Source of the DNA: Candidatus Sumerlaeota bacterium
Lineage (GTDB): Bacteria; Sumerlaeota; Sumerlaeia; MWCT01; JAUWMI01
NCBI GenBank assembly: GCA_030613245.1
Contig: JAUWMI010000007.1
Span: 1 to 64,000, forward strand
Length of the DNA stretch: 64,000 nucleotides
Direction: 5' to 3'
This document shows, piece by piece, positions 1 to 64,000 of the stretch; the first letter of the stretch is position 1, and the number at the start of each line of letters is the position of its first letter. Under the pieces are notes generated by a model that saw nothing but the letters and a program-made list of their open reading frames with translations, did not search any database and was not told the DNA's origin. A program made the translations under genes and the position numbers.

Positions 1-3000
1 CAGAATGGATATACTGCGGCGAACTGAACGCTATCGGTGCGCCACCCGTTGTCCATCCATCCTGGCTGAGCTCGAACGTGTAATCCTGAACAACTGTCGG
101 CAGGGAGAGCGAATCCAGAGCAAAGCGATCAAGAGTAACCGTATCCAGCGAAAGTTCTGCCACTGCCGCATCGAAGGGATTGAAGTTGAGAACATCGAAT
201 GCAAGCAAGGGGGCGGTATCATTCGCCGGTGGCACAAAGTAGAGGTTGTAATCCGTGCCTGACGCGGAGGGAGATGCACCACCATCCCCTGCACTGTCGA
301 TGGATAGCATATCATACTGTTGAAGGTTCGATGTGTTTGCACGAAGCCGTATCTGTGGAACAAGCGCTTGATCCGTTATATCCGTCGAGACGCTGAACCG
401 TGCGCGATAGAGATGGTCCGCATCTACAGAAATTGCCTGCCACGGACTCTGCCAGTACCCGAAGGTATTCGTATTCGTTAAGGAAATGATCTTCAGGTAG
501 TCAGATTCCCAGCTGAAATCAGGTAAACTAAAGACAACCGGCGCACCACCCGTAGTCCACTCTTCGCGATCCGAAACAAAGCCATAGACAGTTTGCCATT
601 TAGATATTACAATCTCCGCAGCGCTGGAAGTGTAAATAAGGTGATAAGTCAGTTCGTCCGAGAGATTCGGTACGTTGACATTGCTAAATGAACCACTTCG
701 CGAGCCATAGGTTAAAATCTCAAAACTGTCCCCTGCGGAAGGCGCGAATCCAATGGAAAAAGTCACATTAAGCGACCCTTCAAGAGTGGCATTACCAGAA
801 ACCGAGAGGCTGTCAAAGTCGATGCCCTTGTTAAGCCCGCCAATTTCTATGTTAAGGGCTGCGGCGTTTTGCTGAGTATAGTCGCCGTTAATTGTGATAA
901 TGCCTGCGGATACACCTGGTTCAACGCTTCCCCCATAGTTTGTAACATTTCCATCGACCGTGCCTGTACCTTGTAGTGTTCCGCCCTGCAAGGCAACCAA
1001 GCCGCTTGCGGTAAGCGAACCATTATCAAGAAGTGTATTGCCTGAGGATTGAGTATAATCATTGCTTGCTGTAAGCGAACTACCGGAACCGATCTCGACA
1101 CTGCCTGTATTCTCAAAATATGCTGAATTGTTAACGGTAATTCCGCCGTCTCCCGTTGCCTTGAGAGTTCCCTCGTTTGTAAATCCAAGATTGTTCGGCC
1201 TTATGATTAGAGCAGTCGCTTGGTCGGCGATGATTGTGCCCTGGTTGATCATACCACCAGTGTTATTCAGTATGCGCCCTGCACCTCGAATGGTTCGACC
1301 TGATGGGATGGTCAAAACTGTATTGTCAGTCCGGATGTAATTATTTGCACTGTTACTCATATTGATCTCTCCGGTGCCTAATAAAGTTAATCCGCCATTA
1401 AAACGAAGATAGGTGGTATAATTCGACGAGTTCATATTCCACGTGCCATTATGTGTTATCCCGTTCTGTATCTCGACATTCGCGTAATTGGCTTGAGTAA
1501 CTGTACCTGTTACGACCACGTCGTTTAGTGTCGAAGTCCCGCCGGTAAAATTGATTGCTCCTGAATCGGCAGAAATACCACCTCCGTTAATTGTTGAACT
1601 GTATATTGTCAGTGGAGCATCGCCATGCAATCCTATGGATAAGCCAGTATTGTTTAAGGTTGCACTGTAAACTGTGAGTTGAGAGCCGTCTAGCACTTCA
1701 ATGTCAGAAGCTGTATTGCTGAACGTTCCATTCTGCAGTTTAATTCCACCGGTTCCCTCCGCACGTAAGGTACCCTGGTTAGTAAACTCTAGATTGTTCG
1801 GATCGATTGTCATGACAGTCGGTTGGTTAGCGATGATAGTGCCCTGGTTGATCATACCACCGGTGTTTTGGAGTATTTGCCCTGCACCTCGAATGGTCCG
1901 ACTTGATGGAATGGTTAAAACGGTACTGTCAGTCCAGATGTAGTTATACGCACTGTTACTCATATTGATCTCTCCGGTGCCTAATAAAGTTAAGCCGCCA
2001 TTAAAACGAAGATAGGTGGTAGAATTCAGTGCGTTCATATTCCACGTACCATCATGGGTTAGCCCGTTCTGTATCTCGACATCCGCACCATTGGCTTGAT
2101 CCACTGTGCCAGATAATGGCACATTATTCAGGGTTGATGCCGCGCCGGTAAAATTAATTGCTCCCGAATCCGCAGAAATACTGCCCCCATTAATTGTTGA
2201 ACTGTATATTGTGAGTGGAGCATCGCCTTGCAAGTCGATGGATAAGCCGGTATTGTTTAAGGTTGCACTTTGGACTGTGAGTTGAGAGCCGTTTAGCACC
2301 TCAATGTCAGAAGCTGTATTGCTGAACGTTCCATAATACAGGATAATTCCACCAGCCCCTTCTGCACGTAAGAGACCGTGATTTGTAAACTCGAGATTGT
2401 TCGGACGTATTGTGATAGCGGTCGGTTGGTTAGCGATGATAGTGCCCAGGTTAACCATACCGCCGGTGTTATAGAGTATTTGCCCTGCGCCTCGAATGGT
2501 TCTACTTGATGGTATGGTCAAAACGGTATTGTCAGTCCGTATGTAGTTACTCGCACTGTTACTCATATTTATCTCTCCGGAGCCTAATAAAGTTAAGCCG
2601 CCATTAAAACGAAGAGAGGAGCCGTTCATATTCCACGTGCCATTATGTGTTATCCCGGTCTGTATCTCGACAGTCGCGTTAACGGCTTGAGTAACTGTAC
2701 CAGATATTGGCACATTATTTAGTGTCGAAGTACCGCCGGTAAAATTGATTGCTCCTGAATCGGCAGAAATATTGCCTCCGTTAATTGTTGAAGCGTATAT
2801 TGTGAGTGGAGCATCGCCTTGCAAGTCGATGGATAAGCCAGTATTGTTTAAGGTTGAATTCTGAACTGTGAGTTGAGAGCCGTTTAGTACCTCGATGTCA
2901 GAGGCTGTATTGCTGAACGTTCCATAATACAGGATAATTCCACCAGTCCCCTCTGCTCGTAAGACACCCTGATTAGAGAAGCCGAGATTGTTCGGACGTA

Positions 3001-4777
3001 TTGTGATGGCGGTCGGTTGGTTAGCGATGATAGTGCCCTGGTTGATCATACCGCCGGTGTTATAGAGTATTCGCCCTGCGCCTCGAATGGTCCTACTTGA
3101 TGGTATGGTCAAAACGGTATTGTCAGTCCGGATGTAGTTACTTGCACTGTTACTCATATTTATCTCTCCGGTGCCTAATAAAGTTAAGCCGCCATTAAAA
3201 CGAAGAGGGGAGCCGTTCATATTCCACGTGCCATTATGTGTTATCCCGTTCTGTATCTCGACAGTCGCGTTAGTGGCTTGAGTAACTGTACCTGTTACTA
3301 CCATGTCGTTTAGTGTCGAAGTACCGCCGGTAAAACTGATTGCTCCTGAATTGGCAGAAATATCGCCGCCGTTAATTGTTGAATTGTATATTGTGAGTGG
3401 AGCATCACCCTGCAAGTCGATGGATAAGCCGGTATTGTTTAAGGTTGAATTCTGAACTGTGAGTTGAGAGCCATTTAGCACCTCAATGTCAGAAGCTGTA
3501 TTGCTGAACATTCCATAATACAGGATAATTCCACCAGTCCCCTCTGCCCGTAAGACACCCTGATTGGTGAAGCCGAGATTGTTCGGACGTATTGTGATAG
3601 CGGTCGGTTGGTTAGCGATGATAGTGCCCTGGTTGATCATACCGCCGGTGTTATAGAGTAGTTGCCCTGCACCTCGAATGGTCCGCCTTGATGGTATGGT
3701 CAAAACTGTGTTGTCAGTCCGGATGTAGTTAGTTGCACTGTTACTCATATTTATCTCGCCGGTGCCTAATAAAGTTAAGCCGCCATTAAAACGAAGAGGG
3801 GAGCCGTTCATACTCCACATGCCATTATGTGTTATCCCGTTCTGTATCTCGACAGTCGCGTTAGTGGCTTGATTCACTGCACCTGTTACTGCCACGTCGT
3901 TTAGTGTCGAAGTCCCGCCGGTAAAACTGATTGTTCCTGAATCGGCAGAAATATTACCTCCGTTAATTGTTGAATTGTATATTGTGAGTGGAGCATCGCC
4001 CTGTAAGTCGATGGATAAGCCGGTATTGTCTAAGGTTGCAGTGTAAACTGTGAGTTGAGACCCGTTTAGTACATCAATGTCAGAAGCTGTATTGCTGAAC
4101 GTTCCATTCTGCAGTCTAATTCCACCAGCCCCCTCCGCACGTAAGATACCCTGGTTTGCAAACTCGAGATTGTTCGGATCTATGGTCATAAGAGTCGGAT
4201 GGTTAGCGATGATAGTGCCCTGGTTGATCATACCGCCGGTGTTTTGCAGTATTTGCCCGGCGCCTCGAATGGTATGCCCTGATGACTGTGTCAGCATGCT
4301 ACTGTCAGTCCAGAGGTAGTTATAGGCACTGTTGCTCATATTTAGCTGCCCGGCGCCCGATAGACTTGATGCACCATAGAAACGAAGATACGTTTGAGAA
4401 TTCAAGGCGTTCATATTCCACGTGCCATTGTTGGTAGTATATCCATCAGCCACGTTAACATCATACGAATTGAGCTGATTCAAAGTATCGCCATCATCAA
4501 TAGTCATCCCATCAATGGTAACATTCATGTTCAGCGATACAGTTGAATCAGTCCCCGTCTTTCCCCCGTCAATATTAATAAGATAGGTATCCGTATTGTT
4601 GTTGGGGATTTCTGCAATGTCCCAATTGCTCGCACTGTTCCAGTTTCCAGAGCCGCCATTCCATACGGCGGTCTTCTCCACTCCTAGAGCCGGTGTAGTT
4701 AAAAACCAAGCCGCAGAGATAGAGAACAGAACCAAGAACTTCCAAGCATTCTCATGTGTTAGCCTTAGTTTCAGCAT
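1..4777 (-). CDS. Giant secreted tandem-repeat protein, 5' part (runs off window)
   Basis: The frame is open from the ATG at 4777 to base 1, so about 1,592 residues are visible and the C-terminus is missing. An AGGAGG ribosome site lies 7 bases before the ATG. Residues 1-36 form a signal peptide (basic start, hydrophobic core, cleavage near TPALG). Six copies of a Gly/Asn/Thr-rich unit of 197-201 residues follow, with motifs such as TIRGAGQ, GGMINQGTIIAN and LSIDLQGDAPLTIYNSTI; this composition is typical of right-handed beta-helix or autotransporter-like adhesins. After the repeats comes a module beginning GDYTQQNAAALNIEIGG and containing GDSFEILTYGSRSGSF, known from surface proteins of planctomycete-like bacteria. 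Two WTTGGAP-containing segments then resemble a carbohydrate-binding-like domain. Function is inferred as cell-surface or secreted; no catalytic motif was seen. Confidence 0.85.
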   Translation of the reverse strand, partial: MLKLRLTHENAWKFLVLFSISAAWFLTTPALGVEKTAVWNGGSGNWNSASNWDIAEIPNNNTDTYLINIDGGKTGTDSTVSLNMNVTIDGMTIDDGDTLNQLNSYDVNVADGYTTNNGTWNMNALNSQTYLRFYGASSLSGAGQLNMSNSAYNYLWTDSSMLTQSSGHTIRGAGQILQNTGGMINQGTIIANHPTLMTIDPNNLEFANQGILRAEGAGGIRLQNGTFSNTASDIDVLNGSQLTVYTATLDNTGLSIDLQGDAPLTIYNSTINGGNISADSGTISFTGGTSTLNDVAVTGAVNQATNATVEIQNGITHNGMWSMNGSPLRFNGGLTLLGTGEINMSNSATNYIRTDNTVLTIPSRRTIRGAGQLLYNTGGMINQGTIIANQPTAITIRPNNLGFTNQGVLRAEGTGGIILYYGMFSNTASDIEVLNGSQLTVQNSTLNNTGLSIDLQGDAPLTIYNSTINGGDISANSGAISFTGGTSTLNDMVVTGTVTQATNATVEIQNGITHNGTWNMNGSPLRFNGGLTLLGTGEINMSNSASNYIRTDNTVLTIPSSRTIRGAGRILYNTGGMINQGTIIANQPTAITIRPNNLGFSNQGVLRAEGTGGIILYYGTFSNTASDIEVLNGSQLTVQNSTLNNTGLSIDLQGDAPLTIYASTINGGNISADSGAINFTGGTSTLNNVPISGTVTQAVNATVEIQTGITHNGTWNMNGSSLRFNGGLTLLGSGEINMSNSASNYIRTDNTVLTIPSSRTIRGAGQILYNTGGMVNLGTIIANQPTAITIRPNNLEFTNHGLLRAEGAGGIILYYGTFSNTASDIEVLNGSQLTVQSATLNNTGLSIDLQGDAPLTIYSSTINGGSISADSGAINFTGAASTLNNVPLSGTVDQANGADVEIQNGLTHDGTWNMNALNSTTYLRFNGGLTLLGTGEINMSNSAYNYIWTDSTVLTIPSSRTIRGAGQILQNTGGMINQGTIIANQPTVMTIDPNNLEFTNQGTLRAEGTGGIKLQNGTFSNTASDIEVLDGSQLTVYSATLNNTGLSIGLHGDAPLTIYSSTINGGGISADSGAINFTGGTSTLNDVVVTGTVTQANYANVEIQNGITHNGTWNMNSSNYTTYLRFNGGLTLLGTGEINMSNSANNYIRTDNTVLTIPSGRTIRGAGRILNNTGGMINQGTIIADQATALIIRPNNLGFTNEGTLKATGDGGITVNNSAYFENTGSVEIGSGSSLTASNDYTQSSGNTLLDNGSLTASGLVALQGGTLQGTGTVDGNVTNYGGSVEPGVSAGIITINGDYTQQNAAALNIEIGGLNKGIDFDSLSVSGNATLEGSLNVTFSIGFAPSAGDSFEILTYGSRSGSFSNVNVPNLSDELTYHLIYTSSAAEIVISKWQTVYGFVSDREEWTTGGAPVVFSLPDFSWESDYLKIISLTNTNTFGYWQSPWQAISVDADHLYRARFSVSTDITDQALVPQIRLRANTSNLQQYDMLSIDSAGDGGASPSASGTDYNLYFVPPANDTAPLLAFDVLNFNPFDAAVAELSLDTVTLDRFALDSLSLPTVVQDYTFELSQDGWTTGGAPIAFSSPQYIHS
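1050..4430 (-). repeat. Six in-frame tandem repeats, 591 or 603 bp
   Basis: The codons for MSNS recur with the CAT of the complementary strand ending at 4339, 3748, 3157, 2566, 1963 and 1360. Spacings are therefore 591, 591, 591, 603 and 603 bases, all multiples of three (197 or 201 codons). The 12-base difference lies just before the LRF motif: the three middle copies read GSPLRF, whereas the outer copies have a four-residue longer TYLRF version. The sixth copy is only partly repeat-like and grades into unique sequence near base 1,090. Copies are very similar at DNA level, which implies recent duplication or gene conversion and a risk of assembly collapse. Confidence 0.9.
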
Positions 4778-4822
4778 TTTTAATCCTCCTTTTATTAACC
4801 CTCCCTATTGAAGAACAACCCA

Positions 4823-4851
4823 AATATCACAATAATTTCATGTTGTCAAGA
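4823..4851 (-). promoter_or_regulatory. Candidate sigma70 promoter for the repeat protein
   Basis: Reading the minus strand, TTGACA (4851-4846) is followed after 17 bases by TATTTG (4828-4823). The -35 is perfect and the spacing ideal, but the -10 box is weak. The predicted leader to the ATG at 4777 is about 40 bases. Confidence 0.4.
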
Positions 4852-4944
4852 AAATTTTGCAGAAGTCGTCCTTGACAGCGATTGGTGTATTACAGTTTGT
4901 TTCAATCTTATTTTGCTATATGACGTAGCGAGTTATAGGGGGCT

Positions 4945-5220
4945 TTAAAAAGAAATTATGTGGGGATTTTCAAGAATGTATTTGGTGATGGAACCCAGAC
5001 GTGTTTTATCTCCAGAAGAATGAACTCTAGGCAAAAGTCCTGGATAAGTGCAGAGTTGTCCATGCGTACGAAAACGCATAATAGTGCCGATCTCTGGAGC
5101 TATCAGCGAACCCGAATAGTAATCGATCCCCGGATGACTATCAAGCAATCGTGCATAAGGACTGTCGATAGCAAAACATTTTATGCTCTCTTCAGGATCA
5201 GGATATAGAAGAAAAGAGTA
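4945..5220 (-). pseudogene. IS110-family transposase relic (C-terminal Transposase_20 piece)
   Basis: The minus-strand reading contains, in order, RLLDSHPGIDYYSG, APEIGTIMRF, LCTYPGLLPRVHSSG and KTRLGSITK. This order matches the C-terminal helix-hairpin-helix and catalytic-Ser region of IS110/IS116 transposases (consensus PGIG..SA, AEIGD..RF, YAGL.P....SG, R.G.ITK). Sequence similarity stops abruptly after ITK and a stop follows 12 codons later. The DEDD N-terminal domain is absent, and no start codon with a ribosome site is present. I interpret it as a degraded fragment and not a functional gene. No terminal repeats were recognised, as expected for this family. Confidence 0.65.
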
Positions 5221-5373
5221 TCACAAAAGGCCGTGATACTTGAGGATATGGTAAATAAAGTAGAGGCCTCCTGCCATAATAAGCCAGCCCCACTTTTTGC
5301 CGGCTTTTAGCGCAATCCCTGCGCCGATAATAATTACTGCAACTGCAAGGACAAGCTGATAATCCATTGTCAT
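5221..5373 (-). CDS. Small membrane protein, 50 aa
   Basis: An ATG at 5373 (with a second in-frame ATG at 5367) opens a 50-residue frame ending in TGA at 5221. A purine-rich AAAGGGGA lies 8 bases upstream as a moderate ribosome site. The product has two hydrophobic stretches, roughly residues 6-22 (QLVLAVAVIIIGAGIAL) and 29-43 (GWLIMAGGLYFIYHI), joined by a basic turn KAGKK, so a two-helix hairpin in the membrane is likely. It lies 125 bases downstream of the zinc-ribbon gene on the same strand and may be the last gene of that transcript. The family is not recognised. The same reading frame continues past the TGA into the transposase relic, so the extent of selection on this frame is uncertain. 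Confidence 0.55.
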   Translation of the reverse strand: MTMDYQLVLAVAVIIIGAGIALKAGKKWGWLIMAGGLYFIYHILKYHGLL

Positions 5374-5498
5374 TGTGAGTTCCCCTTTCCTCTGAATGGT
5401 AACGGTCTCTTATGAGCCTTTCTCAAGTCGGTCAGCGCATGTATGTGCGCCAGCAACACTTCTCTGATCACAAAAGAAAACCCCTGGCATGAGTCGCA

Positions 5499-5801
5499 TC
5501 ATTCAATGCTTTGCGTATTCTCTTTTGAGCGCAGTTTCAATTTGCTGTGGAAGTTCTCGCGACATTGCGGACAGAGGTCAAACTTGTAGCATTCATATAC
5601 CTGATCCGTCACTTCTTCAACATCCATGTCTTCCAGTGCTTCAATAATAGCTTCGATTTCCGCCATGTGATCTTCTTGGAGATCATCCTTGTCAATTTCT
5701 AAGTCTTCGGCCTTGGCATATAGCTCGATTTTGATCTCGTAGATCGTCTCGTTCTTCGGCACGGTTCTGCCGCAATTGTCACATTTGCGTTTTGCGCCCA
5801 T
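5499..5801 (-). CDS. Acidic zinc-ribbon protein, 100 aa
   Basis: The product has a CDNC motif at residues 8-11 and a CPQC motif near residue 78, a spacing that suits one split zinc-binding knuckle. The intervening 60 residues are strongly acidic and predicted helical (EIDKDDLQEDHMAEIEAI). The C-terminus is basic. No catalytic residues are visible. It begins 41 bases after the receiver-domain gene and is probably cotranscribed with it. The family is not identified; small proteins of this layout are often adaptors or nucleic-acid-associated, but that is inference. Confidence 0.75.
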   Translation of the reverse strand: MGAKRKCDNCGRTVPKNETIYEIKIELYAKAEDLEIDKDDLQEDHMAEIEAIIEALEDMDVEEVTDQVYECYKFDLCPQCRENFHSKLKLRSKENTQSIE

Positions 5802-5842
5802 ACAAGTTTCTCGGGTCGAAAGGGGGCCAGCGGCGCAGAACC

Positions 5843-6259
5843 CTATAGATATCCGGTCGGCTTAAACGGTGTACGTCCGCTGCGTTTCAGAAACACCGAT
5901 TGGATTTGCGCATGCAGCCTTGCCGGGTCAACTGGTTTGGTAATAAACCCATCTGCCTCTGTGCCCATGCGCCAGAAACCATCAGGCAGATTCTCATCCA
6001 GAACGACGTTGCTGACGAGAATCACCGCGGTATTTTTAAGAATTTTCGACTCTTTGATCCGTTTGGCAAGTTCAAGGCCGTCCAGACCAGGCAGCTCAAT
6101 ATTAAGAATCGCCAGGTCGGGCTTGCGCGACTCGATTATATTCCATGCTTCAGTTCCTTCTTTGCTCGCCAGAACCTCGTACTTCTCCTCAAGAGTTTCA
6201 CGGCAGAGCGACAAGAAGTCCTCCGAAGCATCCGCGATGAGAATCTTGGCACATGGCAT
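5843..6259 (-). CDS. Degenerate response-regulator receiver domain protein
   Basis: A stand-alone CheY-like receiver of 138 residues starting at MPCAKILIADAS. This ATG (6259) has GGGAGA 8-9 bases upstream; a longer frame to 6325 would overlap the helicase gene. Family features present are the first acidic residue (IAD), the conserved Ser in ILVSN and the Lys in FITKP. Two key positions are altered: the second acidic pocket residue is Ala, and the phospho-acceptor Asp is Asn in DLAILNIELPG (codon AAT). It is therefore unlikely to be phosphorylated in the usual way and may act as a constitutive or protein-binding pseudo-receiver. No output domain follows. It lies 40 bases downstream of the UvrD-like helicase. 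Confidence 0.85.
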   Translation of the reverse strand: MPCAKILIADASEDFLSLCRETLEEKYEVLASKEGTEAWNIIESRKPDLAILNIELPGLDGLELAKRIKESKILKNTAVILVSNVVLDENLPDGFWRMGTEADGFITKPVDPARLHAQIQSVFLKRSGRTPFKPTGYL

Positions 6260-6299
6260 AGGTCGTTCTCCCAATATGTTGTATGCCTCTATGAGGCGC

Positions 6300-8558
6300 T
6301 TACGTAATATGCTCGATTTGTGCATGCTTTGTCAAGACGTCATGCTGTTGCCCGCTGTCCAGCTGAATTGAGATTATTAGTGCATCACCTTCTCCGCGAA
6401 CAGCAACAACGGTTCCATCGCCGAGGGAAGGATGGCGCACTCGCTGCCCGAGGGTGATAGACAATGGGGCGGTGTGGCGTGATGGATCCAGGGCTTTGGT
6501 ACAGCCGCCCGATGTTCCATGGGCTCTGCGGGCCTCACGCGCATTTTTCACCCACGTGAACTCCTCATCATCCAGCTCTTTCACCAACTCAGTCGGCAGC
6601 TCCCGCAGGAAGATGGACGGCACGTTCCATTGCACGCGGCCAAACGCCATGCGGGAGTCAGCGCGGCTCAGAAAAACGCGGTCCTTTGCCCGGGTCATCC
6701 CGACATAAAACAATCGTCGTTCCTCTTCAATGTCGCCAGTGTCTTCAATGGCGCGACGATTCGGGAAAATTGGCTCTTCCATTCCAACAATAAAGACGAC
6801 GCGAAATTCCAGTCCCTTGGCGCAATGCAGCGTCATCAACGCCACACCTTCTTCTTGCTCGTCAAACTCGTCAATGTGCGTGGCGAGTGACACCATCTCA
6901 AGATAGTGTTCAAGGCTGGCCAGTGGGTGCTCTTGAAGATATTGCTGCATGGCATTCTGCAATTCCTGTACGTTATCCTTCTTGATTAATACTTCAAGAG
7001 AGTTTTCATTACCGAACGACTCAATGTATCCAGTATCTTCAAGAATAGCGTCGAGCAGCTGGCGTGGGTTGCGCTGTTTGGAGCGTTCCTGCCAGTGGAC
7101 GAGCTGGTCGAGAAAGGCATTGATTTTTTTGATCGCAGCAGCTGGAAGTCGGGCGTCCTGGCAACACTGGTGCAGCGCGTGGTACAGTGTGAGGTTATGC
7201 GCGTGGGCAAAGTCGCTGACCTGCTGGAGCGTGCGCTCACCAATACCGCGGCGTGGTTTGTTCAGGACCCTCTGTAAACTCAACGAAGCGTTTGGATTCG
7301 CTACCACCTTCAGATAGGCAATCAAATCTTTGATCTCTGCACGATCGTAAAACCGGATACCGCCGATAACTTGATATGGAATGTTGCGAGCCCGGAGATG
7401 ATCTTCAAAATTGCGGCTCAGCGAATTTTGCCGATAGAAGATTGCCATTTGCGAATAAGAAATCTGCTCCTGGCTATGTAAGCGCTCGATTGCCTCGACC
7501 ACCAACATTGCCTCGTCGCGCTCCGTTGCTCCAATAATGAGCATTAGAGGATGGCCATTCTGACGCTCGGTCCATAGCCGTTTGCCAAAGCGTTGCATAT
7601 TATTCTTAATGAGGTGTGCAGCCGCTGCGAGAATGTTCTGTGTGGAGCGATAATTCTGTTCGAGCCTGATCAGCCTGGCATCAGGAAATATCTTCTGAAA
7701 ATCCATAAGGTTGGATAACTTCGCCCCTCGCCAGCTGTAAATACTTTGGTCTTCATCGCCCACCACGCAAATGTTACGGTGCGATGCGGCCAGGGCTTTG
7801 ACTAATCGGTACTGCAGCAGATTCGTATCCTGATATTCGTCAACTAGGAGATAGCGGTAGCGATTCTGATACGTGGTCAGGGTCGCAGAGTCGGACTCAA
7901 AGAGGCGCACCACGTAAAGAATAAGATCTTCAAAATCCACGGCGTCATTTTCGCGGAGTTTGCGCTGATAGAGCTCATAGAGCTGTGCATAGAGATCAGA
8001 CTGACGTGCTGGGGCAAAGCCGTCGAGCTCTGAGGGGCCAAGCATTTGAATCTTGGCCTGGTTAATTATCCACCGGATGTGCCGGGGATTAACGTCGTCT
8101 GGTGTGAGTTTGAGCAGTTTACAGCACTCTTTGATGAGGGTCAATTGGTCGGCTTCGTCGCAGATCAGAAAGCGATTGCTCAGATCTACTTTGTGGGCTT
8201 CGCTGCGCAGAATCGTGGCGCACAAAGAATGGAAAGTGGCGATAGCGAGCGGAGTTCTGGAGGGCAGCTTGATGAGGGCGAAAATACGATGCTTCATTTC
8301 CTCTGCCGCTTTATTGGTAAAAGTAACGGCAAAGATGCTCGATGCGGGCACGTTGCATTCCACAATCAGATACGCAACACGGTGGGTAATCACGCGTGTT
8401 TTCCCACTGCCTGCGCCAGCGATAATTAGCAAAGGGCCATTGACCGTGGTCACGGCCTCGCGCTGTTGCGGATTTAGAGATGAGACGAGAGTAGACGTCA
8501 CTTGTCTTAACGGCCCCTTACAATCTGAAGCATCCCGCTGGTCCTCTGACCTGCACAA
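6300..8558 (-). CDS. UvrD/PcrA-family 3'-5' DNA helicase
   Basis: A 752-residue superfamily 1 helicase. It shows the Q-motif region LNPQQREAV, Walker A GAGSGKT (residues 48-54), motif II DEYQDTN, motif III GDEDQSIYSWRGA, motif V TLHCAKGLEF and motif VI RRLFYVGMTRAK. The C-terminal 50 residues (GQRVRHPSLGDGTVV) match the Tudor-like RNA-polymerase-binding domain of PcrA/UvrD. Known family roles are nucleotide excision repair, mismatch repair and removal of stalled polymerase. The start chosen is a TTG at 8558 with GGTGGAG about 6 bases upstream; a GTG at 8504 is an alternative. The gene lies in a minus-strand run after the W-P repeat protein. Confidence 0.93.
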   Translation of the reverse strand: MCRSEDQRDASDCKGPLRQVTSTLVSSLNPQQREAVTTVNGPLLIIAGAGSGKTRVITHRVAYLIVECNVPASSIFAVTFTNKAAEEMKHRIFALIKLPSRTPLAIATFHSLCATILRSEAHKVDLSNRFLICDEADQLTLIKECCKLLKLTPDDVNPRHIRWIINQAKIQMLGPSELDGFAPARQSDLYAQLYELYQRKLRENDAVDFEDLILYVVRLFESDSATLTTYQNRYRYLLVDEYQDTNLLQYRLVKALAASHRNICVVGDEDQSIYSWRGAKLSNLMDFQKIFPDARLIRLEQNYRSTQNILAAAAHLIKNNMQRFGKRLWTERQNGHPLMLIIGATERDEAMLVVEAIERLHSQEQISYSQMAIFYRQNSLSRNFEDHLRARNIPYQVIGGIRFYDRAEIKDLIAYLKVVANPNASLSLQRVLNKPRRGIGERTLQQVSDFAHAHNLTLYHALHQCCQDARLPAAAIKKINAFLDQLVHWQERSKQRNPRQLLDAILEDTGYIESFGNENSLEVLIKKDNVQELQNAMQQYLQEHPLASLEHYLEMVSLATHIDEFDEQEEGVALMTLHCAKGLEFRVVFIVGMEEPIFPNRRAIEDTGDIEEERRLFYVGMTRAKDRVFLSRADSRMAFGRVQWNVPSIFLRELPTELVKELDDEEFTWVKNAREARRAHGTSGGCTKALDPSRHTAPLSITLGQRVRHPSLGDGTVVAVRGEGDALIISIQLDSGQQHDVLTKHAQIEHIT

Positions 8559-8676
8559 CTCTTACTCCACCATACTACGGAAACTATCAAGACTCATGCA
8601 ATGAATTTAAACCTCTGGAAAGAGCTCCAGGCCATTCGTACGGTAAAGCACGGCTTCGAAGGACTGAAGATGGTTC

Positions 8677-10341
8677 TCACTGAAAGGAATGGTAAAAAAG
8701 TATCGGCGCGGATCCTGATTTCGTTTTAGTCCAGCCCAAAAGCCCGCCGAGCACACTCCAAGATGTATCTCCATTCCGACTTCTATGATTAAATAGCAGG
8801 AGATTAATCTCTTTAAAGTGCTCACGTGGAGTCTCCACAGAATGGTAGACCCTGCCAAGAATTCGGATTTCCTTGCTGCCGTCCGCATCGCAGCGGCGCT
8901 CATAAATGCGCCAGAGCGGTTCCCAATTGCGTTCCATTCCAGACGAACTGACGTACCACAAGGGCCAGAGACTGCTTACCGTCCTCTTGCCTTCTTTCGT
9001 AGACCAGTAGTTGAAAAACGGCAGAATGATAAGACGCGAATCCTTGCGACCATCGCTCCACGTCTTAGTCTTATGGATCAAGAGTGGGAAGAGATAGCGG
9101 CGCTCAGAGCTATAGTGCCTTGTCTGGCTGAATTTGTAGTTGTACAGCAACCAGAGGAAGGACGTCTGCTTTTGCTCCGGTGTTGACATCGTGCTAAAGA
9201 GGGGAAAGAGCCGGAGGCTGCGCACGTCTTCTCCCCAGCGGTATTTGAACAGGAACCAGAACAGATTAATTTGCTTGTAGCGACGCTCGAGATCCTCGGT
9301 ACTGGAAAAGATAGGCCACAAGTAGGCATGAGTACGCCGGCTTGGCGACGTTGCTCGTGCATAAAAAGGAAAGACAAAATCCAGGGTGCGATCTTCCTGG
9401 CGAAGCGTGCCGAAGAAAGGCAGGAAGAGATGGTACTTATCGGGTTTCTCGGATTCTCGCTTCATCCGTTTATAGTGTCCAAGGGGCCAGAGGTAGGAAA
9501 TCCTCAGCGACTCTTCGCCACGTTTTCCATAAGCAAAAATTGGCCATGCACGCCATCCAATCGCCTGGGGACCTCGGCTCATACCGAGAAACGGCCAGCA
9601 GATGTTCACAGAGTCAAATTCTTTCCGTCGGGAAGTGGTGAGCAGAGGCCAGAGATAAAATCGCATACGCTCGCGTTGGAGAAAATTTTCAAAACGTCCG
9701 TAGAATGGAAATACTGCAAAAAACGACGAGCGCTCCTGAGTACCAAAGGGAATAGTGATCCTGGCCTGTTTTGCGTGCCAAAAGAAGGGGAACAATATGA
9801 AGTAGCCCTGGCCCGATCCCTGGCTACCAGTAAAAAGAAGTGGGAGCAGCGTCAAGGTTCTACTCTTAAACTCAGGGCTCTGGAAGCGTCGCCAGTTGAA
9901 GAGCGGGAGCACCGTTGCCTGCCGTGTCTCGCGACTTCGATCGCTATCTCGCAAATGCTGGTAATGGCAAAAGGGCCAGAGGAAATCGAATGTTTTTCTT
10001 TGCTGATTTCTATCAGCTTCATAGGAGAAGAGGGGATGGAGGCCGAAGTAGGTTCGCCGGGGCTGGCTCTGGTAGCTTATCAATGGCCAGCAGAGGTCTA
10101 CCTCCAGCGTATCATTTGTTGGGTCTGCTTGCGCGTGGATAAGAGGGAAGAGCGGTAGCACGTGCTCGCGGGCTGGATCGTCGGACGCCCCGCAAGCGGT
10201 GCGGATCAGTCCCAGGAATGCCACAAGGCACAAGCAGACTGAGGGCACGTTTCGGCAGTTAAAGCGCAATTGTGCAGATCGCAAGCTAAGCACCAGCCAT
10301 GAAGGTAGAACGGTCGTAGGAATAAAAAAGCTGAAGGCCAA
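8677..10341 (-). CDS. Tryptophan-proline (WPL/FPF) repeat protein, probably exported
   Basis: A 554-residue protein of unrecognised function. After a hydrophobic N-terminal segment (near CLCLVAFLGLIRTACGAS, a likely signal peptide) the sequence carries about 15-20 copies of a short aromatic motif of the form [LYF]-[WFL]-P-[LF]-[FLIW], such as YLWPL, LLPLL, FPFF, VFPFY, RAWPIF, FLPFF and LFPLF. They are spaced by 15-35 polar, Arg-rich residues, suggesting repeated beta-hairpins. An outer-membrane barrel or solenoid is possible. The start is uncertain: the longest frame uses TTG at 10341, 18 bases after the kinase stop, with a weak AGG upstream. The frame ends in TGA directly after a run of six T, and a neighbouring frame continues with similar character. 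Confidence 0.7.
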   Translation of the reverse strand: MAFSFFIPTTVLPSWLVLSLRSAQLRFNCRNVPSVCLCLVAFLGLIRTACGASDDPAREHVLPLFPLIHAQADPTNDTLEVDLCWPLISYQSQPRRTYFGLHPLFSYEADRNQQRKTFDFLWPFCHYQHLRDSDRSRETRQATVLPLFNWRRFQSPEFKSRTLTLLPLLFTGSQGSGQGYFILFPFFWHAKQARITIPFGTQERSSFFAVFPFYGRFENFLQRERMRFYLWPLLTTSRRKEFDSVNICWPFLGMSRGPQAIGWRAWPIFAYGKRGEESLRISYLWPLGHYKRMKRESEKPDKYHLFLPFFGTLRQEDRTLDFVFPFYARATSPSRRTHAYLWPIFSSTEDLERRYKQINLFWFLFKYRWGEDVRSLRLFPLFSTMSTPEQKQTSFLWLLYNYKFSQTRHYSSERRYLFPLLIHKTKTWSDGRKDSRLIILPFFNYWSTKEGKRTVSSLWPLWYVSSSGMERNWEPLWRIYERRCDADGSKEIRILGRVYHSVETPREHFKEINLLLFNHRSRNGDTSWSVLGGLLGWTKTKSGSAPILFYHSFQ

Positions 10342-10358
10342 AAGGCAAATACCTGGGA

Positions 10359-12041
10359 CTATTCAGGCTGCGTATCTACTCTTTTGCCACCTTCGGGGTA
10401 AAAGGTAATTGTAAACGTCGTCCCCTCTTTTTCCGAAGATTCTACGGTAATCTTTCCACCCATATCGTCAATGAACTTCTTGGTCATTGCCAGCCCGATA
10501 CCGGTTCCGCGCATTCCTTTTGTCGTGAAAAAGGGATAGAAGATCTTGTGAATTAGATCAGAAGGGATGCCCACGCCATTATCGCGAAAGTTGATCACCA
10601 GTGCCTTTTTGGGGGTTAGTTGTGTGCTGATAAAGATTTTGCCCTGCTGATGAGTAATTGCTTCGTAGGAATTCGTAAGGAGATTGAGGAGACACTTCTC
10701 AAGGCCTTTCGCATCTATGAGAAAGGTAGATAGGGAGTCATCGAGATCAAGCTGCATCTCAATGTGCTTTTCTATTAGCTCTTGCTCAAACGTTTTACAG
10801 GTATCGCGAATAAGCGCGTTTATATCGTACGGGGTCTTTTCAATATGGTTGGTACGCGAGTAATCGAGCATGTCCTGAACAAGGTTCGAAATACTGCCAA
10901 TGGCCCGCCTGATGATTCCCCAGCTTTCCTTAACCGTGTCGAACGATCCATTTTCCAGACTGCGGTCCATCAAATGTGAGCCTCCTTTGGAGAGGAGCAA
11001 AATATTCTTTACATTGTGGGCAATGCCCGTGATGGTCTGGCCAATGGCGGCCATGCGCTCGTTGCGCATCATTTCTTGCTGCAGTTTCAGGTAGTTCAGC
11101 CACACTGCAAGTTCATTGGCAAGGCTCGATAGAAACGTTAAATCATCTTCGGTGAAGGCATGGACCGATTCCTTTGTATCAATGTGCAGAACGCCCAGCA
11201 CCTGATCCTTTGCCACCAGGGGGACACACATCGTTGAGCGGATGTCGTGAACCTGGATGCTATCGGAGGCTGAAAAGCGTGGATCACGTTTTGCATCGCG
11301 GCTGAGCACAGCAACCTGCTCATTGTGGCATTTCTCAATTAATGTTCTACTGATGGGAATGCTCTTATCTTCACTTGGAGGGGAGCGGTGTTTCACAACC
11401 ACCGGCTCAAAGTCCCTGTTTGAAATGTCACTTGGCACAAGCATTACGCCTCGGTCTGCTGGCAGCACTTCGAAAACGAGATCCATTACACGTTCCAGCA
11501 TGATTTTCTCATTCGGCACTGTACGCAGCAGGTCACTGAGCTTGTAAAGCGTACCCAATCGCATGCTCGCCTTAAGAAAAGAGGCGCGATCCTGAGCCTT
11601 GGTTGTGGCTTCAAGGAGGTCAACGGTCTGGCTGCTCTCCTTGGTGGTCAGTATCGTGCTGACGCGGTCGTGCTCAGAGGATATCATTTGGATAGTAGTG
11701 TCGCGTTTCTTCTTACGCTCCTCACTGGACTCGTGCGTGTAATGGAACTCAATATTGCCAAAGGAGATGACGTCACCTTCCTCCAATGGTCTGCTCTGAA
11801 TGCGCATGTTGTTGACCAAGGTACCATTACTACTATTGAGATCCGTCAGGATCACCGCGTCTTCATGGTGTTCAATGCGGGCATGTTGGCGCGACATAAC
11901 CATGAAGGATAAGGTAATATCGTTCGCCGCGTGACGCCCGATTGTGACGGTCTTTTTGGTGAGAGGATACACCTGCTCGATATTGGAGTATTCCTTTAAG
12001 GGATAGAGATAAGCGTACGGCTGTGTGTGCTCAGCTGCCAT
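10359..12041 (-). CDS. FHA-GAF sensor histidine kinase
   Basis: A soluble 560-residue kinase with no membrane segment. Domains in order: FHA phosphothreonine-binding domain (about residues 25-105; VTIGRHAANDI, SRQHARI, NSSNGTLVN), GAF domain (about 150-310), a HisKA-like dimerisation helix with the phospho-acceptor in GIAHNVKN, and a HATPase_c domain with N box LLNLLTNSYEAI, G1 RDNGVGI and G2 GTGIGLAM. No receiver domain is attached. The start is the ATG at 12041, which has AAGGA 7 bases upstream; an upstream TTG is less likely. The FHA domain suggests cross-talk with Ser/Thr phosphorylation. The only receiver nearby lacks its acceptor Asp, so the cognate partner is probably elsewhere. Confidence 0.92.
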   Translation of the reverse strand: MAAEHTQPYAYLYPLKEYSNIEQVYPLTKKTVTIGRHAANDITLSFMVMSRQHARIEHHEDAVILTDLNSSNGTLVNNMRIQSRPLEEGDVISFGNIEFHYTHESSEERKKKRDTTIQMISSEHDRVSTILTTKESSQTVDLLEATTKAQDRASFLKASMRLGTLYKLSDLLRTVPNEKIMLERVMDLVFEVLPADRGVMLVPSDISNRDFEPVVVKHRSPPSEDKSIPISRTLIEKCHNEQVAVLSRDAKRDPRFSASDSIQVHDIRSTMCVPLVAKDQVLGVLHIDTKESVHAFTEDDLTFLSSLANELAVWLNYLKLQQEMMRNERMAAIGQTITGIAHNVKNILLLSKGGSHLMDRSLENGSFDTVKESWGIIRRAIGSISNLVQDMLDYSRTNHIEKTPYDINALIRDTCKTFEQELIEKHIEMQLDLDDSLSTFLIDAKGLEKCLLNLLTNSYEAITHQQGKIFISTQLTPKKALVINFRDNGVGIPSDLIHKIFYPFFTTKGMRGTGIGLAMTKKFIDDMGGKITVESSEKEGTTFTITFYPEGGKRVDTQPE

Positions 12042-12418
12042 AGTAGCTTCCTTGTTCAAGTCAAGCCGACTGGGGTAATTATCCCTGCGCCCGTCTTTGC
12101 ATTATGCGTGTGATCACCATGAGGCATTGCCGTAAGCTGTAGAGAAATTTCCCGTGCCTCCTGCATTTATTAAATCAGCAAAAGAAGCAGACAGGCCAGT
12201 GGGCATTGACATGAGTCTGTGCCAGATTCGAAGATTATGTCTTTCTATCAATCCTCATACATCTAAATAAGGACATACTATTCGCTTTCTAAGATTGTCA
12301 ACGAAATTGGCACCTTGCCTTTTGGCTGTCCTATACATGGAAATAGAAGGCTCAGTGCTTTATCACCCTGGCTCTATTCTCCATGGAATCAGAGCACGTG
12401 ATGGACACACTCTGCTGG
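12042..12418. other. Intergenic region between kinase and nucleotidyltransferase
   Basis: This 377-base gap lies between two minus-strand genes. I see no credible coding frame. It contains the candidate promoter at 12272-12301; the rest is unexplained leader sequence. Confidence 0.5.
12272..12301 (-). promoter_or_regulatory. Candidate promoter for the kinase gene
   Basis: On the minus strand TTGACA (12301-12296) is followed after 18 bases by TATGTC (12277-12272). The -35 is perfect but the -10 is weak, and the resulting leader would be about 230 bases. Confidence 0.3.
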
Positions 12419-13144
12419 CTACTTGGATTCCTGAAACAGTTGATTCATACGCGCAATGTCTTGCGGAGTGCCGAGGTCAGCCCAGTAGCCTGTAACAGGA
12501 TAGGCCCGAATATCCGCACGCGCAGAAAGCATAGAGGTGATCGCATCAGCGAGTTCATACTCGCGGCGCGCGGATTTCTTGAGGCGCCGGATGTGCTGAA
12601 ACACAATTGGTGTAAGAATCATACAGCCCGCGCTGTTCCAATGCGTGGTTGATGAACCTTTGCGAGGCTTTTCGACAATCCGCACAATTCGATTCTGAGC
12701 CTTGCAATAGACCGCCCCACCTTGATACGGGTCGTCCATCCAGTTTACTGCAAGAAGGGCATCACACGGAGAGCGCCGGAACTGTGCACACATGCGCGTG
12801 TAGTTTTGTGGTTCACATAAAATGTCGCCGTATGACAAGAAAAATGGTTCGTCATCTATCAATGGCTCGCATAATGCAAGTGCCTTAGCGGTCCCGTTAG
12901 CCCTTTTTTGATGAGCGTACTCTATGGACACGCCAAAAGCCTCACCTAAACCTAGATAGCGCTGAATTTGCAATCCAGGATGGCCTATGACAACAATGAT
13001 CTGTCTGATCCTGGCATTGCGCAAACAGCGAATGATGCGCTCGATAATTGGCTGCCCTCCAACTGGAATGAGCGGTTTGGGGCACTGCGCGTGGAGTGAC
13101 TTAAGCCTTGTGCCTTTTCCTGCTGCGAGGATTATTCCCTTCAT
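12419..13144 (-). CDS. NDP-sugar pyrophosphorylase (nucleotidyltransferase)
   Basis: A 241-residue NTP_transferase-fold enzyme. The N-terminal nucleotide-binding signature is ILAAGKGTRLKSL, followed by CPKPLIPVGG with the sugar-phosphate-contacting Lys. Further conserved pieces are SYGDILCEP (metal-binding Asp region), VEKPRKG and NSAGCMILTP. It would join a sugar-1-phosphate to a nucleoside triphosphate; the exact sugar and base cannot be read from sequence. It lies 57 bases downstream of the GHMP kinase gene on the same strand. The pair resembles kinase plus nucleotidyltransferase couples such as HddA/HddC, which activate a sugar for glycan assembly. That functional link is inference. Confidence 0.88.
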   Translation of the reverse strand: MKGIILAAGKGTRLKSLHAQCPKPLIPVGGQPIIERIIRCLRNARIRQIIVVIGHPGLQIQRYLGLGEAFGVSIEYAHQKRANGTAKALALCEPLIDDEPFFLSYGDILCEPQNYTRMCAQFRRSPCDALLAVNWMDDPYQGGAVYCKAQNRIVRIVEKPRKGSSTTHWNSAGCMILTPIVFQHIRRLKKSARREYELADAITSMLSARADIRAYPVTGYWADLGTPQDIARMNQLFQESK

Positions 13145-13201
13145 AGAGCACCTTTAGTCAGACTGATGTACGCGCCACACATTGCAATTCGAAGCCCTGG
13201 C

Positions 13202-14284
13202 CTATTCAACGTGGTCAACGCGCACCCCAGAATCGAGGCGAATCATGTAGGCTACGCCACCAGCCGCCTCGATGGCCTTGGCCACCGTCTCTTCCTTGCC
13301 TGGGGCGTAGGCGAACATCGTGCCGCCCCCACCTGAACCGTTGATTTTTCCCCCGAACGCACCGGCATGACGGGCCGCTTCTAGCATCCGGTCAATCTTC
13401 GGCGTCGACACGCCAAGGCCCTCGCTGAGCATCTGATGGTGGCGATTTAACAATGTGCCAAGCAGTTCAGGCCGATCTACGCCAGATTCAAGCAGACAGA
13501 GCGCTTCACGGGTTATGTCTCGATTGACAAGATTCGCCCGCAGTTTGGTGGCAAGCCGGGGGGATATCTTGCTCAGGATAGCTTCTGCCTCTTCAAGTGG
13601 CGTCTGGTGCAGGTCAAACGATGTCATACGTCTTTTCACGAGTTGAATGGTTTCGCACACGTCGCCACGCGACCTGCTCAGCACTGAATGCGTGTCCTTT
13701 TTCTCCAGCGAGTCGCCCAGAACAAATCCTGATAGGGTGACAGGAATTGGCATTACAGAAAAAGGAGGCTTAGTTTTCAGAAAAACCAGGTGGCCGTAGC
13801 TCGCGGTGTACTGATCCATCATGCCGCCAGGAGCTTTGAATTCCGTTACCTCTGCATGGTAAGCAGCCATGGCCAGCTCTTGCGGGTCATCTTTAAGAGA
13901 AGAACGGGCCAGCTCAAGCAGAATCTTTACCCAGGCAACGAGAAGCGCGGACGAGCTGGACACCCCTGCTTGAATGGGAATCTGGCTGTGTATTGTGAAT
14001 GTATAGCCCTTCTCAAAGCGAATGCCTTTGCGTTTAAGAACATTCACACCCGCGCGAAAATAATCATCATTGGATTGGTAGGGAAGCGTATCACTCTGAA
14101 GACTGAACGACTGCCGGTCATTAAGGTCGGGCATCTGGATGACGAATTGCTGATCCTGACGTGGGGCAGCCGTAATGGAAATGCGGAGGTTAATTGCAGC
14201 CGATATGACAGGGAGCCCCAGGAAATCCTGATGTTCTCCAAAGAGGCATATACGCCCCGGGGCTGAAACGCACAAGAGGTTCAT
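13202..14284 (-). CDS. GHMP-family sugar kinase
   Basis: A 360-residue kinase of the galacto-/homoserine/mevalonate/phosphomevalonate superfamily. Motif 1 is PGRICLFGEHQDFLG, close to the galactokinase signature GEHTDY; motif 2 is the ATP-binding QAGVSSSSALL; motif 3 is GSGGGGTMFAY near the C-terminus. EFKAPGGMMDQY carries the expected catalytic Asp. It probably phosphorylates a free sugar at C1 or a sugar phosphate, feeding the adjacent nucleotidyltransferase. Galactokinase itself is possible, but Gln replaces Thr in the GEHTDY signature and no other Leloir gene lies nearby. It follows the zinc-ribbon protein gene by 47 bases. Confidence 0.88.
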   Translation of the reverse strand: MNLLCVSAPGRICLFGEHQDFLGLPVISAAINLRISITAAPRQDQQFVIQMPDLNDRQSFSLQSDTLPYQSNDDYFRAGVNVLKRKGIRFEKGYTFTIHSQIPIQAGVSSSSALLVAWVKILLELARSSLKDDPQELAMAAYHAEVTEFKAPGGMMDQYTASYGHLVFLKTKPPFSVMPIPVTLSGFVLGDSLEKKDTHSVLSRSRGDVCETIQLVKRRMTSFDLHQTPLEEAEAILSKISPRLATKLRANLVNRDITREALCLLESGVDRPELLGTLLNRHHQMLSEGLGVSTPKIDRMLEAARHAGAFGGKINGSGGGGTMFAYAPGKEETVAKAIEAAGGVAYMIRLDSGVRVDHVE

Positions 14285-14331
14285 GAGTGGCCGGAAAAAG
14301 CTGGTGATCGCGTGTTGTTAAGATTGTCTAC

Positions 14332-15114
14332 CTAGTCCATGCGGTCCAGGTCCTGTTTGAGTTTATGTTTAGTCTCCTTCAGCGTACGCTCCATAGAACG
14401 AATGATCTTGGTCTGTTCGCTTTGCTCTTCGGCCTTCTGCTGCTGGAGAATGATCTCGTTCAGCGCTTGTTGTTTCTTTTTAATCCCGTGGGATAACGCC
14501 GGGGCTCGACGCCGCGACTTCAATCGATAGAACTCAAAGATCACAGCTGCGAGCATAAAGATTCCGTATCCAACAATGAAGATCAGCGCTGACTTGATCT
14601 CCTGGAATATCACAAACACAATAACACTGTAGAGCAAAAGGAGCAGAAGGAATGGAATGAGAGGAAAGCGAATCTGGCATTTCTCAAGCTCCTTTTTAAG
14701 ATCGTCAATTAAAGCGTTTCCTTTGGCGATCTTGTCCTTGAAAGGACGCAAAAGCACCTCTTTTTCGTGCTGAGCTTGGTTAATCTGGGACTGAAGGTTT
14801 TCAATGGTTCCCTCAGTTTCCTCTGCAAGTTTGCGCTTCATTACATTGCGCTTGCAAACCGGACAAACGATGACGCCGAAGTTTATGGTATTGTGGCACC
14901 ATGGACATCGGCCTGATAGTTTCGCCCCACACGTGCCACAGAATGTTTCATTTTTAAAATTTACGCTTCCGCACTTGGGGCATGCATACCCAATGATGCG
15001 CAGCTGCTTATGCGTGCTCGAATATTCCAAAATCGCATGGCAGTAACGGCACTTCAGCGAGCGCAGCTCGAGAGAAATTTTGCATGACTGGCAATATCTT
15101 GCTTCGTTTATCAT
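14332..15114 (-). CDS. Double zinc-ribbon, coiled-coil membrane protein
   Basis: A 260-residue protein. The first 95 residues hold successive CxxC pairs (CQSC, CRYC, CPKC, CGTC, CPWC, CPVC) that would form about three zinc ribbons of the DZANK type. A charged coiled coil follows (about 97-150), then two adjacent hydrophobic helices (about 152-192; PFLLLLLLYSVIVFVIF and ALIFIVGYGIFMLAAVIF), then a second Lys/Glu-rich coiled coil to the end. Both soluble parts should face the cytoplasm. Proteins of this build are usually scaffolds, and no enzymatic motif is present. It is the first gene after a good promoter at 15213-15240. Confidence 0.85.
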   Translation of the reverse strand: MINEARYCQSCKISLELRSLKCRYCHAILEYSSTHKQLRIIGYACPKCGSVNFKNETFCGTCGAKLSGRCPWCHNTINFGVIVCPVCKRNVMKRKLAEETEGTIENLQSQINQAQHEKEVLLRPFKDKIAKGNALIDDLKKELEKCQIRFPLIPFLLLLLLYSVIVFVIFQEIKSALIFIVGYGIFMLAAVIFEFYRLKSRRRAPALSHGIKKKQQALNEIILQQQKAEEQSEQTKIIRSMERTLKETKHKLKQDLDRMD

Positions 15115-15212
15115 AGAGGCACGTAGAGAAGTAAAAAGAGAAAGATCGTTACATCAACCTGACTGCCAGACGTCGAATTGTCCATGTCTCCCTGGGCAGT
15201 CGATCCAATGGT

Positions 15213-15240
15213 ACTCTATCGCATAGCAGCCAATTGTCAA
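15213..15240 (-). promoter_or_regulatory. Candidate sigma70 promoter for the zinc-ribbon/GHMP kinase operon
   Basis: Minus-strand TTGACA (15240-15235), 16-base spacer, then TAGAGT (15218-15213, four of six matches). It lies about 100 bases before the ATG at 15114. Confidence 0.5.
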
Positions 15241-15382
15241 TAAAGAACAACGTCGGGCTGATAGATACCCTAATCCGTCAACCTCTCAAAAAGCTGGTAA
15301 ATTTAAATAAAGACATTGGTTGTTTCTGCGGTCAAGCGTGTTGTGAGAATCCGGCGTCTATCTAATGGTTCGACATGCAAAA

Positions 15383-15475
15383 AGCCAAAATCCCTTGGCG
15401 GCCTGGGGGGAGAATATCCTAAAACCCTGTCTCGCGCGGAGACGGGGAGCCGCCGGGATCAAATCCCTCGCCGCA
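15383..15475. repeat. Multi-hairpin non-coding element
   Basis: GGCGGC (15397-15402) can pair with GCCGCC (15449-15454). Inside is a stem of CCC-GTCTC (15425-15433) with GAGACGGG (15439-15446). Immediately after is a perfect GGGAT-CAA-ATCCC hairpin (15455-15467). The arrangement resembles extragenic palindromic repeats and superficially a tRNA T-arm, but no tRNA folds. A structured RNA or REP-like mobile sequence are both possible. Confidence 0.4.
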
Positions 15476-15539
15476 TCCTATTGAAATATCATTGACACCC
15501 CGCCCATAACTTTATTAATAATTAAATTCGGGAATTTAA

Positions 15540-15637
15540 GGGACAGACTACGAAACCAGTAAGCTCAAGTTAGCTCATATTCCTTATTGTTACATCCTTG
15601 ATGACGTTTTTATGTTAGGAATTTCCTAGTCTGTCCC
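15540..15637. repeat. 98-bp element bounded by 16-bp inverted repeats
   Basis: GGGACAGACTACGAAA (15540-15555) is the inverted copy, with one mismatch, of the sequence at 15622-15637. The interior has no gene. It has the size and layout of a miniature inverted-repeat element; no transposase is in the window. Confidence 0.5.
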
Positions 15638-15771
15638 CAGAACTACATAACAAAGGTTTGCCCATTATTTCAGAAAGAGATTAACAGGCGTGTTATGCTG
15701 ACAGATTTGCATGATTTGGGTTCTTATACGGATCCATATAATCAGTAGTTGGGCGGAGGTAATACTCGAAT

Positions 15772-16317
15772 ATGAGTCACCAGTTAAATAAACGCCATCT
15801 TCGGAAAGAAGCAGAAAAGGCGGCTAGAGATATTAAGCACGAAATGGATGAGGTTCACGGACCGTATTGGAAAAGCCGCGCTGACCTCGCCCAATTGCTG
15901 ATATCGCTTAGTTCTGTAATCTTGGTGGGTACTATTACGTTTTCAGAATCTCTTCTAGGTTCTGCAACGGGTCAGACAAAGTGCGTTTGGGTTTTGATCG
16001 GAAGTTGGGCATTCTTGCTTCTTTGTCTGGTCTTTGGTATCCTTTGTATTTGGTTCAACGCTATGCTCTTTAGCTTTCATCCGAGATTTATAAACTTAGG
16101 GCCGGAGCTGGAAAAACGGCTCGATTCCCTAGACCCGAAGTCGGAATCCATGGTGCAGGATATGCTCGGTATCGTTGGGGAGATATCTACTCAAGCGCTG
16201 GAGCCTGTTGGCCGAGCTGATAGGTGGTCGTTTCGAGCCTTGGTTGGAGCTTTGCTTACATTCGTGCTAGGTATACTGGCCTTTATAGTGTTTGGCTCAT
16301 TTCAGTTGCTTAAGTAG
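15772..16317 (+). CDS. Three-helix membrane protein of unknown function
   Basis: A 181-residue protein with a charged amphipathic N-terminus (about 1-40), two hydrophobic helices (about 42-62 and 70-105, including SLSSVILVGTITF and AFLLLCLVFGILCIWF), a polar cytoplasmic-looking segment (110-150) and a final helix (about 155-180). The ATG at 15772 has GGAGGT 11 bases upstream. The family is not recognised; the layout recalls 2TM-type effectors beside defence genes, but similarity is only architectural. The gene is tightly bracketed by a GTTGGGC heptamer 18 bases before its start and an attC-like hairpin one base after its stop, and the next gene is a restriction-modification enzyme, so accessory, transferred DNA is likely. 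Confidence 0.75.
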   Translation: MSHQLNKRHLRKEAEKAARDIKHEMDEVHGPYWKSRADLAQLLISLSSVILVGTITFSESLLGSATGQTKCVWVLIGSWAFLLLCLVFGILCIWFNAMLFSFHPRFINLGPELEKRLDSLDPKSESMVQDMLGIVGEISTQALEPVGRADRWSFRALVGALLTFVLGILAFIVFGSFQLLK

Positions 16318-16318
16318 C

Positions 16319-16369
16319 GCCTAACACGGTGCTAAATCTGCACGTGTAAAAACTGCACGCCGGTTAGCT
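16319..16369 (+). other. attC-like imperfect hairpin after the membrane-protein gene
   Basis: GCCTAAC (16319-16325) and GTTAGCT (16363-16369) fit the outer R'' (RYYYAAC) and R' (GTTRRRY) boxes of integron attC sites. Next to them CGG/CCG and TGC/GCA also pair, leaving small bulges as in attC folds. The site starts one base after the stop codon, its usual place in a gene cassette. At 51 bases it is slightly short, and R'' and R' are complementary only over GTTAG. No integron integrase is in the window. Confidence 0.35.
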
Positions 16370-16400
16370 TGGTAGTTACGATGCTGAAGGAATACCAATC

Positions 16401-19400
16401 GTGAGCAAGACCTTTGACCAGGGCAAAGAGGAAATCTCGAAGCTGTGCCGGTATTTCGAGACCAACAGCCAGGCGTTTCTCACCCCAGGCATCAAGGAAG
16501 CCCACGTGCGCCAATCCCTGATCGACCCGTTCTTTGAAGCCCTGGGCTGGGACGTACGCAACACCGAGATGGTCGCGCCACAATACCGGGAAGTTATTCC
16601 CGAGGATAGCCTTGACGTGGAAGGCCACCAGAAGTCCCCGGATTACACCTTCCGCATCGGCGAGACGCCGAAGTTTTACGCCGAAGCCAAGAGGTGCGGC
16701 ATCAATATCAATGCCGACCCTGTCCCGGCCTACCAGCTTCGACGGTACGGATGGAGCGCCAAGGTAGCGTTCTCCATTCTGACCGACTTCCAGGAATTGG
16801 GCGTTTACGACTGCACCATGCGCCCGCGCCAAAGCGACAAGGCGAGTCGAGCACGAATTCAGTACTTCCGGTTTGAGGAATACCCGGACCGCTGGCGCGA
16901 GTTGTGGGACGTCTTCTCGCGCGAAGCTGTCTGGTCCGGCGCTTTCGACCAGAAGGCCGCGTCCAAGCGAAAGCACGGTACGTCCGAAGTGGACGTGGAG
17001 TTTCTGAAGGAAATCGAAGGCTGGCGCGACGCCCTGGCCCAAAACATCGCCATTCGAAACAAGGACCTTTCATCGGACGACCTGAACGCCGCCGTTCAAC
17101 GCACGATTGACCGCGTCATATTCCTGCGGATGGCTGAAGACCGGGGGATCGAGTCTTACGAGCAGCTTCTGAAACTGTGCGACCGGCCCGACATCTACGC
17201 GCGGTTCATGCGCGGCCTGTGCCGCAAGGCTGACGAGAAGTACAACTCCGGCCTGTTCCATTTCCAGAAGGAAAGCGGCGTATCCGAAGCGCCCGACCGA
17301 ATCACGCCGAAGCTGACAGTTGATGACAAGGTGTTCAAGCCCATCCTGCAAAGCATCTACTTCGCCCACGGTTCGCCCTATCACTTCGGCGTCATGCCCG
17401 TTGAAATCCTTGGAACCGTTTACGAGCGGTTTCTGGGCAAAGTCATCAGGCTGACGGCAGGCCACCAGGCGAAGATCGAGGAAAAGCCCGAAGTGCGCAA
17501 GGCCGGAGGCGTTTACTACACGCCCGCCTATATTGTGAATTACATCGTCAAAAACACGGTGGGGAAGCAGATCGAGGGTCGCAGCCCCACGAAACTGGCG
17601 GGCGCGAAGGGCAAGCAGCCATTCCGCGTCCTCGACATGGCATGCGGGAGCGGGTCTTTCCTCCTGGGCGCGTACCAGTGCCTGCTGGATCACTGCCTGA
17701 AGTGGTATATCGAACACAGGCCCGCAACCCACAAGAGGGCGGTGTATGCGGTCAAAAAAAGTGGCACGTGCTTCCAGCCCGTGATGAATCATGGGCGAGA
17801 CGCCCATGCCACGGAGTGGCGGCTGACGATCGAGGAAAAGAAACGCATCCTCACGACGCACATCTTCGGCGTGGACATAGATCCCCAGGCCGTGGAAGTT
17901 ACCAAGCTGTCGCTGCTGCTGAAGGTGCTGGAAGGCGAAACACAGGAAACCATTCAGCTTGATTGGCTGTCATTCAAGGACCGCGCCCTGCCCAACCTGG
18001 CCGACAACATCAAGTGCGGCAATTCCCTGATTGGCCCCGACTACTTCACTGACAGCCTGATCCCCGACCTCGAGGAAATCAAGCGGATCAATCCGTTCGA
18101 CTGGAAGCAAGGCTTCCCCGACGCGATGAAAGCCGGGGGCTTCGACTGCATCATCGGCAACCCGCCCTATGTCCGCCAGGAAACTCTCGGCGGGGCATTT
18201 AAAGATTATGCGCAATCTCATTTCTCTGTTTTCGGCAGCACGGCTGATCTTTATGTGTATTTCATCGAGCAGGCGCACCGGTTGCTCCGACGCGCCGGGT
18301 GGTTCGGCATGATTTGCTCCAATAAGTTCATGCGCGCCAATTACGGAAAGGCTTTGCGCAATTTTCTGGCTCAGAAAACAACGCTGCTTCAGATTGTCGA
18401 TTTCGGCGAACTCCCTGTCTTCCAGAAGGCCGCCACCTTCCCGGCCATTTTCCTCACTAAAAATTCACTGGCGGCCAATCAGCAATTCATTTATGCCCCC
18501 GTGAAGCGACTGAATTTTTCGTCTCTTGAAGAGGAAGTCCAGGCTATCGGAGCGCAACTGGATGATCGTTCGCTTGCGGGCGACAACTGGACGCTCGCTC
18601 GCAGCGAGGAGGTGGCGATCTTTGAGAAGATGAAGCGGATCGGCGTGCCGCTGGGCGAATATGTAGGAGGCAAGATCTACCGTGGCGTCCTTACGGGTCT
18701 GAACGAGGCATTCATCATCGACCGCGCCACGCGCGACCGCCTGATCCGCAAGCACAAGAAAAGCGCGGAACTCATCAAACCCTTCGTTGTGGGTGACGAC
18801 ATCCGGAAGTATCAGATCAATTTCCGGGAAAAGTACTTGATCCTTATTCCCAGAGGCTGGACGCGCGCAAAAATGACAGGAAAACGTGATGCCTGGAAGT
18901 GGTTTCAGCAGAACTACCCCGCTCTGGCTAAACGCTTGGCCCCTTATGCTCAAGCTGCTGAAAACCGTTGTGATAAAGGCGACTATTGGTGGGAACTCCG
19001 GGCATGTGATTATTACGACGAATTTGAAAAGCCGAAGATTGTTTGGCCCGAGATTGCGATGAGTAACAGGTTTTGTTTAGATCAAGAGAAATATTCTCTC
19101 AACAAAACCTGCTTCTTCAGTCCAACAAGCGAATTATTCGTATTGGGATTGCTCAATTCTCAACTCATTTGGTTCTTTATGAAAAATCTATGTTCTGTAT
19201 TGGGTGATGCCAATAAGCGAGGGCGATTGTTGCAGCAAAAGATATATATTGAACAACTCCCGATCCGCCCGATCAACTTCTCCGACAAGTCGGATAAGGT
19301 AAGGCACGACCGCATGGTTTCGCTGGTCGATTCCATGCTGGCCTTGTATAAGCAGCTCGGCGCCGTGAAGTCGGAGGCGCAGAAGGACGTTATCCAGCGC

Positions 19401-19499
19401 CAGATTGACGCGACGGACGCGGAGATTGATCGGCTGGTGTATGAGCTTTACCAGCTGACGGACGAGGAGATCGCCATCGTGGAAGGGGAAAAACATTAA
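16401..19499 (+). CDS. Type IIG restriction-modification enzyme (fused nuclease and adenine methyltransferase)
   Basis: A 1,032-residue single-chain enzyme. The N-terminal nuclease shows a PD-(D/E)xK site, P80-D81 and E95-A96-K97. The methyltransferase has motif I DMACGSGSF (from D412) and catalytic NPPY (from N587), followed by a TaqI-like target-recognition region to the C-terminus. It would cleave and N6-methylate the same target using S-adenosylmethionine. The GTG start at 16401 has GAAGGA 9 bases upstream. Residues 454-471, between motif I and EKKRIL, come from a palindromic repeat inserted in frame; relatives normally have a short loop there. GC content is visibly higher than in neighbouring genes, suggesting transfer. 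No separate specificity subunit or methylase is adjacent. Activity after the insertion is unknown. Confidence 0.9.
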   Translation: MSKTFDQGKEEISKLCRYFETNSQAFLTPGIKEAHVRQSLIDPFFEALGWDVRNTEMVAPQYREVIPEDSLDVEGHQKSPDYTFRIGETPKFYAEAKRCGININADPVPAYQLRRYGWSAKVAFSILTDFQELGVYDCTMRPRQSDKASRARIQYFRFEEYPDRWRELWDVFSREAVWSGAFDQKAASKRKHGTSEVDVEFLKEIEGWRDALAQNIAIRNKDLSSDDLNAAVQRTIDRVIFLRMAEDRGIESYEQLLKLCDRPDIYARFMRGLCRKADEKYNSGLFHFQKESGVSEAPDRITPKLTVDDKVFKPILQSIYFAHGSPYHFGVMPVEILGTVYERFLGKVIRLTAGHQAKIEEKPEVRKAGGVYYTPAYIVNYIVKNTVGKQIEGRSPTKLAGAKGKQPFRVLDMACGSGSFLLGAYQCLLDHCLKWYIEHRPATHKRAVYAVKKSGTCFQPVMNHGRDAHATEWRLTIEEKKRILTTHIFGVDIDPQAVEVTKLSLLLKVLEGETQETIQLDWLSFKDRALPNLADNIKCGNSLIGPDYFTDSLIPDLEEIKRINPFDWKQGFPDAMKAGGFDCIIGNPPYVRQETLGGAFKDYAQSHFSVFGSTADLYVYFIEQAHRLLRRAGWFGMICSNKFMRANYGKALRNFLAQKTTLLQIVDFGELPVFQKAATFPAIFLTKNSLAANQQFIYAPVKRLNFSSLEEEVQAIGAQLDDRSLAGDNWTLARSEEVAIFEKMKRIGVPLGEYVGGKIYRGVLTGLNEAFIIDRATRDRLIRKHKKSAELIKPFVVGDDIRKYQINFREKYLILIPRGWTRAKMTGKRDAWKWFQQNYPALAKRLAPYAQAAENRCDKGDYWWELRACDYYDEFEKPKIVWPEIAMSNRFCLDQEKYSLNKTCFFSPTSELFVLGLLNSQLIWFFMKNLCSVLGDANKRGRLLQQKIYIEQLPIRPINFSDKSDKVRHDRMVSLVDSMLALYKQLGAVKSEAQKDVIQRQIDATDAEIDRLVYELYQLTDEEIAIVEGEKH
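17761..17812 (+). repeat. GRDAHAT-type two-hairpin palindrome inserted in the restriction gene
   Basis: Hairpin 1 spans 17765-17783 (CACGTGCT, loop TCC, AGCCCGTG, one mismatch). Hairpin 2 spans 17790-17808 (CATGGGCG, loop AGA, CGCCCATG, perfect 8-bp stem). GTGGC at 17761 pairs with GCCAC ending at 17812, closing both. In this frame it encodes SGTCFQPVMNHGRDAHAT. I recognise this peptide signature as a recurrent product of a REP-like repeat scattered in many uncultured bacteria and planctomycete-like genomes. Confidence 0.75.
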
Positions 19500-19710
19500 C
19501 CACAAAGACACGAAGACACCAAGAGACCAAGATTTCTTTGTGTCTTTGTGCCTTAGTGGTGAAAAAAAGTAAAAACGGGAGGAATTCTAACCACCAAGAC
19601 ACGAAGACACAAAAATAGAAGGACATGAGGAATTTTTTCTGTGTGCCTTTGTGGTGAGAAAAAAAACCATGGAAGGCGAAAAACACTAACTACGAAGACA
19701 CCAAGACATG
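19480..19710. repeat. Interspersed CACGAAGACAC-type repeats with duplicated gene tail
   Basis: After the restriction gene, units starting AACCACAAAGACACGAAGAC (19498), AACCACCAAGACACGAAGAC (about 19590) and AACTACGAAGACACC (about 19688) recur. Their other ends carry inverted GTGTCTTTGTG or GTGTGCCTTTGTGGT sequences, so each unit is an inverted-repeat element. The gene's terminal sequence GGAAGGGGAAAAACATTAAC (19481-19500) reappears as GGAAGGCGAAAAACACTAAC (19671-19690), showing a 190-base tandem duplication that took the end of the coding region with it. Confidence 0.65.
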
Positions 19711-19725
19711 GAAGGATAGGGGATT

Positions 19726-19742
19726 AGTCTGACGGGCAGACT
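19726..19742. terminator. Hairpin between restriction gene and ackA
   Basis: AGTCTG (19726-19731) pairs perfectly with CAGACT (19737-19742) around a 5-base loop. It lies directly after the ackA stop on the minus strand and is followed on the plus strand by TTAAAAT. The U-tract is poor, so termination is only a possibility for convergent transcripts. Confidence 0.35.
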
Positions 19743-20969
19743 TTAAAATACTCCTTCAATACAGCGGACCGTGTCGCGGGCGATGACGAGTTCCTCATTT
19801 GTGGGGATTACATAAACTTTGACCGGGGAGCTATCCCGGGAGATAAGTCCTTCCTTACCATTGATGCTGCGGTTGCGCTCCGCGTCTAATTCTATACCCA
19901 TAAACTCGAGTCCTGCGCACGATTTTTCGCGAACCAGCGCACAGTTTTCTCCGATGCCTGCGGTAAAGCCAATCGCATCCACACCGCTCAAAGCCCCCGC
20001 ATACGCGCAAATATACTTCTTCACCCGGTAGCAAAAAACGTCAATGGCCAGCGCGGCTCTTTCGTTTCCTTTATCCCTCTCCTTCATTAACTCACGCATA
20101 TCGTTTGACAGGCCCGAAATGCCCATCAGTCCGCTATGCTTGTTGAGCATTGTATTGGCCTCGTGCAATCCCAGCTCTTCCTTCGCCATTACATGCAGAA
20201 TAATTGCCGGGTCAATATCGCCACTCCGCGTCCCCATGACCAGGCCTTCCAGCGGTGTGAAACCCATCGTTGTATCAATGGATTGCCCGTAACGGACGGC
20301 TGCGATACTGCATCCATTGCCTAAATGGCACGTAATGATTTTTAGCTTCTCTCGCGGTGTTTTCAGAATGTGTTCGAACCGATAAATCAGGTAGCGGTGT
20401 GAGGTGCCATGAAAGCCGTACCGTCGGATAGCGTGGCGCTGATAGAGCACGTAGGGAAGCCCATAAATATAAGCGTAATTGGGCATTGATTGGTGAAACG
20501 AGGTATCGAAAACGGCTGCGTGTGGGATGTTAGGCAGGAGCGCCTTGGATATTTGATATCCTTTTATGTTATGCGGATTGTGAAGTGGCGCAAGCTCGAT
20601 ACATGCATCGATTTGCTCATAAACTTCCGAGGTGATGATTTTTGATGAGGCAAATTTCTCGCCGCCATGCACAACACGGTGGCCAACCGCACAAATCTCC
20701 TTCTCGTCTTTGATAGCGCCATGTTCAGGGTCAGTGAGCATTTTGATGACCTTCGAAATCGCAACCTTGTGCTCCAGGATAGTAGGGGTTTCTTTCAGCG
20801 GAGGCTTTCCCTCGGCTTCGAAGCGCACGACAGAGGTGGTCATCCCGATCTTTTCAATTTGGCCTTTTGCAAGAATCTGATCTGTTGCGTTTTCAATAGC
20901 TTCAAGGCTTGTTTCAATTAGTTGAAACTTCACCGATGAGCTTCCGCAGTTCAAAACGAGCACTTTCAT
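19743..20969 (-). CDS. ackA: Acetate kinase
   Basis: A full-length 408-residue ASKHA-fold kinase interconverting acetate plus ATP and acetyl phosphate plus ADP. Signatures include the N-terminal NCGSSSVKF, YGFHGTSHRY, the phosphate-binding CHLGNGCSI, GTRSGDIDP and the adenosine motif FTAGIGENC. The ATG at 20969 begins MKVLVLNCG, the usual family start. No phosphotransacetylase gene is in the window. It follows a 3-hydroxyacyl-CoA dehydrogenase gene on the same strand after 113 bases and is probably expressed from the promoter at 22057-22085. The pair suggests acid-forming fermentation or acetyl-CoA handling, which is inference. Confidence 0.97.
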   Translation of the reverse strand: MKVLVLNCGSSSVKFQLIETSLEAIENATDQILAKGQIEKIGMTTSVVRFEAEGKPPLKETPTILEHKVAISKVIKMLTDPEHGAIKDEKEICAVGHRVVHGGEKFASSKIITSEVYEQIDACIELAPLHNPHNIKGYQISKALLPNIPHAAVFDTSFHQSMPNYAYIYGLPYVLYQRHAIRRYGFHGTSHRYLIYRFEHILKTPREKLKIITCHLGNGCSIAAVRYGQSIDTTMGFTPLEGLVMGTRSGDIDPAIILHVMAKEELGLHEANTMLNKHSGLMGISGLSNDMRELMKERDKGNERAALAIDVFCYRVKKYICAYAGALSGVDAIGFTAGIGENCALVREKSCAGLEFMGIELDAERNRSINGKEGLISRDSSPVKVYVIPTNEELVIARDTVRCIEGVF

Positions 20970-21082
20970 TTTATTTCTCCAGTTCAGGAGCTCATGCGAC
21001 GCAAACCCATCTCGACCGCATAGTTGGGCTCGCGCAGCGTACTTCCAAGAGCGTCATCCGGCTAAACCATAGCTTCATCGCT

Positions 21083-21952
21083 TTAGCTCATCCGTTGGCC
21101 ATTTTTATTGTATGTATAAAAGCCCTTGCCGGTTTTTTGTCCAAGATCACCTGCACGTACGAGCTTACGCAGCAATGGGCATGGACGATACTTCACGTCT
21201 CCAAGTTCACGGAATAGCTGGTCCATCCAGAGCGTCACTTCATCCAGACCCATCTGGTCTGCCAGCTCCAGAGGTCCAAGGGGAAAGTTATAGCCCAGCC
21301 TCATTGCCGTGTCCACATCCTGGACGCTGGCAACACCTTCCATCACCACGTACATTGCCTCATTGAGAAGAGGCAGAATAACGCGGGTTGTAACATACCC
21401 GGGATACTCAAAGACCTCAATAGCTACCTTCCCAATGACTTCAGCAAAAGCCTTGATAGTTTTAAATGTCTGATCCGATGTGTGCAGACCACGCACAATT
21501 TCAACCACACGGCGCTTGGGAACCGGGTGCAGAAAATGCATCGCCACAACCTTGTCCGCACGCTGAGTTCGGCTGGCGAGCTCAGTAATACTCAACGCCG
21601 CGGTGTTGGAAACAAAAATCAGATCTTTGGAGAAAATCCCATCCATTTCTTCGAAGAGTTTGGCCTTACTATCAAAATCATCCTTAATGGCCTCAATGAC
21701 GAGATAAATGCCCTGGATCTCTTCGTAACTATCCGTTCCCTTGATACGCGAAAGCATAGCCATTTTTTCGCTCTTGGTAATACCCCAGCGCTCAATTTCT
21801 CTATCCAGGGATTGCTCGATATCGGCAAGGGCCTCGTTCACGAGATCCTTACTGAGCTCCTTGAATACCACGTCAATGCCGGCTTGGGCTAACGTGCGGA
21901 CAATTCCCTGACCCATAACGCCGGCGCCTATGACTGCCACTTTATCAAACAT
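21083..21952 (-). CDS. 3-hydroxyacyl-CoA (3-hydroxybutyryl-CoA) dehydrogenase
   Basis: A 289-residue NAD-dependent dehydrogenase. The Rossmann motif is [11 protein letters not shown] near the N-terminus; SNTAALSI and the catalytic His of MHFLHPVP with the paired Glu in VVEIVRG are present. The C-terminal helical domain includes [11 protein letters not shown] and ends in KTGKGFYTY, typical of the family. Two conserved Asn positions differ: HFxNP is HFLHP, and the substrate-binding VNR is TTR. The substrate may therefore not be plain 3-hydroxybutyryl-CoA. Of two adjacent ATGs the second (21952) is preferred because GGAGAG lies six bases upstream. A strong promoter is at 22057-22085. Confidence 0.88.
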
Positions 21953-22056
21953 CATTCACTCTCCAGTATAAACGGTAGAGAAAAGCACATGAAGTGCAAC
22001 AACTTTTAAATAAAAATAATTAAAGCCATGCTTCAAGCACAATTATATAGAGGACA

Positions 22057-22085
22057 TTTATATGGATTTTATTTAACCATGTCAA
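22057..22085 (-). promoter_or_regulatory. Strong sigma70-like promoter for the dehydrogenase-ackA unit
   Basis: Minus-strand TTGACA (22085-22080), exact 17-base AT-rich spacer, then TATAAA (22062-22057). This is the best promoter match that I found in the window. The predicted leader is about 100 bases. Confidence 0.65.
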
Positions 22086-22186
22086 TAGATTTCTGCCGTT
22101 TTTTGTTAATTTCTTAGGTGTTTCTGCCCCAGCGCCCGTATGCGGCAGGATTGAATTCAAGCCGTCATCTCCCAGTCTTTACGCCC

Positions 22187-23239
22187 TCATTGGCCTACTT
22201 GGCAAGTAAGAAGCTTTTGTATTCTTTTTGCAAAAGGTGGCCGAATTATACCCTTTTCTGTAATGATTGCTGTGACAAATTTATGCGGCGTGATGTCAAA
22301 TGCTGGGTTATAAACGCTGATACCACGCGGTGCGATGCGAATTGATTGAATGTGTGTAACTTCATGACTCTGGCGTTGCTCAATCGGGACTGAATGGCCT
22401 GAAGGCCGTGTCCCGTCAAAGGAAGATAGGGGAGCAGCAACGTAGAAAGGGATGTGGTGGTGATAAGCCAAGAGGGCGAGGTTATACGTTCCGATCTTGT
22501 TCGCAATGTCTCCATTTGCTGCTACGCGGTCGGCTCCGACCAGAATGGCATGTACGCGTCGCTGGGCAAGTAGCCAAGCTGCCATATTGTCGCAAATCAG
22601 GGTTACCGGGATGTTGTTTTGTCTGAGTTCCCATGTTGTCAGACGTGCCCCTTGGAGTAGAGGACGGGTTTCGTCCACAAACACGTGGATGCGCCTACCC
22701 TGTTCCACGGCCCTGTAGATAATCGCCAGTGCTGTCCCGTATCCTGCAGTGGCGAGACCGCCGGCATTGCAATGGGTAAGTACAGCGTAGTTGTCTTTAA
22801 GAAGGGAGGCTCCGAAGTCGCCCAGGGCCTTGCAGACCTTGTGGTCTTCCTCGATCATGGCGATAGCTTCGCGCAGTAAGTGCTTTTTGATCGTGCCAAC
22901 TGGTTTGTTGGCGTATTTCATTGCCACGCTGTTCATTCGATCCAGTGCCCAGAAGAGATTCACAGCTGTAGGTCGGGCTGTAGCGAGGTAGGCCGTTGCC
23001 TTTTTAAGCTGGCGGTGGAACGTCTTAAAAGACTTGGCGCGCGAGTGGCGCACACCGAGATACATGCCAAATGCAGCAGCAATGCCGATGGCCGGAGCGC
23101 CTCGCACCTGGAGAGTACGGATTGCGCACCAGAGGTCTTTAATGTGGCGAATTGAGAGGTAACGCAATCGAGCGGGCAGCTGCGTCTGATCAATTAGTTT
23201 AAGGCAATTCTTGCTCCACGCTATGGTCCTTACAGGCAT
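22187..23239 (-). CDS. mtnA: S-methyl-5-thioribose-1-phosphate isomerase
   Basis: A 350-residue member of the eIF2B-alpha-like aldose-ketose isomerases. Key pieces are the RGAPAIGIAAA loop, the catalytic Cys in LTHCNAGGLAT, ETRPLLQGARLT and the catalytic Asp in VGADRVAANGDIANKIGT. In the methionine salvage pathway it converts methylthioribose-1-phosphate into the ribulose isomer. Ribose-1,5-bisphosphate isomerases are close relatives, but the full motif set favours MtnA. Its ATG at 23239 lies inside the last codons of pgi (10-base overlap), implying translational coupling. No other methionine-salvage gene is visible here. Confidence 0.93.
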   Translation of the reverse strand: MPVRTIAWSKNCLKLIDQTQLPARLRYLSIRHIKDLWCAIRTLQVRGAPAIGIAAAFGMYLGVRHSRAKSFKTFHRQLKKATAYLATARPTAVNLFWALDRMNSVAMKYANKPVGTIKKHLLREAIAMIEEDHKVCKALGDFGASLLKDNYAVLTHCNAGGLATAGYGTALAIIYRAVEQGRRIHVFVDETRPLLQGARLTTWELRQNNIPVTLICDNMAAWLLAQRRVHAILVGADRVAANGDIANKIGTYNLALLAYHHHIPFYVAAPLSSFDGTRPSGHSVPIEQRQSHEVTHIQSIRIAPRGISVYNPAFDITPHKFVTAIITEKGIIRPPFAKRIQKLLTCQVGQ

Positions 23240-24639
23240 TGGTAGCGCTTCCTTTTCTGGAAGGCGTCGAGCTCAGCTTTCTTCTGTAGCGCTTGCGGAG
23301 AGTCCTGGCCCAGCAAAGCGTTTGTAGCCCGCTTGCCTTCTTCAACACCCGGCTGATCGTTGGCATTGACGTTGTACAATCCACCTGCAAAGGCGGTCTG
23401 GACTTCTAAAAGAAAGAGCAATCCGCCGAGGTTTTCAGGCGTAATAGCGTCAAAGATAAATTTGACGTTTGGACGCTTGTTTTTGGTCAGGGCAAACTCC
23501 GTGGCTAGCAGTTCGCTATTAAGCAGTTCCCCTAGCTCGACTCCCATTAGATGGTGGAGCGAAGGCGATAGGCCGGACAGATGAGGAATCCGCGCTTGCT
23601 TGCGGAACTTGTCTACTTGAAGAAAAGTGATGATCTTATTATTTGGCCCTTCGTTGTAGAGCTGAATTTGCGAGTGCTGATCTGTAGCACCAATGGCTTT
23701 AATGGGCGTTTGGCCAACTTCCACACGTCGTCCGTCCAGACTCAAGCGCTTACCCAGGCTCTCGGCCCAAAGCTGACAATACCAATCTGCCACAACGGTA
23801 AGTGCATAGCTATAGGGCATCATCACCGACATGGTTTTGCCCTTCTTGGTATCTGCAAGGTAGTGAATTGCAGCGTTGAGATACGCGGGGTTTCGCCAGA
23901 GCCGGGTAGAGCGACAGCGCTTATCCATGGCTTGGGCCCCTTGCAGGAGTGCACGAATGTTAATCCCCACGACCGCGGCGGGAAGAAGCCCAACAGCGCT
24001 GAACACAGAAAATCGACCGCCAACATTATCAGGAATTGGAAGGGTACGCAGGCGGTGTGCACGAGCAATCCTATGGAGTTCTCCCTTGTGCGGATCAGTG
24101 GTGATTATAATATGTTTGTCAATTTGCGCGGCTCCAACAGCACGTTTCAGGCGGTTGTAAAACAAGAAGAACGTGGCCATGGTCTCTACTGTTGTCCCGG
24201 ATTTCGTGACGACGTTGAACACCGTTTGCTTGAGATTCATGGTATTGAGGAGGCCAGAGACCTGTTCGGGGTCTACATTATCCAGGAAGAAGATGCGCGG
24301 AGTGTTCTTTCGCATCTTTCTTGGCAGAAGGTTGTGATAGGGATGTGTAAGAGCACGGCAGAGGCATTGTGCACCAAGGGCAGAGCCGCCGATACCCAAG
24401 ACCACGAAATTCTCGCATGTTTTTCGCACAGTTGCAGCAAGCGCCCGCACAGCCCGAACCAGACAATCATCATACGGCAGATGGTAGAACCCAAGTGTAC
24501 CTGATTTGCGTTGGGTCTGAATGGTCTGATGGATAGCTTGAGCGCGGGATTCCAGTGCTTCAATTGCACGCGGATTGATGCCGTGTGCCTCGCCAATAGC
24601 TGAGTTCATGGCATTCGTGAAGTCGAATTTGATTGCCAT
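23230..24639 (-). CDS. pgi: Glucose-6-phosphate isomerase
   Basis: A 469-residue SIS-domain isomerase interconverting glucose-6-phosphate and fructose-6-phosphate. Signatures are VLGIGGSALGAQ, the phosphate-binding KSGTTVET, PDNVGGRFSVFSAVG and the EGPNNKI region. The length matches the shorter Bacillus/Thermotoga-type enzymes and not the 549-residue E. coli form. The ATG at 24639 (MAIKFDF) is chosen because AGGAG lies 10 bases upstream; a longer frame to 24663 would contain that ribosome site. mtnA overlaps its 3' end. Confidence 0.95.
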   Translation of the reverse strand: MAIKFDFTNAMNSAIGEAHGINPRAIEALESRAQAIHQTIQTQRKSGTLGFYHLPYDDCLVRAVRALAATVRKTCENFVVLGIGGSALGAQCLCRALTHPYHNLLPRKMRKNTPRIFFLDNVDPEQVSGLLNTMNLKQTVFNVVTKSGTTVETMATFFLFYNRLKRAVGAAQIDKHIIITTDPHKGELHRIARAHRLRTLPIPDNVGGRFSVFSAVGLLPAAVVGINIRALLQGAQAMDKRCRSTRLWRNPAYLNAAIHYLADTKKGKTMSVMMPYSYALTVVADWYCQLWAESLGKRLSLDGRRVEVGQTPIKAIGATDQHSQIQLYNEGPNNKIITFLQVDKFRKQARIPHLSGLSPSLHHLMGVELGELLNSELLATEFALTKNKRPNVKFIFDAITPENLGGLLFLLEVQTAFAGGLYNVNANDQPGVEEGKRATNALLGQDSPQALQKKAELDAFQKRKRYQCL

Positions 24640-25123
24640 ACTAATCAGGCTCCTGTGACGCATTAAGTGCCTATACTATGAAAAGTATCTTCCCCCTTTG
24701 TCCAGACATTTTTAGGTAAAGAACCGAACCCTCAGGCTTAGTAGCATATCGAATGGGAAGTAGTTGGCTCAAGAGTTTCAATTTGGATGAAGCGGACGTA
24801 TTTATCCGCCTGAGGTGCATTTGGGTTTCCGGCTTGTCGTACAAGTCCGAATAAACAAGGTCGTGCCTCAATTCCTCGCAGACGGAAATTGCACGGTTGT
24901 ACATCTTTTAACTTGACCTTCACGGCCTAATAATTCTAATTGTAGCCAGAAAATCGGGTTCGCTAAAAATGCAAATTTTAAAGTACAACTCCCAGTTCCA
25001 TCGGCAGAGCTTTAATTCATAATCGGAGATCATCTAGTCAGCTGTTAATGGCACTCAGCATGAGCAACGCTGCAATGATTGCATCGGTTGACGTGCCTTA
25101 TCCCAAGAGAGGATGAAAAAGCC
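24640..25123. other. Divergent intergenic region
   Basis: This 484-base gap separates pgi (minus) from the GHL10 gene (plus). A possible plus-strand promoter is TTGACC (24913-24918), 16 bases, TCTAAT (24935-24940), but it would give a leader near 180 bases. A 77-codon minus-strand frame at 24671-24904 lacks a ribosome site and family features. I see no other structure. Confidence 0.4.
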
Positions 25124-26824
25124 ATGGACCTATTACGCCGCATGTCGGGCAAATACGTTTCGTGTCTTACGTTTTGCCTGGTCGTGACCAGCATGTCGCT
25201 CAGTGCTCAGGCTCAGATCAACGAGCCAGTGGAATACGATGCAGTCTACGGCATGTGGGTGGAAGCGCGAGGGAGAAATTTCACCATATCCGAAGAAAGC
25301 TCGGCATTAATACAGACCCTTCGCCAGTATAATTTCAACACGTTATTTCCGCAGGTGTATGCGGACGGTGCGGCATTTTATCGCTCGCGTATCGTCTCAA
25401 GGGCAGAGCGGATTGACATGGGTTACCTCGATCCGCTCAGCGACCTCGTTGCGCAGGCGCACACTGCCTCGGCTACTGAAAAACACCTGATGATTCATCC
25501 TGTATTCTCTGTATTCAGGGTGTACGAGAGCTGGGCCGAACCAATGCCTCCCGCAGGTAACATTATTCACACCCATCCAGACTGGATCACTGAGAACTAC
25601 CAGGGCAAGAAGATGACCAAGGACAAGACGTACTATCTGGATCCGGGATTGCCTGAGGTGCAGGACTATATTGTCAGGTTGGTTATGGAGGTTGTAGAAA
25701 ATTACGACATTGATGGCGTTTGTCTGGATGAAATTGGCTATCCCGAGAGTGGACGAGAGTGGGGATACAATCCGCAGGCGGTTGAGCGATTCAACAGACA
25801 ATTCCAGCGTGAGGGAAAGCCTTTGCCCGAAGACCCGCAATGGTGTCAATGGCGGCAGGAGCAGGTGACGCAGCTTGTACAACGGCTTTATTCAACGTTG
25901 CGTAGCGTGAAGCCAGGCGTGGATTTGACGGTGGCCGTAAATGCCTCAGGCGATGCTCCTGAGTCCGCAGAGGAATTCTTGAGCTCCGGGGCTTTTTATC
26001 GAGGGCTACAAAACTGGGTAGAGTGGGCCGAGGCAGGGATTGTGGATAATATTTGCTTGAAGAATTTCTGGCGCGGGCAGCCACGCGGGACAGTATTCGT
26101 CAGCTGGACGGACTTTGCGCTGCAGAATAAGGGTAAGGCAAAAATACTGATGGGGATTGCTGGTTTCCTGAATTTTACCGATGCAATTTTGCCTCAAATG
26201 CGAATAGCCTCCGTGCATGGGGCTGATGGGCTAGTGCTTTTTAACTACCGCAACCCAACAAAGGAGAACTCTACAGTATTTTTTCAAACCGTGAAAGCAA
26301 CTGCTTTTTCAGATTCATATGCTGGTATCCCCACGTCGGGAATTCCTCCCTATGAGCCGCCAACGATTTCGCTTGAACAATACACCACTCCGACATTGGT
26401 CGAGTTGCTCAGTGTGTCTGTGGAAACCTCGCCGACCGTGCTCGCACCAACTCCTGCTCCGTCTGTTTCACCATTGCCCTTTGAGGTGGTTCCTGAAGCC
26501 GCTGAAACTCCTCTTATACCTTTGACCGAGGTGCTGCCAACAACACCAACCATGGTGGCAACACCGGTGGCTCCAGCAATGGTGACTGGCCCTACACCTG
26601 AGCCTGAAATCACCCCGTCGCCGACACCAACCCCCACGCCTGTCGTCACCTATGAGCTACCTCCACCTCCAGCTTGGGATACAATCTATCTAAAAAATGG
26701 CAATTCGTTTAAGGGACGTGTGATTGAGGAGATTGACGGGGAAACCATTATTGACACCTCATCAGGATTACGGTTGAAAATCCAGTCGTCGTTGGTTGAT
26801 AAGGTGGTTAAAGGCACCAAATAG
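25124..26824 (+). CDS. Secreted GHL10-type glycosyl hydrolase-like protein
   Basis: A 566-residue protein. Residues 1-32 form a signal peptide (CLTFCLVVTSMSLSAQAQ). The next 350 residues follow the DUF187/GHL10 barrel pattern: YGMWVEARG at the start, FNTLFPQVYADG, HPDWITENYQGK, YLDPGLPEVQDYI and the acidic strand end DIDGVCLDEIGYP. A Pro/Thr/Val-rich linker of about 110 residues follows (PSPTPTPTPVV), then a 45-residue C-terminal module starting DTIYLKNGNSFKGRV, similar to small beta modules on other secreted proteins. It probably acts on an extracellular glycan; the substrate is unknown. The ATG at 25124 has AGAGGA about 10 bases upstream; an ATG at 25144 is the alternative. Confidence 0.82.
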   Translation: MDLLRRMSGKYVSCLTFCLVVTSMSLSAQAQINEPVEYDAVYGMWVEARGRNFTISEESSALIQTLRQYNFNTLFPQVYADGAAFYRSRIVSRAERIDMGYLDPLSDLVAQAHTASATEKHLMIHPVFSVFRVYESWAEPMPPAGNIIHTHPDWITENYQGKKMTKDKTYYLDPGLPEVQDYIVRLVMEVVENYDIDGVCLDEIGYPESGREWGYNPQAVERFNRQFQREGKPLPEDPQWCQWRQEQVTQLVQRLYSTLRSVKPGVDLTVAVNASGDAPESAEEFLSSGAFYRGLQNWVEWAEAGIVDNICLKNFWRGQPRGTVFVSWTDFALQNKGKAKILMGIAGFLNFTDAILPQMRIASVHGADGLVLFNYRNPTKENSTVFFQTVKATAFSDSYAGIPTSGIPPYEPPTISLEQYTTPTLVELLSVSVETSPTVLAPTPAPSVSPLPFEVVPEAAETPLIPLTEVLPTTPTMVATPVAPAMVTGPTPEPEITPSPTPTPTPVVTYELPPPPAWDTIYLKNGNSFKGRVIEEIDGETIIDTSSGLRLKIQSSLVDKVVKGTK

Positions 26825-26866
26825 CTGCCACACCGATGCTGGCCGCACAGCTAGGCAGCTTTTCCC
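26823..26866 (+). terminator. Candidate intrinsic terminator after the GHL10 gene
   Basis: AGCTGCC (26823-26829) pairs with GGCAGCT (26854-26860) over a 24-base loop and is followed by TTTCCCC. The stem begins within the stop codon. Confidence 0.4.
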
Positions 26867-27061
26867 CTTCTGTTCAGAAAAGTTAGCAATCGTCCGCACT
26901 TTTTGCCAAAATAACAATGCCAATGTCTTATATCCGGCGGCACGACGACTCTCTGTTGAAGAGCATCTGAGACAAGACTTGACCCAACTGGGATTGGCTA
27001 TCTATAGTGAGGCTGTGAGCCAGGTCGATTCATAATGCCATAGAAGAAAGGGTGATTGAAC

Positions 27062-27508
27062 ATGAGCCGAACAGTTTGGAAAGTATTTCTCTTGGGAATG
27101 GTGGCAGCGTGTATGATTTCCTTAGGATTTGCGGTGTTGGAAAATGCCCCCAAAATCGAGGAATTTTACAAAGAGGGAATTGATGCCTACCAGGATGCTG
27201 AGCGGCTGGAAAAGATTTTTCCCGAGGGCGCGAAAGTAGAATACGAATTAGCCATCCAGCTATTCGAAAAGAGCAGCGGCGCCTTTGAGAATCCGATTAC
27301 CGACGATGCAATCTATAAGATGGCGCAGAGCTATGACAATCTGCTGCAATTTGCTAAGGCCGAGGATGAAAAGATTAAACTTATGAAAAAGGCGGAAAAG
27401 CAGTACCTGCGCATTATCGAGGATTTTCCCGTTAGCCCTTTTGGCGGCAAAGCGGGCAACAGAGTCGGCGCCATTAGAAAAGCAATTCTTGAAATGCAAA
27501 AGCAGTAG
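27062..27508 (+). CDS. Exported TPR-like helical protein
   Basis: A 148-residue protein with a signal peptide or N-terminal anchor (VFLLGMVAACMISLGFAV). The remainder is helical with TPR-like periodicity: YKEGIDAYQDAERL, VEYELAIQLFEKSSGAF, AIYKMAQSYDNLLQFAKAE and KAEKQYLRIIEDFPVSPFG. The last motif is typical of tetratricopeptide proteins of the BamD/YbgF type. The ATG at 27062 has AGGGTGA about 7 bases upstream. No enzymatic residues are visible. It lies about 85 bases before the tadA start and may share its transcript. A protein-interaction role in the envelope is inferred. Confidence 0.78.
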   Translation: MSRTVWKVFLLGMVAACMISLGFAVLENAPKIEEFYKEGIDAYQDAERLEKIFPEGAKVEYELAIQLFEKSSGAFENPITDDAIYKMAQSYDNLLQFAKAEDEKIKLMKKAEKQYLRIIEDFPVSPFGGKAGNRVGAIRKAILEMQKQ

Positions 27509-27594
27509 ATCCCTTGCCTCAAATCTGCGAAGGAGACATACCTAATCGGACACACAAGCGGTGGAGCTCCTATTCAGACCGGTTATATACATTT

Positions 27595-28080
27595 ATGACT
27601 CAGGATCGCGACGAGCGCTACATGGGATATGCGCTGGATAAGGCCCGACAGGCTTTCGAGCGCGATGAAGTGCCTGTAGGGGCCGTAGTTGTGCGTGGCG
27701 AGGAGATTCTCGCAGCGGCTCATGATGAAAAAGAAGCAAGCGCGGATCCAACGGCCCATGCCGAGCTGCTGGCGCTGCGCCAGGCGGCGCGTGTGGTCGG
27801 CAATTGGCGCTTGGAGGGCTGCGAGCTGTACGTAACGTTGGAGCCGTGTCCCATGTGCGCTGGGGCTATGCTACAGGCCCGGATAGCACGGCTAGTTTAT
27901 GGGGCGCGGAATTCCAGGTGGGGTGCAATTGAAAGCGTATGTTCGCTGCACAATTTGCCGGAGTTTAATCATACGATTCAGGTAAGCGGCGGCGTGATGA
28001 AAAAAACGTGTGCACAGCTGCTTCAGCGGTATTTCCGCGAAAAGCGGCGGCCTGAGGAGAAGAGCCCAGAAGAGCAGTGA
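27595..28080 (+). CDS. tadA: tRNA adenosine(34) deaminase
   Basis: A 161-residue zinc-dependent cytidine/deoxycytidylate-deaminase-fold enzyme that converts the wobble A34 of tRNA-Arg(ACG) to inosine. The signature is the zinc-binding His and proton-shuttling Glu in TAHAELLAL, then EPCPMCAGAM with two zinc Cys. NWRLEGCELYVTLEPC and the C-terminal FFREKR-like YFREKRR are usual for TadA. The start is uncertain: ATG 27595 fits family length although its ribosome site is weak. An upstream frame to 27514 contains AAGGAG but no suitable start behind it. Confidence 0.92.
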   Translation: MTQDRDERYMGYALDKARQAFERDEVPVGAVVVRGEEILAAAHDEKEASADPTAHAELLALRQAARVVGNWRLEGCELYVTLEPCPMCAGAMLQARIARLVYGARNSRWGAIESVCSLHNLPEFNHTIQVSGGVMKKTCAQLLQRYFREKRRPEEKSPEEQ

Positions 28081-28276
28081 AATAGGGTCAACGACAGCAC
28101 GTATGGCTGAGATAGAGTGAGGCTGCATTTTTTGCGCAAGAAAATGGATTTTTAACTCGCGTTGGGCAAAGCAACGGCAAAGTGAGGTAAATTCTTATAG
28201 GATCAACGCTACGGGAAAAAAGCGACCAAAGATTCCCTCGTAGGTACATAGTTTCCCGGTAGGCCAGCAGTGTGGC

Positions 28277-28371
28277 GGAGAGATGGCCGAGTTGGTTGAT
28301 GGCGCTCCGCTCGAAACGGAGTGTGTGGGCTAAAACTCGCACCGGGGGTTCGAATCCCTCTCTCTCCGCCA
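28277..28371 (+). tRNA. tRNA-Ser (anticodon CGA)
   Basis: The acceptor GGAGAGA pairs with TCTCTCC, and the 3' CCA is encoded. The anticodon arm is CTCCG-CTCGAAA-CGGAG, giving CGA, which reads the serine codon UCG. A long variable arm and the T-loop TTCGAAT complete a class II tRNA. The T-stem contains one G-U pair. Confidence 0.96.
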
Positions 28372-28747
28372 GTTAGTATATCGCGGGGGTGTCGGATAAT
28401 AAATTGCCCGGCTTCTTCCGTCGAAGAAATCAGTTTGTGCTCCGTTGGTATTGTAAACTTCTATCTCAAATTGTGTGGTGTGCTTTATTTAAAGAACCTT
28501 AGGAAACCTTTCGTCTGTTCAAACCAACTGTTGTTTCTCCAAACAGAATCTCTGAGATTCCTCTGCAATTTCTTCAATAAGATCCTTTTTGTATTAGCTT
28601 CATTCTTCGAGAGATACAGGAAACTTTAAGGTCTAGGTTCCGAAGCCTTTTTATGGAAAAATAGCCGATCGGATTTGTATATGAAATGGTCATGCGTTAT
28701 TTTGGTGTTTATTGCAATGGCTTAAAAGCCGTCTAAGGAGACCCTTT
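28372..28747. other. Intergenic region after tRNA-Ser
   Basis: This 376-base AT-rich stretch has no supportable gene or recognised repeat. The ribosome site AAGGAGA for the next gene lies at its end. No attachment-site duplication of the tRNA end was found. Confidence 0.4.
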
Positions 28748-31090
28748 ATGGCAAAAGATGGGAAGAGGCGAGAAGGTGGACAATGTATTTCTTGGATCGT
28801 TATTGCAGTTCTTCTCGTAGGGTGGACGCTTTTCAGCTACGGCGCCGTGTGGTCGTATAAACAGGCAGTTAAAAGTTCTTCCGCTATTACGATTTCCATC
28901 TCGCCATGGCAAGTCATACTCGCGCTTTTATCTCCTGTTCTGCTTGTGATGCTTTTTGCAATTCTCTGGTTCAAGCGCGATAAATGGTGGCCACTAGTCA
29001 GTAAGCACTTGGAGAACCACACCGATGCAATAGACGCAATCCCCGGTTTGCGTATAGGCCTCTGGATTGCCCTGGCTGCAGGTTTGGGTTTGTACATAGA
29101 ATTGATGATAATTCGCCTGCACGCCTCCTACTTTCAATTATTTGCCTATTTTAAAAACGTCAGTCTTTTGTCGTGCTTTCTTGGTCTGGGCATTGGCTAT
29201 GCAATGGGATCCAGGCGGCCGCTAACTACACCACTTGTTATACCTCTTCTGACGCTTCAAATTATGTTCATGGGGATCTTGCGATTTGGCGGGATAGCCC
29301 ATGCCCTACAAAACCCAATTCCCGAGCAATTTGCATTTGGGTTAGGGCAACGTTACATGATCTGTCATATCATAACTGTTTATGGTTTTCTGATTATGAT
29401 TTTCGCCTTTAATGCGCTGTGCTTTATTCCTCTCGGGCACTTAGCTTCGCGCTTAATGATGCGACGGGAAAAGCTGATTTCCTATAGCTGGAATTTGGTG
29501 GGGAGCCTCATGGGGATCCTTCTTTTCTCTCTTATCTCATTTACGTGGGCACCCCCTTCGATATGGATTCTCATAGCTGTTTTAGGTTTAATTGCGTTTC
29601 TTTACAAAAATGTTCCCAGTCTTCTCCCGTCGGTTGTGGCATCAGTTCTTTTGCTTGCCTTTCTCGGTATATCACTTTCCTTAAACCAAGGTGAGGTCTA
29701 TTCACCATATCAAATTATCAATCTGATAGTTGGGAAAAAGTCCTATCTTGAATTGCGCATCAACAACATTTATTCCCAGAGAATTTTAGATACAAGCAGG
29801 GAAAGTATCGAGCATACAGAACTCCCAAAGGATTGGCACAGACATTTTGCATTGCCTTACTATTTTAAGCAAAAACCAGAGCACGTGTTGATAGTAGGCA
29901 GTGGTACGGGTAACGATGTAGCGGCTGCAATACGGCATGGCGTTGGTGAAGTCGATGCGGTAGAGATTGACCCTGCAATTCTTGAGTTCGGAAAACGGTT
30001 GCATCCTGAATCTCCTTATCAAGCCCCTAATGTAAATGCTATTGTAAACGATGCGCGAGCATATATTCGACATACCGACAAGCAATATGATCTTATTGTC
30101 TACGGTCTTCTGGATTCTACTGCGTTACTATCGGGAATGTCAGGTGTACGGCTGGATAGTTTTGTTTATACGGTTGAGGCATTCCGCGAGGCACGGACGA
30201 GGCTGAAAGAGGATGGCATCATATGCTTAACATTCTGCCTTGTGCGACCTGAGTTAGGTCGCAAGCTCTTCTTGATGCTCCAAGAGGCATTCGATGGCCA
30301 ATCTCCAGTTGTCTATCAGACTGGCTATGATGTGGGGTATGCTTTTTTAAACGGCGAGGGAAGGGCCAGGGAGCTTTTGCGTCAACCGTCAGTGTCCGGG
30401 CTTAAAGAAGTGACAGCGAGGTTTGCTGATAGCAGTATACGCGCAGATATGTCTACAGATGATTGGCCTTTCTTCTATATGCCAGTGAGAAAATACCCTG
30501 TTTCCTATGTGACGATGATTGCCCTGTTGCTTGTTGTTTCGCTCGTGTATATTCGTGAGCTTGTGCCTGGATCAGGCAGTGGTTTTTCAGTTCCGTGCTT
30601 TTTTTTGGGAGCCGGATTTATGCTGATAGAAACTAAAGGGATAACGGAGCTTGCACTTGTTTATGGCAGCACATGGATTGTGGTGAGCGCAGTAATCGCA
30701 GCCATTCTCATTATGGCATTTTTAGCCAATTTACTGGTAATCAGAATAGGCAATCCTCATCCTTTGGTGACGTACCCACTCTTGTGTAGCTCTTTGATTG
30801 CTGGTTTGTATTTGGTTTCTGCTAATCTGAGCATCTTTACACCATGGATGAGTCGGGCAATTATGACTATAGTGCTTACACTTCCTCTCTTCTTTTCGGG
30901 ATTTGCTTTTTCCGCAGAACTAAGAAAGTCTGCCTCTGTGGCAGTGGCTCTTTCTTCAAATCTGTTGGGCGCCATGCTAGGGGGATTTCTTGAGTACAAT
31001 TCGATGTATTTTGGATTTCGTTCATTATACTTTATTGCCCTTATAATGTATGCAATTGCGTTTTTAGGGTCAATGCGGTCCAGGGCGTAA
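28748..31090 (+). CDS. Membrane-embedded spermidine-synthase-like protein
   Basis: A 780-residue protein with several hydrophobic helices on each side of a central Rossmann methyltransferase-like domain. The first half holds about eight to nine helices (to about residue 330). The central domain (about 370-560) has HVLIVGSGTGNDVAAA, EVDAVEIDP and VNDARAYI, the SAM-binding pattern of spermidine synthases. The expected catalytic Asp strand is altered to DLIVYGLLDS, so polyamine synthesis is doubtful. A further six or seven helices end the protein. The ATG at 28748 follows AAGGAGA. Such fusions occur widely as uncharacterised genes; transport of or modification of a small molecule is only a guess. 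Confidence 0.8.
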   Translation: MAKDGKRREGGQCISWIVIAVLLVGWTLFSYGAVWSYKQAVKSSSAITISISPWQVILALLSPVLLVMLFAILWFKRDKWWPLVSKHLENHTDAIDAIPGLRIGLWIALAAGLGLYIELMIIRLHASYFQLFAYFKNVSLLSCFLGLGIGYAMGSRRPLTTPLVIPLLTLQIMFMGILRFGGIAHALQNPIPEQFAFGLGQRYMICHIITVYGFLIMIFAFNALCFIPLGHLASRLMMRREKLISYSWNLVGSLMGILLFSLISFTWAPPSIWILIAVLGLIAFLYKNVPSLLPSVVASVLLLAFLGISLSLNQGEVYSPYQIINLIVGKKSYLELRINNIYSQRILDTSRESIEHTELPKDWHRHFALPYYFKQKPEHVLIVGSGTGNDVAAAIRHGVGEVDAVEIDPAILEFGKRLHPESPYQAPNVNAIVNDARAYIRHTDKQYDLIVYGLLDSTALLSGMSGVRLDSFVYTVEAFREARTRLKEDGIICLTFCLVRPELGRKLFLMLQEAFDGQSPVVYQTGYDVGYAFLNGEGRARELLRQPSVSGLKEVTARFADSSIRADMSTDDWPFFYMPVRKYPVSYVTMIALLLVVSLVYIRELVPGSGSGFSVPCFFLGAGFMLIETKGITELALVYGSTWIVVSAVIAAILIMAFLANLLVIRIGNPHPLVTYPLLCSSLIAGLYLVSANLSIFTPWMSRAIMTIVLTLPLFFSGFAFSAELRKSASVAVALSSNLLGAMLGGFLEYNSMYFGFRSLYFIALIMYAIAFLGSMRSRA

Positions 31091-31257
31091 AGTATGCAGA
31101 ACGCTTTCTAAGGGAAAAGTATGGACCCTCCACCAGTGCCTCGTACCAAATTAGCACTTCAGATTACTTGTATCGCCCAGCGGTGCGGTTAAATAATTTT
31201 GCAGAATACGTGAAATAATACGGCTGTAAATTAGCCAAACAGAAAAGGGAGAAAATA

Positions 31258-31716
31258 ATGTTTAATAAAGCTAAAATAAATTTTGTCATCGATGTTCTGA
31301 TGTTCCTATGCATGATGGCGATAGCTGGAATAGGGTTTTTCATGAAATATGTTCTAATACCTGGGAAAGAGAGATGGGTTAAATACGGGAGAAATGTAGA
31401 GATTTATTTATTTGGAATGGACCGGCATGAATGGGGAACTATTCACCTTATTCTTGGATTGACCTTACTGGGCCTGTTAGTGCTTCACATAGTCCTGCAC
31501 TGGAAAATGATATTAAATTTGTACAGATGTTTAATAGGGAGTCATATAGCACGAAGAATAATTGCCTCTGTATTTATAATCACCTGTTTAATTCTGCTAA
31601 TTTTCCCTTTGATTATTAAACCGGAAGTGCAAGAACTTGGTGGAGGAGAAGGACGAGGACGACATGGTTATGTGGAGGAGAGGCAAGAGAGTCGTGAACA
31701 TCCCGGCTATCAGTGA
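31258..31716 (+). CDS. DUF4405-type four-helix membrane protein
   Basis: A 152-residue protein with hydrophobic helices near residues 10-32, 61-80 and 95-115. The conserved core DRHEWGTIHLILGLTLLG followed by VLHIVLHW carries several His that in this family resemble cytochrome b-type haem ligands. The C-terminal 30 residues are Gly, Arg and Glu rich and probably disordered. The ATG at 31258 has AGGGAG upstream. A redox or haem-binding role is inferred from the family pattern only; no partner redox gene is adjacent. Confidence 0.75.
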   Translation: MFNKAKINFVIDVLMFLCMMAIAGIGFFMKYVLIPGKERWVKYGRNVEIYLFGMDRHEWGTIHLILGLTLLGLLVLHIVLHWKMILNLYRCLIGSHIARRIIASVFIITCLILLIFPLIIKPEVQELGGGEGRGRHGYVEERQESREHPGYQ

Positions 31717-31827
31717 CATTTTTACCACAGGGAGCACCAGTGCGAGCTGCATGGTTCCAGAGCCGATTCTTATGGTGCCAGAAAAAAATATTATGCTCGC
31801 TGAGCCTCGATAAAAAGGCAGGGAAGC

Positions 31828-32412
31828 CTATGATTTTAGGCGGCGCAGCCAGCATGTGCAGCTTGCGGCAGCGATAAGTTTAGCAGCGTCGCCGCCGAGA
31901 AAAGGAAGGAAACCCAGCTGAAAGGCATGGCTTAAGTTATAGTTCAGGAACAGTGCCAGGTGTAGCGTGCCAAGAGTGAGGATGATCAGGTTGGCGATTA
32001 TCATGGCTGCCAGAAGCCGCGCAATCGACGTGCCCCGCTCTTTGACCATCATGCCAACCACTCCTGCCGCAAGAGGAAAAGCCACTAGATAGCCAGCCGT
32101 TGCTGCCCTGAGCACATCCATTCCGCCAAGCGCGCCGGCAAAAAGCGGAACCCCGGCCAATCCTATCCCGAGATAGACAAATTGAGCGGCTCCCCCTCCT
32201 AGCCCGCCAAGCGCTGCGCCGGAAAGAAGAACGAAGAATGTCTGCAGCGTCATTGGTACGGGTGTCCAGGGGAGAGGAATACGAACGAATGCCCCCAGGG
32301 CCATGAGCATGGCAAAAAGTAAAATGCCAGCCAGATGTAGGATGGCTGTATTTACTGGACGCGCGACCCGTTGAATTTCAACCCCGGTAATTGCAGGAAA
32401 AGCCAATCTCAT
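31828..32412 (-). CDS. bioY: Biotin transporter S component
   Basis: A 194-residue membrane protein of the BioY family, the substrate-binding subunit of energy-coupling-factor transporters. Typical elements are PLPWTPVPMTLQTFFVLLSG, GAALGGLGGG, YLGIGLAGVPLFAG and ATAGYLVAFPLAA. Six helices are predicted. The ATG at 32412 is chosen because an excellent AAAGGAGGA precedes it. No EcfA or EcfT genes are next to it, so it would use a shared module elsewhere or act alone. No BirA-type operator was recognised upstream. Confidence 0.92.
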   Translation of the reverse strand: MRLAFPAITGVEIQRVARPVNTAILHLAGILLFAMLMALGAFVRIPLPWTPVPMTLQTFFVLLSGAALGGLGGGAAQFVYLGIGLAGVPLFAGALGGMDVLRAATAGYLVAFPLAAGVVGMMVKERGTSIARLLAAMIIANLIILTLGTLHLALFLNYNLSHAFQLGFLPFLGGDAAKLIAAASCTCWLRRLKS

Positions 32413-32543
32413 GTAAGTCCTCCTTTGAAAATGGTACACTATTTAGATTGAACACGCCAGCTGGATTATCCCACTCGCAAAACTACATGGTCAATTAGTG
32501 CGAAAAATTTCTATGAAAGTAGTCTGAGATTTTCGCCACACCC

Positions 32544-33941
32544 CTAAGATTCATCAGGCGCTTGACCTGGTTTCTGCGCAACCACAAGCAGCGACAGACC
32601 AAAGGGCAAAAAGCGCATGCGATCCAGTAGTTTCATGAAGGGCATTAAAAATTTGTGAATTGAAATATGTCGGTACGAAATTGCTTTGGAACGAAAAATA
32701 TTCCCCGAAATGAACCAGCCGATTGCTCCAAGGCGATTCAGATACTGCACGTGCTCAAGGCGAAACCCTTTTTGTTGAAGCCTGGCACACAGTGTCTTTG
32801 CAGAGTATCGGCGGTGATGGTTGAGATATTTGTCAATTGGATTAAACAAGAAAGGGTGTGCAGGCACGAGCAAAATGAGCCGGCCTGAGGGGATGAGGAT
32901 ACGGGAAAAATTCTCGATTACCTCCTGATCCTTTTCGATGTGCTCCAGACTGTTCAGACAAACGATGGTGTCAATTTCCATTGCGGCGAAGACCGAGCCA
33001 TCCTGGGTCATGTCGTAATACTGAACAGCAATATTGTGATGGTTGCCGTATCGCTTCTGCAGGATATCGAGGTAGTGTTCATTGATGTCAGAAAGAATCA
33101 AAAGGTCATGGTTGGTTAGGTATTTCGAGATATTGCCAATGCCGGAGCCGATTTCAAGAATACGTTTCCCAAGGTATGAGTGGAACTGTTTAAAGAGCCA
33201 TTTATTATAGTGTTCAAATTCTGCGAGTACGTGGAGCGTGGCCCTGCCGATTTCGAGGTAGCGACCGCGCGAATATTTCAGAATACAATAGAGTGCATGC
33301 AGGCCATCTTTCCATCCAATTTTCTTTCCCTCTTCATAGCTGCGGCCATGATAAGTAATGCCAACTTCGTAGAACCGCACATTGCACTTGGCCAGTTTGC
33401 CTGTTATCTCAGGCTCAAAGCCGAAGCGATCCTGCTCGATCTTAACGCTTTTCAGAACATCACTGCGAAACATCTTATAGCACGTTTCCATATCAGTGAG
33501 ATTCAAGTTGGTAAGCATGTTTGAGACGAGAGTGAGAAACCTGTTGCCAACGCTGTGCCAGAAGTAGAGTACACGACGTGCCTCGCCTGAGAGAAAGCGC
33601 GAGCCGTATACCACATCTGCATTGCCTTGCAGCAATGGCTCGAGTAGTTTGAGGTACTCTTGAGGATCGTACTCCAGGTCAGCGTCTTGAATCACGACGT
33701 AGTCGCCTGTGATGTGTTGGAGGCCGCTGCGGATGGCAGCGCCTTTACCTTGATTCTTCTCATGCAAGACGATGCGATCAACGAGAGGAGTAATCTCAGG
33801 AAAGAGATTTCGTGTCCCATCTGTTGATGCATCGTCTACGAGAATGATTTCCTTGGGAATATCAACAGCTCGAACGCGCTGGATAATTTCTTTGAGCGTG
33901 AGAAATTCATTGTAGACGGGAATGATGACGGATAATTTCAT
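32544..33941 (-). CDS. Fusion of GT2 glycosyltransferase and SAM-dependent methyltransferase
   Basis: A 465-residue two-domain protein. Residues 1-230 are a GT2 (DPM1/GtrB-like) transferase: [10 protein letters not shown], the nucleotide-binding [20 protein letters not shown] as DXD-like site and [10 protein letters not shown]. Residues 255-450 form a class I methyltransferase with motif [25 protein letters not shown] and [15 protein letters not shown]. The usual membrane helices of GT2 dolichol-type enzymes are absent. It probably transfers a sugar to a polyprenyl carrier or glycan and methylates a related substrate. The ATG at 33941 has a weak GAGG; a TTG at 33950 is an alternative. Confidence 0.88.
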
Positions 33942-34346
33942 TTGCCTCAAAGGATGGATAGCAGAAATAAAATTTTGACTGTTGCTTTTTTTTTGCTGAT
34001 TATTACAACTTCAGCTTAAAAGCAAGCAAAAAGTATCCGAATCGCGGACGCCCAGGCTTTTCAGGCAAGCTGGGAAAGGTATTTGTTCTAAAGGGATCAG
34101 GGTTACACATTGGGTAGAGGAGCGTTGCGATATTCCCATATAGATAGCTTGCTATCCAGGGATTGAATAGTAAACACGGCAGCCCTTATGGGAGTTTTTT
34201 GTTGAATTCTTGACAGCATTGAGATACCCGAACAGCATGATTCGGTCAATAGAGGCCCGCAAGGATGCGAAAGGAATGATTCAGAGCGCGTGGCTGAAGA
34301 TATTGCGCCGATAAACGGCGAAAGATTTGCTGCAGTGGGGTCTAAC
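33942..34346. other. Divergent intergenic region
   Basis: This 405-base gap separates the GT2 fusion (minus) from the ArnT-like gene (plus). It includes a perfect short palindrome GATAGCTTGCTATC near 34145-34158 and a TTGACA near 34212 without a good -10. No gene is supported apart from a possible N-terminal extension of the plus-strand frame to a GTG at 34290. Confidence 0.4.
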
Positions 34347-35960
34347 ATGCATCAGTCGCACAAAGTCGTTGTGTTTCATTTAGCCATTGTACTGAGTCTG
34401 GCCTTGGCCTTGTTCTTTTTCGGTCTGGGACGAAGGGCTCTTGTAGATCCAGATGAGGCACGCTACGCTGAGGGCGCGCGGGAAATGCTGGAGATAGGCG
34501 ACTGGATCACGCCCAAGTTTAACTATGAGGATCGGCTGGACAAGCCGATCCTTTTCTATTGGTTTCTGATGACAGCCTATAAGCTTATTGGGGTGACGGA
34601 ATTCGCTGCACGGCTATTCCCGGCGCTCTTTGCCGTGATTGGTGTGGTACTGACCTACCTTCTCGGGGCACTTATGTTCAGTTCGCGGGCAGGCCTCTTT
34701 TCAGCGATAATTCTGGCCACCAGTCCGCTCTATTTTGCTGTGGGCCGGTTAACTGTGACTGATATGGTTCTTTCAGTTTTTATCCTGCTCGCGCTTTGCT
34801 GCTTCAGCCTGGTGTATTTCTATAAGCAGCGCGTCTTTGCGCTTCCATTTTTCATTGCGCTGGGCCTTGCGATGCTGACGAAAGGACCGGTTGGTATCGT
34901 CCTTGTGTTTCTCATAATTCTTGTCTTCCTGGGATTACGCAGGGAGCTGGGGCAGCTCAGGAATTTGCGCATCGGGTGGGGCATTTGTGTATTCTTGATA
35001 GTAACGCTGCCCTGGTTTCTTCTCCTGATGGCCAGGCATGAAGGACTCTTGCGGTACTATTTTTACGAGCAGACTCTAAGCCGTTTTTTTACGGAAAAGT
35101 ATGAACGCAGCAAGTTCTTGTTTTATTACTTCTTTTTAGTAATCCCGGCCTTCTTTCCCTGGATTGTGCTTTTTGTGTCTGCAAGCTGGAGGTATTGGAA
35201 GAAAGGATGGAAAGATGCGATTTCGAAGCGGCCGCAAGAGCTAATATTCTGGCTCTGGGGCGTCCTGCCAGTGCTCTTCTTTACAATGTCCCAATCCAAG
35301 CTGGCAACGTACATCCTTCCTGCTTTTCCTGGCCTGGCGCTATTCGTGGGACAATGGATGGACCGCGAGATTGGGAACTGGAGCCAGATGAAACGGACAA
35401 GATCCCTGCAGGTAGCTTGTGCGCTTTTCTGTTGCGCTATGGTTGTGGTTTTAATTGCGTCTACGCATTATTACGGGAGCGAGCATCAGATTAACATGGC
35501 TGGTCTGCTGGCTGCAGGTGCACTAGGATTTATATTCGGTCTTGTTGGATTATTGTTAAGCCGTCATGGTAAATGGTTAACGACGTTTTGGCTTCTGGTT
35601 GCTGGGATGATTGTTCTCGAGCTCGGCACGATGCCAGCCGTTGATTCTTATCTCAGTGACAGGCGTTCGTTAAAAACCCTGTGCGAAGAGGTACGTCCTA
35701 AGATCGATCCAAATGCACTAATTATTCGCTACGAGGGAGATGTACCGCCGAGTTTTGTGTTCTACCTTCGCCATCGTGTGATTAAAGTTACAAATGATAA
35801 AGTCTTGGTCCACTATAATAGATTGCCGGGAGTCGTCTATGTGCTAACCCAGCATAATGACTACGATAAGGTCTTTCGCGATTCCTTTTCACGACATGTT
35901 CTTATCGCTGGAAATGCAGAGTTTTTCCTTGTGGCGAACCGGCACCCATCTCTCCAATAG
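34347..35960 (+). CDS. ArnT/PMT-family glycosyltransferase (GT83-like)
   Basis: A 537-residue integral membrane protein with about 11-12 helices. The first external loop carries the family signature DPDEARYAEGAREMLEIGDW with the catalytic acidic pair, followed by RLDKPILFYW. These enzymes move a sugar from undecaprenyl phosphate onto lipid A or another envelope glycan. The C-terminal 90 residues form a soluble periplasmic domain. The ATG at 34347 has GGGG six bases upstream; a GTG at 34290 would add 19 polar residues. It is divergent from the GT2 fusion, which could make the polyprenyl-linked donor; that link is inference. Confidence 0.9.
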   Translation: MHQSHKVVVFHLAIVLSLALALFFFGLGRRALVDPDEARYAEGAREMLEIGDWITPKFNYEDRLDKPILFYWFLMTAYKLIGVTEFAARLFPALFAVIGVVLTYLLGALMFSSRAGLFSAIILATSPLYFAVGRLTVTDMVLSVFILLALCCFSLVYFYKQRVFALPFFIALGLAMLTKGPVGIVLVFLIILVFLGLRRELGQLRNLRIGWGICVFLIVTLPWFLLLMARHEGLLRYYFYEQTLSRFFTEKYERSKFLFYYFFLVIPAFFPWIVLFVSASWRYWKKGWKDAISKRPQELIFWLWGVLPVLFFTMSQSKLATYILPAFPGLALFVGQWMDREIGNWSQMKRTRSLQVACALFCCAMVVVLIASTHYYGSEHQINMAGLLAAGALGFIFGLVGLLLSRHGKWLTTFWLLVAGMIVLELGTMPAVDSYLSDRRSLKTLCEEVRPKIDPNALIIRYEGDVPPSFVFYLRHRVIKVTNDKVLVHYNRLPGVVYVLTQHNDYDKVFRDSFSRHVLIAGNAEFFLVANRHPSLQ

Positions 35961-36252
35961 GTATTAGCTCATGTATTTTAACGCTGATGTAGCGCTGGGC
36001 GTTTGCTTGGAGCTCCAGAGGACAGGCTGATGCAGACGAAGGAAGCAAAGGGTGATTTCGCTTGTTCAGGTCCAGGCCAAAGAAGGGGAACTCCTTTATT
36101 TTCGGCGGTCATGGAAGCTTGCGGTGATGCTTTGGCGAGCCAGTCGTGGCACTGCTATAAGAAGGGAATTAATTTTAAAAAACTTCTTTACAATTGGAAT
36201 ATGCTCCGTTATGGAGTGTTGCAATATTAAAGGATTAAAGGAATGTGCGACT

Positions 36253-37203
36253 GTGAAGTATGTGATTGCCGTTGACGGAGGAGGGACGAAGACGGTTGGT
36301 GTTCTGGCTGACGAAGCGGGTGCAGAGCTGGCCAACGCTGAAGTAGGAGCCTCTAATGCTCACGCGATGCCCCTGAACGTCGTCAAGAAGAACCTCTCGT
36401 CTCTGATATCGCAATTAACCTCCGCTACGGGAATCAAGCAGCATCAGGTTGCTGGTATCTGTCTGGGATTGGCGGGGATTGATCGGCAGGCGGATAAGGT
36501 GCTAATTTCTAACATCGTTGCCGAGTTTCTTCCTTCAGCAAAGATACTAGCCATTAATGATTCGGTCATCGCCCTGATGGGCGGATGTTTAAAACCTTAC
36601 GGGATTATCGTCATTGCCGGGACCGGGTCAATTGCTTACGGTATCAATAAGCAGGGGGACGACGCGCGAGCGGGTGGTTGGGGCCATATTCTTGGCGATG
36701 AAGGAAGCGGATATGCTATTGGATTAATGGCCTTGAGGGCTATTTGCCGGGCGCACGACGGACGTGGTGTTAAAACTGATCTGAAAGAGCTTATGCTAAA
36801 AGCGCTCACGCTGAATGCGCCGGAAGATTTGATCGGATGGGTAAAGGAAATTGACGGCGACAAGGCTACCATTGGGGGACTTGCACCTCTGGTGTTTCAA
36901 GCATTTGAGCAGGGAGATAAGGTAGCCAAGGAGATTCTCGATGAGGAAAGTTACGAGCTTGCGCTCACTGCTGATGCCGTCAGACGCAAACTTTTTTCCC
37001 CGGATGATCGTAGTTTTGACATTGTAGTAGGTGGAAGTAGTTTGCGTAAGAGTCAGTCGTATCTTGATCTCTTTCGGAGCCAGATTGGGAAACTCGTCCC
37101 TGGTGTTAACGTTCTTCTGCCCAAGGAAGAGCCAGTTGTCGGCGCAAAGATTCACATTTTAAATAACCTGCAGGACGAGCATTCTGTGAGGCCTGGAAGA
37201 TAG
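36253..37203 (+). CDS. BadF/BcrA-family sugar kinase (N-acetylglucosamine kinase-like)
   Basis: A 316-residue ASKHA-fold ATPase. It shows the phosphate-1 loop AVDGGGTKT, GLAGIDRQ, NDSVIALMGG (phosphate-2), IAGTGSIAYG and the sugar-binding GGWGHILGDEGSGYAIG, the set seen in NAGK-type kinases. It probably phosphorylates an amino sugar entering through recycling or scavenging. The GTG at 36253 (MKYVIAVDGG) is chosen, with AAAGGA 10 bases upstream; longer in-frame starts add unrelated Cys-rich sequence. The gene lies between the ArnT-like transferase and a SUMF1 gene, all on the plus strand. Confidence 0.88.
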   Translation: MKYVIAVDGGGTKTVGVLADEAGAELANAEVGASNAHAMPLNVVKKNLSSLISQLTSATGIKQHQVAGICLGLAGIDRQADKVLISNIVAEFLPSAKILAINDSVIALMGGCLKPYGIIVIAGTGSIAYGINKQGDDARAGGWGHILGDEGSGYAIGLMALRAICRAHDGRGVKTDLKELMLKALTLNAPEDLIGWVKEIDGDKATIGGLAPLVFQAFEQGDKVAKEILDEESYELALTADAVRRKLFSPDDRSFDIVVGGSSLRKSQSYLDLFRSQIGKLVPGVNVLLPKEEPVVGAKIHILNNLQDEHSVRPGR

Positions 37204-37282
37204 GCGTGATCAGAAATGCGGGAAAAGGTACCGGGGAAGGGATAGAGTTTCTGCAAGAAAGTGTTATGGTTTCAGGAGTCAT

Positions 37283-37315
37283 AAAGGGAGGCTAGTTGGG
37301 GAATCCCCCCTTTTT
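37283..37315 (+). terminator. Intrinsic terminator after the sugar kinase
   Basis: AAAGGGAGG (37283-37291) can pair with CCCCCCTTT (37305-37313) across a short loop and is followed by more T residues. It separates the kinase from the SUMF1 gene. Confidence 0.5.
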
Positions 37316-37338
37316 GTATAGACTGGAGGAGAACGGCA

Positions 37339-38121
37339 ATGAATCGAAGAACGATCAGAAGGTGGACATACATGTTGCTTGGTGCAGTAGCTATGGGGAG
37401 TTTGCTGCTCGCAGGCACATCTATGGCCACCGAGGTCTCAACTGGGGCTACAGGCCAGGAGGTCTTGAGCGCAGACGTGACCATAGAGGGCGACATGGTC
37501 TTGATTCCGGCAGGCTCATTCGAAATGGGCCTGCAAGACAACGGGCCATACGAAACAGAGAATAGGATTGTTGAGCTACCTGGTTTTTTCATAGACCTCT
37601 ATGAGGTCACCAATGCACAGTATAAGGAATTTGTAGACGCAGCAGGGACAACGCCGCCTCTGCACTGGATCAACGGGCAGATTCCACATGGTCTTGAAAA
37701 GCACCCCGTGGTGCGTGTTTCGTGGTTTGATGCTGAAGCCTATGGCAAATGGGCAGGGAAGCGATTGCCAACATCTGAAGAATGGGAAAAGGCGGCGCGA
37801 GGTACAGATGCACGCAAGTATCCCTGGGGTGACAAATTTGAAGAAATGAATTGTAATTGGAATGGAACCGGCATCCGGTCAACCACTCCTGTCGGGACAT
37901 TTTCTGCAGGCAGGAGCTTTTATGGGGTCCATGACATGGCAGGCAGTGTGTGGGAGTGGTGCCAGGATAGCTACAAAGGAGCTGGCAATCGCATAGTCCG
38001 TGGTGGAAGCTGGCAGACAACCGAGAAAGACTCTAAGGTTCTGGAAAGCTATCATTTCTCATGGAACCCGGCGAAGGGAAAGGACAAGACGCTTGGCTTT
38101 CGCTGCGCACGGTCTAAGTAG
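37339..38121 (+). CDS. Exported SUMF1/FGE-sulfatase-domain protein
   Basis: A 260-residue protein with a signal peptide (residues 1-31, MLLGAVAMGSLLLAGTSMA). The remainder is an FGE-sulfatase domain: MVLIPAGSFEMG, YEVTNAQYKEFV, HPVVRVSWFDAEAYGKWAGK, RLPTSEEWEKAARG, DMAGSVWEWC and VRGGSW. True formylglycine-generating enzymes use a Cys pair for copper and catalysis; that pair is not evident, so this is more likely a non-enzymatic or differently acting member, as is common in bacteria with many copies. GGAGGAGA precedes the ATG at 37339. No sulfatase gene is in the window. Confidence 0.88.
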   Translation: MNRRTIRRWTYMLLGAVAMGSLLLAGTSMATEVSTGATGQEVLSADVTIEGDMVLIPAGSFEMGLQDNGPYETENRIVELPGFFIDLYEVTNAQYKEFVDAAGTTPPLHWINGQIPHGLEKHPVVRVSWFDAEAYGKWAGKRLPTSEEWEKAARGTDARKYPWGDKFEEMNCNWNGTGIRSTTPVGTFSAGRSFYGVHDMAGSVWEWCQDSYKGAGNRIVRGGSWQTTEKDSKVLESYHFSWNPAKGKDKTLGFRCARSK

Positions 38122-38143
38122 GGACGTATTATAATCTGTCCCT
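38120..38143 (+). terminator. Hairpin after the SUMF1 gene
   Basis: AGGGAC (38120-38125) pairs with GTCCCT (38138-38143) around a 12-base AT-rich loop and overlaps the stop codon. There is no clear T-run. The TCTGTCCC arm resembles the ends of the inverted-repeat element at 15540-15637. Confidence 0.3.
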
Positions 38144-38269
38144 GCAAAAGCTGTTGCCAGCAAATAGTGAGCTCACGCACTGTGTATCTTTCCCAAAAAT
38201 GGTTGAAATAACAGACACATTGCAGATGCTTTAGAATACTTTACCGTATCAGGGAGGAGAAATCCGTCA

Positions 38270-40162
38270 ATGAACATGGACGAAGTAGCCCGGCAAGTAC
38301 ATCACATTGCCCTTGTGGATTGGATAATTATCGGGGGCTTCATTGCACTCTCCGTCAGTATTGGTATTTACTTTTCCAAACGTGCGCGAAAGAGCACGCG
38401 TGATTACTTCACCTCCGGCGGAGGTGTGCCCTGGTGGCTCCTGGGCACATCTATGGTAGCAACAACCTTTGCAGCTGACACGCCGCTGGCGATCAGTGGG
38501 TGGGTTGCGACAGTCGGCATTTCTCAGAACTGGTTCTGGTGGTGCCAGGCCTCCATTACCATGGTCGGTGTGTTCTTCTTTGCACGGCTGTGGCGTCGTG
38601 CTGCGCTGATCACTGATATGGAGTACGTTTACTTACGCTACTCAGGGAATTCAGCGAATTTTCTGCGCGGTTTCAAGGCTGTGTACTTTGCCCTGCCTTA
38701 CGGCTGCATTGTTATGGGTTGGGTAAACCGTGCTATGGTTAAGATTATTGGTCTCGCCATTCCCAAGCTTCCTTCTTTCGGGCCGATTGATTCAGTTATA
38801 CGCTGGATATTAATGAATACCTCCGGAAGCGCAAGTGCAATGCAGATGGAGGAATATAAGATTCTTTTTATCTTGTTCTGCATTTGTATTGGTTATACAG
38901 CAATCTCCGGACTCTGGGGTGTTATGGTTACCGACTTCTTCCAGTTCATAATTGCCATGGGGGGAAGTATCGTGCTGGCTATTCTTGCGGTGAAGCGTGT
39001 TGGAGGTCTGAGTGAGGTCTTTGAGAAGTTGAATACGATTTATACACCCGAGCGAGCCGATGCCATGGTGTCGCTCATACCGAAACCTGGAATCCCAGTT
39101 GCAGGCTTTATGCCATTTTACTATTTTCTCCTGTTTATAGGGATGTACTGGTGGTCTGTTGGCTTTACTGATGGTGGCAGTTATCTGGCACAACGAATGC
39201 TAGCTGCAAAGAACGAGCGGCACGCAGCCCTCGGTTACCTCTGGTACGGGGTAGCACATTACTGTTTGCGCATGTGGCCATGGATCATTGTGGGATTCGT
39301 AGCAGCAGTGCTGTTTCCATGGAAACCGGGTATGGACGCTGAGCTGGGTTATATCAAGGTAATGCTGGCAGTGCTACCTGCGGGATTGCTTGGTGTACTC
39401 CTCGCCTCGTTTCTCGCTGCGTATATGTCCACGATTAGCACACAGGTGAATCTCGCAGCTTCCTACCTGGTAAATGATGTGTATCGGCCTTTTATTGCCA
39501 AAAGGGGAAGCGAACGCCATTACGTCTGGGTATCCACGGTGGCCACGGTGTTTGTCGCCTTTGTGGGTATCATTTTCACATTGTTTTCAGAGAGCATTTC
39601 CGAAATGTGGTTCTTCCTGGCGGCCTTGAATAGTGGAATTGGCGTGATCTACCTGCTGCGTTGGTACTGGTGGCGCATCAATGCGTGGACAGAGGTTTCC
39701 TGTATATCTGCGCTTATGTTCTTAGCTTTATCGCTGAAAATTTTTAAGTTGGAATATGGCTTTGATATGCCGCTACCCATAAATTTACTCATATCTGTGC
39801 CGTTTTCGCTAACCGTGGCTATGATTGTGACGCTTCTTACCAAGCCGACAGATGAAGAGACGCTTAAGAAATTCTATCGCAAGGTCAAGCCCGGCGGGCC
39901 CGGGTGGAAAGAGATTGCAGACAAGCTCCCTGATGTCAAAGCTGACTGTTTGATCAATAAGCGCAACGTAGTGCTCTGTATCGTAGCCATTATTTCTATT
40001 TACAGTGCGCTAATGGGCATCGGTGACCTGGTGCTTGGTTCGCCGATACGAGGGATAGTTTTACTGCTTGTGACGCTCATCGGCGGAATCATCATTGCCA
40101 GAAGCTTTTCAGCCAAACAGTGGGTGGAAGAACCGATACCCGGTGCACCTGTAAAGAAATAG
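38270..40162 (+). CDS. Sodium:solute symporter (SSS family)
   Basis: A 630-residue transporter with about 14 helices. The N-terminal part has VDWIIIGGFIALSVSIGIYFS, followed by RDYFTSGGGVPWWLLGTSMVATTFAADTPL, the typical sodium-site region of the family. Later blocks include ASFLAAYMSTISTQVNLAAS, with the conserved Ser/Thr of the second sodium site, and YLVNDVYRPF. The C-terminal GGPGWKEIADK stretch is found in planctomycete-like SSS proteins. The substrate (sugar, amino acid or organic acid) is not readable. The start codon at 38270 has GGAGGAG 10 bases upstream. Its neighbours suggest a sugar or glycan building block. Confidence 0.92.
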   Translation: MNMDEVARQVHHIALVDWIIIGGFIALSVSIGIYFSKRARKSTRDYFTSGGGVPWWLLGTSMVATTFAADTPLAISGWVATVGISQNWFWWCQASITMVGVFFFARLWRRAALITDMEYVYLRYSGNSANFLRGFKAVYFALPYGCIVMGWVNRAMVKIIGLAIPKLPSFGPIDSVIRWILMNTSGSASAMQMEEYKILFILFCICIGYTAISGLWGVMVTDFFQFIIAMGGSIVLAILAVKRVGGLSEVFEKLNTIYTPERADAMVSLIPKPGIPVAGFMPFYYFLLFIGMYWWSVGFTDGGSYLAQRMLAAKNERHAALGYLWYGVAHYCLRMWPWIIVGFVAAVLFPWKPGMDAELGYIKVMLAVLPAGLLGVLLASFLAAYMSTISTQVNLAASYLVNDVYRPFIAKRGSERHYVWVSTVATVFVAFVGIIFTLFSESISEMWFFLAALNSGIGVIYLLRWYWWRINAWTEVSCISALMFLALSLKIFKLEYGFDMPLPINLLISVPFSLTVAMIVTLLTKPTDEETLKKFYRKVKPGGPGWKEIADKLPDVKADCLINKRNVVLCIVAIISIYSALMGIGDLVLGSPIRGIVLLLVTLIGGIIIARSFSAKQWVEEPIPGAPVKK

Positions 40163-40207
40163 ACACGTGAGCATTACATTCGTGGGCGCATCGTATGCGT
40201 AAGACCC

Positions 40208-41398
40208 ATGTTTTCCAATCGCGATATAGTGTGCTTTTCCACCGCCGACTGGAATACTCCGCTCCCAACTAATAAACAGCACTTGATGAAGCGCCTGGCG
40301 GTGGCAAACCGCGTTCTCTATGTTGAGACGCTGGGTACGCGCCTTCCAACTGCCCATCCTGCGGACGTGCGACGCCTGATCCATCGCCTGGCTGACGGCC
40401 TGAGGGGTGTAAGAAGGGCCGCCACGCGAATATGGGTGCTCTCACCACTCGTCATCCCTTGGTTCTCCAGTCATATAGCAATTAAGGTAAGCCAATGGGT
40501 TTTTGCGGGCAAGCTACTCAGATGCATGAGAAAGCTAGGGTTCGACAATCCAATTCTCTGGGTTTACAACCCCTATGCGATTCACTTCATTGAGCAGATC
40601 CCCAGGTCTCTCTTAATTTATCATTGTGTAGATGATTTGAGTATCGTCCCGGGAGCCCAGACAGTTGCGCTCCGAGAGGCGGAAAGGCTTCTCCTCGAAA
40701 AGGCCGACCTCGTGTTCGCTACCTCCCCAGCTCTTTTTGAGCATTGTAAAACAAGCAATCCATCTACATACTACCAGCCGAATGTAGCGGACTACTCACA
40801 TTTCCACCAGGCGGCAGAGGAGTCGTGCCAGGTTGCACCCAGGATGCTGCAATTTACTAAACCTCGGATTGTTTTCGCCGGCAATCTCGCGCCGCACAAA
40901 GTTGATTTCGATCTGATTGGCTTTATCTGCCGCACTCGGCCAGATTGGAGCGTGGTGCTGATAGGCCCCAAGTGGGAAGGCATGCCTACTGAGACACTCC
41001 GCCTTTTCCGCACGCTTTCAAACCTCCATTTCGTAGGGCACGTTCGCTATGAGGCTCTGCCTTCGTATCTGAAAGCGGCTGATGTGCTTATTTTGCCGTA
41101 TCTTGTAGACGGAGGAATGGAAACCGTTTTTCCCTTAAAATTTTTTGAATTTCTTGCAACGGGCAAGCCGGTGATATCAACTTCTCTCAAGGCCCTACAG
41201 ACCTTTGCAGAAATCATTCCTATGGCCTCATCGCCTGAGGCATTTCTCCAAGCCATAGCTGAGAGTCTTAGGGGAGAGAGCAGCGACACACCACGAGAGA
41301 AGCGTTTGGCCCTAGCGCGTGCGAACACCTGGAAGCAGCGGCTGGAAGAGATGTCGCGCCATATCGAGCCGAAGCTCAGCAGGACGTCTGCATTGTGA
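40208..41398 (+). CDS. GT4-like glycosyltransferase
   Basis: A 396-residue GT-B-fold transferase. The N-terminal half has WVYNPYAIHFIEQIP and YHCVDDLS, found in a group of membrane-associated GT4 enzymes. The C-terminal donor-binding half has RIVFAGNLAPHKVD, VVLIGPKWEG, YLKAADVLILPY and FFEFLATGKPVIST, which includes the conserved Glu. The donor and acceptor are unknown. It is followed 57 bases later by a second GT4 gene, with which it probably cooperates in a glycan. Confidence 0.88.
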   Translation: MFSNRDIVCFSTADWNTPLPTNKQHLMKRLAVANRVLYVETLGTRLPTAHPADVRRLIHRLADGLRGVRRAATRIWVLSPLVIPWFSSHIAIKVSQWVFAGKLLRCMRKLGFDNPILWVYNPYAIHFIEQIPRSLLIYHCVDDLSIVPGAQTVALREAERLLLEKADLVFATSPALFEHCKTSNPSTYYQPNVADYSHFHQAAEESCQVAPRMLQFTKPRIVFAGNLAPHKVDFDLIGFICRTRPDWSVVLIGPKWEGMPTETLRLFRTLSNLHFVGHVRYEALPSYLKAADVLILPYLVDGGMETVFPLKFFEFLATGKPVISTSLKALQTFAEIIPMASSPEAFLQAIAESLRGESSDTPREKRLALARANTWKQRLEEMSRHIEPKLSRTSAL

Positions 41399-41455
41399 TG
41401 GCAAATATCGGGGCGCAGCACACGAAACTACGAGAAGTGCGGGATATCGGGGCGC

Positions 41456-42577
41456 ATGCGACGAAGCGTACTGCACATCTATAAGGACTACTATCCGCCG
41501 GTTTATGGGGGTATCGAGAAGACTGTGTCATTGCTAGCCAGGGGTGTGTGCGACGAATACGACGTCCGTGTGCTGGTCACCAATCGAAGACTGAAAACGG
41601 AGATTGAACACCCCGGGGGTATTGAGGTAATAAAAGTAGGTAGCCTGGGGCGTTTTGCCTCGGCGCCTCTTTCTCCACGCTTCCCATTCATGTTGCGCCG
41701 CTACGGTGCCGATATTCTGCATTTTCACTGTCCAAATCCTACAGGCGACGTCGCCTATTTTCTCGCGGCACCCAGGGGAAAGGTCGTGGTTACCTACCAT
41801 AGCGATGTAGTGCGCCAGTGGTGGGCCATGCACTTCTATGGACCGATATTGAGAAGATTTCTGCAGCGGGCTGATGCAATCCTGCCAACTTCTCCGAATT
41901 ACATTCGTAGCTCGCCGTATCTATCTGCAGTTGCAGAGAAATGCCACGTAGTGCCTCTTGGGATTCCTATCGAGTTTTATGCAAAAACACCTGAGCGCGA
42001 GGCTGCAGCCCGTGGAATCAACGAGCGCTATCAAAGGGCAATTGTGATTTTTATTGGCAAGTTGCGTTACTACAAAGGCCTGCATTTTTTGCTGGAAGCA
42101 ATGAAAGAAATTGATGCGCATCTGCTTCTCATCGGAACAGGGCCGGAGCAGGAATCATTACAGGGAATGTGCAAGCGATTTGGGATCGAAGATAAGGTGA
42201 CGTTTCTGGGTGAACTTAGCGACGAAGAAGTCGTGCGACACCTGTACGCCGCAGACGTCTTTTGTCTTCCCTCGCATCTGCGGAGCGAAGCGTATGGCAT
42301 TTGTCAGATTGAGGCTATGGCCTGCGGGCTCCCTGTGGTCAGCACAAGCCTGGATACTGGCGTGCCCTTTGTGAATCAGCACGAGGTGACTGGCCTTGTG
42401 GTGCCCCCAGCATCGCCACGTCATATTGGTGAGGCTATCCGGCTTTTACTTAAAGATGACGCATTGCGACAGAAGATGGGGAAGCGAGCACGGCAGCGAG
42501 CAACTGAGGAGTTTAACAGCCGGCTTATGGTGCAGCGGGTCAAGGCGGTCTATGAAAAGCTCCTGTGCGACCACTAG
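41456..42577 (+). CDS. GT4-family glycosyltransferase
   Basis: A 373-residue GT-B-fold enzyme of the PimA/WbuB type. Signatures are DYYPPVYGGIEKTV at the N-terminus, HFHCPNPTGDVAYF, VVTYHSDVVRQWW, VIFIGKLRYYKGL, LLIGTGPEQESL and the C-terminal EAYGICQIEAMACGLPVVST with the conserved E-x7-E. It lies tightly after the other GT4 gene and before a radical SAM gene. A mannosyl or related retaining transferase is likely; the substrate is not determined. Confidence 0.92.
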   Translation: MRRSVLHIYKDYYPPVYGGIEKTVSLLARGVCDEYDVRVLVTNRRLKTEIEHPGGIEVIKVGSLGRFASAPLSPRFPFMLRRYGADILHFHCPNPTGDVAYFLAAPRGKVVVTYHSDVVRQWWAMHFYGPILRRFLQRADAILPTSPNYIRSSPYLSAVAEKCHVVPLGIPIEFYAKTPEREAAARGINERYQRAIVIFIGKLRYYKGLHFLLEAMKEIDAHLLLIGTGPEQESLQGMCKRFGIEDKVTFLGELSDEEVVRHLYAADVFCLPSHLRSEAYGICQIEAMACGLPVVSTSLDTGVPFVNQHEVTGLVVPPASPRHIGEAIRLLLKDDALRQKMGKRARQRATEEFNSRLMVQRVKAVYEKLLCDH

Positions 42578-42601
42578 TTAATTTCATGCTGCAATAGCGC
42601 T

Positions 42602-42654
42602 GCCCGGCATTAGGCCGGGCACGCTTGTATAGTACCTTCGCGGCCACGCGGCCG
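42602..42654. other. Two adjacent GC-rich hairpins
   Basis: GCCCGGC (42602-42608) pairs perfectly with GCCGGGC (42614-42620). CGGCC (42641-42645) pairs with GGCCG (42650-42654). They lie between the GT4 gene and the radical SAM gene. No T-run follows, so factor-independent termination is uncertain; REP-like function is possible. Confidence 0.4.
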
Positions 42655-42717
42655 TGAATATTCCAAGGCAAAAATTAGTAGCGCAATTAGACACTCTCTA
42701 CAACCTCGTCAATTATC

Positions 42718-44058
42718 ATGACACAGCGGTTTCTTCTTATTAATCCATGGATTTATGATTTTGCTGCATTTGACCTGTGGGCAAGGCCGCTAGGGCTGCT
42801 CTATATTGCCAGCCTGCTGCGAACTGCCGGGTACGAGGTTGATTGGATTGACTGTACTGATCGCTTTGATCGCGAGATCAGAGAAAAACAGGGCAGGGCG
42901 GACTCATTTGGATGCGGAAGATATTATAGCGAGGAGGTTGAAAAGCCGCCGATCCTGCGCTGGATGAATCGGAGATACAAACGCTACGGGATGCCGGTTG
43001 AGGTTTTTGTCTCGCGCTTGCGCCGGATGGAACCGCCAACAGCCATATTTATCACATCCCGCATGACCTACTGGTACCCGGGCGTACAGGAAGCAATCCG
43101 CCATTGCCGCGCTTTGTTTGGCAGTGTGCCGATCGTTTTAGGTGGTATTTACCCCACGCTGTGTCCGGATCACGCACACGCGCACTGCGATGCGGACTTT
43201 ATAATTACCCGGGAAGGCGAATGGCAGCTGCGGTCGCTGCTAAGCAAACTGAGCCGGCCGCCGAAATCATTGCCTGCGCTTGATGCTGAAAATCTCGACT
43301 GCCTGCCATGGCCGGCGTTTGACCTACTTGGCAGCCAGGCTGCTCTTCCCATCCAGACTTCGCGCGGGTGTCCTTCTCGCTGTACCTACTGCGCTTCGTC
43401 GTTGCTCAGCCCGCAGTTTCGCCGACGAGATCCTGAACGTGTAGGCGAGGAGATTCGGCTTCACATCCAGCAATACGGCACAACAGACTTTGCTTTTTAT
43501 GACGATGCGTTGTTGCTGGATTCACCCAAGCATTTTGAACGCCTGCTCGATTATCTGATTCAGCACAATGTGTGCGCCAGATTTCATACTCCAAACGGAT
43601 TGGCTTGCCAGATGATTACCATTTCTGTAGCAAGGAAGATGCTGCAGGTGGGCTTCAAAACCGTGCGCCTCAGTCTGGAAACTGCAAATCCAGAGCGCCT
43701 GGTTCTGCTCAACAGACGCAATTCGTTTGAGGCATTTGGCAATGCAGTTCGTGTCTTGCGTGCGGCTGGATTCCGGGGCAGCGATATCGGGGTGTATTTA
43801 ATGATTGGCCTGCCGGGTCAAAGCGAAGAGGAGGTCGTAGAAGGGATGCGCCTTGTTCTGGATACAGGCGCCACACCTAAGATTGCCGAATATTCACCTA
43901 TTCCTGGCACAGAGGAGTGGCAGCATGCGGTTGAGAGTGCCTCCATGGAAATTACAGACGAGCCGCTGCTTCACAATAACAGCGTTTACTACCGGTTGGC
44001 AATGTCTGATACGGCTGGGATGATTGAGCGACTGCGCTCTGTCATGCGGGGACAATGA
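42718..44058 (+). CDS. B12-binding radical SAM protein
   Basis: A 446-residue enzyme. Residues 1-175 form a cobalamin-binding-like Rossmann domain (FLLINPW, RPLGLLYIASLLRTAG, VLGGIYPTLCPDHA). The radical SAM core starts with CPSRCTYC, whose C218, C222 and C225 would hold the 4Fe-4S cluster; FYDDALLL and RLSLETANPE follow as usual for the barrel. Members of this class methylate or rearrange lipids, sugars and antibiotics. Adjacent glycosyltransferases suggest a role in an envelope glycan or lipid, which is inference. The ATG at 42718 has no strong ribosome site. Confidence 0.88.
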   Translation: MTQRFLLINPWIYDFAAFDLWARPLGLLYIASLLRTAGYEVDWIDCTDRFDREIREKQGRADSFGCGRYYSEEVEKPPILRWMNRRYKRYGMPVEVFVSRLRRMEPPTAIFITSRMTYWYPGVQEAIRHCRALFGSVPIVLGGIYPTLCPDHAHAHCDADFIITREGEWQLRSLLSKLSRPPKSLPALDAENLDCLPWPAFDLLGSQAALPIQTSRGCPSRCTYCASSLLSPQFRRRDPERVGEEIRLHIQQYGTTDFAFYDDALLLDSPKHFERLLDYLIQHNVCARFHTPNGLACQMITISVARKMLQVGFKTVRLSLETANPERLVLLNRRNSFEAFGNAVRVLRAAGFRGSDIGVYLMIGLPGQSEEEVVEGMRLVLDTGATPKIAEYSPIPGTEEWQHAVESASMEITDEPLLHNNSVYYRLAMSDTAGMIERLRSVMRGQ

Positions 44059-44190
44059 AGGAAGATAGCGTCGTTTGGTTGGCAAATAGTGTGCACCGCC
44101 GAGTCGAAAAAAGCCATAAGCAAGACCGATCCGTTCGGCTCATATAAGGCCCTACTCTGAAAGCTGAACAGCTAAACAATGTTGTATAGA

Positions 44191-44226
44191 GAAAAAAAGA
44201 ACGAGTGAGAACCTCTGGTTCTCACC
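44191..44226 (-). terminator. Intrinsic terminator of rpsU
   Basis: On the minus strand GTGAGAACC (44225-44217), loop AGA, GGTTCTCAC (44213-44205) forms a perfect 9-bp stem followed by TCGTTCTTTTTTT (to about 44192). It lies 40 bases after the rpsU stop codon. Confidence 0.85.
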
Positions 44227-44266
44227 CGTAGTGTAGATATACCAATAGCCGTACTTATGCATAAAT

Positions 44267-44479
44267 TCAAAAAGCTTCCAATTTCCTTCTCAACTTTAGC
44301 ATACGTCGGCGTGCTTTTCTCTTCGCAGCTTCTATTTTTCGTTTCCGCTTAACGCTAGGTTTTTCATAATGCTCACGGCGACGCAACTCCATTGGAATTC
44401 CAGATTTCTGACACTCTTTTTTGAATCGCCTTAGTACTTTATCTATGGGTTCATTCTCGTCTACAATAATAGCGGCCAT
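44267..44479 (-). CDS. rpsU: Small ribosomal subunit protein bS21
   Basis: A 70-residue, highly basic protein. The N-terminus [20 protein letters not shown], then [18 protein letters not shown] and an Arg/Lys-rich tail match bS21, which binds the 3' end of 16S rRNA in the small subunit and aids initiation. It is monocistronic here, with its own promoter at 44615-44642 and a terminator at 44191-44226. Its leader carries a terminator-like hairpin (44551-44591), suggesting attenuation or autoregulation. Confidence 0.95.
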
Positions 44480-44550
44480 TCAGTAATCACCCCACTTCCT
44501 GGTGGTATTAGGGGTAGATAGTTCTGGTGGTCACAAGAAAGTGCGAAAAG

Positions 44551-44591
44551 CAAAAAAAACATAATAAAAACACGAATAACAGTTATCCGTG
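44551..44591 (-). promoter_or_regulatory. Terminator-like hairpin in the rpsU leader
   Basis: CACGGATAAC (44591-44582) and TTATTCGTG form a nearly perfect stem, one mismatch, on the minus strand. It is followed by TTTTTATTATG and eight T. The structure lies about 20-60 bases after the predicted start of transcription and before the gene, the layout of an attenuator. Confidence 0.45.
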
Positions 44592-44614
44592 CTAATCTTA
44601 AAGAAAGTTGACTT

Positions 44615-44642
44615 ATTATTACGTAAACCATCTATTTGTCAA
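44615..44642 (-). promoter_or_regulatory. Promoter of rpsU
   Basis: Minus-strand TTGACA (44642-44637), 16-base spacer, AATAAT (44620-44615; five of six matches to the -10 consensus). Confidence 0.55.
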
Positions 44643-44966
44643 TTAAAAATTTTGGTGTGATAGGAATTCGCCATGCGTTTTCCTGTGTAATTGCGTTTAT
44701 ATTTCAGGACATCTATGATACATTTTAGTTAATAGGGGGGCTTATTGCGCATATGCTGCCTTATGGCTCAGTCCGTTGTTTCTATAATGGCCATTTCGGC
44801 AGAGGATGCACTCTTTTGCCAGAGGGCGAGCCCTTAGCGTTTACATAAGGTCATTTATGTGCAAGAATGCTTCGGATAGTTGGATAGAATGCCTTGGCCC
44901 TGGCAAGACGCATTTAGCTTGGTAAAACCCGCAGAATGGGCATTAATACAGGATAGGGCTTTATGA
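44643..44966. other. Non-coding stretch upstream of rpsU
   Basis: No gene, RNA or clear repeat is seen. A possible relic reading around 44890 (PWPWQDAF) could be the upstream part of the recombinase fragment but is too short to claim. Confidence 0.35.
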
Positions 44967-45101
44967 GAGGCGGAAGAACATTTTTCACGATTCTTAACGA
45001 CCAAGCTCACCCATATGCTTGAGGAGCGTGTTAATATCCGGGTGGTCCTGGGATTGATGGGGCACGCTAATGTTGTTGAGCATGTAGGGGCGTTTAATTA
45101 A
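44967..45101 (+). pseudogene. Tyrosine recombinase C-terminal relic
   Basis: The 44-codon open stretch reads FLTTKLTHMLEERVNIRVV then LGLMGHANVVEH. This follows the C-terminal catalytic region of phage, Xer or integron tyrosine recombinases (consensus RHTFATHLLEAGVDIRTIQ.LLGH). The N-terminal part, the catalytic Arg motif and the nucleophile Tyr are missing, and the frame closes inside the palindrome at 45084-45111. It is a remnant of a mobile element. Confidence 0.5.
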
Positions 45102-45111
45102 ACGCCTCTAC
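45084..45111. repeat. 28-bp palindrome of the GTAGGGGCG type
   Basis: GTAGGGGCGTTTAA (45084-45097) is inverted as TTAAACGCCTCTAC (45098-45111) with one mismatch. Similar GTAGGGGCG...CGCCCCTAC palindromes recur between genes in many environmental bacterial genomes. It interrupts the recombinase relic. Confidence 0.6.
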
Positions 45112-45270
45112 AACTACTCAAGCATAGGACTTTGAAGCGCCTGTCAGTTATACGTTTACGTCCCTTGGGGCTGTAGACATTGCGCTGAACAGAATTATCT
45201 TGATATTCCTTTGGGCGAACTGCTACTTTCTATGCGTTGTTTTTTAAACCATAGATGAGGCGGGGTGCTT

Positions 45271-46263
45271 ATGAAGACGAGCAAAAGCGTTATTCTTGCG
45301 CGTGTGTTTTTTATTCTGATCGCCACGCTTATCGGATGCTGGATTGGGCTTTCGAGAGAGCGAACGATTGAATATTCCCTGATAGCTTTCATTTCATCTC
45401 TGATTTTTGTGGTGTTCGAATACAGTACAAATATCGTATCGTCGAAAAAGATTCTCATGGCGGCGATAGGGCTCTTTTGCGGACTTGCGGTGTCGTTCCT
45501 GATCTATCCGACTATTCCTGAAGGAATTATGAGTCAGATGCACGCGCGCATCGTTTGCAACCTTCTGTTTGGGTATTTCGGAGTTGTTCTTGCCCTTAAG
45601 CATGAGGAGCGCTTCACGCTGTCGCGCCTGAGATTTATTATCACGAATCCCACCGGAGCTGCTTCCATTATTGATACGAATGTCATAATTGATGGACGCG
45701 TTATTGATATCTATCAGACCAATTTTCTGCGCGGCCCTTTGATAGTGCCAAATTTTGTCCTGGACGAGCTGCAGCTTATCGCCGACTCGCACGACCCGCA
45801 AAAGCGTGCTCGAGGGCGGCGCGGACTGGAAAATCTGGAACGCCTCAAGAAGGCCAATGCGCAGTTGCAGATATACGAAAAGGACTTTGATAATATAAAG
45901 GATGTTGATCACAAGCTTATTCAGCTCGCGAAAGAGATTAACGGCAGTATCCTGACCAATGATTACAACTTGAACAAAGTCGCCTCGTTACACCAGGTAC
46001 AGGTTCTGAACATCAACGACCTTGCGCAGGCTATTCGTCCTGCCGTGCTTATTGGTGATGCGATTAAGATTCGGATCCTCCGGGAAGGAAAGGAAGAGAA
46101 TCAGGGGGTCGGGTATCTGGAAGACGGCACGATGGTCGTTGTGGATGAGGGACGAGTGCATATAGGCAATAGTATTAATGTTGTGGTGACGAGCGTTTTA
46201 CAGACCTCAGCAGGGCGTATGGTATTTGCAAAAATTAGGAGCAGTGAGACGGTTATTGCGTAG
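45271..46263 (+). CDS. Membrane PIN-TRAM domain protein (YacL-like)
   Basis: A 330-residue protein with about four N-terminal helices (ARVFFILIATLIGCWIGL, YSLIAFISSLIFVVFEY and two more). A PIN nuclease domain follows (IDTNVIIDGRVIDIYQT; further acidic residues in VLDELQLIADS, VDHKLIQLA and LTNDYNL) and then a C-terminal TRAM domain (GVGYLEDGTMVVVDEGR). YacL of Bacillus has this architecture and also precedes ispD. A membrane-linked RNase role is inferred. The ATG at 45271 is preceded by GAGGCGGGG; a GTG two codons earlier is possible. ispD follows closely. Confidence 0.93.
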   Translation: MKTSKSVILARVFFILIATLIGCWIGLSRERTIEYSLIAFISSLIFVVFEYSTNIVSSKKILMAAIGLFCGLAVSFLIYPTIPEGIMSQMHARIVCNLLFGYFGVVLALKHEERFTLSRLRFIITNPTGAASIIDTNVIIDGRVIDIYQTNFLRGPLIVPNFVLDELQLIADSHDPQKRARGRRGLENLERLKKANAQLQIYEKDFDNIKDVDHKLIQLAKEINGSILTNDYNLNKVASLHQVQVLNINDLAQAIRPAVLIGDAIKIRILREGKEENQGVGYLEDGTMVVVDEGRVHIGNSINVVVTSVLQTSAGRMVFAKIRSSETVIA

Positions 46264-46304
46264 CGTTGCGAAGTGCAGAGCGGGTATGTGCGAGGGATAG
46301 CAGG

Positions 46305-47030
46305 GTGTCGGTAGCAGCAGTAATTGTGGCTGGGGGGGTGGGAACGCGATTTAAGTCGGATGCGCCGAAGCAATTTTTGCCCTTGGGCGGAAAGCCAATT
46401 ATCTGGCACGCAATCACGGCGCTTGATGCCGTCGAATGTATTGAGAGCACTATCGTGGTATGCGAGCCGAGGTTTTGCAAGACGCTCAAGTCTCAGATAG
46501 CGGATCATACATTAAGAAATCCTATTCGCATTGTGCCTGGGGGTGCGCGACGGCAGGACTCAGTTTATGCTGGACTACAGGCTGTGGGGACGGGTATAGA
46601 AATTGTGGTAATCCACGATGCGGTGCGGCCATTTCCTCCGGGCGATGCCGTGATTGAGGCAATTGAAGCAGCCAGGGAATATGGAGCAGCGATTCTGGCG
46701 ATTCCTGTTGTTGACACACTTAAGGAATGTGACGAGGAAGAATTTGTTATCTGCACGCTTGACCGGCAGGCAGTCTGGCGGGCGCAAACGCCCCAGGTGT
46801 TTCAATACGCGCTGATTATGGACGCCTATCAGCGCATCATGGCCGAGGATAAGACAATTACTGACGATGCGGCGGCATTTGAAGCCACCGCACGCCCCGT
46901 CAAGATCATCCGTGGGTCTTGTAACAACATGAAGATCACCGAGCCGCAGGATATGCTGCGAGCCGAAGAGATTCTGCGGCGTTGCCATGAGGAGTCCAGT
47001 GCAGGATATCCGGATCGGACAAGGGATTGA
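46305..47030 (+). CDS. ispD: 2-C-methyl-D-erythritol 4-phosphate cytidylyltransferase
   Basis: A 241-residue enzyme of the MEP isoprenoid pathway, coupling MEP to CTP to give CDP-ME. Motifs: AAVIVAGGVGTRF, PKQFLPLGGKPI, VIHDAVRPF and RAQTPQVFQY. The GTG start at 46305 (MSVAAVIVAGG) has GAGGGA eight bases upstream; an upstream TTG would extend it by 13 unlikely residues. It overlaps the start of ispF by 44 bases, or 32 if ispF starts at 46999. The order PIN/TRAM-ispD-ispF is widely conserved. Confidence 0.95.
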   Translation: MSVAAVIVAGGVGTRFKSDAPKQFLPLGGKPIIWHAITALDAVECIESTIVVCEPRFCKTLKSQIADHTLRNPIRIVPGGARRQDSVYAGLQAVGTGIEIVVIHDAVRPFPPGDAVIEAIEAAREYGAAILAIPVVDTLKECDEEEFVICTLDRQAVWRAQTPQVFQYALIMDAYQRIMAEDKTITDDAAAFEATARPVKIIRGSCNNMKITEPQDMLRAEEILRRCHEESSAGYPDRTRD

Positions 47031-47478
47031 TGTCCACCGTCTAGTACCGGGCCGCAAGCTGGTGTTGGGCGGTGTTGAAATTCCGTTTGACAAAGGGCTA
47101 CTTGGACATTCAGATGCCGACGTTCTGCTGCATGCAATCAGCGATGCGATTCTGGGAGCGTTGGGTCTGGGCGATATTGGGCAGCATTTTCCAGACACGG
47201 ATGAGCGGTTCAGGGCTATCTCGAGTCTTCTTCTGTTGGAGCAGGTATGCGGCATGATGCAGGAACGCGGCTATCGAGTGCAGAACATTGACGCTACGAT
47301 TGTGGCGGAGCAACCCAGGCTGAGTGAGCATATTCCAGCTATGGAGCGCACGATTCGCGACTGTGTTCGGCCTCTGGGTGGAGTAAACGTGAAGGCCACC
47401 ACGACAGAGGGTATGGGATTTTCAGGCCGGCAGGAGGGAATTGCTGCCTTTGCCGTGACAAGTTTAATCAAGGCGTAA
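46987..47478 (+). CDS. ispF: 2-C-methyl-D-erythritol 2,4-cyclodiphosphate synthase
   Basis: A 163-residue enzyme forming MEcPP with release of CMP in the MEP pathway. Zinc ligands and substrate motifs are clear: GIDVHRL, GHSDADVLLHAI and TTTEGMGFSGR. The frame begins at ATG 46987 inside ispD; the GTG at 46999, with GAGGAG four bases upstream, may be the true start. The two enzymes catalyse near-successive steps and are translationally coupled by overlap. Confidence 0.95.
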   Translation: MRSPVQDIRIGQGIDVHRLVPGRKLVLGGVEIPFDKGLLGHSDADVLLHAISDAILGALGLGDIGQHFPDTDERFRAISSLLLLEQVCGMMQERGYRVQNIDATIVAEQPRLSEHIPAMERTIRDCVRPLGGVNVKATTTEGMGFSGRQEGIAAFAVTSLIKA

Positions 47479-47540
47479 TGTACGTACTGCTAGAAGTTAA
47501 GGTTGTGTAACATTCCCAGACAAAGGCGGGTCAGGACGGA

Positions 47541-47855
47541 ATGTTGGAGAATCTTGAGGCACTTGAGGCACTTGAAGAGAAGATTGCACGTCTCATCAGT
47601 AAATTTAAGGAAGCGCAACGCCAGATTGTTAAGCTAAAGAGTGAAAACGAAAAGTTGCGCGCACAGTTGCAAGCTCACGAGGAGAAGGAAAAAGAGAACA
47701 AGGCTTTGAAGGACCAGCTGAAGCATCTGGAGAAGGACGCGAAGTCGTGGACCACCAAGGAGAATGAGATCAGAGATCGGCTGACTGAGATAATTTCCCG
47801 GATTTCTTCTATAGAGCAGGAAATTTCTTCTTTCGAAGTGGATGACAAAAAATGA
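47541..47855 (+). CDS. Coiled-coil protein, ZapB-like
   Basis: A 104-residue, highly charged helical protein with continuous heptads (LEALEALEEKIARLISKF, IVKLKSENEKLRAQLQ). No transmembrane segment or enzyme motif is present. It ends with the 4-base overlap ATGA into zapA, so the two are translationally coupled. ZapB-like coiled coils commonly occur immediately before zapA in bacteria outside the enterics and bind the ZapA-FtsZ ring; the assignment here rests on context and shape. Confidence 0.75.
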   Translation: MLENLEALEALEEKIARLISKFKEAQRQIVKLKSENEKLRAQLQAHEEKEKENKALKDQLKHLEKDAKSWTTKENEIRDRLTEIISRISSIEQEISSFEVDDKK

Positions 47856-48154
47856 GCAAACCTGATCGCGTCACAGTGACTATTCACGGTCAAGAATTTC
47901 ATTTGCAGGCAGACTCGAAGGAAAAGGCCATCTTACTTCGGGTGGCTGATCTGGTTTCGAAAAAAATGGGCCAATTGTCGCAAAGCAGCAGTGTTGCGAT
48001 TCATCGAGTAGCCATCATGGCCGCGTTTCACTTTGCCTATGAATTATCTTTTCTCCAGCAGAAGCACCCCGGGCGCTCTAAGCAGGCAGGCAAAGCAATT
48101 GAAAATAAACTGGAAGAACTGATCGAGGATATCGAGAAAGCTCTCCAGGAGTAA
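47852..48154 (+). CDS. zapA: Cell division protein ZapA
   Basis: A 100-residue FtsZ-associated protein. The N-terminal beta-hairpin [17 protein letters not shown], with VADLVSKKM, and the long helix [19 protein letters not shown] match ZapA. It promotes bundling of FtsZ filaments at midcell. It overlaps the preceding coiled-coil gene by four bases and is 131 bases before recA. I looked for a 6S RNA in this gap, where it often lies, but the space is too small to support one. Confidence 0.9.
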
Positions 48155-48285
48155 CTGGGAGGCATTTTCTTGATATCCAAGGGTTCTGGAAAGCCGCTCT
48201 GTGCAAGAAGAAGACGGGTATGGAGAGGCCAACGAATTGCGATACTCTATTAATCCCGAAAGATTGTGCAAAAGGAGGGATTCAA

Positions 48286-49302
48286 TTGGCAAAAGATACA
48301 AGTGATAACAAGACGAAAGCGCTGGATCTTGCCCTGACCCAGATAGAGCGGAATTTCGGCAAAGGGGCGATCATGAAATTTAGCGAAGAGTCAATCATGG
48401 AAGGGATTGCAGTTATTTCTACGGGGGCGCTATCACTGGATTATGCCCTTGGTGTCTGGGGTGTTCCACGTGGCCGAGTCGTAGAGATTTTCGGGCCAGA
48501 TGCCTCAGGAAAAACCACACTGGCCCTTCACATTGTTGCAGAGGCACAGAAGAAGGGTGGTATTGCAGCATACATAGATGCCGAGCACGCGATGGATCCA
48601 GCGTACACCAAGAAACTCGGTGTCAATCTTGACGAGTTGCTGATTTCACAGCCTGATACGGGTGAACAGGCGCTCGAAATCACGGAAACACTTGTGCGCA
48701 GCAATGCCGTGGATGTTATAGTAATTGACTCCGTGGCAGCCCTGGTGCCGCGAGCGGAGATCGAAGGGGAAATGGGAGACAGTTTTATTGGTCTCCAGGC
48801 GCGGCTGATGTCCCAGGCGCTGCGCAAACTCGCTGCTGCCATCAGCAAGTCAAAAACTTGTGTCGTGTTTATCAATCAGATTCGTGACAAGATCGGTGTG
48901 ATGTTTGGCAGTAGCGAAACGACGCCAGGGGGGCGTGCGTTGAAATTTTACGCCTCCGTGCGCATTGACATCCGCCGCATCGGTTCAATTAAAGAGCGCG
49001 GGGAGAACATAGGTAACCGCATACGGGTGCGGGTAGTGAAGAACAAAGTTGCGCCACCCTTTCGCGAAGCCGAGTTTGATATTATTTACGGCAAAGGCAT
49101 CTGTCGCGTGGGAGATTTAATTGACCTGGGAGTTGTAAAAAAGATTGTTGACAAGAGTGGCGCGTGGTTCTCGCTCGATGGTGAACGGCTTGGCCAGGGA
49201 CGTGAGAACAGCCGGCAGTTCTTGCAAGATAATCCAGAAATGCTGAAAAAGCTGGAGGCAAAGGTAAAGGAGGCTTTACAGGTACCTGTTAGCAAGAAGT
49301 AA
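48286..49302 (+). CDS. recA: Recombinase A
   Basis: A 338-residue RecA, driving strand exchange and SOS co-protease activity. Walker A is GPDASGKTT, followed by [12 protein letters not shown], the Walker B strand [13 protein letters not shown]1 loop ...[20 protein letters not shown] and the L2 loop [21 protein letters not shown]. The start is a TTG at 48286 because GGAGGG lies seven bases upstream and it gives the usual MAKD-like N-terminus. The gene is the last of the plus-strand run and is followed by a terminator at 49402. No SOS box was recognised. Confidence 0.97.
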
Positions 49303-49401
49303 ATAAAGACAGTTTGTAAGAAAAAGTAATTGTCAGGCTGCAAGCGGCAGTAATTGATTTTTGGCTTTTAGATGGTCAACGCTTGCGGACAATGTCCATG
49401 G

Positions 49402-49430
49402 GCGCCCTTCCAGACAGAGGGCGCTTTCTC
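49402..49430 (+). terminator. Intrinsic terminator downstream of recA
   Basis: GCGCCCT (49402-49408) pairs perfectly with AGGGCGC (49418-49424) over a nine-base loop and is followed by TTTCTC. It lies between convergent recA and the phosphotransferase-like gene. Confidence 0.65.
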
Positions 49431-49441
49431 ATTGGTAATGC

Positions 49442-50458
49442 TTATCCAGTCGGGGCTGTGCGGTGTGGCGCGCTATTTGGCGCCTCCTCGCCAATGATAT
49501 CTTGCAGTTCTTGCCAGTGAAAGAGGAAATTGTTGTAGAAAGAGCTCTTTAAACTAAGACCCTTGTATTTTCTGTTATAATCGTGCTTCAAGTTGATGGC
49601 GCATTGACTCAGGTGGTAGTAAGCGTGAAAGAAGGGATAGAGCTCTCGGAGCTCGACGATTTCTTGTTCTTTAAGAGAGGCGAAATAATAGTGCTCAAAC
49701 TTCTGAATAAGAGAGGGATCATCGCTAAGGATTTCAGCATACAGCTGGGCCAGATCCTTGGCCTTGTAACCGTATTGCAGAGTAGCGAAATCGAGAAGAA
49801 ATACGTTTTGTCTATCAGCCGAGAAAATCAGGTTTCCCTGATTCGGCTTGTCGTGAATAAGATCGTACAGTGGGAGGTAGGCAAACGCTGATTGCCAGTG
49901 CAAAAACCATTTTCGCACGGATCTAAGATATCGTCTATCGAGATTCGCCAATGAGTGTCTGCGAATACCACGTAAGCGATGAGCCACTTTGCGCATCAGG
50001 GCCTGGGCAAAGCGGCCGCGACCGGGCTTCTCGATGTCGCCCCATGTGGGTGATTTGATTCGATGGAGTGCTGAAATGAGCTGAGCAATCTGCTGAATCA
50101 CATCGTTCGTAAGCGATATCTGGTGGACGTGGTCTCCTGCGATATACTCCTCAGCAATGATGGCAAGATGCGCGCGGGAGAATGAGGCTTCGTAATCAAT
50201 TATGCGTGGAGCGGCAATGTTGTGCTTCTCCAGTAGGTCATCCGCGAGGTAGAGCTTGTGAGCCAGGGAGCGCTGGCGTCGGGGAAACAGGCGCAGCACA
50301 ATTCCCCTACCATCAGGAAATTCAACAAGTCGAATGAACGACTTTACTCCAAAAAGCGGTATGCATACCTTGCACTGAGCAAAGTCCATCTCCTCACGCG
50401 GAAGAAGTACGTTCAGAAGGTAATCTTTGATATATTGGTCAATCAGAAAAATGTTCAT
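49442..50458 (-). CDS. Phosphotransferase-family (APH/CotS-like) kinase
   Basis: A 338-residue protein kinase-like-fold protein. The catalytic region reads LIHDKPNQGNLIF instead of the usual HGDLHPGN; the metal-binding motif is FLLDFATLQYG. An upstream ATP-Lys is likely in VLRLFP, and AEEYIAGDHV forms the hinge. Such enzymes phosphorylate small molecules such as choline, homoserine or sugars. The altered catalytic loop keeps the Asp and Asn but the substrate cannot be inferred. The ATG at 50458 has GAGGAG 10 bases upstream. It follows the PMT gene on the minus strand. Confidence 0.75.
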   Translation of the reverse strand: MNIFLIDQYIKDYLLNVLLPREEMDFAQCKVCIPLFGVKSFIRLVEFPDGRGIVLRLFPRRQRSLAHKLYLADDLLEKHNIAAPRIIDYEASFSRAHLAIIAEEYIAGDHVHQISLTNDVIQQIAQLISALHRIKSPTWGDIEKPGRGRFAQALMRKVAHRLRGIRRHSLANLDRRYLRSVRKWFLHWQSAFAYLPLYDLIHDKPNQGNLIFSADRQNVFLLDFATLQYGYKAKDLAQLYAEILSDDPSLIQKFEHYYFASLKEQEIVELRELYPFFHAYYHLSQCAINLKHDYNRKYKGLSLKSSFYNNFLFHWQELQDIIGEEAPNSAPHRTAPTG

Positions 50459-50579
50459 GCGAGATTTACTCCTCAAGGCCATTGCGAGGTTGCCAGTTGC
50501 TTGACAGTCTCTTGTGGTCAACGCAGAGTCTCATACAAGCATCTATGAGACAAGGCCACATGCCGACAGAGCCCACGGG

Positions 50580-52277
50580 TTAGTCAGGAGTTGAAACCAA
50601 TTCATCTCGTTCAAACAGATCAAGATGGATTTTGAACGGCCTAACGTCGCGGCTCACAATTAGTTTCTTTATACGCCGAATTTGCGCGTCTTCCTCAATA
50701 TATCCTATGCTGATCTTCTGTGTGTAGTACTTTTGCAAAAACGCCAGCATGGATGCAACTTTTTTATTCGGCGAAACATCATGCGTCGCGTAGAGGAACA
50801 GAACGCGCGGAAACGGGTTAAAAAGCTGCCTTAGCTCTTTGGCCGAAAGATTCTGCTCTTTCAATCCCTGCACTATGCCGGACGGGCTGTAGTATTCGAA
50901 AGCACGGTTAAAATTGTGGTTGTCCACAATCGTCAGAGTACCTGGAGTATGAAGGCGATCAATCATTTCCAATATATCGTGCACGGGGGTGTTATATGCC
51001 CAGTTTGTCGTCTCCCTATTAGTATAGTAGTTAAACAGTGAGAAGCTATTCACGAGGAGGAGGGCAGCGAGAAGTGCTGTACGCTGTGTTTTGCTTGCCC
51101 GAGAAAATCCTTCTGCTGCGAGTAAAAGAAAAAAGGGACTGAGAAAGGCGAGACGCATTGGCACATAAATCAAGTTTATTTGCTGAAATGCTATGAAGAG
51201 CAGCAGAATTGCCGCCCCAAGCGGAAGAACAAAAAAGAGGAGTCCAGGGCACCACCTCAGAAGACGCCAGCGTTTGTATCCCCACATGCCAAGACTGCAA
51301 GCCGTGATCCATGGAAGCAGAAATAGTAGCGTTCGTAGTACATTCCATGGCGCAATTGAATCACCCAAGGCAAAACAATACAACACATAGATAGTATTCA
51401 GAAGACCCTTCTTTATTCCTTGAAGGAATGAGAACTGGTAACCATCTGAAGCAATTACAGCCTGATATTGTTGAAGCAGAACAACCAGCCAGGGTATGTA
51501 ACAGACACCGGCGAGCAGAAATGCCATGGCAAGCGCGCGCTTTGCTGATTTTGACAGATTTGCTTCTGTGAAAAAGATATAGACGATGTGCGCCAGAATC
51601 ATGACCACGGCCAGGTAGCTCGTATAGATGAGCGCAAGAAGAGCAAGAAAATACAAGATGCACCATACACGTTTTTGATCGCGCATGTAGGCTAACAGAC
51701 AGTATGTCGAAGCAACTGCCAACAGCAGCGTCATGGAGTAATAGCGAGCCATCCGGCTTACAAAAATGATGAACGGGGAGCTGGCAAAGAGGATGAGATA
51801 TGGAAAGTGACTGGAACGATGTGGAAGAAGCATTGTAGCAAGACGCCACAGCACGAGGAAGGCAAGAAAAGCGTACAGTGCTGACAGCGCGCGCAGCCAC
51901 TCAGGAGGGAACAGATGAGCGAAGACATGGGCAGTCACAAAATAAAGTGGGGGATGGACGTCATGCGTAACTGCCTGAATTGTATGCGAGAAGGATCCTT
52001 TCGCAACGTAGAGTGTGGAAATTTCGTCCGAGAAGAGCACGCGACTGTTGATGCGAATGCTTAAGGCAATGGCAAAGAATGCAGCCAAAAGCCAGAAGGC
52101 CCAGCCAGCCTTCTTTGCAAAGGGAGTAGTTGCGGCGCTCCCTGTTTGGCAAGGCAGAAAATTCTCAGAATCCGGAGAGCATTTGCCAGGAGGCATGCCA
52201 ACGTTCCTTTCCGACGTTGGACCAGGTACGTTATGAAGGGTAGCGTTCGCCTTACAGTGCTTCAGTATATCAGCCAT
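50580..52277 (-). CDS. PMT/GT39-like glycosyltransferase
   Basis: A 565-residue membrane protein with a polar N-terminal segment of about 55 residues and roughly 11 helices. The first loop has FSDEISTLYVAKG with the catalytic acidic pair, then HDVHPPLYFV, signatures of the dolichyl-phosphate-mannose mannosyltransferase-like superfamily. The C-terminal 140 residues are soluble. It would transfer a sugar from a polyprenyl phosphate to an extracytoplasmic acceptor. Its ATG overlaps the stop codon of the upstream UPF0178 gene (TAATG), so the pair is translationally coupled. Confidence 0.88.
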   Translation of the reverse strand: MADILKHCKANATLHNVPGPTSERNVGMPPGKCSPDSENFLPCQTGSAATTPFAKKAGWAFWLLAAFFAIALSIRINSRVLFSDEISTLYVAKGSFSHTIQAVTHDVHPPLYFVTAHVFAHLFPPEWLRALSALYAFLAFLVLWRLATMLLPHRSSHFPYLILFASSPFIIFVSRMARYYSMTLLLAVASTYCLLAYMRDQKRVWCILYFLALLALIYTSYLAVVMILAHIVYIFFTEANLSKSAKRALAMAFLLAGVCYIPWLVVLLQQYQAVIASDGYQFSFLQGIKKGLLNTIYVLYCFALGDSIAPWNVLRTLLFLLPWITACSLGMWGYKRWRLLRWCPGLLFFVLPLGAAILLLFIAFQQINLIYVPMRLAFLSPFFLLLAAEGFSRASKTQRTALLAALLLVNSFSLFNYYTNRETTNWAYNTPVHDILEMIDRLHTPGTLTIVDNHNFNRAFEYYSPSGIVQGLKEQNLSAKELRQLFNPFPRVLFLYATHDVSPNKKVASMLAFLQKYYTQKISIGYIEEDAQIRRIKKLIVSRDVRPFKIHLDLFERDELVSTPD

Positions 52278-52720
52278 TACGGTGTCACTTGAATCAATGA
52301 GCGAAGGTTACGGATGAACTTCCTGCGATCTTCAACGGTCATCCGCTTCGGGCCGCGCGTACGGATCCCGCGCTTACGTTGTTCTCGTGAGATGTGGCGT
52401 TTGTGCAAAAGGTACTCAATATTATGCTCGCTGAAGATGCTTCCTCTCGGCGAGATAGCGTTCGCTCTTTTGCCCAGTGCAAGAGCTGCCAGTCCGTAAT
52501 CCTGTGTGACCACAATATCACCGCTCACCGTAAGATTAGCCACAGCAAGGTCTACCGCATCGGCTTCTTTATCTACGGTCACAACACTAGCGACATCCTC
52601 ATACTTTTCCATGTCATGGCAGTAATTAGAAACGAGCGTTACCGGGATGGTAAATTCGCGTGCGACATCAATAATTTCGGGGATTACCGGGCAGGCATCA
52701 GCATCAACAAGAATTTTCAT
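52277..52720 (-). CDS. UPF0178 (YaiI/YqxD) family protein
   Basis: A 147-residue DUF188 protein of the NYN/PIN-like superfamily. Conserved blocks are KILVDADACPVIP, NYCHDM, VTVDKEADAVDLAV, GDIVVTQDYGLA and the C-terminal basic RGPKRMTVEDR. Acidic residues fit a metal-dependent nuclease fold, but function is not established. The ATG at 52720 has AGGTGG eight bases upstream; longer frames extend into the chrA gene. Confidence 0.88.
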   Translation of the reverse strand: MKILVDADACPVIPEIIDVAREFTIPVTLVSNYCHDMEKYEDVASVVTVDKEADAVDLAVANLTVSGDIVVTQDYGLAALALGKRANAISPRGSIFSEHNIEYLLHKRHISREQRKRGIRTRGPKRMTVEDRRKFIRNLRSLIQVTP

Positions 52721-52769
52721 GCGCACTGCCACCTGATCGTTGGCTGGGCCAAAGATGCCCGCCATTGGG

Positions 52770-53303
52770 TTAGAATAGGAGTAATCCAAACAGACCAGAA
52801 GAGATAATCGCGATAATGGGGTTCAGTTTGTAGCGTAAAGCAATGCAAATGGTGGCTGTGAGAAATAGGCCGAGCACGAGGGTGCGCTTATCCGGATAGT
52901 CGTAGGGAATTACCTTGAAGATCGAATAAGCAATAAAGCCAGCAGCGCCATACTTGATGCCGAGGATAATCTTCTTAACCACCAGTACTTCCTGGTATTT
53001 CAAGAAAATTGCATATGCCAGAAACAGGAGAATAAGACCTGGAAGAATGATTCCAATCATACTGGCCAGGAGGCCCGGAATGCCTGAGATGCGATAGCCG
53101 ATGTAGCCGGCGAGCTTGACCGCGAAAACCCCGGGAACGGAACTCGCCAGCGCGATCAATTCGGCAAATTGATCACGCGTCATCCAGGCATTCTTGGTCA
53201 TGCATTCATATTCAATCAGAGGAATTAGTGCGGTACCGCCCGCCCAGCCAAACAACCCAACCTTAAAAAACGCTATGAACAGCTTCAGCGAGTTCAGTAT
53301 CAT
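52770..53303 (-). CDS. Single-domain chromate transporter (ChrA half)
   Basis: A 177-residue membrane protein with five to six helices. It carries the family motif FFKVGLFGWAGGTALIPLIE and SVPGVFAVKLAGYIGYR. Classical ChrA has two homologous halves; short one-domain forms usually occur as adjacent pairs that co-assemble. Here only one is present. It overlaps the PilZ gene by four bases (ATGA). Chromate or sulfate export is the known family role; the physiological substrate here is unknown. Confidence 0.88.
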   Translation of the reverse strand: MILNSLKLFIAFFKVGLFGWAGGTALIPLIEYECMTKNAWMTRDQFAELIALASSVPGVFAVKLAGYIGYRISGIPGLLASMIGIILPGLILLFLAYAIFLKYQEVLVVKKIILGIKYGAAGFIAYSIFKVIPYDYPDKRTLVLGLFLTATICIALRYKLNPIIAIISSGLFGLLLF

Positions 53304-53692
53304 TGTGGGGCCCTTTCTTGAATGAACTTCTCCAGTCGTAGTTGTTTTTCCTTCTCCAGGTTGACAAATTTAACTGCAATTCCGTAGACGGGCCGCTCTT
53401 GTTCGTTCGTAGTATAGATCCGCGACACATCTATGGTGCAGCTGAACTGCCCCTGGTTTTTGGGCAGACTAAACGAGCAGGGGAGTGAATAGAAAAAGTC
53501 CAATTTGGGAATTGGCCCTTGCATACTGAGTTCGAACCGTGCTCCGCTGAGCGATAGATTTCTCAGCAGCGCGCGCTCCGTTTTATATTTCTCGCCAATC
53601 TGTAACGACACCGGAGCATTCAGCTCGACCCGTAGGTCTTTTCGTCCATGATTTAGTTTAGGTCTCTGGAATAACTTTCGTAAAAAAGACAT
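53300..53692 (-). CDS. PilZ-domain cyclic-di-GMP-binding protein
   Basis: A 130-residue protein. The basic start is followed by GRKDLRVELNAPV with the c-di-GMP-binding RxxxR, and NLSLSGARF with the [DN]xSxxG motif about 30 residues later. It is a stand-alone PilZ with no other domain. It overlaps chrA by four bases. It may sense the second messenger in an envelope or adhesion process; the target is unknown. Confidence 0.9.
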   Translation of the reverse strand: MSFLRKLFQRPKLNHGRKDLRVELNAPVSLQIGEKYKTERALLRNLSLSGARFELSMQGPIPKLDFFYSLPCSFSLPKNQGQFSCTIDVSRIYTTNEQERPVYGIAVKFVNLEKEKQLRLEKFIQERAPQ

Positions 53693-53749
53693 TGTTGATT
53701 CCTTTCGCGAAAAAGATGGCCTGACTGATGTATTGTGCAGCTGTTAAAG

Positions 53750-54556
53750 CTAACGATTGAGATGACTACCGGGCCCGGCACGTAAATATTTTACAAACCA
53801 CTGAGCAGTTTTCTCAAAGAGATTATGATCATTTGTAAGCGACGTGAAGTTATGACCTGCGTCGGGCAGATAGAGTTTTTCAATCTCGCGCTTGTGCTGA
53901 GCAAGCGCTGTATATAAGCGTTCTGTGGATTCAGGCAATACCATCTCATCTGCAGTGCCATGACAAAGGAGCACAGGAATATTAGTTGCCGCGAGCTTAT
54001 CCACGGGCCTGAGCCTGTTGAGTCCTTTGAGAAAACGAATTCCAACTGGGATGCCATTGTGTTCCAGATAAGCCTCATCACTATACTGAGCAAGATCAGG
54101 AAAGTGATCCACACTGCGCCGAAATGTCTCCAGGGGCTCTGCTACTGGAGACCAGAGCGCGAGGGCTTTAATGCCTGTGTGCTCTGCGCTGAGATATGCT
54201 GCTACACAGCCGCCTAAGCTGAAGCCGAGAATTCCGATTCTTTGCGCATTGATACGCGCATCATGGGTCAACGCGCGAAGGGCCTCATGCCCATCGCTGA
54301 TGTGGTCATATACTGTAACATGCTGAAACTCGCCATCGCTTTCTCCGCATCCTCTGTAGTCAAATCGCAGGCTAGCGATACCGTGGTCGGCAAGGCAACG
54401 TGAGAAGCGAACAAAGAGGCGCCGTGTTTCAATCCGATGGCCGCTGAACCCGTGGCAGAACAATACTGCAGGAAATGGGGATTGAGAAGAGTCGGGGAGG
54501 TGGAGTGTGCCCGCAATAAGCTGATTCTGGCTATTCAGATAAACTGGCTGCTGCAT
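53750..54556 (-). CDS. Alpha/beta-hydrolase family protein
   Basis: A 268-residue serine hydrolase. CHGFSGHR forms the oxyanion loop, GFSLGG holds the nucleophile Ser, and CHGTADEMVLP and DAGHNF supply the Asp and His of the triad. It belongs to the prolyl oligopeptidase/BAAT-like group of short acyl or ester hydrolases. The start at 54556 (MQQPVYLNS) fits. It has no signal peptide, so it is cytoplasmic. The substrate is unknown. Confidence 0.9.
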   Translation of the reverse strand: MQQPVYLNSQNQLIAGTLHLPDSSQSPFPAVLFCHGFSGHRIETRRLFVRFSRCLADHGIASLRFDYRGCGESDGEFQHVTVYDHISDGHEALRALTHDARINAQRIGILGFSLGGCVAAYLSAEHTGIKALALWSPVAEPLETFRRSVDHFPDLAQYSDEAYLEHNGIPVGIRFLKGLNRLRPVDKLAATNIPVLLCHGTADEMVLPESTERLYTALAQHKREIEKLYLPDAGHNFTSLTNDHNLFEKTAQWFVKYLRAGPGSHLNR

Positions 54557-54606
54557 TTTGATATACGTCCTGGGATGTCTGTTTCGGTTCTTTGCGAGCC
54601 TCCGTT

Positions 54607-55257
54607 TTATCGCAAGCCTTCGACCTCCTCTTGCAAGTGCAGAAAAAATGCCTGCATGAAGTTATGGCGGTCTTCTGCAAGTTCCTTGCCGGTTCTGGTC
54701 TGCATAGCCGCTTTCAGACGGCTCAATTTAACGGCAAACTCTACTACTGGAGAATAATCGGCATGGTCAATACTTCTTGTCAAGAGCAATGCTTGGGGCA
54801 GCGACGAGTAAAGTTGCTGCCCGTTCTCACCAGCAAAAGCATAGGCCCTACAGACTCCAATCGCTCCAAGGGCATCGAGCTTATCGGCATCAAAGAGCAC
54901 CTGCGCTTCAAGTGTCCGAGTCGGTGCATTAGATCTAAAACGATGTGTTTCAATACAGTGAATCACAGCATCAATCTTTGCAGGCGGGAATCCGCAGCGG
55001 TGAAGCAGGGGCTTTGCCTTCTGCGCGCTAAGTGCCGCGTGGCAGACGCCGCGTTTGTCGGCTTCGTCACGCGAAATGTCATGCAATAGGGCGGCGGCAA
55101 ACAGCACTTCGAGGTCAGCGCCCTCCTTGTCGCCTATAAGCTGGCACAGCCTTGCCACGCGCCATGTGTGTGACCAGTCGTGCGTGGGGCGTGCCCCGCT
55201 GTGACAGTGCTTGCTTTCGGAAATGAGCTCCTCGCTATAGGAATACGTCTGGTTCAT
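54607..55257 (-). CDS. HD-domain phosphohydrolase
   Basis: A 216-residue HD protein. The metal motif is HDWSHTWRVARLCQLI followed by LLHDISRD and, at about 120 residues, DADKLDALG. This His...His-Asp...Asp pattern matches nucleotidase and phosphodiesterase HD proteins of the YedJ kind. The ATG at 55257 is used; a TTG at 55284 is possible, and neither has a good ribosome site. The gene lies between the hydrolase and lysA. Confidence 0.88.
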   Translation of the reverse strand: MNQTYSYSEELISESKHCHSGARPTHDWSHTWRVARLCQLIGDKEGADLEVLFAAALLHDISRDEADKRGVCHAALSAQKAKPLLHRCGFPPAKIDAVIHCIETHRFRSNAPTRTLEAQVLFDADKLDALGAIGVCRAYAFAGENGQQLYSSLPQALLLTRSIDHADYSPVVEFAVKLSRLKAAMQTRTGKELAEDRHNFMQAFFLHLQEEVEGLR

Positions 55258-55319
55258 GTCAGGGATATAGCGTATAAAGAACAAATGATGCTTGTGGATA
55301 GCTGCATGCCGTCCATTTC

Positions 55320-56600
55320 TCAGCGTTTCTTTTGACCTTTTTTTAAGAATGATGGTAGCTTCTCGTGCTTGCTGATCTCGCGCAGCTGCTCACGGTCACG
55401 AATCACATAGTGCCGGGAATTACGAACCATAACCTCTGCGCAACGCGAACGAAAATTATAGTTTGAAGCCATCACGTAGCCATACGCCCCGGCATCACAA
55501 ACTGCCAAGTATTCGCCAGGCTCAACGGCTGGGAAACGACGTGAGAGCCCCAGGAAGTCTGCTGATTCGCATACCGGGCCAACAATATCAACATTCTTCT
55601 CTATCTGCCGCTGATGATCTTTGACCGGGATAATTCGGTGATGTGCGGCGTATAGACTTGGACGAATTAGATCGTTCATCCCTGCGTCCACAATCACAAA
55701 TGTCTTATTCGCCCGCCTCTTTACGTACAGCACTTTGGTTATCAGTACACCAGCCGGCCCAACCAGAAATCGTCCAGGTTCGAGGATCAACTGGCATCCC
55801 AGAGACTGAACGGTGGCAACAATTTTGCGCGCCAGTTGCGCAATGTCAAATGCCTTCTGATCCTCCTCATAAGCAATGCCAAAGCCTCCACCAAGATTAA
55901 GCGTTCGAATGCGGATGCCCGACTGATCCAATTTTCTAATCATTACTTGTAATCGCTTCAGTGTCTTAATGTAAGAATCTGGATTTAGGAGCTGGCTTCC
56001 AATATGTGAGTGTAGACCCATGAACTCAATATGTGGCAAGGCACAGATTTCGCGGATAGCATCAAAAGCTGCGGCAAAATTCACGCCAAATTTATCCTCC
56101 TTGGTGCCTGTGGTAATATACTTATGCGTATCGGGATCAATATCAGGATTCACCCGGATTGCAGCGCGCGTCTTTTTGCCCAGAATTTTCGCAACTTCTT
56201 CAATAACGTACGCCTCGGGCAAGGACTCGATATTAAACATGAGGATGTCTGCTTTAATGGCGTGTTCGATCTCTTCGGGTAATTTTCCCACACCAGCGAA
56301 CAAGATCTTCTCTGGCCGAACACCAGTGCGCAGTGCCTGTCGCAGTTCACCTCCGGATACAATGTCAAAGCCGCATCCGAGGCCGGCCAAGCTCTGGCAA
56401 ATGGCCCAGCTGAAATTTGCCTTCATGGAATAAGCAATAAGGGGATCTACGGGCGCGAAAGCTGTGCTGATCGTCTTATAGCTTGAGGCGAGAGAATTGT
56501 AACTGTAGAGATAAAACGGGGTCGGAACGGCCCGGGTAAGCCGCTCGATGTTGACCTTCTCACAGTAAAGGGTGGATTGGCGATAGTGAAAGTATGTCAT
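55320..56600 (-). CDS. lysA: Diaminopimelate decarboxylase
   Basis: A 426-residue PLP enzyme making L-lysine from meso-diaminopimelate. The PLP lysine is K60 in AYSMKANFS; HSHIGSQ, NLGGGFGIAYEED, LEPGRFLVG, CESADFLG and CDAGAYGYVMASNYN are all present. This is the last step of lysine synthesis and implies DAP-type peptidoglycan precursors. A short bipartite start MTYFHYRQSTLYCEKV is typical of the family. No other lysine gene is close. Confidence 0.95.
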   Translation of the reverse strand: MTYFHYRQSTLYCEKVNIERLTRAVPTPFYLYSYNSLASSYKTISTAFAPVDPLIAYSMKANFSWAICQSLAGLGCGFDIVSGGELRQALRTGVRPEKILFAGVGKLPEEIEHAIKADILMFNIESLPEAYVIEEVAKILGKKTRAAIRVNPDIDPDTHKYITTGTKEDKFGVNFAAAFDAIREICALPHIEFMGLHSHIGSQLLNPDSYIKTLKRLQVMIRKLDQSGIRIRTLNLGGGFGIAYEEDQKAFDIAQLARKIVATVQSLGCQLILEPGRFLVGPAGVLITKVLYVKRRANKTFVIVDAGMNDLIRPSLYAAHHRIIPVKDHQRQIEKNVDIVGPVCESADFLGLSRRFPAVEPGEYLAVCDAGAYGYVMASNYNFRSRCAEVMVRNSRHYVIRDREQLREISKHEKLPSFLKKGQKKR

Positions 56601-56806
56601 AAATATTTATCGGTGCTGCAACGATTTATGGTTTTAGAGAGAAGCACCACATCGAAGTGATGAGACCGTGCAGTGCGCCTGAGTTTCTGCTAGGGTGTAA
56701 AGAGCCTGATCCTAAGGGAACTGAATAGCCGCTTAATAGATTTAAATTCAATTGCTAAGCACACCTCATGACTGTTTGCAACTGGAATTTTACACGGGTG
56801 GGACTG

Positions 56807-56828
56807 AGCCTTCTGTTTCCAGAAGGCT
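56807..56828 (-). terminator. Hairpin after the RecD2 gene
   Basis: AGCCTTCTG (56807-56815) pairs perfectly with CAGAAGGCT (56820-56828) around a four-base loop, six bases after the recD2 stop. No T-run follows on the minus strand. Confidence 0.5.
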
Positions 56829-56834
56829 TTGCCA

Positions 56835-59045
56835 TTAGACTTGGGGTGCTGCGTCTGGCAAAGGCTTCAGATCTCGCTGAAGCCACTGGCGCAAACCGGA
56901 GAAGCGCATCTGAATTTTATTGTTTCTAATAGCAATGGCCAGGGCCTGTTTTGTTCCTACCAAGCAGACAAGTTTTTTGGCGCGTGTGATTGCTGTATAG
57001 AGCAAATTCCGCTGAAGCAGGATGTAATGTTGCGGATGAATAGGAATGACCACGGCCTTATATTCGCTTCCCTGGGATTTATGAATAGAAATAGCGTAAG
57101 CAAGACAAATCTCGTCCAGCTCATCATAAGTGTATTCGAGGGTGCGCCCTTCATAGAGAACCTTGACGGTGTGGAATTCGCGATCAATGGCCGTGATGAC
57201 ACCAATGTCGCCATTATATACATCCTTCTGGTAGTTGTTCTTAAGTTGCATTACCTTATCGCCCACTTTAAGTTCCATAGCCCCACGATGCAGGACATTC
57301 GGATCGGGATTAAGCAGTGCCTGGAGTTCGTGGTTCAGATTGTTTGCCCCGAGCAGGCCTTTATACATCGGCGTAATGACCTGGATCTCATTAACAGGAT
57401 GAAAGCCAAAGCGCTGGGGAATTCGTTCTAGCACAAGTGACTTGATGGTTTCCAGGGCTTCTTCTGGGCGGGGCTTTGGGATAAAGAAGAAATCTGCCAG
57501 TGGCAATTTCCTGGCTGAAGGTAGAATGGGAAACTCGCCTTTGTTGATGCGGTGAGCGTTTGCAATAATCAAACTTCGCCTGGCCTGTCGAAAGACTTTG
57601 TCAAGAGTAACAACGGGAAGAATGCCTGACACAATGAAATCAGCCAGGACATTCCCCGGGCCTACAGAGGGAAGCTGGTCAACGTCGCCCACCAAAATTA
57701 CAGATGCAGTGGGAGGGATAGCTCTAAGGAGGTAGAATGTCAACGGAACATCCATCATTGAGGATTCATCCACAATGATGAGATCGGCTTTCAAGGGATT
57801 GGTTTCGTTAAAAAGGAATTGGCCTTCCCGGGGCTTATAGTGCAGCAGGCGATGGATGGTCGCGGCGGGCATGCCGGTTACTTCCGAAAGGCGCTTTGCA
57901 GCGCGGCCTGTTGGCGCACAAAGTTGAATGTGCACGCCATGCTTGCCGAGTATCTTAATTATAGCACGCACAATCGTAGTCTTGCCTGTGCCTGGTCCAC
58001 CAGTGATAACCATCACTCCACCTGCAAGCGCACAGCGAACAGCATCGCGTTGTGCATCAGCAAGCGTAAATTTATGCTCGTGCTGAAACTTCTCAATTTC
58101 TGCATTGATATTATTTAGCGAGTACGGCTTGGCTGTTTCAACCAGCTGGGCCAGGAAGCCCACGATGCCTTTTTCGCATACGTAAAGGGCTTTTGGTAAA
58201 ACCGCTCTTGTCTGGTCGGGCAATTGCTCGACGACAATCCGCTCCGCGCGACGCAATACATCTATGGCATCCATGGCCAGTTGCTCGTCAATGCTCAGCA
58301 TCTTTTCGGCCTTTTCAACCAGCAGCTCAAGGGGGCAAAAGGTATGGCCGCCTTCAACAAATTCATTCATGATATGCAGAATGCCTGCCTGTGCCCGAAG
58401 TGGAGAGTCTTCTGCAATGCCCAGCCGCTGAGCGATGGAATCAGCGGTTTTAAATCCGATGCCTTGAATGTCAAGGGCCAGCTGGTAGGGATTGCTTTGT
58501 AGCACTCGGATTGCCTGCTGACCATACCGTTTGAAGATTTTCATAGCGTAGCCAAGCGAGACGCAGTGCTCCTGCAAAAAGAGCATAACATTATGGATGC
58601 TCTTCTGCTTTTGCCAGGCGTCAACGATGCATGCGATACGCTTACGACCGATGCCCTCGACCTCGACAAGGCGTTCGGGCTCAGTATCAATGATTCTAAG
58701 CGATTCTTCTCTGAAGCGCTTGACAATGCGACTGGCAAAAACTTCACCGATGCCCTTGATTAGCCCGCATCCAAGATACTTTTCGATACCGGCAACAGAA
58801 ACTGGGAATTTAGGCGTATAGGAATCAACCAGAAATTGTCGGCCATATTTGCGATCCTGAGTCCATTGGCCTGTTATACGAAGCGATTCGCCCGGATTCA
58901 CACCCACGAGATTGCCGACGATGGTCATTATCTCAGGCTTGGCTTCTTCGCGAAACTGCGCCACTGTGTAGTGAGTGACCTCATTAGAATAAACAATTCG
59001 CTCAAGCGTTCCTTCGAGCGTAATGATCTGCTTACTTGAGGACAT
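56835..59045 (-). CDS. recD2: RecD2-like 5'-3' DNA helicase
   Basis: A 736-residue superfamily 1B helicase with no partner RecB or RecC. The N-terminal half carries an OB-like fold and helix-hairpin-helix pieces (VEVEGIGRKRI, DIQGIGFKTADSIA). The motor has Walker A GGPGTGKTT, motif II VDESSMMD, motif III VGDVDQLPSVG and the C-terminal AYAISIHKSQGSEY and LLYTAITRAK. It acts in DNA repair and fork processing. The ATG at 59045 lacks a clear ribosome site, and an upstream TTG at 59096 is possible. Confidence 0.93.
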   Translation of the reverse strand: MSSSKQIITLEGTLERIVYSNEVTHYTVAQFREEAKPEIMTIVGNLVGVNPGESLRITGQWTQDRKYGRQFLVDSYTPKFPVSVAGIEKYLGCGLIKGIGEVFASRIVKRFREESLRIIDTEPERLVEVEGIGRKRIACIVDAWQKQKSIHNVMLFLQEHCVSLGYAMKIFKRYGQQAIRVLQSNPYQLALDIQGIGFKTADSIAQRLGIAEDSPLRAQAGILHIMNEFVEGGHTFCPLELLVEKAEKMLSIDEQLAMDAIDVLRRAERIVVEQLPDQTRAVLPKALYVCEKGIVGFLAQLVETAKPYSLNNINAEIEKFQHEHKFTLADAQRDAVRCALAGGVMVITGGPGTGKTTIVRAIIKILGKHGVHIQLCAPTGRAAKRLSEVTGMPAATIHRLLHYKPREGQFLFNETNPLKADLIIVDESSMMDVPLTFYLLRAIPPTASVILVGDVDQLPSVGPGNVLADFIVSGILPVVTLDKVFRQARRSLIIANAHRINKGEFPILPSARKLPLADFFFIPKPRPEEALETIKSLVLERIPQRFGFHPVNEIQVITPMYKGLLGANNLNHELQALLNPDPNVLHRGAMELKVGDKVMQLKNNYQKDVYNGDIGVITAIDREFHTVKVLYEGRTLEYTYDELDEICLAYAISIHKSQGSEYKAVVIPIHPQHYILLQRNLLYTAITRAKKLVCLVGTKQALAIAIRNNKIQMRFSGLRQWLQRDLKPLPDAAPQV

Positions 59046-59126
59046 TGCGGCGAGTCCGTGTTGGGGCGTTCTATCTACTGCGTACACCGCAGACAAGGCG
59101 CGACATACGCATATCTCTACATATCT

Positions 59127-60710
59127 CTATTTTGGCATTTCTGCTTTTGGAAACAAAAAATGGATCCAGAATAAATCGTGTTTGCCCTGGCGAAGCATTA
59201 TGGCATAGGCGCTCCACTGTGAGTTCTGTGGAACGTAGATGGAATCGTTGAGTGGAGCAATCAGGGCCCAGAGCGGAATCTGTTGTGGTGATTGACTTTC
59301 ATTGCTGCGGGCAAGAAGTAAGTAATTCTGATCAAGCGCTATACTATCGTCGGGAGAATATAGCGCATAGCAATTGGGTGGTTCTTGAGGTGTGCGATAA
59401 AACTCAATGTAATAGTCTATAAAATTCTGGCTCGCGCCGTAAATCTGCACTGCAATGCCTAACAGTAGGAGCACTGAATAAGCAATGCGCACCGCAGCGC
59501 TACGTGGAGTGGTCAGAAGCGCAACAATAGGCACCCCTACAAATGCATGAACCAGAAAGATGTGCCGAGGTCCCCAGCACCATCCGCCAGTCCAGTTTTG
59601 CCAGGATGCATGGACAAGAAGGAAGACAAGGATAATAGTAAGCAGTGCGATTGCGGCATTGCGAAACTCGTGCGTGAATTTCTTAATGGCAAAGAAGAAC
59701 AGCACAAGGGTAGGGGAGAAGAAAAAGATCCCTTTGCCAATGCTAAAGAGATACCCATAGAGCCCGGCCAGGAGTGGAGTCGAAAAGCGCAAACCTTCGG
59801 CTTGATCTTCATAGCCAGTAGCCAGGAAATATCCGAACCGCATTTTATTCAGCATAACAATCAGCAGTAGAATAACAACAATAGGCAGAAAGAAGCTATA
59901 GGCGCGTAAAGAATCTCCGGTAGCGTATTGCGCCCGGATAAACTGAAGAGGTCTGGCTGTCTGTGCTCCGATACGCTTTCTAAAAGTGGTCCAATTCTCA
60001 AGGAGAATAAGCAGCAAGAATCCAGGAATCGTAAGAAGAGTATCCAATCGAGTCAGCACACCGTATCCGGCTAGTGTTCCTGCGAGTAGCAGCAACACTG
60101 GCCGGTTCTCACGTAATCCTTTATACAGCAAGAAGAAGGCAGATAAGGTGCAGAGTGCGGCCAGGGGCTCGCTAAAGTAGGTTTTCGAATGTACCCAAGC
60201 CATGGTGCCGCAGCCAAACAGAATGGCGGTCAGGAGAGACGCTATTCTGTCGCGCGTTAGGTAACAACAGAATGCGTACACCACTACGACCAAGAGTGCC
60301 ATGATGAGCTGGTTAAACAAAGAAACGCCGAAACGCAGTAGTACTGCATCTGGCGAGCGGTCGTGATACTGCATTGTGTCCCACTGAAAGCGCTGGACGC
60401 CTGGTGAAGGTACGATTTTCGTGAGCAACGTGCCAAAATAGTATAAAGGAATGCTAAGTACTGGTTGGCCAATTCCGTATTGGGCGTATTGCCGGCCGTC
60501 AATGCCACGCTTTGTGGCGAACCCTGCCAGTGGCTCAACGGCCAGACTACCGCGAAGCGCCAGTGACTGTGTGGTGCGGAACATCAGTTCTTCGTCTGGT
60601 GAGTAGAGGTGACCTCCCATTGTCAGTAGGTAAAGGCCGAGAAACGCAAAGAAAAGCACGATGCTAGCCTTCACAGACAATGGATACCTCCGGAGCGCAG
60701 TCTCAGGCAT
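59127..60710 (-). CDS. PMT-family membrane glycosyltransferase-like protein
   Basis: A 527-residue protein with about 11 hydrophobic helices. The first extracytoplasmic loop YSPDEELMFRTTQSLALRG has the acidic motif of the PMT/ArnT superfamily. KTYFSEPLAA and WQNWTGGWCWGPRH are also characteristic of one branch. The donor and acceptor are unknown. It follows recD2 on the minus strand with an 81-base gap, and is unrelated to it in function. Confidence 0.85.
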   Translation of the reverse strand: MPETALRRYPLSVKASIVLFFAFLGLYLLTMGGHLYSPDEELMFRTTQSLALRGSLAVEPLAGFATKRGIDGRQYAQYGIGQPVLSIPLYYFGTLLTKIVPSPGVQRFQWDTMQYHDRSPDAVLLRFGVSLFNQLIMALLVVVVYAFCCYLTRDRIASLLTAILFGCGTMAWVHSKTYFSEPLAALCTLSAFFLLYKGLRENRPVLLLLAGTLAGYGVLTRLDTLLTIPGFLLLILLENWTTFRKRIGAQTARPLQFIRAQYATGDSLRAYSFFLPIVVILLLIVMLNKMRFGYFLATGYEDQAEGLRFSTPLLAGLYGYLFSIGKGIFFFSPTLVLFFFAIKKFTHEFRNAAIALLTIILVFLLVHASWQNWTGGWCWGPRHIFLVHAFVGVPIVALLTTPRSAAVRIAYSVLLLLGIAVQIYGASQNFIDYYIEFYRTPQEPPNCYALYSPDDSIALDQNYLLLARSNESQSPQQIPLWALIAPLNDSIYVPQNSQWSAYAIMLRQGKHDLFWIHFLFPKAEMPK

Positions 60711-60824
60711 TGGAAATTTTCTCTGTTTATTTGATCCGGTGCAAAGCTATCTGGAGCGTTTGAAAAACGGAAACAGAAGGGACATTGGCGCGTAAGCTAA
60801 AAGACATAACAAGACGACGGTGTC

Positions 60825-61862
60825 TTATGGTTTACGTTCATACGGTATTGCGGTATCAAAAACCTGTTCCTCTTTGCCCAGGAGCAGCGTTTTAATCGCT
60901 TTCAGAGTATCGCGTAGGTCATAAAAGGGTGTAGGATCATTGATCAGCAGGCTGACTGTGCCTTGGCCGCGGTCTATCTTTTCAAGGATGGTGTTCAGCT
61001 GGGCTGTGCCTGTATTTAGGTTTTCGCCTAGTTGTGCAAGATGATTCTTGTTTTCACTGATAATCATGTGCAGATCATCTGTTGTTACGTTAACCTTGGC
61101 AAGAATATCCTTAATCCTGGTAGTAATGGTTTCACTCTGGGTCTGAATATCCGCCAGTGTTGTCTTTATAAGAGAGCGGCTTTCCTGGAAGTCGGCACTG
61201 GTATCAATGATCATGCTATCTATACGTCTGACGATCTCGTTCAGGCTTTCCGTAGCTTCTCTAAGGTTTTGTGCAGTTTCGCTGATATCGTCCGACGTTG
61301 CCCCTAGCATGCGGTCCAGACGGCTCGTAATGGAATTAAGTGAGACGAGCGTCCCAGAAAAGGCCTCTCGGTTTTCCTCATCGGTTATAAAGGTTTTTAC
61401 GGCCCGAATTGTTGCAGCCACGTCCTCGATTATGGTTGGTGCAAGACTCAGAACCTGATACATGTCTACCGTCTCAGCTCCAAAAACGATGTCGCCGTCG
61501 TCCAGAAGCCGGTTATCAGAAGTGCCAGCATCAATGTCAATACGGGTTTCACCAATCAAGCCCGCAATGGATACACGGATCACCGCATTGCTGAAAATCT
61601 TCACTCCCTTTCTGATCCTCAAGACGACCTTGACTGGATACTCACCCTTAACATAGCCAATCTTTGCCACCTGGCCGGTTGCCGCACCGTAAACATGTAC
61701 TGGAGCACCAACTTCAAGGCCTCTAATTTGCTTGAAGTATACTTGCAGTTCATACTTTGGCGTAAAGATGTTGAACTGCTGGATGTTTACAGTAAAGATA
61801 ATGAGTATAAGGAATGCAATAACGCTGAATAAACCAATGACAATCTCGGTTTTTTTTCTCAC
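60825..61862 (-). CDS. mlaD: MCE/MlaD-family lipid transport protein
   Basis: A 345-residue periplasmic protein anchored by one N-terminal helix (VIGLFSVIAFLILIIFTV). An MCE domain follows (about residues 37-115; YFKQIRGLEVGAPVHVYG, VRVSIAGLIGETRIDI). The rest is a long polar helical tail with repeated Ile/Leu heptads. In the Mla system it binds phospholipids in the periplasm and works with MlaE and MlaF. The MlaE permease is not adjacent. A zinc-ribbon gene is interposed between it and mlaF. Confidence 0.9.
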   Translation of the reverse strand: MRKKTEIVIGLFSVIAFLILIIFTVNIQQFNIFTPKYELQVYFKQIRGLEVGAPVHVYGAATGQVAKIGYVKGEYPVKVVLRIRKGVKIFSNAVIRVSIAGLIGETRIDIDAGTSDNRLLDDGDIVFGAETVDMYQVLSLAPTIIEDVAATIRAVKTFITDEENREAFSGTLVSLNSITSRLDRMLGATSDDISETAQNLREATESLNEIVRRIDSMIIDTSADFQESRSLIKTTLADIQTQSETITTRIKDILAKVNVTTDDLHMIISENKNHLAQLGENLNTGTAQLNTILEKIDRGQGTVSLLINDPTPFYDLRDTLKAIKTLLLGKEEQVFDTAIPYERKP

Positions 61863-61924
61863 GGCTTTTTCCTTTTCAGCGAAACGCTGGGTATGAGTTT
61901 CTTGAGCATGTCTCTCAGCCGCAA

Positions 61925-62344
61925 TTACTCAGCATCGCTGGGACCTTGTCCTCGAGGTGACTGTGCGAACAGCCGTTTGAGAAATGTTACAAGGCCCGTG
62001 GGCCGGTTACGTTCTTTCAGCCGGGTCATAGTTTCCCCGCTCAGCCAGCGACCATGGCACACCGTACAGGCTTCTGTGGCAATACTGCCGCCAGCCAGTG
62101 ATTTGATGCTAATCAGCCCGACTGATCCCTGGCAAATGGGACATATGAGCCGGGATGCAAGTTCTGTCTTGGGCATCTGCCCCTGCGCCGGGGCAGGAAG
62201 ATGCGACAGAGGATATTTCTTAATGATCGCCTCTTCAAGGTCACTCACGTTAAACCAGGCGCCCCCACATTCCGCGCACGTCCAGACGTACACGTTCTTC
62301 AAGGGAATCCTTTGAAGATCAACTGCACAATGCGGGCATTTCAT
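61925..62344 (-). CDS. Double zf-TFIIB-like zinc protein
   Basis: A 139-residue protein with two zinc knuckles of the TFIIB-like type: CPHC...CAECGGAW in the first and CPIC...CTVCHGRW in the second, the trailing W/F residue being typical. Between them is a polar linker. It lies between mlaF and mlaD with small gaps (11 bases to mlaF), so it is almost certainly cotranscribed with them. Its role in lipid transport, if any, is not known. Confidence 0.85.
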   Translation of the reverse strand: MKCPHCAVDLQRIPLKNVYVWTCAECGGAWFNVSDLEEAIIKKYPLSHLPAPAQGQMPKTELASRLICPICQGSVGLISIKSLAGGSIATEACTVCHGRWLSGETMTRLKERNRPTGLVTFLKRLFAQSPRGQGPSDAE

Positions 62345-62355
62345 AAAAATCGCTC

Positions 62356-63093
62356 CTACACTATTGCTTCAGCCTGTCCGCTAATGAACTGACGAACATA
62401 AGGGATTGAAGACCGCTGGATTTCTTGCGGAGTTCCCGTCGCAATGATTTTCCCACCATGAAGCATCGAAATCCGATCTGCTACCTTACATGCACTCTGA
62501 ATATCATGAGTGACCACCAGCGATGTAACGGAGAGTTTACGCTGCAAGTCAAGTATAAGATTATTAATAGCATCTGCGTTGATCGGGTCAAGGCCCGTTG
62601 TAGGTTCGTCGTACAACATGATTTCCGGATTCGCGGCAAGGGCACGTGCAAGACTGACCCGCTTTTTCATACCCCCACTTAGTTCTGCAGGCGTCATTGC
62701 TACAACCTCTTCGAGATTAACAAGAGCCAGTTTCTCTCGCACAATGCTGTCAATTTGAGAAGGAGTGAGCAACGAGTTTTCGTCAAGAGCGAAGCCCACG
62801 TTCCCGCGTACGCTCATTGAATCGAAAAGCGCAGAACTCTGGAACAACATGCCAACGAACTTGCGCACCTCCATTAGCGAGTGGCGATTGCGGTAATCCG
62901 CATGAATGCCTCGAAGAATAATAGTGCCCTCGTCAGGCTCCATGAGCCCGATAATCATTTTGAGCAGAATGGATTTCCCTTCGCCGCTGCCGCCGATGAT
63001 GACACGCGTCTCGCCTTTCTCAACGTGCAGATCAATTCCATCCAGTACAGCATGCTGGTCAAAAGTCTTTTTGAGGCCTTGAATCTGAATCAT
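62356..63093 (-). CDS. mlaF: MlaF-type ABC transporter ATPase
   Basis: A 245-residue ATP-binding subunit. Walker A is GGSGEGKS (Glu instead of the common Ser or Gly), the Q-loop is in MLFQSSALFDSM, the signature is LSGGMKKRVSLARAL and Walker B is LYDEPTTGLDP with the switch His in VTHD. Similarity to MlaF and Mkl ATPases is close. It would power retrograde or anterograde phospholipid transport with MlaE. The permease gene is not next to it. Confidence 0.92.
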   Translation of the reverse strand: MIQIQGLKKTFDQHAVLDGIDLHVEKGETRVIIGGSGEGKSILLKMIIGLMEPDEGTIILRGIHADYRNRHSLMEVRKFVGMLFQSSALFDSMSVRGNVGFALDENSLLTPSQIDSIVREKLALVNLEEVVAMTPAELSGGMKKRVSLARALAANPEIMLYDEPTTGLDPINADAINNLILDLQRKLSVTSLVVTHDIQSACKVADRISMLHGGKIIATGTPQEIQRSSIPYVRQFISGQAEAIV

Positions 63094-63297
63094 CGGATTT
63101 TGCTCATTTGTTCTTGATGGAAAAACGCTAAATTCGCCGAGTTTGCTATCTATGTAGGTCTGCTTCTTTATAAGATGAAAATATTTGACAAGTCAAATAG
63201 AACTTTTTGTGCAGTGCCTTATGCCTATGCGATGCCAGTTGGAAAGTAAACTTTGGCTCGCCAACGGCATCGCCTGTCTCACATAACGCAAAGTAGG

Positions 63298-64000
63298 CTA
63301 TCGTAAGGCGATCCAGTTAATCTGAATGCCAAGTTCGCGCCAATCTTCTGAGTCGAGTGTCTCTGCAGGCACCCAGATAGGGCTCCGTATGGACACTCTG
63401 TTTGGCCCGGCATGGAAGACTGGCGGCACTGGAATTGCGCGCTCAACCCATCCATTTTCAATCAGCACTGGCGGCAGCGGGGTTCCGTTGATGCTGATCT
63501 CCAGCATGGGGGACGGGATAGAATCGGGAAATCCGCTGATAAAATTCAAGACTAGCGTCTTGACCTGCGCTGCTTCCTCTAACAGAGGGAGGGTTATCAC
63601 AGCAGTATGCCAGGTCCAGCGGAACGTCGTCTCATCATAGATTTCTGCAGAATACCATCCTTCATTGACTAAAGTCTTGTCCGCAGGAGAGCCAATGTCG
63701 TAAAAGGCAAGGTATCCTGTTCTACGAAACGGCTTCAAGTCAGCGTGGGCATAGCTGAGCCAATGAAAGTGAAAACCGAGGGGTCGCTCATCGTCGCTCC
63801 GATGGAACGCTTTTGGAATCCATGTCGACGAATGCCAGGAGACCGTAAGGGAATTCTGGGGCTGTTGAAATAGCACGTAGAAGTAAAAGGGGGTGTACGC
63901 ATCAACCGCCTTGCGCCGCTCGTAGAAACAATCGTTCACTTCAATCTCTAAGTTGTAGTCGGTTATCTCGTCAGGATGGGAAAAGCGTGCCTTGAGCCCA
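63298..64000 (-). CDS. Partial protein with C-terminal carbohydrate-associated beta domain
   Basis: The frame is open to the window end, so the 5' part is missing (about 233 visible residues). The visible part starts GLKARFSHPDEITDYNLEIE and contains two beta-rich regions. The last 90 residues (MLEISINGTPLPPVLIENGW, VFHAGPNRVSIRSP) resemble small sandwich domains that close larger glycosidase or transferase polypeptides. No catalytic residue is visible and no family is assigned. It is separated from mlaF by about 200 bases on the same strand. Confidence 0.65.
   Translation of the reverse strand, partial: GLKARFSHPDEITDYNLEIEVNDCFYERRKAVDAYTPFYFYVLFQQPQNSLTVSWHSSTWIPKAFHRSDDERPLGFHFHWLSYAHADLKPFRRTGYLAFYDIGSPADKTLVNEGWYSAEIYDETTFRWTWHTAVITLPLLEEAAQVKTLVLNFISGFPDSIPSPMLEISINGTPLPPVLIENGWVERAIPVPPVFHAGPNRVSIRSPIWVPAETLDSEDWRELGIQINWIALR

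Follow-up and report, generated by a model that had tools for sequence, protein, structure and literature searches.

A REPIN-like doublet encoded in frame in a Type IIG restriction-modification enzyme of Sumerlaeota, at a loop that holds unrelated palindromes in homologues

The window analyzed here is a 64,000-nucleotide stretch of a Candidatus Sumerlaeota genome (assembly GCA_030613245.1, contig JAUWMI010000007.1, positions 1 to 64,000). Positions 16401-19499 on its plus strand encode a 1032-residue Type IIG restriction endonuclease-methyltransferase with a GTG start. The PADLOC model REase_MTase_IIG (PDLC03604) matches residues 8-1027 of this ORF (E=2.7e-204), Pfam detects Eco57I, N6_Mtase, and TaqI_C domains, and the protein has the Type IIG architecture, with a nuclease, an N6-adenine methylase, and a TaqI-like specificity domain fused in one chain. 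Structural matches include CamA, M.BseCI, BrxX, BpuSI (3s1s), and MmeI (5hr4). By inspection, we assigned a putative PD-(D/E)xK nuclease motif, SPDYTFRIGETPKFYAEAKRC, to 16638-16697 on the plus strand; the motif is intact, and P80, D81, E95, and K97 (PD..ExK) are invariant in the homologue alignment A1. Methylase motif I (DMACGSGSF, residues 412-420, 17634-17661, plus strand; invariant columns D412 and C415-F420) and motif IV (NPPY, residues 587-590, 18159-18170, plus strand; N587-P589 invariant, Y590 nearly so) are also intact.

The coding sequence contains a 52-bp REPIN-like inverted doublet (17761-17812, plus strand) that begins with GTGGC at 17761 and closes with GCCAC at 17812. Its first REP unit, GTGGCACGTGCTTCCAGCCCGTG (17761-17783, plus strand), has one mismatch to the genome consensus GTGGCACGGGCTTCCAGCCCGTG, and the second, GTGGCATGGGCGTCTCGCCCATG (17790-17812, minus strand), is inverted. 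Hairpin 1 (17765-17783) contains one T.C mismatch, hairpin 2 (17790-17808) has a perfect 7-bp stem, and the spacer ATGAAT separates them. The DNA of the element folds with z = -3.5 (1 of 200 shuffles was equally stable), and hairpin 2 matches nowhere else in the window (0 expected). Four of the six frames are stop-free across the element, among them the one in use, which reads ...AVYAVKK-SGTCFQPVMNHGRDAHAT-EWRLT... The original prediction had described two hairpins closed by GTGGC/GCCAC and inserted in frame, which is what we found, and had placed them in the methylase domain of a Type IIG enzyme, an assignment that Pfam and PADLOC uphold. An A7 run (17754-17760, plus strand), a possible slippage site, abuts the 5' side of the element. 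We also considered an antisense terminator, given the minus-strand T7 run past the doublet, yet the terminator scan reports none.

Is the element part of a repeat family in its host? We scanned the 4.29-Mb host genome (97 contigs), taking the copy census from pattern matches and fetched loci. Further genomic copies, for which the original prediction had proposed a search, are present: a second full copy of the doublet lies at G000:C8:37291-37342, along with about 54 units of the form GTRGCAYRGSC-loop-GSCYRTG, for which the reversed-pattern control returned 0. The window and C8 copies agree at all but 4 of 52 positions, and two of the changes compensate each other within the inner stem; both copies are inverted doublets with their tags on the outside. 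The tag is GTGG in the window copy and in most units, and GTAG in a minority of the same kind. GCYAC follows 15-60 nt downstream of 15 of the 54 units, compared with 4 for a control motif, and 10 further genomes of the class contain such units, one of them as many as 68. Eight GTGG/GTAG units are clustered within 1.5 kb at one host locus (L149; contig C42, 39453-40919).

Most of the 54 units have no long ORF across them. The units that fall in genes with Pfam support are both window units plus an in-frame REP of the same family in a DUF7948/SBBP protein (L017, about position 1500; G000:C48:61438); unit 9 (L145) falls in a 327-residue ORF. The expectation that such repeats are usually intergenic is therefore true of this genome, but intragenic REPs have been documented elsewhere (PMC3733652).

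The host genome also encodes three RAYT-like (REP-associated tyrosine transposase) genes. Two of them (L124 and L125) exceed the NF047646 cut-off of 80 bits, with scores of 95.4 and 92.6 between them, whereas the remaining one (L126) scores 70.8 and does not reach it. One of the two above the cut-off (L124/L152) has GTGG/GTAG-type REPs at its 5' end, inside its own ORF, and past its stop, and these REPs are similar, though not identical, to the units of the element. In detail, a REP forms the N-terminal codons of this RAYT (L152 1440-2045, minus strand; contig C92), its frame contains another REP and tandem GTGGCACCGGGGAGGG repeats, and two REPs follow the stop.

The inserted residues are found in 0 of the 56 aligned homologous ORFs that cover the region, so the concern that homologues might carry the same residues is answered by the alignment. 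On this comparison the insertion is lineage-specific, since all 56 homologues lack it. A near-identical empty site was not found among the homologues, the closest of which has 79% protein identity. The distance from the conserved DH to KRIL is 55 residues in the window enzyme and 39 in its nearest homologues; between AVY and WRLT there are 7 residues in close relatives and 23 in the window enzyme. The net gain is thus 16 residues (48 nt), fewer than the 18 originally proposed, although the element itself does encode about 18. Because 52 nt is not a multiple of three, either about 4 nt went missing or the native loop or turn was not the same.

An AlphaFold model of the window enzyme (mean pLDDT 84.3, pTM 0.77) contains only one long stretch with pLDDT below 50, residues 455-469, located between strands 448-451 and 472-475. 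The insert is thus predicted to form a disordered tip on a surface beta-hairpin, in the part of the methylase that separates motifs I and II. The original prediction had regarded the insertion as testing an essential catalytic element. Instead, the predicted hairpin tip varies in length, and two homologues hold unrelated palindromes there. In L056, an in-frame palindrome with an 18-bp stem, AGACCCTTCGGGTTTTGC..GCAAAACCCGAAGGGTCT, occupies the same loop, and in L058 the same loop contains CCCCTCTCCC..GGGAGAGGGG, again in frame.

Palindromes recur at other loops of the family. The turn immediately before GFDCVIGNPPY contains four different in-frame palindromes (L046, L054, L060, and L091), and more lie in a loop around residue 262 (L077 and L091). 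Altogether, three loops are recurrent, at window residues of about 262, 455, and 576, and the repeats in them are unrelated and in frame. Among the 14 palindromes with stems of at least 11 bp, there were 9 close cross-locus pairs compared with 2.4 expected, a non-random clustering (p about 0.003). Several of the 14 come from L091, where the coding sequence is broken across frames, and some have no accompanying insertion and could be plain coding sequence. Scattered arms matching AGACCYKWMRGGTTT number 51 in the genome of L056, 257 in that of L091, and 94 in that of L054; the whole L056 palindrome has no exact copy elsewhere in its genome, where the arms alone are dispersed. Homologues at 13 loci on viral contigs added no palindromes with stems of at least 11 bp. 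Enrichment in the enzyme family as a whole was not shown, with 0.105 palindromes per kb compared with 0.075 per kb in neighboring ORFs. Since these densities are close, we claim clustering at the loops and no special attraction to the gene. The surviving insertions are located where the fold tolerates them, and the enzyme family is not a demonstrated special target.

We consider it very probable that a REPIN inserted at a permissive loop of the Type IIG enzyme and was tolerated, with the translated peptide as a neutral by-product. We read the element as a REPIN because the host carries a second copy and about 54 units, as well as RAYTs, one of which is flanked by similar REPs. The element would be a non-autonomous mobile repeat, built of two GTGG-tagged REP units in inverted orientation and probably mobilized by a RAYT transposase, that entered the coding DNA for this surface hairpin tip between motifs I and II of the methylase. 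This event would have added 48 nt net while keeping the frame, and its translation would form a disordered loop of 16-18 residues that the enzyme tolerates. The site would be one of about three permissive loops that unrelated palindromic repeats have hit independently in this family. Survival in genes is nevertheless rare, and the location of most other host copies outside any confirmed gene counts against the neutral-insertion reading.

Could the insertion have damaged the enzyme? An insert near the SAM-binding core of the methylase domain might inactivate or unbalance it, leaving a protein that is dead or that methylates without cutting, and an element this near consensus, and hence recent, could sit in a frame that is open merely because of its recency. 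We consider this unlikely. All 1032 codons are open and every invariant nuclease and methylase residue is present, the AlphaFold model places the insert at a flexible hairpin tip, and homologues with insertions in the same loop keep intact frames and family scores. Moreover, loss of the methylase alone is unlikely to be kept, because an active nuclease with no methylation to accompany it would be toxic. The converse option raised in the original prediction, a nuclease inactivated with methylation spared, has nothing in its favor: the PD..ExK motif and all invariant columns are intact, and the insert lies in the methylase domain and not in that of the nuclease.

Repeated hits on the same loops across the family could instead mean that the peptide has taken on a function, such as altered specificity, regulation, or protein contacts. 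This is very unlikely, as the inserted peptides are unrelated in sequence and depend on the repeat family present in each genome, the model shows the window insert as disordered, and strong palindromes are about as frequent here as in neighboring ORFs. We give similarly little credence to the idea that the A7 run and the REPIN hairpin form a slippery site for polymerase or ribosome, yielding the full enzyme plus a shortened, nuclease-bearing product that ends near 17962 in the -1 frame. In that case the restriction enzyme would have gained an on/off or dosage switch from a mobile repeat. Finally, repeats favor misassembly and the genome is a 97-contig draft, but an assembly or binning artifact is highly improbable because the flanks form one continuous ORF, colinear with homologues both before and after one clean insertion, and a chimera would not preserve both frame and homology.

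The preferred reading, a tolerated REPIN insertion, has precedents. Intragenic REPs of the GTAG superfamily are short tagged palindromes, often inverted dimers, that encode 20-30 residues in ORFs (Di Nocera et al. 2013, PMC3733652), and different REPs occupy about the same recB site in two Xanthomonas species (PMC3733652). The window element likewise consists of tagged inverted palindromes within an ORF, but the tag of its family is mostly GTGG, and recurrence in the Type IIG family spans phyla and involves unrelated repeat families. Because in-frame REPs in coding genes, including the two at recB, were already described there, the window case is a clear new example and not a new phenomenon; restriction and methyl genes do not come up in a search of that paper's main text. 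Like the REPINs mobilized by RAYTs (Bertels and Rainey 2011, PMC3116915), the element is a hairpin-forming inverted REP doublet in a genome with RAYTs, one of them REP-flanked. It differs in being compact, at 52 bp compared with common inter-REP spacings of 71 and 110 bp, in its low copy number, and in its genic location. The Rickettsia palindromic elements (Ogata et al. 2002, as cited in PMC3733652) are also palindromic repeats in frame within protein genes; as described in the citing paper they carry a CGTC tag, whereas the window element ends in GTGGC/GCCAC, lacks that tag, and is unrelated in sequence.

These results extend in-frame REP insertion to a restriction-modification enzyme. They show, within a single enzyme family, a convergence of unrelated palindromic repeats from distant bacteria on a small number of shared loops. 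Permissive sites in multidomain enzymes are thus marked by repeat insertions that arose naturally. They also call for caution in annotation, as repeat-encoded peptides should not be taken for conserved motifs.

Two further observations concern other repeats. Minus-strand RAYT-like ORFs at the locus of the third such gene (L126) contain other in-frame, repeat-like peptides (GVLQYAP and RAGTRPAPT), which suggests further repeat families in coding sequence. Additionally, three copies of a ACCACAAAGACACGAAGACACC-type repeat, together with inverted copies, occupy window positions 19483-19712, immediately past the Type IIG stop.
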